Under the pieces are notes generated by a model that saw only the letters and a list, made by a program, of their open reading frames with translations, was not told the DNA's origin and did no database searches. Of a stretch of DNA of 20,840 nucleotides, positions 1 to 20,840 are shown one piece after another. Position 1 is the stretch's first letter. Every line of letters begins with the position of its first letter. The stretch lies in IMG/VR virus record IMGVR_UViG_3300020438_000344, positions 1 through 20,840 of that record; one strand, given 5' to 3'. This DNA is from a virus. Position numbers and translations under genes: made by a program.

Positions 1-3000
1 AGCTGCAATACACCAGCAGCACTTGTACTACCGGCACTAACTGTTAACGCTGGAGTTGTAGTACCGTTAGCAACACCTAGTGGTGCAGTTACTGTGACTC
101 CAGTAACCGTTCCAACGGTATTAGCGATCCATTGAAGGCCGGTAGTTTGCGTACTGTCAGCACTTAAAATATAACCATTAGCGCCGACTGTTAGCTTGTT
201 TAAAGTGGTTGATGCGCTGGCAGCAATTAAGTCACCTTTTGCATAAGAAGCAATATTTGTGCCGCCTCTTGCAACATTCAGCGTTCCACCCGTCATGTTA
301 TCTACATCACGGCACTCATTGCTAACTTCTTCCAACGCAGATTGAACGTTAGTTGAGCCAAGGTTTGCTGCAGGACTAAAGGCAACGTTGTTAGCTGTTT
401 GTGCTGTATAAGTGCTGCTAACGTCAATCTCAAGCCATGCAGCGCCGGTTGACAACAGCAAATCAGGCGGAGCAAGAGTAACAGTTGGAGCGGGTGACGT
501 TCCAGTGCCTGGCTCAGAAACAACCAAGTAATAATTGCTATTGCTGCTGCTTGAAGAGGGCAGGGCATTACCAACACTTAGGCCAATTGCTGAACCATCG
601 TTAGTGACAGAAGCAACTTGGTTTGTACTAGCGTCGTAAGTACCAGCAAGAATAATGGCACCTGCTGAAATACCAATTGACTGCCAAACGTTTCCGTCCC
701 ACAGGAAGAAATTTTTATCTAGTGGATTGAAATGAAGCTGTCCCGTAAACGCTGCTACTGGAAGTGTTTCGCCGATAGATGCTGTTGATTTGTTTGCAAG
801 CTTTCCTGCTGTAATTGCACCACCAGCAATTCGATCTGAAGCAAAAGCTCCAGTAGTTATTTTTGCAGCGTCAAGGTCGGGAATGTCTGTAGCTACAAGA
901 TCAACTGCCGCTGTGACAAGACCTTGTGCACTAAAACTAATACCGCTTTTTGTTGCAGCAGTAACGCTATTTGTAATTCCAATTGATCCACTGCTAACGC
1001 TAAGCCCAGCGCCTGGTTGAACAATACCTTTTGCTGTTGCAGTCGCATCAGGCAAATCAGCAGGCAAAAGTGCTCTAAATGTTGGAGCGGCGTCAACACC
1101 AGATGCAGGACCAACAAATACAGCGTTTGCTGCTTGCGTATCAAGCGTTAGCGTAATGTTTGCTGTAAAATCATCAGGATTATTAACCGCAATCGATAGA
1201 GGAGTTGACTCAGTTACCGTGACTGATTGAATTCCAGCTTCTTGCGTCCAAGCTGTTCCGCTCCAACGGTACGCAATACTTGTGCCCGTATTGTACCAAG
1301 CTTGTCCAACAAAAGCACCAGTGCCTGACGGCGTTGCAGTGCTTACTATGCAGGTTGATTGATCGCCTAATTTATCCTCATCTATTGCCGAATCGTTTAT
1401 CTTTGCGGTCGTAACTGCGCTTGATTGAATGTTAGCTGCAGCGACAATATCGCTTGCTAGTGTTGTAGCAAATGATCCCGTACCTGTGCCGGTTACCGCT
1501 CCAGTAAGCGTGATTGTTTGGTCGCCAGTGTTAGTGCCTGAGCTTGTTCCAGCAAAAGAGGAACCATCTGTCCAGGTACCAGTAGCAACAGCAAGATTGC
1601 CTAAACCCAAAGTGGTGCGTTGAGCAGCTATATTGACGTCATCCAGTAGCGCTCTTCCTGCAGTAGTACACGCAATTTCTTCAACCGTTCCAGCTCCTGC
1701 TGTACTGCGGCCAAGAATTATATTCGTAGATGTTGTGTTTTGAATCCTATCGTAAGTAATAGCGTCAGCTGCTACCTCAGTTGTTCCAATTGCCCCCGCT
1801 GTAATTGATGTCGCGAAAGATCCAGTGCCACTTCCGGTAACTGGACCGGTTAGAGTTATTGTCTGATCACCAGTGTTAGTACCACTTGTAGTGCCAGAAA
1901 ATGTGCCGCTTTGTGTGGCAAGTGTTCCTAGCCCTAGAGTGTTCCGCTGTTCTGCAGCGTTTGTACCACTAAGCAAAGCTCGACCAGAACTTGTGCAATC
2001 AATTTCTTGTATGTTTCCAGCGCCACTACTGTCACGTCCTAGTATTTTATCGCCTAAAGTTACGTCTTGAATCTTGGCATAATTAACTTGATTGTCGCCA
2101 ATTTTTGCTGTTTGGACTGCATTGCTGGCAAGAGCGTCTGCATCAACAATGCCATCAGTCAAGCTGGTAGCAAAAGAAGCTGTACCAGTACCAGTGACAG
2201 CACCGGTCAAAGTAATCGTTTGATCGCCGGTATTTGTACCGCTAGAAGTTCCTGAATGCGTACCAGCAAACGTTCCACTTTGTGTGGCAAGTGTTCCTAA
2301 GCCAAGTGTTGTACGTTGCGCTGCAGCATCCGCATCATCTAGCAATGCACGACCAGCAGTCGTACACGCAATCTCTTCAACTACACCTGCCCCTGCAGTG
2401 GAGCGTCCTAAAATAATATCGGTTGCACTTATGTCTTGAATTTTTGCATAAGTAACTGCGTCATCGACAATGTTTGCAGTGCCGACAATTGTGCTTGCTA
2501 AAGTTGTTGCAAACGATCCAGTGCCAGTGCCGGTGACAGCACCTGTAAGCGTAATGGTTTGATCGCCGGTATTGGTGCCGCTTGACGTACCACTAAACGT
2601 ACCGCTTTGAGTTGCAAGCGTTCCAAGCCCCAACGTTGTTCTTTGGGCAGAAGCGTCTACGTCGTCAAGTAATGCACGACCTGCAGCAGTCAGACTATAT
2701 GCAGCATAAGTGTCTGCACCAGTCAGATAAATACTCTGGTTAGCTGCAGTAGTAAGCCCTGCAATACTGTTTAGTCCAGCGTCAAACGCTTGAACATTGG
2801 TGCCAATAGCTAATCCAAGATTTGTTCTTGCGCCTGCAGCAGTAGACGACCCTGTGCCGCCATCTGCAATTGTTATATCGGTGATCCCAGTTACCGTTCC
2901 ACCGTTAATCGTGGCGGTAGTGATAGTTGCTGTACTAGCGGTCAAATTTGCGGCAACACTTGAAAAAGTAACGTTGCTGCTAGTGCCTAAATCTAGAGTT

Positions 3001-3371
3001 ACTCGCTGAACAGCTGCAGTAGCGTCATCTAGCAGGGCTCTGCCTGCTGCAGTACAAGCAATCTCTTCTACCGCTCCAACACCTGAAATACGTCCTAGGA
3101 GTTTGTTTGAAGCACTGACGTTCTGAATCTTGGCGTAGGTAACTGCATCGTCGCCTAAAGCAGTTGTCCCGATTTTTAACGTACTACTTTGATCTAGTTT
3201 GTCTAGGTCAATAGAGCTGGTGCTAATTAGGTCAAGCCCGGCATCAACTAGGTTTTTGACCGTTACCTTCTTGGTTTCAGACGCGGTAATGTCTGAAATA
3301 GGCAGAACATCGTTCTGAGCTACCCCTGCTTTGGTCAGCTCAGTGAGTTCGGTAATTCGCTGGTCAGCCAA
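1..3371 (-). CDS. Repeat-rich tail fibre protein, C-terminus cut by window edge
   Basis: The frame is open from 3371 to the left edge: 1123 codons plus two bases with no stop. I choose TTG at 3369-3371 as start because it gives an N-terminus reading (M)ADQRITELTELT, has GGAG 8 nt upstream, and no ATG or GTG lies between it and the in-frame TAA of the preceding gene. Residues about 70-650 hold repeated blocks built from AVTYAKIQ, GRALLDD, AAQRTTLGLG and GTNTGDQTITLTG. Two short motifs of the form GQ-x-W/H-[YF]N...W-x-G-x-[AV]W occur near residues 687 and 875; these are common in phage fibres. Later parts are rich in Gly, Thr, Ala and Ser, as expected for a beta-structured trimeric shaft. As the last gene after the J-like hub and two tube-like proteins, it is probably a tail or side fibre for host contact. 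No receptor-binding tip is visible, so specificity cannot be assigned. Confidence 0.85.
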   Translation of the reverse strand, partial: MADQRITELTELTKAGVAQNDVLPISDITASETKKVTVKNLVDAGLDLISTSSIDLDKLDQSSTLKIGTTALGDDAVTYAKIQNVSASNKLLGRISGVGAVEEIACTAAGRALLDDATAAVQRVTLDLGTSSNVTFSSVAANLTASTATITTATINGGTVTGITDITIADGGTGSSTAAGARTNLGLAIGTNVQAFDAGLNSIAGLTTAANQSIYLTGADTYAAYSLTAAGRALLDDVDASAQRTTLGLGTLATQSGTFSGTSSGTNTGDQTITLTGAVTGTGTGSFATTLASTIVGTANIVDDAVTYAKIQDISATDIILGRSTAGAGVVEEIACTTAGRALLDDADAAAQRTTLGLGTLATQSGTFAGTHSGTSSGTNTGDQTITLTGAVTGTGTASFATSLTDGIVDADALASNAVQTAKIGDNQVNYAKIQDVTLGDKILGRDSSGAGNIQEIDCTSSGRALLSGTNAAEQRNTLGLGTLATQSGTFSGTTSGTNTGDQTITLTGPVTGSGTGSFATSITAGAIGTTEVAADAITYDRIQNTTSTNIILGRSTAGAGTVEEIACTTAGRALLDDVNIAAQRTTLGLGNLAVATGTWTDGSSFAGTSSGTNTGDQTITLTGAVTGTGTGSFATTLASDIVAAANIQSSAVTTAKINDSAIDEDKLGDQSTCIVSTATPSGTGAFVGQAWYNTGTSIAYRWSGTAWTQEAGIQSVTVTESTPLSIAVNNPDDFTANITLTLDTQAANAVFVGPASGVDAAPTFRALLPADLPDATATAKGIVQPGAGLSVSSGSIGITNSVTAATKSGISFSAQGLVTAAVDLVATDIPDLDAAKITTGAFASDRIAGGAITAGKLANKSTASIGETLPVAAFTGQLHFNPLDKNFFLWDGNVWQSIGISAGAIILAGTYDASTNQVASVTNDGSAIGLSVGNALPSSSSSNSNYYLVVSEPGTGTSPAPTVTLAPPDLLLSTGAAWLEIDVSSTYTAQTANNVAFSPAANLGSTNVQSALEEVSNECRDVDNMTGGTLNVARGGTNIASYAKGDLIAASASTTLNKLTVGANGYILSADSTQTTGLQWIANTVGTVTGVTVTAPLGVANGTTTPALTVSAGSTSAAGVLQ
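1430..3160 (-). repeat. Tandem coding repeats in the tail fibre
   Basis: The fibre contains imperfect repeats of about 109-122 residues. The AVTYAKIQ-like motif recurs near 3121-3155, 2433-2467, 2065-2100, 1737-1772 and, diverged, 1397-1428. The TTLGLG block recurs near 2611-2645, 2281-2317, 1914-1950 and 1587-1621, with a diverged copy near 2987-3012. The GTNTGDQTITLTG block recurs near 2551-2582, 2211-2242, 1855-1883 and 1509-1537. The interval between the first two AVTYAKIQ copies is longer and holds unrelated sequence. Similarity extends to the DNA: copies near 2281 and 1914 share an uninterrupted stretch of about 20 bases, consistent with duplication or recombination between units. Confidence 0.85.
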
Positions 3372-3379
3372 AGCCTTAG

Positions 3380-3383
3380 CTCC
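3380..3383 (-). promoter_or_regulatory. Ribosome binding site for the TTG start of the fibre gene
   Basis: Minus-strand GGAG lies 8 nt upstream of the TTG at 3371. It supports TTG as the start, since no ATG or GTG occurs in the fibre frame between the preceding TAA (3408-3410) and the conserved-looking N-terminus. An ATG at 3383-3385 is in another frame and stops after 16 codons. Confidence 0.55.
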
Positions 3384-3407
3384 ATGATCCGGGACGTTGG
3401 CCCCAGT

Positions 3408-4352
3408 TTAGTCCGTCACTTCCTGTAAAAGGAAATTCAGGCTTTGATCCAGTACAACGCGACCATCGTCTGCTTTCAAGATGTAGTCATCTGGTTTGCC
3501 AATCACTAGTCTAATTTGACCGGTTGTAACAAAATCAATAGTGCAAGAAACAATACCGTTTGCTTCTACAGAAATACCGGTTGAAGTTGTAATTCCTGTT
3601 GTTAGATAAAAAACGTTATCTACGTCTGGAACAATCTCTTTATCTGTTAAATACAAAGCCAAGTCAAACGCACATCCAAGGTCAAGTCTTTGGATTGTCT
3701 GCAGCATAATAATTGACGCTTCCTCAGTCTCTCTAGTTGTATAATCAAACGCACATTCGATACGACCACTCCCACTAAGTAGGCCAGCATTGTATTGTTG
3801 TTTATACTTGTCTGATAAAACTGTAGTGTCAATTGCGTCCCTAGACGTGTTAAATTCGTACCTAAAAACATTTCCAAGAACGTTATACCTAGTGTCAAGC
3901 ACGGCTAGGTTTACGTCTATAGGTTCGTTGGTAAAAGGATCTATTACAATTTCTGCTGACCTTTCATTGTTAATAGACGAAGTAAAATCTCTAAATAAAC
4001 GCAAACCGCCTACAGCGTTTACGTTTACAAAGGCTGAAAAATCGTCGGGTGTAAGACCGTTGTTGTAAAAAGAATTGTCGGATTGAGTAATTAATTGGTC
4101 GTCGCCTTGTGTAACTAAAAAATCTAACGTTCCAAAATTAGTGTCTGGAATAAAATCCAGTCGGCGGTTGTCGGTAGTAGAAAAAACTACCCTGTCGCCT
4201 GTAACCAAGTTGTCAACGGAGTCTTCGACACCAATCCTGTTTAAGGCAGTGTTGATGTCGTCAGGCGATACTGTCGTATTAAATCCGCCAAGCTCGCTAG
4301 CAGTACCACGGCGTAGGCGGATGTTGCCGTGATTGCCGAGGTAAAAAGCCAC
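3408..4352 (-). CDS. Tail-tube-like minor tail protein (long form)
   Basis: A 314-residue protein starting at GTG (4350-4352), 5 nt after the stop of the gene before it. Its parts line up with the major tail tube protein of this window: an N-terminal G-x-x-G-x-[IL] turn (residues 6-11), then a long insertion (about 18-160), then a strand pair RYEFNTSRDAIDTTVL (164-179) that matches the EITRDEIDVTT region of the tube protein. GSGRIECAF (194-202) and MLQTIQRLDLGCAFDLALY (216-234) match the next tube blocks. Within the insertion, VTGDRVVFS resembles FKVGDAVKFS of the tube insertion. I infer a tube-fold protein at the distal tail or a fibre adaptor, since it sits between the hub and the fibre. 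The family was recognised only by reading the sequences side by side; no database match was run. Confidence 0.7.
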   Translation of the reverse strand: MAFYLGNHGNIRLRRGTASELGGFNTTVSPDDINTALNRIGVEDSVDNLVTGDRVVFSTTDNRRLDFIPDTNFGTLDFLVTQGDDQLITQSDNSFYNNGLTPDDFSAFVNVNAVGGLRLFRDFTSSINNERSAEIVIDPFTNEPIDVNLAVLDTRYNVLGNVFRYEFNTSRDAIDTTVLSDKYKQQYNAGLLSGSGRIECAFDYTTRETEEASIIMLQTIQRLDLGCAFDLALYLTDKEIVPDVDNVFYLTTGITTSTGISVEANGIVSCTIDFVTTGQIRLVIGKPDDYILKADDGRVVLDQSLNFLLQEVTD

Positions 4353-4357
4353 TAGCT

Positions 4358-4774
4358 TTAACTAATAACGGTAATAAACGGACCATCAACCGTAAAGTTG
4401 AAAGGCACAACTGTCAGCTCACCAGAGCTAACGGAAACCGTTGCAGAAGTAATGTAAGCGTTAAATGTAATTGCGTTCGTGCCCGTTCCATCTACTTTTA
4501 AAGTTAGCCGCACTGTCCCTTTGGAGGCTGAACCTGTTGCCAAAACTTGGCTAAGCAACGCCCTAAAATCTGTACTAGCGCTACCTCCTTGGTAATACAA
4601 TAAAGTTGCGCTGCCGGTTGCGCCTTTAACTCCAGGGGTAAAAGTATTGACTCCACTGTCAATGGTATTGGTGCTTAACAACTCAACCGTAGTCTCTAAA
4701 GACCAGTCACGAACCTTTTCTATGGTGGAAGTGCCAACTAAAAGTGAGCCGTTACGCCCCGTGAAAAAGCTCAT
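4358..4774 (-). CDS. Tail-tube-like minor tail protein (short form)
   Basis: A 138-residue protein starting at ATG, 26 nt after the stop of the J-like hub. It has the tube-like layout without the insertion: GRNGSLL (6-12) flows directly into VRDWSLETTVELLSTNTID (21-39), then KGATGSATLLYY (50-61), LLSQVLATGSASKGTVRLTL (73-92) and a C-terminal pair ending FNFTVDGPF. Compare VREWNFEITRDEIDVTTIG and GSGSATVYF of the major tube protein. This is the minimal version of the fold, and is close to a compact siphovirus tube subunit in size. Its place after the hub, not before the tape measure, argues against it being the main tube. A role as a distal tube ring, or a collar joining hub and fibre, is an inference. 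Confidence 0.7.
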   Translation of the reverse strand: MSFFTGRNGSLLVGTSTIEKVRDWSLETTVELLSTNTIDSGVNTFTPGVKGATGSATLLYYQGGSASTDFRALLSQVLATGSASKGTVRLTLKVDGTGTNAITFNAYITSATVSVSSGELTVVPFNFTVDGPFITVIS

Positions 4775-4800
4775 GACGCTATAGGAACATTGCCACCATC

Positions 4801-7800
4801 TTAGCTCACCTCAAACTTGCTGCTACGAAAATCAGCAATGTGAGCCCGCGTTCCACCAGCTTCTTCAAAGCACGGGTACTCAACTGCTTTTACGCTTAGC
4901 TCCCCCTCTTCCTCAATGGCTAGCTCAGTAACCCTGAAAACACGTTTGTCTGGCTTGTCCTCACCCATTACAAACATCCAACCTTCATACTGCTGCGTTC
5001 CAGTAAACGCAGCTGTGCTTCTTCCATCATCAGAAGTCGTAACGGCAATCTGGTTTTCACTTGCCACTGTTCCGGTCGAAGGTTGATACAACAAAAAGTT
5101 AAAAGGCACATTTGAACCGACATCTTGAACCCCTTCTTCGTTAGCAGGAGCTAGCGGAGAGTTCAACGCCCCACCTGCCATCACCATCCCAGATGAGTAG
5201 TGATCCCAATTTTTAAGGCCAACGTCTACATAAATAAAATCTCCTGGCTCTAGTCCTGCCTCAGACGGCAATGTACGGAACTCAATGCCTTTGCGTATGT
5301 GACGACGCTGGTTGCAAAGGAACTTACCAAACATAATTGCTTGCTCTCTGCGCGTAACAAATTGGCTTAAGTCGAAGGTCTCCCGGCTGTTTTCATCACT
5401 TGCGGTTTTAGCTAACAACTTAACGTTTACGCTTTTATTGGCGGTAAAATTTTTAACGCTGCTAGAATCTCTGTACACAATAGACGCAATAAGATTTTCT
5501 GTGCTGTCTGTAGCATTTAAAAATTCTTCTTTGTATGAATCTTGCAAAATATTTCCAGTAGTAAAAAGCGCTGAAACGTCTACATTTATTGGAAGATCGT
5601 CACTGTCACTAAATTCTCCTGACTCGTTTACTGGAAACGCTGGCACTAAAGTGTCTTTACCATTTTTTCGCGCCAACTCCAACAAACTAAACGAAGCTGC
5701 ATTGACCCAAAATTCACGCCACGAACCAGGGTCTGCAATAACTCCATCCATAAACAATTTATTTTTTACGCAAAACGCTTTAGCTGTTTTTAAACTGTCA
5801 AAATCAATATTTTTTCTGGTAACATACTTGCCTACTCCATTTATTTTGTCGAGCAATGTGTCTACAAAAATATCTGGGGCGTAGCTACTAGAGGCTGTAG
5901 CTTCTTTAGGTGACTCAACTGTTCGGCATAATTTTCCTTTTTGCACCATTGTGCTTACACTTCGCAAATCCTGAATATTTTTGCCTGCAAAAACTCCTAA
6001 AGACATTGTCTGCATTCTTTTATACTTGCTCGAATAGTTTGAATCAAGTTGTTGCTCGGTTACTGCAGCTAATGCAATTTCCGGGCCGGATTCAAAACTA
6101 AATGCTACTTGAGTGTCTGAATTTACAGAGAACATGTCCCACTCATTAGTCAGATACGGACCGCGTTCTGCTTCGTTAGGATACCCAACCAAAAGACCAA
6201 TTTCTCGCCCAATAAAATTAATAGAGTTGGTTGTTTTACCTAAAGGTATTGTTGTAGCTTGGTCGGCATTTTCTAAAAAGAAATAACTTGTAAAGCTTCT
6301 AGTATCTAGTTCAGCGTTTACGTCAAAGACAGGATCAAATTTAAATTCCCATTCTGTTTGCAACTCACTATAAAAAATTATTTGCGTGTAAAAATCAGCC
6401 TCGCTGCCGTGCCGTACAGCAAACATGTGAGGGATTTCGTTCCAGGTGCCCTGCCCGGCTTGCCGATAAGCCATTTTAAAAAAGGCCATTCGACTTTTTA
6501 CACCGTTATCAGATTCGCTGTATCCATCAACTTTTCTGTCTCCGTATTTCTTCTGTCGCCCTGAAATGCGTCTAAATAGCTTGCTTTTAAATGAAAATGT
6601 TACTGCATTGCATGGGCTTACTGTGCTATACGTAGCCATCTCCGCCTTTACTAGACATTTTGTAAAAAAGTTATTGTCAAGACTATTCAGAAAACTATCG
6701 GGCCAATTCTCTAACATAACTTCAATAGTATTTAAAGCATCTTTTTTATCTCTAATAAGCCTTTTTAAATCTGACCTAATTTGTTTTGTTCCTTTGCGAT
6801 CTTTTATTTGCAAATCGTCTGGAACCTCCTCTAAAAAATCATCGAGTAAATCTATGTCAGCCTCAACAACAGCAATTGCATCTGCTCGCCTTCTACCAAG
6901 CAGTGTTGCTATGCGCTTGTTTATCTTGTTTATTTGTTTTTCTTCTGTCTTTTTGTTGCCTTCCATCAAGTCAAACGTTGCTTTTTCAAGACCTGTTTTT
7001 GTAGTCAACAATGTTCTTGTTGCGTTTTCACGATTTTCTTCGCTTTGATTTGCAAGCGCGTCTCTACTAATTTTTGTCCTTATGCCGTCGCCGTCGGTAC
7101 TCCCTTTATCTAGATTAGTGTTAGTGTTTATATCTATGTCTTGTATCTTTTGTTGAGTGTCTCTTAAATTGTTACGCCTATTACTTAATTTATCATCATC
7201 AAGAAAAACGTCTGTACTTTCTGTGTTTTGAAGACCCGTAAAATTAAACAAATTTACTACTCCGCGCGAGTCTTTGTACGCAAATGTATAATGGTGGCTT
7301 ACGCCTTCCTGAAGAAGGGGATTAGACAGGTCTTCCACACCTTTAAAAAATTCCTTTGTACTTACGCTGTTGTCGTCCGCGTTACGCTCCAAATTATCTA
7401 TTTGGCCAGTCGCTACACCCATACACGTTTGATTTTCAAAATTACCAGTAAACCGAAAATTTTTAAAAGGTGTTGGACTTGGTTTACCGTTTTCGTCTCC
7501 CCTGGCTTTGCTGTAATCTTCTATAGACTCGGTGTAGCGAAAAGTTCTATTAGGTATGTCATTGTCCGCTCCATCAAATACGCCAGCGTAAATATCTTCA
7601 ACAAGTCTTTTTAACGCTTTTTTCTGCTTTTTTGCTTGTTTTCTTATTTCTTTTGTTGTAATTGTTAGATCAATTGGGTTTCCTTCAGCGTCAGTGGGAT
7701 CCTCTGCCCCCACCTGCTCTCTAAGATCTTTGGTAAAATCAATAGACCCGCCTTTGGGAAAATATTCTACTCTTGGGCTCAACTCCACCGTACGTTCTTT

Positions 7801-9213
7801 TCCATCACCATTTTCAGGATCAAAATTTAAATCTACTGTTGCTGTGTATTCAGGATTCCATGTAACCTCCAGCTGGCCTGAAAAATTTATGTTCATATTT
7901 AAATCAATTGTCTCGCCATCAGCGTCTATATGTTCCAGGAGCACTACGTCTCGCTCCTCTTCCTCTCCGCCTTTTAAGATGTCCTTTGCCTCTTCAAATT
8001 TATCTTCAATAGCGTCTAATTCTTCTACTTTGACATTTAAAGGCGTTTTTTCACCGTACGGAGTGCTGGGTACCCTACCTTTTTCTATACATACAAATTT
8101 AGCCTGTACGTTATCGTTATCTGTTAAAATTCTGTCGTTTCCAATGTAGCCATCAAGCCTAAATTTAGCTGCACCAAGAATATAAGTGCTGCTAAAATCT
8201 AATGCTTCTAGCATCTGACGCCGCATATTTTCAGCAGTTTTTCTAGGTACATCGTCGTCTCTTTTTTTAGTTGTATCATCAAAATATAAAACAATTGAAT
8301 CATTTTCATCGAAAAAAACAGAGGTTTCACCGGCGTTTCTCCACAAATTGTTATTACCTTTATTACTTTGCATTTCAACGCCTATATTATGTTTTTCAGT
8401 CTTACCTTTTTTATCACGACTTAATACGTTTACGTTTATAGGAATTGAATCGTAAACCCCTAGGCTGGTAAAAGAAGAAGGTGTATAAGCCTGGCTGTAA
8501 CCCAACCTAGTATGCCTAGCTAATGACTGATCGTTACTTTTTAATTCTGTATTTAGACATAAAAAAGCTGGTTTATCGTCACCAGGCGTTAACAAACTTG
8601 GGTAACGAGTTTTGCCTGCAAAGCCATCCACAAAACTGTTAAATTTAGGTGGTTCGTTTAGTCCCTCAAATACATAAATACTTTTCCTATCTAAATCAGA
8701 AAAAGTTAGCTGACCAAAAGCTGTTCTTGTGTAATCAATTTCCTGAATCTGTGACGCACCAAGCGCCACTACTAATCGCATGAATTGAGATGATCCAAAG
8801 CTGTCTATTGCGGACCACAACAAAGAACCGTTTACACGCACATTACCCTTGGGGTTGTGTTCATTGTTTGTGTAGACAAGATTTAGTGGATCCCCGTATT
8901 TAGCAAGGTCTTGTGCGCTGTTGAAACCAAAACTTGGCGCAAACCTTTTTTGCCTATTTCGTCTGCTACCGGCATCCGGGACTTCTGGTTTAGGTGCTAA
9001 AAGTGCCGCTCCAACCTGGAATAAAATTCCTACAACCGTTAATATTATTGAAACAGTAACTGGATCAGGGCTAGGTCCATTACGAATATCTAAAGCAGTG
9101 CCGATTTTTGGATCGTTGTATTCCTCTTGAACAACAAGAAAATCAAGGTACTCTTCTTTGCTGACGCCTAGCGCTTCAATCAGCTGGTGCTCGTAGGGGA
9201 GAAGCTTACGCAT
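4801..9213 (-). CDS. J-like central tail hub / host specificity protein
   Basis: A 1470-residue protein, larger than lambda gpJ (1132 residues). It follows the K-like gene with a 1-nt stop/start overlap (TGATG). Residues about 51-73 form a hydrophobic segment ending in LLAPKPEVP, followed by a stretch ending in KYGDPLNLVYTNNE. This resembles the C-terminal end of lambda gpI-type proteins, suggesting a gpI tail fused to gpJ. Residues about 670-838 are charged and coiled-coil-like, rich in K, E, D and R. Near residues 1291-1340 there is a motif with repeated arginines followed by LEPGDFIYVDVG, typical of the phage-tail hub domain of J-like proteins (PF13550 type). The protein should form the baseplate hub that closes the tube and carries fibres. 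The coding region for about 6650-7650 is unusually AT-rich. Confidence 0.85.
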   Translation of the reverse strand: MRKLLPYEHQLIEALGVSKEEYLDFLVVQEEYNDPKIGTALDIRNGPSPDPVTVSIILTVVGILFQVGAALLAPKPEVPDAGSRRNRQKRFAPSFGFNSAQDLAKYGDPLNLVYTNNEHNPKGNVRVNGSLLWSAIDSFGSSQFMRLVVALGASQIQEIDYTRTAFGQLTFSDLDRKSIYVFEGLNEPPKFNSFVDGFAGKTRYPSLLTPGDDKPAFLCLNTELKSNDQSLARHTRLGYSQAYTPSSFTSLGVYDSIPINVNVLSRDKKGKTEKHNIGVEMQSNKGNNNLWRNAGETSVFFDENDSIVLYFDDTTKKRDDDVPRKTAENMRRQMLEALDFSSTYILGAAKFRLDGYIGNDRILTDNDNVQAKFVCIEKGRVPSTPYGEKTPLNVKVEELDAIEDKFEEAKDILKGGEEEERDVVLLEHIDADGETIDLNMNINFSGQLEVTWNPEYTATVDLNFDPENGDGKERTVELSPRVEYFPKGGSIDFTKDLREQVGAEDPTDAEGNPIDLTITTKEIRKQAKKQKKALKRLVEDIYAGVFDGADNDIPNRTFRYTESIEDYSKARGDENGKPSPTPFKNFRFTGNFENQTCMGVATGQIDNLERNADDNSVSTKEFFKGVEDLSNPLLQEGVSHHYTFAYKDSRGVVNLFNFTGLQNTESTDVFLDDDKLSNRRNNLRDTQQKIQDIDINTNTNLDKGSTDGDGIRTKISRDALANQSEENRENATRTLLTTKTGLEKATFDLMEGNKKTEEKQINKINKRIATLLGRRRADAIAVVEADIDLLDDFLEEVPDDLQIKDRKGTKQIRSDLKRLIRDKKDALNTIEVMLENWPDSFLNSLDNNFFTKCLVKAEMATYSTVSPCNAVTFSFKSKLFRRISGRQKKYGDRKVDGYSESDNGVKSRMAFFKMAYRQAGQGTWNEIPHMFAVRHGSEADFYTQIIFYSELQTEWEFKFDPVFDVNAELDTRSFTSYFFLENADQATTIPLGKTTNSINFIGREIGLLVGYPNEAERGPYLTNEWDMFSVNSDTQVAFSFESGPEIALAAVTEQQLDSNYSSKYKRMQTMSLGVFAGKNIQDLRSVSTMVQKGKLCRTVESPKEATASSSYAPDIFVDTLLDKINGVGKYVTRKNIDFDSLKTAKAFCVKNKLFMDGVIADPGSWREFWVNAASFSLLELARKNGKDTLVPAFPVNESGEFSDSDDLPINVDVSALFTTGNILQDSYKEEFLNATDSTENLIASIVYRDSSSVKNFTANKSVNVKLLAKTASDENSRETFDLSQFVTRREQAIMFGKFLCNQRRHIRKGIEFRTLPSEAGLEPGDFIYVDVGLKNWDHYSSGMVMAGGALNSPLAPANEEGVQDVGSNVPFNFLLYQPSTGTVASENQIAVTTSDDGRSTAAFTGTQQYEGWMFVMGEDKPDKRVFRVTELAIEEEGELSVKAVEYPCFEEAGGTRAHIADFRSSKFEVS

Positions 9214-9587
9214 CAGTCAATCCAAAAGTAGTAAGCAGAAACACGCGACGTTGGAACGCGAACAACCCGCTTGCCCGCAGAAATAAAAACAACGCTGCCG
9301 TTAACAACGCTACCTAAAGCCGGACTTGTTGGATTAGCCAGCAAAGCTACCGCTCCATGCTCCGGTAGTGTAAGTCGTCTTCCGGTTTGGAGTAACCACC
9401 TTGCAAGACGAATTGGCTTGAACGTATCTTGCGTGTAGGAGCCGTAAGCCCACTCAAATTTGCTGGAGTAATCGCTTAATCCCAAACGCTTGCGAACCTC
9501 GCATACAAGCTGAAAGCAGTCTGTGTAGCCTGTACCGTCAGCGAAAGACGCGCCCCACTGGTACTCCAAGCCAATTAGGTCATTCAT
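9213..9587 (-). CDS. NlpC/P60-like tail tip protein (lambda gpK type), possibly inactive
   Basis: A 124-residue protein whose ATG overlaps the previous stop by ATGA. Its position between L-like and J-like genes matches lambda K. The motif YTDCFQLVCEVRKRLG (residues 21-36) resembles the active-site helix of NlpC/P60 cysteine peptidases, with Cys24 as nucleophile. The family normally has a histidine beginning the strand after the GD-x-A-[VL] turn. Here the turn is EHGAVALL (76-83) and the next strand reads LGSVVNGSVVFIS with no histidine; the only His (77) lies before the turn. I therefore infer a structural or weakened version of the peptidase. The full catalytic set cannot be confirmed without a model. 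Confidence 0.7.
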   Translation of the reverse strand: MNDLIGLEYQWGASFADGTGYTDCFQLVCEVRKRLGLSDYSSKFEWAYGSYTQDTFKPIRLARWLLQTGRRLTLPEHGAVALLANPTSPALGSVVNGSVVFISAGKRVVRVPTSRVSAYYFWID

Positions 9588-10033
9588 CGCAATGACAGCG
9601 CAGATTCAAGCGGCAAAATACCAACGTTGTCTTCGTTTAACCGTTGAGCAGGAAAATTTGAGCCGACAGCATCTATTGCAGTATTAAAACGCAATTCAAT
9701 AGTGTTTTCACTAAAAGTTGCTCCAAGACCGATGTAAAACTCTGTAGAAATCAAACCTTCTACTACATGACCGGCACTAACAAAATTTGTGGTGAGAGTA
9801 AGTTGACTTCGCCTGTTGCCGTTGCCTGATTCGACAAGAGCAATAGCATAGTCTGTGGTGGGAAATAATATTTGAATCTGAGAATTATCGCCTCCTAACG
9901 TTGACACGCTGCCTTGCACCTGAAACGGAGCAAAATCAGTTGCAGCGGGAAAATAATTTTGTTTGACAATCGCTTCAGTTTGATTAACGGGCGTTAAAAA
10001 CATTTTTTGCATGATGCGAATTTCGTTTGTCAT
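9584..10033 (-). CDS. Minor tail protein, lambda gpL position (DUF1833-like)
   Basis: A 149-residue protein that overlaps the previous stop by ATGA (start 10033) and the next gene by 4 nt. By order it takes the place of lambda gpL, between the M-like protein and the K-like peptidase. It contains no cysteine at all, so it cannot carry the iron-sulfur cluster known from lambda-type gpL. The predicted beta strands and the NFPAQRL segment near the C-terminus fit loosely with DUF1833-type tail proteins, which often occupy this slot. The role is inferred from position: joining the distal tail tube to the hub. Confidence 0.6.
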   Translation of the reverse strand: MTNEIRIMQKMFLTPVNQTEAIVKQNYFPAATDFAPFQVQGSVSTLGGDNSQIQILFPTTDYAIALVESGNGNRRSQLTLTTNFVSAGHVVEGLISTEFYIGLGATFSENTIELRFNTAIDAVGSNFPAQRLNEDNVGILPLESALSLR

Positions 10034-10437
10034 GCTTGAAGTTCTCCTATAAAACTTACGGTTACTGTGCTTAAGTTGCTTTGAACGCTTTGCACTTCAG
10101 GCGGTTTTGCATAACGCCATTTTATATTAGCTGGGGCTTGAATATAATCTGTGACAGTTGATTCCATGCCTGCAAACACTGGGTCAGGAATGCTAAAACT
10201 AGTGTAAGTTCCATTTACCCCATCATAATGAGTTAAAATATCTGTCGTGGTTCTAGAATCTACTTCACTAGAATCTGGAATGTTTTTAAACGTAAGGTCC
10301 AAAGTGTAATTAGTTTTTCTGTTGCCGAATGCACGCCTAAATACCGCTCCAGATAACGACGTGTACGTCTTGCTCGGAATGTCACCCATCTTGAATTTAC
10401 GGGTGCTTGGCTTTATCTCAGGAAATGCGTCAGCCAT
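10030..10437 (-). CDS. Minor tail protein, lambda gpM-like
   Basis: A 135-residue protein directly after the tape measure gene; the start codon shares a base with the tape measure stop (TAATG). The segment SLSGAVFRRAFGNRKTNYTL (27-46) and the IPDPVFAG segment resemble the phage minor tail protein family PF05939 (lambda gpM), where a short FG-x-R core precedes a beta sandwich. Position after the tape measure supports this. It probably caps the distal end of the tape measure and starts tail tip assembly. The assignment rests mostly on order, with weak sequence resemblance. Confidence 0.6.
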   Translation of the reverse strand: MADAFPEIKPSTRKFKMGDIPSKTYTSLSGAVFRRAFGNRKTNYTLDLTFKNIPDSSEVDSRTTTDILTHYDGVNGTYTSFSIPDPVFAGMESTVTDYIQAPANIKWRYAKPPEVQSVQSNLSTVTVSFIGELQA

Positions 10438-13400
10438 TAGCGGATACCTACCCTAGAGCGTGTACGTGGGCTGTTCTGCATCTTATCTAATGTCATGCTC
10501 ATACCCTGCTTTGCGCCGTCACTAGCAGCCTGACGACGAGTTGTTGACATAGCAACCTCAAGCTGTTCACGACTTACAAATTCCGTTCCACCGATATTAG
10601 TCGTCTCGAAGGTGAAATTCATTTGTGGTGCGCCGACTCCTGCAGGTGAACGTCCCATCATTTGGCGCATGTCTTCATTGCGCATGATGCCGCCACTTGA
10701 ACCAGGGATAAACATCTCAGGTCCACGCTCTCCAACCATATAAGGACGACCAGCATTTACTGGACCGCCGCTTGCTTTACCAGCAATCAATGTTGGAGGT
10801 GCAAATTGACTTGGATCTGCGAAAAAAGTGCCCCCTTTCAAAGCATCTGGACCAGGAGAAACATTAATTTGGCTTCCAGCCTTGCTAGCAGCCTCTCCTC
10901 CTCCACTTGCTCCGGCAACTGCTCCCAACGCTTTCAGTATGGTCTGAAGAATAATCATTTGGATTTGTTGGGCAATAATGTCGGCAGCCATTGCAACAAA
11001 GTTTTCGCCAATAGTTTTAAACATGTCAGACAACGCTTGTTGCGTTGACTTGCTGCCGTTAATAACGTCTTGGAATGCAGTGCTAAATGCCGCTCCAATA
11101 TTATCTGCAACTTTCACAGCAACGTTTCCAAGCTTTGTCATCTCTGTTAGCTCGCCACGTAATTCAGCAACTCTGTCTTCAATAATCTTTCTGTCAGACG
11201 TGTCGCTCTTGCCTGGCCCTTTGGAAGCTTCGCCTTCTATTGCTTTCTTTTCCTGCTTAAGCAAATCAAGCCGTTCTTGCAATAATTGATTAAGGCCACT
11301 ATTTGCAGGCAAACGAAGTAGCTCAAGCTCAGCAATCTTTATTTGTTCATCTTTTTGTCTAATTAAAGAATCAACTTGTTTGTTGAATTCAACAATACGC
11401 TTGGCTTCTGAAGGAAGCACACCCTCCATCAACAAACGGTTGTACTCTTTAGATGCAGCAAGATTTGCTTCTTGGCTTTCGCGTATGTTCTTGATAGGAG
11501 CTACAGCATTTCTAATTGCGTCTGCTTGCCTTTTAGCTTCAGTTGCTTCAAGATTTGCAAGATTAGTTTTTCTTTCTTGATTTGCCAAAATTGTTTGCTC
11601 AACAGCAAAGTCTTGATTTTTAAGTTTAGATATTCGTTCTATAGTTTGCTCATATTTTGCTTCTATGCCAAGCTTTTGTGCTTCAACACTTCCAGCAACT
11701 TTACTTTGAGCTAACTGACGCTCCAGTTGTTCTGTAACGGCCTCTGCTTGTTGTTTTTGCTGCAGAAGTTGCTCAGCCTGTTTGCTTAGTTTTGCAGAGC
11801 CCTGCTCTATTTTTTTATTTTTACGGTCGATTGCTTCCTCGCTTTCTCGATTAATTTGTGCAATTTTATTATTAAATTCAATAAGATTATTATTCTGAAT
11901 TTTTTGCAAAGATCCATTAGTTTTTAAAAATTCACTTTTATTTTTATCAATGGCGTCTTCAGCTTTTTTGTTTTTAAGGCCAAGCTCTTGAGCAGCCCGT
12001 AGCTTCAGCAAGGTAACATAATCAGAATTAGTTAAATCTTTTTTCTGCGAAGCTAACGCAAGTTCAGTTTTTGTTATTGCAGCACTTTTTATGCCAAATT
12101 CGTTTAAAAATTTAGTAGTTTGTAATTGCTCAGATGTAGCTCTAGTTAGCCGTTCAGCCTCTGCAGTTTTTTGTTGGGCAAGTGTTATTAATTTAGCGTC
12201 AATATCGGCTATTTCATTTATCTCGTCCAAAGTATTACGGCCCAACCCGAGCGCTTCTCTTGCCTCCCTGCCAACGCTAAAACTTGTCAACTCGTTTCTT
12301 CTATCTTGAAGTTCTTTGGCCTCTGGAGTGTTTAAATTCAAGCCAACTCCTAGTTCATTTTGTACCTTAAGACTCTCTGCAAGAAACCCTGGAATACCTG
12401 CAAAAAACTTGGCTGCTGCTGTTTGCATTTGAGCCATTGCTTTTGAAAATTCATTCCCCAGATCTGTAGTTTCTGCACCAAAATTTTCAAGAGCAACCAC
12501 GCCTTCGTCTCCAACAGTTGCAGCTAAAAGTGCAGTTGCCGCCTCAAGAGCTTGCTGTTGCGTCCCAAGGGTTTCTATAGCTTGCAGAAGAGCACCGGTT
12601 TCAGTCCCAGCAAAACCTGCAGCTGTAGCCAAAGCTTCGATGTCGGCCGTAAGAGGATTAAGTGCCTGACCAAGCGTTGCACCGCCACTAACAATTTGAT
12701 CAGCAAATGCACCAAATTGGGTGCCAACCAAAGACAGCGCAAAACCCATCTGGCCGCCAATCATGCCGCCAGCAAAACCACCTATGCCGCCACCAATTGC
12801 CGCTCCACCTCCTTGCCCAAACAGCAGTGGGAACGCGCCACCAATAAGGCCGCTGCTGATCGCATTGTTCCTACGAGTTTTTTCATCAGCTTTTTGTTTT
12901 GCTATATCTTGTTCTAGTTTTTTAGCTGCCGTTAAGCCTGCTTTGCGCCTAGCTTCTATGCGTTTTTCGCTGTCTTCGCGTATTTTTAAATATATTTCTT
13001 CGGCATCTGTGGTTAACTGTATTCTACGATTTAACTCTTTGTCAAACCTGGCCCCTTCTACATTATCAGCCTTTATAGCCGCGCTAAGCTTTGTCTCAAT
13101 AGCGTCCATCTCTGCATCAATTCGTTTCTGAATTCCTCTAATTTTGTGATTATTTAATTCAATAAAAGCGCGACGATCAGCTTTATTTACTTTATTTGTA
13201 AGTTCTATTTTTTGTTGTGCAAGCCTTTGGACTTCTCTGCCTTCGGCAATAGCTTCTGACGCCAAACCAGCAGCTCTAGTCCTAGCCGCTCCAGCTATTG
13301 GATCAAATCCTGGAGCAGGTTCTGGACCAAACTTAGGCTGCCCGCGAAGATATGAACCAGCCATCGTAGTTTGTGCACCACGCTGCGTAGGGGCAGCGAG

Positions 13401-13931
13401 TTCAGCGTTATACGCTTTTAACGGTTCAGTTGATCTAGAAAGGTCTTTTGCAATCTGCTCTGCCTCATTAAAAAACTTATGCCAAGATGTTCTTGTGTTC
13501 AATGCTGAGACACTTATGCCTTTGGCTTGTTGAGCCGCATCTTCAAAAAATGCTTTAAAGGAATCTTGATTTTGTTGTTGGGTTTGCGTCAGCCTTTGTC
13601 CCCCAATAGAAGGGCCTTGCCTTGACCTTGCTTCATCAAGAAGTCTGTTCCGCTCTTTTATTTCTTTTTGATAAACTTGTTCGCTTTTTATTAAATCTCG
13701 CAAAGCGTCTTTAAACGGCTCTGTTCCGCGAGCAGCAGTATTGAAATTATTTTTAGCCTCAGATAAAGTTGCGCTAAGGTTGTTTAAATTAAATACAGTT
13801 GTATTTGCGACAGCACGCAAATCTTTGTTAGCAGACTCAACTGCCTCAGCAGTTCGTTTAATATCATTTTGAAGTTTTTTTAACTGCTCGCCGCCTTTAA
13901 CGGCAATGGCTATTTCAGCGTTGTAGGCCAC
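10437..13931 (-). CDS. Tail length tape measure protein
   Basis: A 1164-residue protein with a GTG start (13929-13931); an in-frame TAG lies just upstream and no early ATG exists, so GTG is the likely start. Long stretches of Lys, Glu, Gln and Ala suggest coiled coil (about 220-355 and 560-930). A Gly-rich hydrophobic region lies at about 358-408 and a second hydrophobic helix at about 975-1010, IIAQQIQMIILQTILKALGA. The end contains GGPVNAGRPYMVGERGPEMF, a strong signature of lambda-type tape measures. It comes right after the frameshifted chaperone pair and before the tail tip genes. It sets tail length, is bound by the chaperones, and is likely ejected into the host envelope on infection. 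Confidence 0.93.
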   Translation of the reverse strand: MAYNAEIAIAVKGGEQLKKLQNDIKRTAEAVESANKDLRAVANTTVFNLNNLSATLSEAKNNFNTAARGTEPFKDALRDLIKSEQVYQKEIKERNRLLDEARSRQGPSIGGQRLTQTQQQNQDSFKAFFEDAAQQAKGISVSALNTRTSWHKFFNEAEQIAKDLSRSTEPLKAYNAELAAPTQRGAQTTMAGSYLRGQPKFGPEPAPGFDPIAGAARTRAAGLASEAIAEGREVQRLAQQKIELTNKVNKADRRAFIELNNHKIRGIQKRIDAEMDAIETKLSAAIKADNVEGARFDKELNRRIQLTTDAEEIYLKIREDSEKRIEARRKAGLTAAKKLEQDIAKQKADEKTRRNNAISSGLIGGAFPLLFGQGGGAAIGGGIGGFAGGMIGGQMGFALSLVGTQFGAFADQIVSGGATLGQALNPLTADIEALATAAGFAGTETGALLQAIETLGTQQQALEAATALLAATVGDEGVVALENFGAETTDLGNEFSKAMAQMQTAAAKFFAGIPGFLAESLKVQNELGVGLNLNTPEAKELQDRRNELTSFSVGREAREALGLGRNTLDEINEIADIDAKLITLAQQKTAEAERLTRATSEQLQTTKFLNEFGIKSAAITKTELALASQKKDLTNSDYVTLLKLRAAQELGLKNKKAEDAIDKNKSEFLKTNGSLQKIQNNNLIEFNNKIAQINRESEEAIDRKNKKIEQGSAKLSKQAEQLLQQKQQAEAVTEQLERQLAQSKVAGSVEAQKLGIEAKYEQTIERISKLKNQDFAVEQTILANQERKTNLANLEATEAKRQADAIRNAVAPIKNIRESQEANLAASKEYNRLLMEGVLPSEAKRIVEFNKQVDSLIRQKDEQIKIAELELLRLPANSGLNQLLQERLDLLKQEKKAIEGEASKGPGKSDTSDRKIIEDRVAELRGELTEMTKLGNVAVKVADNIGAAFSTAFQDVINGSKSTQQALSDMFKTIGENFVAMAADIIAQQIQMIILQTILKALGAVAGASGGGEAASKAGSQINVSPGPDALKGGTFFADPSQFAPPTLIAGKASGGPVNAGRPYMVGERGPEMFIPGSSGGIMRNEDMRQMMGRSPAGVGAPQMNFTFETTNIGGTEFVSREQLEVAMSTTRRQAASDGAKQGMSMTLDKMQNSPRTRSRVGIR

Positions 13932-13960
13932 AGCCGATTTGCCCTAGTAGTTTCACCACT

Positions 13961-14496
13961 TTAGCGTCTACGACGCGCCTTATCCATTTCTTTCTGCTGC
14001 TCCTCGTTAATTACGTTGAAATAGGCGCTCCAACCAATCAATTCTTCTGGTGTCATCGTGGCGCGAACCTCTGACAAGCTCATGCCAAGCTCCTTGGCAA
14101 CGCCAAATTGCAGCATGAGCCAATTGTCCTTCCGAAGCTCAGCGCTTAGGATTTTGGGTCCATTTCAGCAACTTCATCGTCAGTAAGAACGCCAAGCATC
14201 AAAGCCTGCAAGTCTTTATCCTTAACCTCGTTTTTCAGCACGTCAATTTCGCCTGCATTAAACAACTTCTGACCGTTGGCATCCTGTGCCTTAGAAATCA
14301 ACAGCTGCAAAGCAAAAGCGTTGGCATCATCAGACTTAGCCTGCCGTTGAGCACGCTCACGCTCAGCCATTGTCAAAGGTGTCACATACATCTCAAATTC
14401 CGTTCCATCGGAAAGCTCTACTACTTTTTTTGCAGGCTCTAAGTTTGCAGCTTTACGAAGACGATCAATTGCTCGCAATGAAGATGTACCGGCCAT
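13961..14496 (-). CDS. Tail assembly chaperone, -1 frameshift product (GT-like fusion)
   Basis: The fusion is read from 14496 to 14152 in one frame (115 codons), slips back one base at CCCAAAA (minus strand, plus coordinates 14152-14158), and continues from 14152 to a TAA at 13961-13963. The added part is 63 residues: it begins ILSAELRKDNWLMLQF, includes MTPEELIGWSAYF, and ends in four arginines. The whole product is 178 residues. This is the organisation of lambda G/GT and of most siphovirus chaperone pairs, where the extended form binds the tape measure and recruits tube subunits. The second frame has an internal in-frame ATG (L-M-L-Q), but no good ribosome binding site, so slippage is the better model. 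Confidence 0.85.
14146..14496 (-). CDS. Tail assembly chaperone, unshifted product (gpG-like)
   Basis: A 116-residue protein starting at ATG, about 40 nt after a strong terminator. It begins with a basic helix (SLRAIDRLRKAANL), then EFEMYVTPLTMAERERAQRQ (residues 33-52), a pattern frequent in siphovirus tail chaperones, and an acidic end, DDEVAEMDPKS. It ends one codon after the slippery heptamer, so most ribosomes should make this short form and a minority the longer fusion. It is not expected in the finished virion. The match is by pattern and position before the tape measure. Confidence 0.82.
   Translation of the reverse strand: MAGTSSLRAIDRLRKAANLEPAKKVVELSDGTEFEMYVTPLTMAERERAQRQAKSDDANAFALQLLISKAQDANGQKLFNAGEIDVLKNEVKDKDLQALMLGVLTDDEVAEMDPKS
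14152..14158 (-). promoter_or_regulatory. Slippery heptamer for -1 programmed frameshift
   Basis: The minus strand reads GAC CCA AAA TCC TAA in the first frame. C CCA AAA fits the X XXY YYZ rule: both tRNAs can re-pair on CCC AAA one base back, after which the second frame is open for 63 codons. The first-frame stop is two codons after the last slippery base. Downstream, 31 nt away, an 8-bp inverted repeat (14113-14120 with 14078-14085) encloses a smaller 5-bp hairpin (14094-14106) that could act as a stimulator. Confidence 0.85.
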
Positions 14497-14534
14497 ACAA
14501 ATGATTGTGTATCCAATTACTGTAGCAGCACATT

Positions 14535-14565
14535 AAAAAAAGCCCCGGACAAACCAGGGCTTTTC
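14535..14565 (-). terminator. Intrinsic terminator after the major tail tube gene
   Basis: On the minus strand AGCCCTGG, a TTTGT loop and CCGGGGCT form an 8-bp stem with one T-G wobble, followed by a run of seven T (plus 14535-14541). An upstream AAAA can extend the stem. It lies 16 nt beyond the tail tube stop and before the chaperone gene, a textbook Rho-independent terminator shape. Confidence 0.88.
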
Positions 14566-14581
14566 TTGTTTTAATCGTAAA

Positions 14582-15352
14582 TTACGACTTGGCGAAATCG
14601 AAGGTTGGCGTTGTGGTGGGACGGAAGTTAATTTCGACAGACTGGGCGTCATCAGGGTTGATAGCCAAGCTTGCTGTAGTCAAGTTTGCTTCAAACTCAA
14701 TAGAACGACTCAGTGTGTCGTTGAGGCTGCCGCCGCTAAATACCTGATCGGTATAAAGCTTGAACTTACAACCAGTTTGAACACGTTGCAGCACGTCCTC
14801 AACCATACGGTTGCCTAGTGCATCGTCAGTGTCAGTGAAGTACACGGTTGCACTTCCTGAACCATCAGCAAAGCCTGCAATGAACGTTTTAAATGGAACG
14901 TACTGCCCAGGGGTAGCACCAATCGTTGTGACGTCAATTTCGTCACGTGTGATCTCAAAATTCCATTCGCGAACTTGCCCAACAGCTGAAAAAGCTGAAA
15001 ATTCAACTTGAAATTTGTTTGGAGCGACAGCAGTGCCGTCGTCTGTAATCGTAATCGTAGAACCGCCTGACGTTGCAGAAACCTGCATTACGCCTGTGCT
15101 TGCCGTATAAGCAATCACGTAATAAACCGTTCCAGCGGTAATGCCTGCAGGCAAAGTGCCCGAGCCTGCTGCACCTGTGGTGGTGTTAACTACACTAAAT
15201 TTGACAGCATCGCCTACCTTAAAATTAAGGTAAGTTGCAACTGTAAAATTGTCAGAAGCGACGGTAACATCACTTTCGCCAAACTGACCTAAAGTGCCAG
15301 CAGGTTTGTAGTACAAAGCACCTGAAGTGCCGGATAGAACGGTGGCGGCCAT
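14582..15352 (-). CDS. Major tail tube protein
   Basis: A 256-residue protein between the tail terminator and the chaperone genes, the standard place for the tube subunit, and the gene before a strong terminator, as for a high-copy product. The N-terminus has SGTSGALYY (7-15). Residues about 28-122 look like an inserted, Gly/Thr-rich beta domain, including LPAGITAGTVYYVI (67-80). The core resumes at VREWNFEITRDEIDVTTIG (127-145), then GSGSATVYF (164-172) and VLQRVQTGCKFKLY (187-200). The insertion would project from the tube as a surface domain. Two later proteins in this window share the core. No clear ribosome binding site is seen; the 67-nt gap before it holds a small hairpin at 15381-15393. 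Confidence 0.88.
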   Translation of the reverse strand: MAATVLSGTSGALYYKPAGTLGQFGESDVTVASDNFTVATYLNFKVGDAVKFSVVNTTTGAAGSGTLPAGITAGTVYYVIAYTASTGVMQVSATSGGSTITITDDGTAVAPNKFQVEFSAFSAVGQVREWNFEITRDEIDVTTIGATPGQYVPFKTFIAGFADGSGSATVYFTDTDDALGNRMVEDVLQRVQTGCKFKLYTDQVFSGGSLNDTLSRSIEFEANLTTASLAINPDDAQSVEINFRPTTTPTFDFAKS

Positions 15353-15419
15353 TGGGCGTACCAGAGAATAAGGGTTTCTACGGGCACAGCCCGGCTAAAG
15401 ACAGGTTAGCGCAAAGCTG

Positions 15420-15851
15420 TCAAGAGATCACTGTTGCCACATACCCTGTGTCTATCTGCCCCATAAACATTGGAGCGTCCTCAGTAGCTGAAAACGTTGG
15501 TCCGTTAATGTCGCCAACACGGAAAAACACACCGCTGTTTGTTTTGGCCGTATTGTTCAACGTCTCCAATACGCTAACGGCAGTCGTTAGTAGCGTTTGA
15601 TTGCGGGCAGGGCCTTTACCCTTTTCCGTAAATACACGGATCACAACCGCACCACGGGCGTTGTCTACGCTGCTCGTTAGCGTTGCTTCGTTGGTAATAC
15701 CAAAAGTTACATTTACGCGGACGTACTCTGTCGTTGTGTTGGCCGGTACAGCAGTGATGTTGTCAAAAAAGACTGGTACAGCTGGCGACAAGCTGCCAAA
15801 AGCAGTTAAAAGCGGGTTTTCGACTGCAGCGCGGATAGCTTGATAGTTCAT
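15420..15851 (-). CDS. Tail terminator protein
   Basis: A 143-residue protein, start overlapping the previous stop as ATGA. Its sequence has the pattern of siphovirus tail terminators of the DUF4128/lambda gpU-like group: an N-terminal helix (AIRAAVENPLLTAF), EYVRVNVTFG (62-70 region), then RGAVVIRVFTEKGKG and a second helix with repeated Thr and Leu. It should form the ring that stops tube growth and joins tail to neck. Its place directly before the tube gene agrees. Confidence 0.78.
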   Translation of the reverse strand: MNYQAIRAAVENPLLTAFGSLSPAVPVFFDNITAVPANTTTEYVRVNVTFGITNEATLTSSVDNARGAVVIRVFTEKGKGPARNQTLLTTAVSVLETLNNTAKTNSGVFFRVGDINGPTFSATEDAPMFMGQIDTGYVATVIS

Positions 15852-16432
15852 GGCTTGTTAAACGCTTTTTTTACTTCTATTTCTACAGAGCGATTTATTT
15901 TTCCGCTTCCTAAATACGTTTGAAACCAAAATAATTCTGCCGTTCTAGAACTTTTGCCGGTGTCCAAAGGGCCCAAAGGATTCGGCACATCTCCACGTTT
16001 TCCTGGCACAGGCCGATTGTCACTGCCTTGATGAATCTCCCATTTACTCCTGCCTAATGCAGTCTTAGGTTTTTCAGTTGGACGCGCAAAAGTATCTAAC
16101 TTTTCATCTGTCGCTATATCTGCCCACTCATTAAAATTTGAGATTTTAAAAACAGCGTTGTTCCCGCCAAAAACTATGGCTTTTACGGCTTGTGCTGGAG
16201 TAAGCAATGGAATTTTAATGGTTCTAGGCTCGCCTTCCTGCCCGTCGCCTGCAGAAAAACTTCCATCTGGAGTCGTAATTTTCCAAGAATTGGAAAACCT
16301 GCCTGTCCAACTTGGCCCCGCTTTTTGCAATTCTTTGACGTTTTTATGAGCACCACGAATAATGCCAAAAGCAAGAGTAGAACTAACTCCTTTTAAAACG
16401 TCTTTTGCCATGTTTTTTATTTTTTTTGCCAT
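15848..16432 (-). CDS. Neck / tail completion protein, HK97 gp10-like
   Basis: A 194-residue basic protein whose ATG shares a base with the previous stop (TAATG). A motif PSWTGRFSNSWKI (residues about 40-52) resembles the WTG-x-[LF]-x-x-SW core of the HK97 gp10 / lambda gpZ-like neck family. The N-terminus is lysine-rich, and a second Met at residue 8 is an alternative start. The order closure protein, this gene, tail terminator, tube matches the usual siphovirus neck module. Expected role: attach the completed tail to the head or cap the tail end. Confidence 0.7.
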   Translation of the reverse strand: MAKKIKNMAKDVLKGVSSTLAFGIIRGAHKNVKELQKAGPSWTGRFSNSWKITTPDGSFSAGDGQEGEPRTIKIPLLTPAQAVKAIVFGGNNAVFKISNFNEWADIATDEKLDTFARPTEKPKTALGRSKWEIHQGSDNRPVPGKRGDVPNPLGPLDTGKSSRTAELFWFQTYLGSGKINRSVEIEVKKAFNKP

Positions 16433-16809
16433 TACTGCGGCCTCGCAATGATTGTGTGAAGCAACGGGTCTTCACCCCTGAAGCTTACTACGTTTAAAAT
16501 TTTGGCTTCGCGAGTCGCTCCATCCTGTGAATACTGAATGCGATCGGCCTCTGTTGGATAGTAAGAACCCAATTCATCGCCACCAATAATGACCTTGATG
16601 TCAGTTGTTTGATACAGACCTTCGGTCTCCTTAGATGTCACGTTTGAAATCAAGCCTTTTAGTGCAACTGAGGTGTCAGCACCAGTTACAGCACCTGTTG
16701 TAGGGTCATAAACACGTGGTGTTGTCGTTTTAACCAACGTGATGTCTTGACCCCAATCGTCCAGTAGATCCTTGGGGATTGATTTGAATGTGCTGTCTAC
16801 TAATGACAT
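16432..16809 (-). CDS. Head closure / neck protein
   Basis: A 125-residue protein starting one base after the stop of the adaptor gene (TGA T ATG). It has the size, beta-rich character and place of head-closure (stopper) proteins such as lambda gpFII or HK97 gp7: directly after the connector and before the gp10-like protein. Residues about 28-50 (TTPRVYDPTTGAVTGADTSV) look like a loop between strands. It probably forms a ring below the connector that keeps the packaged DNA inside. The identity rests on position and general features; no motif is diagnostic. Confidence 0.6.
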   Translation of the reverse strand: MSLVDSTFKSIPKDLLDDWGQDITLVKTTTPRVYDPTTGAVTGADTSVALKGLISNVTSKETEGLYQTTDIKVIIGGDELGSYYPTEADRIQYSQDGATREAKILNVVSFRGEDPLLHTIIARPQ

Positions 16810-16810
16810 A

Positions 16811-17341
16811 TCAACCCTTCACCACACGAACTTGATAAGAGCCAGAACCTCCAGAACAATAAGGACCAAGATAAGACTGCAACCAAGGATAAACGTCGAA
16901 TATGTTATTAACAGTTCCGACAGCTTGACTATCAGTGTTGTACTTGACTTTGAGGTCTCCAAGCTCGACTTGCTCGTATAACCCCTTATCGCCGGTAGTC
17001 CCTGTAATCGCGTCCGTGTCATTGGCTAGCTCAAAGGCTAGTAAATATGTAGCCTTCTTGATCGCGTTTGGAATGACAGAACATGTAAGTTCCACTCGAT
17101 CGACATGATAATTATTGCGCGGCCACTTCAATGCTTGGCCTGAGTCGCAACGATCACCATAAAAAACCAACGTGTCAATCCAGCCTGTAGCTGAAATCAA
17201 TGCACGATTTTTCTTGTCATCTTGCTTGTTGTCCCATTGCGTGCTGCTTGGAACGGTTTCAAAGTAAGCGTCGGCTTCAGCCAACGTCACATAGCTGTTA
17301 GCTGTCTCACTCTTCAGTGTGGCGTTGATCGTGGCAGCCAT
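16811..17341 (-). CDS. Head-tail connector, DnaT-like / HK97 gp6-type adaptor
   Basis: A 176-residue protein when started at the ATG 17339-17341. A GTG eight codons further up (17365) is also open, but it would place the start inside a terminator hairpin, so I reject it. Residues 15-26, SYVTLAEADAYF, then W, ALISATGWIDTL and ALKWPRNN form the pattern of the phage DnaT-like connector family (PF20557 type), whose members follow the capsid gene and act as head-tail adaptors, not as DNA-binding primosome parts. It should sit below the portal ring. The C-terminus contains YCSGGSGSYQVRVVKG. Confidence 0.8.
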   Translation of the reverse strand: MAATINATLKSETANSYVTLAEADAYFETVPSSTQWDNKQDDKKNRALISATGWIDTLVFYGDRCDSGQALKWPRNNYHVDRVELTCSVIPNAIKKATYLLAFELANDTDAITGTTGDKGLYEQVELGDLKVKYNTDSQAVGTVNNIFDVYPWLQSYLGPYCSGGSGSYQVRVVKG

Positions 17342-17346
17342 AGCGC

Positions 17347-17379
17347 AAAAATAAGGTGGCCCCACCTAATGGTAGGGCC
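17347..17379 (-). terminator. Terminator-like element after the capsid gene, two overlapping hairpins
   Basis: On the minus strand GGCCCTACC, ATTA and GGTGGGGCC form a 9-bp stem with one T-G pair (plus 17358-17379). A second possible hairpin, AGGTG, GGGC, CACCT (plus 17354-17367), overlaps it and is followed at once by TATTTTT (17347-17353). They cannot both form. The element lies between the capsid stop and the connector ATG. Confidence 0.65.
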
Positions 17380-17395
17380 TTTGCTCTGATTACGA

Positions 17396-18475
17396 TCAGA
17401 TGGTGCTGGTATCCAGCGAAGAGTTGACAGTCAACTGAACCATAGGGATCAGATCAATGTCATAGGTGGCAGCCCACTTGTTAGCCGTTGCCAAATTGGC
17501 ATTGGTTGGGTTGTCACCAGCATCAGACCACTTAGTGCCCATAACGTGATAGGCAGTGTGGTAATCCACTGATAGGACGTCTTGCTTCGAGAGCACGTTG
17601 CGCTCAGCTTCGATCCGAAGATCTTGCTGCACACCTTCAAGGATGGTGCCTGATTTAATCAGGTAGCAATAGAACTCGCGTTGATGACCGCCAGTTCCAG
17701 GTGCAACAGTGTTGACTGCAGAATCGATGATTACATTCATACCGGCAAATTCGCCAATAGAACGCGCACCAACTCCAACTCCGCCACCGCCCCAAGTGAC
17801 TGCACCGCCCGTAGACAATGCAGAAGTAGAGAAGGTCAGCATTCCTACCTGATACAGGTAGTAAGCAACAGAAGGATGGACAACTAAGGTGTCCAGCTCT
17901 TCTCCACGTTCTCCAAGCTTGGAACGTGCTTCTGCCACTGTTGCAGCAGTCAAGAAGTTGTCTTCGTTAGCACCAGAAGCAGCAGCTTTACCTTTGTCCA
18001 GCGCATTGGCAGACAAAGCAGTGCCAAACAATCCAGCAAGATGAGAGAACAGACGTGCGCTGTTCAACTTGTTGATTGCATCAGCAAGCTGATTGCGGAT
18101 GTGAAGCATTGGATCTTCACCAGCAGCCAAAACCGCCATATCATCTACTGCATACGCAAATGCGCGATGGCAGATAGTAGCGATTTGAGTGCCAGTACCG
18201 ATTTTCTGAGGAGTCAGATAACCAGCGCCACTGGTGCCCCAAGTGGCTGTACCGTCCAGAATTTCCTCGGTGGGAGATACGGGATTGAACTCGGGAACTT
18301 GAATGCGGGTACCGCCTTCTCTTGAATCGAGAAGAGCGTTACGAACAACAGCACCAGACTTAATGAAAAGACTGCGCTCTTTGATTGCCTCAGACACATA
18401 GGTGCTGAGATTATTCCTTTTTACGATGTCCGCCAGAAGGACACCGCCGGAATAATTCTGAAATGGTGCGGCCAT
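17396..18475 (-). CDS. Major capsid protein
   Basis: A 359-residue protein after the scaffold gene. The sequence pattern, with an N-terminal ADIVKRNNLSTYVSEAIKER and IQVPEFNPVSPTEEILDGTA, then AFAYAVDDMAVLAAGEDPM and LVVHPSVAYYLYQVGML, fits the gp13-like capsid family (PF20036 type) often found with DUF4055 portals. It is probably an HK97-fold coat protein. No protease gene and no obvious N-terminal delta domain is present, so the scaffold is likely the separate upstream protein. A terminator-like element follows it and a 7-bp inverted repeat precedes it, as expected for a highly expressed gene. The family name is from memory of pattern and order. Confidence 0.88.
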   Translation of the reverse strand: MAAPFQNYSGGVLLADIVKRNNLSTYVSEAIKERSLFIKSGAVVRNALLDSREGGTRIQVPEFNPVSPTEEILDGTATWGTSGAGYLTPQKIGTGTQIATICHRAFAYAVDDMAVLAAGEDPMLHIRNQLADAINKLNSARLFSHLAGLFGTALSANALDKGKAAASGANEDNFLTAATVAEARSKLGERGEELDTLVVHPSVAYYLYQVGMLTFSTSALSTGGAVTWGGGGVGVGARSIGEFAGMNVIIDSAVNTVAPGTGGHQREFYCYLIKSGTILEGVQQDLRIEAERNVLSKQDVLSVDYHTAYHVMGTKWSDAGDNPTNANLATANKWAATYDIDLIPMVQLTVNSSLDTSTI

Positions 18476-18505
18476 TCCTTATTCAGGGATAAAGTTTGCG
18501 GGTGT

Positions 18506-18522
18506 TCAAGTCACAGACTTGA
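18506..18522 (-). other. Inverted repeat in the leader of the capsid gene
   Basis: TCAAGTC and GACTTGA form a perfect 7-bp stem with a 3-nt loop, in the 65-nt gap between scaffold and capsid genes. No T-run follows, so it is not an intrinsic terminator. It may mark mRNA processing or stabilise the capsid message; there is no direct evidence. Confidence 0.45.
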
Positions 18523-18540
18523 GATGGTGTCCCACGGGGA

Positions 18541-19245
18541 CTATTTACCTGCCTCTCTCTTGAGCACAGCTGCAAGATCAGGGTCGGTATTTTCCAAGGC
18601 CATTTGCCTCGTTAAGTTCATACTACCTTCTAACCAAGGATTAGCGACGCCTCCAGCACCAGAAATCCCAGTAACTGGTTTTGCACCCATCCCAGCTTGA
18701 GTGCTGGGCTTAAAATGATGCTCGTAAGAAGAACCAGGGTTTTTGAGCTTCGCAAGATAGACATTGATGTCTTGCTCAACGCCACCATCTAAAACTTTGA
18801 CAGTGCCGTCCTCAGCTTTGTTAAGCTTGCTTTGAATCAATTGCAGCATTTGATCTGAATTGATCGCTCCAGCTTGGTTAATTGCTGAAAGTGCAGCATT
18901 CTTCATCGCTGCTGTCTCGTTAGATGTCCGAAGATCAACTAACTGACGCTCCAATTCAGCTATCTGCTGGTCTTTGGTTTGAGCAGTTTTGTTGGCCTCT
19001 TCCCAGAGATCCTTCCACTGCCCTTGATCCTCAAGCGTTTTGCGACGTTGATCGTCTTGTTTTTTGTAAACGTCGTCGAGTTTTCCTTTGATGCCTTGGA
19101 ATCGTTCCTCGGCTTCAGTGGCACGTTGTTGAAGCGCTTGAATTTGCTGCTCGTAACCAGAAACATCGACAGCAGGAGTTTCAGTCGCAGCCACTGGCTG
19201 TTCAGAAGACGCCACAGGCGTTTCCTGGATGACTTGTTCTTCCAT
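18541..19245 (-). CDS. Scaffold-like capsid assembly protein
   Basis: A 234-residue protein with an acidic, Pro/Ala/Thr-rich start, a coiled-coil segment at about 28-115 (YEQQIQALQQ through LERQLVDLRTS), and a C-terminus NPWLEGSMNLTRQMALENTD. The NPW...NLT ending resembles the tail of phage scaffold proteins encoded just before the capsid gene. It begins two bases after the stop of the 39-residue ORF, so translation may be coupled. Expected role: guide capsid protein assembly and leave the prohead. No protease domain is seen. Confidence 0.78.
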   Translation of the reverse strand: MEEQVIQETPVASSEQPVAATETPAVDVSGYEQQIQALQQRATEAEERFQGIKGKLDDVYKKQDDQRRKTLEDQGQWKDLWEEANKTAQTKDQQIAELERQLVDLRTSNETAAMKNAALSAINQAGAINSDQMLQLIQSKLNKAEDGTVKVLDGGVEQDINVYLAKLKNPGSSYEHHFKPSTQAGMGAKPVTGISGAGGVANPWLEGSMNLTRQMALENTDPDLAAVLKREAGK

Positions 19246-19247
19246 TA

Positions 19248-19367
19248 CTAAGAATTAGTTGACTTCTCTACTTTACTACTTTTTGCCTGTTTGGTTGTTT
19301 TTTTGGGCTCAGGCATTGGGCATTCATCTTTTTTGGGTGGGTTGATCTCCTCGAAACGCATTCCCAT
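19248..19367 (-). CDS. Small basic ORF between portal and scaffold
   Basis: A 39-residue ORF beginning MGMRFEEINPPKK and ending KVEKSTNS. It starts 14 nt after the portal stop and ends two bases before the scaffold ATG, so it fills an otherwise empty gap of about 136 nt. Ten of its residues are lysine, and it holds several prolines and one cysteine (residue 15). A second Met at residue 3 is an alternative start. I do not recognise it. Tight packing argues that it is translated; it could serve to couple scaffold translation or act as a small head protein. Confidence 0.5.
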   Translation of the reverse strand: MGMRFEEINPPKKDECPMPEPKKTTKQAKSSKVEKSTNS

Positions 19368-19381
19368 GGGAACAAAAGCTA

Positions 19382-20833
19382 TTACTCTTCTACTGTACCG
19401 CTTGATTCCGCTTCTGCTGCCATAGGCAAAATTTCGCCTTGTACCAACATGTCGCGGAACTCTTCACGATCAATAATTTGATCCTGGAATAGCTGGCCCA
19501 TTGCTGCAATGTCTTGCCCAATCAAACGTTGCAAGTCAAAATCACGACTAATCTTGACCTCAGGCGGTTCAATGCCCAAATAATTGGCAGCAAGGTTGTA
19601 AGACTTCTGCAAACCTGACTCAAGATCCATCGATACCATCGACAGCATCGAGTTCGTATCAATACGATCCAGCCTGCGAGCATCCGCAGATTCAGCTACA
19701 AATTTTTGCTGGCTCAATGTACTGATGCCTAACGTCGCCATTTGCTGCTGTAACTCTTGGATTTCTGATGTCTGCGCTTCAAATGCACCGTTTGAAGGCT
19801 GCACGTAATAAACCTTGTTACCCGGTTGTGTTGCCATCGCATAATTCACACTAATCGCCATGTCTTTTGTCTGATCGTCCCAACCCTCCAATACCAACAT
19901 GGGCTGGCTGGCAATATGCAAACTATGAATCAGATCAGCTTGGCGCTGGAAATGAGCCAGATTTAAATGCGCTATGTCCAACAGTGGTGGACGACTTGTC
20001 ATTGTATCTTTTTTATCAGCATAAATTGTTACCAGCGGAATCTGCCCAAGTGAAAAATCGCCTGATTCAACCAAGTCGTACTCCGCTGTAGCGTCGGATT
20101 GATCGAATGAAGCGGGGTATGGAAATGGCCCTTCCATTTCTTGTTTTTTCTGTTCTTGCCTAAAGACGCGATAACGACCTGACTCAATGACACGGACTTG
20201 GTCATAAACTTTTTCTCCGAACTCTCCATCGGCTACAACTGCTTTTTCACCAATTCGTACTTGAGTAAGATTGCCATAATTTGTTTCCCGATCTAAACGC
20301 CATCCATACACATTGGTTGGATCAACCTCAATCCAATATGGCCTACGGTTAAGAGCACGCTCTTCTGCCAAACTCCTTGCGTCTGATGGAGCGGGAAAAT
20401 CAACAAGAACATGTGAATGCCCATAGGTCAATGCACAAGTGACCAATCGACGTGCATACTCATCTAAATCAGAACCGCAACCATCAACATCCTTGTTGAA
20501 AACTTCGGTCCAATAAGGCGCACCAGTTACACTGATGGGTTTGCGCAGAATAAGTCCTGCTGCTGCTCGGATTAAACGCTGCGTGTAAGGCGTAAATACA
20601 GCACGGTTTACACGCGCCAAATAAGCCGTGTAGTCCTCACGGGGCTCTAACGGTAAAAATGTCTCGCTATTCTCTCGAAGGTATTCCGTTCCAGATACAA
20701 CGGCTTTCATAATCTCCCAGCCTTTCATCTGGTTGATTACTGCTCGCGTACGGACAAATGGGCTGTCAACACTCCCCATATAGGAGCTGCTAACCAAACT
20801 TGTCCTGACGAGCCCTGGAACGGAGTAAGTCAT
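19382..20833 (-). CDS. Portal protein, DUF4055 family
   Basis: A 483-residue protein with ATG at 20831-20833; only seven bases precede it in the window, with GGTG close upstream, so a further start beyond the edge cannot be excluded. The order of parts fits the DUF4055 portal-like family (PF13264): WEIMKAVVSGTEYLRE near residue 40, ETFLPLEPREDYTAYLARVN (57-76), FTPYTQRLIRAAAGLILRKP (81-100), a middle segment with YWIEVDPTNVYGWRLD, and a helical part from about 285 on, with LNLAHFQRQADLIHSLHIAS. It should form the dodecameric vertex through which DNA is packaged. The upstream neighbour, outside the window, is expected to be the large terminase. Confidence 0.88.
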   Translation of the reverse strand: MTYSVPGLVRTSLVSSSYMGSVDSPFVRTRAVINQMKGWEIMKAVVSGTEYLRENSETFLPLEPREDYTAYLARVNRAVFTPYTQRLIRAAAGLILRKPISVTGAPYWTEVFNKDVDGCGSDLDEYARRLVTCALTYGHSHVLVDFPAPSDARSLAEERALNRRPYWIEVDPTNVYGWRLDRETNYGNLTQVRIGEKAVVADGEFGEKVYDQVRVIESGRYRVFRQEQKKQEMEGPFPYPASFDQSDATAEYDLVESGDFSLGQIPLVTIYADKKDTMTSRPPLLDIAHLNLAHFQRQADLIHSLHIASQPMLVLEGWDDQTKDMAISVNYAMATQPGNKVYYVQPSNGAFEAQTSEIQELQQQMATLGISTLSQQKFVAESADARRLDRIDTNSMLSMVSMDLESGLQKSYNLAANYLGIEPPEVKISRDFDLQRLIGQDIAAMGQLFQDQIIDREEFRDMLVQGEILPMAAEAESSGTVEE

Positions 20834-20840
20834 GTCACCA

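Follow-up and report, generated by a model that had tools for sequence, protein, structure and literature searches.

Why does one phage tail module encode three proteins of the tail-tube type, two of them between the tail-tip hub and the fibre? The question is raised by a 20,840-nucleotide stretch of viral DNA, here called the window. It represents the structural half of a siphovirus-like phage that has not been cultured, and nothing in the phage collection matches it at the DNA level. All of its genes are on the minus strand. The portal, major head, adaptor and closure proteins are encoded in it, and the tail genes are arranged in the order terminator, main tail tube protein (TTP), chaperone, tape measure, gpM-like protein, L-position protein, K-like protein, hub, TB2, TB3 and fibre. 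The tube-like proteins are TTP (14582-15352, 256 aa), TB2 (4358-4774, 138 aa) and TB3 (3408-4352, 314 aa). All three are minus-strand reading frames. Their coordinates and lengths agree exactly with a preliminary description of the sequence, and the gene order confirms its statement that two extra copies are placed between hub and fibre.

The main-tube slot, between the terminator and the chaperone and tape measure, is occupied only by TTP, which matches the PHROG major tail protein (E 1e-5) and is 69% identical to a protein of phage KBS-S-2A. The terminator (15420-15851, 143 aa) has a PHROG match (E 1.7e-11) and matches Pfam PF13554 above the cut-off. The chaperone (14146-14496, 116 aa) is assigned by PHROG (E 3e-4) and synteny, and the tape measure (10437-13931, 1164 aa) by PHROG (E 7e-9). 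The 214-base gap between these two genes (13932-14145) could accommodate an extension of the chaperone made by frameshifting, as for lambda G/GT. Next come a candidate gpM-like distal tail protein (10030-10437, 135 aa; PHROG minor tail protein, E 2e-19), whose family matches an S-H1 protein of Pfam PF05939, and a minor tail protein in the gpL position (9584-10033, 149 aa), whose family matches S-LBS1 A22 and Mic1_31 'Phage tail L'. The NlpC/P60-related, K-like tail assembly protein (9213-9587, 124 aa) belongs to a family matching Mic1_30, which itself matches Pfam NlpC/P60. The tail-tip hub (4801-9213, 1470 aa; PHROG tail protein, E 1.7e-11) matches a tail protein of Microcystis phage Mic1 over residues 1108-1444. 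TB2 and TB3 follow the hub, and the fibre gene (3-3371; PHROG tail fiber, E 5e-20) runs off the window after 1123 codons of its 5' part. Hub, TB2, TB3 and fibre are tightly packed, with gaps of 26, 5 and 36 bases.

TTP, TB2 and TB3 share a homologous tube core, and both the homology and the fold are well supported. The preliminary description had recognized a common order of core motifs, which is borne out. The GxxG start reads GTSGAL in TTP, GRNGSL in TB2 and GNHGNI in TB3. It is followed by a second motif (REWNFEIT, RDWSLETT and FRYEFNTS, respectively) and an ID-TT type block, then by a later strand (GSGSATV, TGSATLL and GSGRIEC), a helix and the last strand. The similarity exceeds chance by BLASTP, shuffles and profiles. 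Single-pair BLASTP gave E 9e-6 for both TB2-TTP and TB3-TTP, and the observed score was reached by 0 of 500 residue shuffles for TB2-TTP and 1 of 500 for TB3-TTP. The direct similarity of TB2 to TB3 is non-significant by BLASTP, and 213 of 500 shuffles reach its score; their relation is visible only via TTP and by profiles.

Single-family HMMs were built from the close members of each family only (E<1e-15), since profile drift was to be excluded. At E<1e-3, the TB2 and TB3 profiles each detected 60 of 64 TTPs, and the TTP profile detected 67 of 85 TB3s and 67 of 96 TB2s. Within the window, these profiles match only TTP, TB2 and TB3. Comparison of nine tail families by hhalign gave 97% for TTP-TB2 and 95% for TTP-TB3. 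TB2-TB3 reached 7-35%, or 58% (E 9.6e-5) with other alignments, and the control families (hub, K, L, gpM-like, chaperone and terminator) gave about 1% or less with everything. The homology extends to known major tail proteins: TB2 matches PHROG 10528, a major tail protein family (E 5e-6), and cultured major tail proteins are matched by the TB2 profile (E down to 4e-22) and the TB3 profile (E down to 1e-10). A sequence search of the PDB gave no meaningful match, and a search of NCBIfam gave none.

AlphaFold models of TB2 and TB3 were made from family alignments. Their confidence is moderate (TB2, pLDDT 68 and pTM 0.59; TB3, pLDDT 58 and pTM 0.52). The order of strands and helix in them, and their matches to solved tube proteins, correspond to the tube fold, namely a beta-sandwich that is flanked by a single helix and bears a long loop. 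At the top of the list for the TB2 model stand tube-fold rings from phages, GTA, contractile systems and the T6SS (Hcp); the matches include lambda gpV, YDC107, GTA, R4C, monocin and Hcp, with Z up to 10.7 and rmsd from 2.5 to about 6 Å. The TB3 model finds the same class of matches, led by the YSD1 and Chi tail proteins (Z 7.9, rmsd 3.2-3.5 Å over 110 residues), which carry insertions, like TB3. A Z near 8 is middling alone, yet the tops of both lists are tube-fold, in line with the sequence evidence. Two of the checks that the preliminary description had proposed agree with it: the profiles detect one another across the three families and place TB2 in the PHROG major tail protein, and the predicted structures of TB2 and TB3 match solved tube-fold rings.

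The three proteins differ in what is added to the core. In TTP, an inserted domain (residues ~14-118) precedes the tube core (residues ~119-256). TB3 has an inserted domain at residues ~14-152 and, in the family alignment, a conserved C-terminal tail of about 28 residues (~287-314). TB2 is a plain paralogue without insertion. Long N-terminal insertions in TTP and TB3 and none in TB2 are therefore as first described, but no homology between the two insertions can be detected (hhalign ~1%), and a common inserted domain is unsupported. The TTP inserted domain is a mobile decoration domain. Residues ~25-106 recur in a protein of about 200 aa encoded just downstream of the fibre in loci L065, L070, L073, L077, L082, L201 and L202. 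In TB3, similar periodic L..(E/Q)..D..L motifs occur in the insertion (LVTQGDDQLITQSD) and in the C-terminal tail (ILKADDGRVVLDQSLNFLLQE), and the insertion motif recurs in L208:2223-3347 (LVTQNGDNLITQSGD). These motifs are possibly docking peptides.

Gene duplication had been suggested as the origin of the extra copies. The paralogy of all three proteins stands, whereas a duplication in this lineage is not evident. In a tree of the core, made by a quick method from few columns, TTP, TB2 and TB3 each lie on one side of a starred branch and have long stems. Since each forms its own long-stemmed clade, the split is older than the sampled group; on this tree, a recent duplication in this genome is rejected by the separation of the three. 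The old split may go back to the TTP of this lineage or may include the import of a tube gene from another phage.

The TB2/TB3 pair is more general than one genome, beyond what could be seen from the window. In IMG/VR, 582 of 593 stretches matching TB3 patterns encode a TB3 relative. TB2 directly precedes TB3 in all 109 distinct TB3 genes of the fetched loci, and the gene before TB2 is the hub in 97 of them, the gpM-like gene in 8 and the contig end in 4. The gene after TB3 is the fibre wherever a neighbour was recognized (88 of 88); the other 21 end there or show no recognized gene. Both genes are present in 118 of the 119 loci in which this hub family occurs and the sequence continues for at least 1.5 kb past the hub. 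The exception is L116, where a more extended stretch reveals, at that position, a protein of 374 aa whose TB3 core has diverged (E 5.9e-14). The fibre N-terminus is the best conserved part examined, with a mean top frequency of 0.88 over its first 10 residues, declining to about 0.4-0.6 by residues 130-200.

A tblastn search with three TB3 queries found no TB2-TB3 module in cultured phages, in which relatives of TB2 occur only as main tube proteins. The major tail proteins of S-H1, MED4-117/184, phi3LM21 and DSL-LC06 are such relatives (28-30% identity), and unlike TB2 they occupy the slot before the chaperone and tape measure. In Synechococcus phage S-H1, the main tube slot contains two tube-type genes side by side (L004:32532-32948 and L004:32951-33373), both annotated as hypothetical. 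Bacterial genomes gave 17 pattern matches, none of them confirmed, in a pattern-based search that may miss distant members. No description of the pair was found in open-licence papers.

Although TB2 and TB3 are kin of the tube, they vary with the tip genes and not with the tube genes, and therefore belong to the tip module. Across the loci, identity to the window separates into a block of tube genes and a block of tip genes. TB2 and TB3 sit apart from the TTP gene, and in L010, L012 and L154 the tube block has been replaced (terminator 32-34% identical where present, chaperone 26-31%, a short TTP in exchange) while the gpM-like, L, K, TB2 and TB3 proteins of the tip are retained at 58-78% identity. 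L123 is the reverse, with 77-82% in the tube block and 23-33% in the tip. The identity of TB2 and TB3 tracks that of the gpM-like, L and K genes (rho 0.50-0.70) and does not track that of the terminator, TTP and chaperone (rho -0.53 to 0.16, n 9-18). No p value is attached to these correlations, because the loci are related; this relatedness, and the small number of values for the tube genes, were counted against placing the two proteins in tip rings. KBS-S-2A shares the TTP family, yet its hub and tip are of the lambda-J type and it encodes only a single tube-like protein. In L124, lambda-type tip families follow the tape measure instead. Synteny and co-variation with the tip genes thus favour the tip role suggested in the preliminary description, and membership in the tip is supported by this linkage.

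What the two proteins may do there can be judged from known tails. The preliminary description took a single tube protein together with a distal tail protein to be the siphovirus norm, which is too simple: T5 p140 and T4 gp48/gp54 are extra tube-fold rings (PMC10038345, PMC8718954). The tube of T5 terminates in p140, an undecorated duplicate of the tube protein that lies beneath the collar bearing the fibres (PMC10038345). This collar is p132, which has an Ig-superfamily fold, surrounds p140 and holds the side fibres (PMC10038345). Distal tail proteins such as lambda gpM and its likes form a tube-fold ring at the junction of tube and hub (PMC10721106). TB2 resembles the tip component p140 as a tube paralogue without decoration, whereas TB3 is decorated. 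However, p140 is a single gene with two tube domains per chain, forming a trimeric pseudo-hexameric ring; TB2 has one domain, and here two single-domain proteins are encoded in a row between hub and fibre. T4 gp48/gp54 are two extra tube-like rings between tube and hub, but they are baseplate proteins of a myophage. The gpM-like protein is a different sequence family (hhalign below 1% with TTP, TB2 and TB3). Its gene precedes L in most contigs and lies between hub and TB2 in L048, L050-L055, L060, L116, L123 and L128. The cultured phages Mic1 and S-LBS1 have several copies of the family, some after the hub. Since this gene can precede or follow the hub, the order of the rings cannot be read from gene order alone.

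In our view, with a probability of roughly 0.6, TB2 and TB3 form additional tube-fold rings in the tail tip, TB2 plain and TB3 decorated and tailed, and connect the tube with the side fibres. They are old TTP paralogues, now fixed parts of the tip module. Each would assemble through its tube beta-sandwich into a distal ring, probably of six copies, that adjoins the gpM-like ring and the hub. TB2 would form a plain, undecorated ring, as p140 does in T5. The ring of TB3 would be decorated, with the inserted domain and the conserved C-terminal tail offering a docking site to the N-terminus of the fibre, the product of the next gene, and the pair would thereby link the tube to the side fibres. TB3 may be the likelier dock, being decorated and tailed and encoded next to a fibre with a conserved N-terminus. 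The position in the virion and the docking of the fibre are what we infer, as were the 'distal tube rings or fibre collars' of the preliminary description. The moderate confidence of the models, the unsure guidance of gene order to place and the Ig fold of the T5 collar were counted against this reading. Going further, a tail-tube gene could have been copied and the TB3 copy have become the fibre-anchoring collar itself, so that in this large uncultured group tube-fold rings take the place of the unrelated Ig-fold collar of the T5 type; we regard this extension as rather doubtful.

The two proteins could instead serve only as rings of the tube lumen, as initiators or adaptors that, like T4 gp48/gp54, would lie between the main tube and the next ring, here TTP and the gpM-like ring, and take no part in holding the fibre. 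Their tube fold would fit this, gene order need not reflect place in the virion, and their cores are acidic about like that of TTP (mean net charge -6.6 for TB2 and -8.4 for TB3 vs -8.4), which would suit a DNA channel. However, their genes adjoin the fibre in every contig with a recognized downstream neighbour and co-vary with tip genes, and TB3 has a conserved insertion and tail beyond the core, so that a purely luminal role seems unlikely. An outer collar around the distal tube, outside the lumen, is less likely again. It would share with T5 p132 the anchoring of side fibres at the tail tip, and the genes do lie between hub and fibre, adjoining the fibre. However, p132 is an Ig-superfamily protein, whereas the cores of TB2 and TB3 are tube-type by sequence and model and homologous to the tube protein itself, and tube domains are known to form rings of tube diameter. 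Finally, chance or convergence among small beta-rich proteins, to which the non-significant TB2-TB3 similarity might point, is highly improbable, as the profiles cross-detect while control families are silent and the folds agree, and control families and shuffles rule chance out for all but TB2 and TB3 compared directly.

TB2 and TB3 are thus probably specialized tip rings that help to hold the fibre, because the same pair stands in the same place throughout a large environmental phage group. Two further tube-type genes are a fixed part of the tip module in this abundant group, of which no cultured member was found here. The 'major tail protein' label that metagenome annotation places on genes of the TB2 and TB3 type can name the wrong gene. 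The theme of extra tip tube rings, seen in T5 p140 and T4 gp48/gp54, is extended to a pair encoded next to the fibre, and the pair gives a testable proposal for fibre attachment in such phages.
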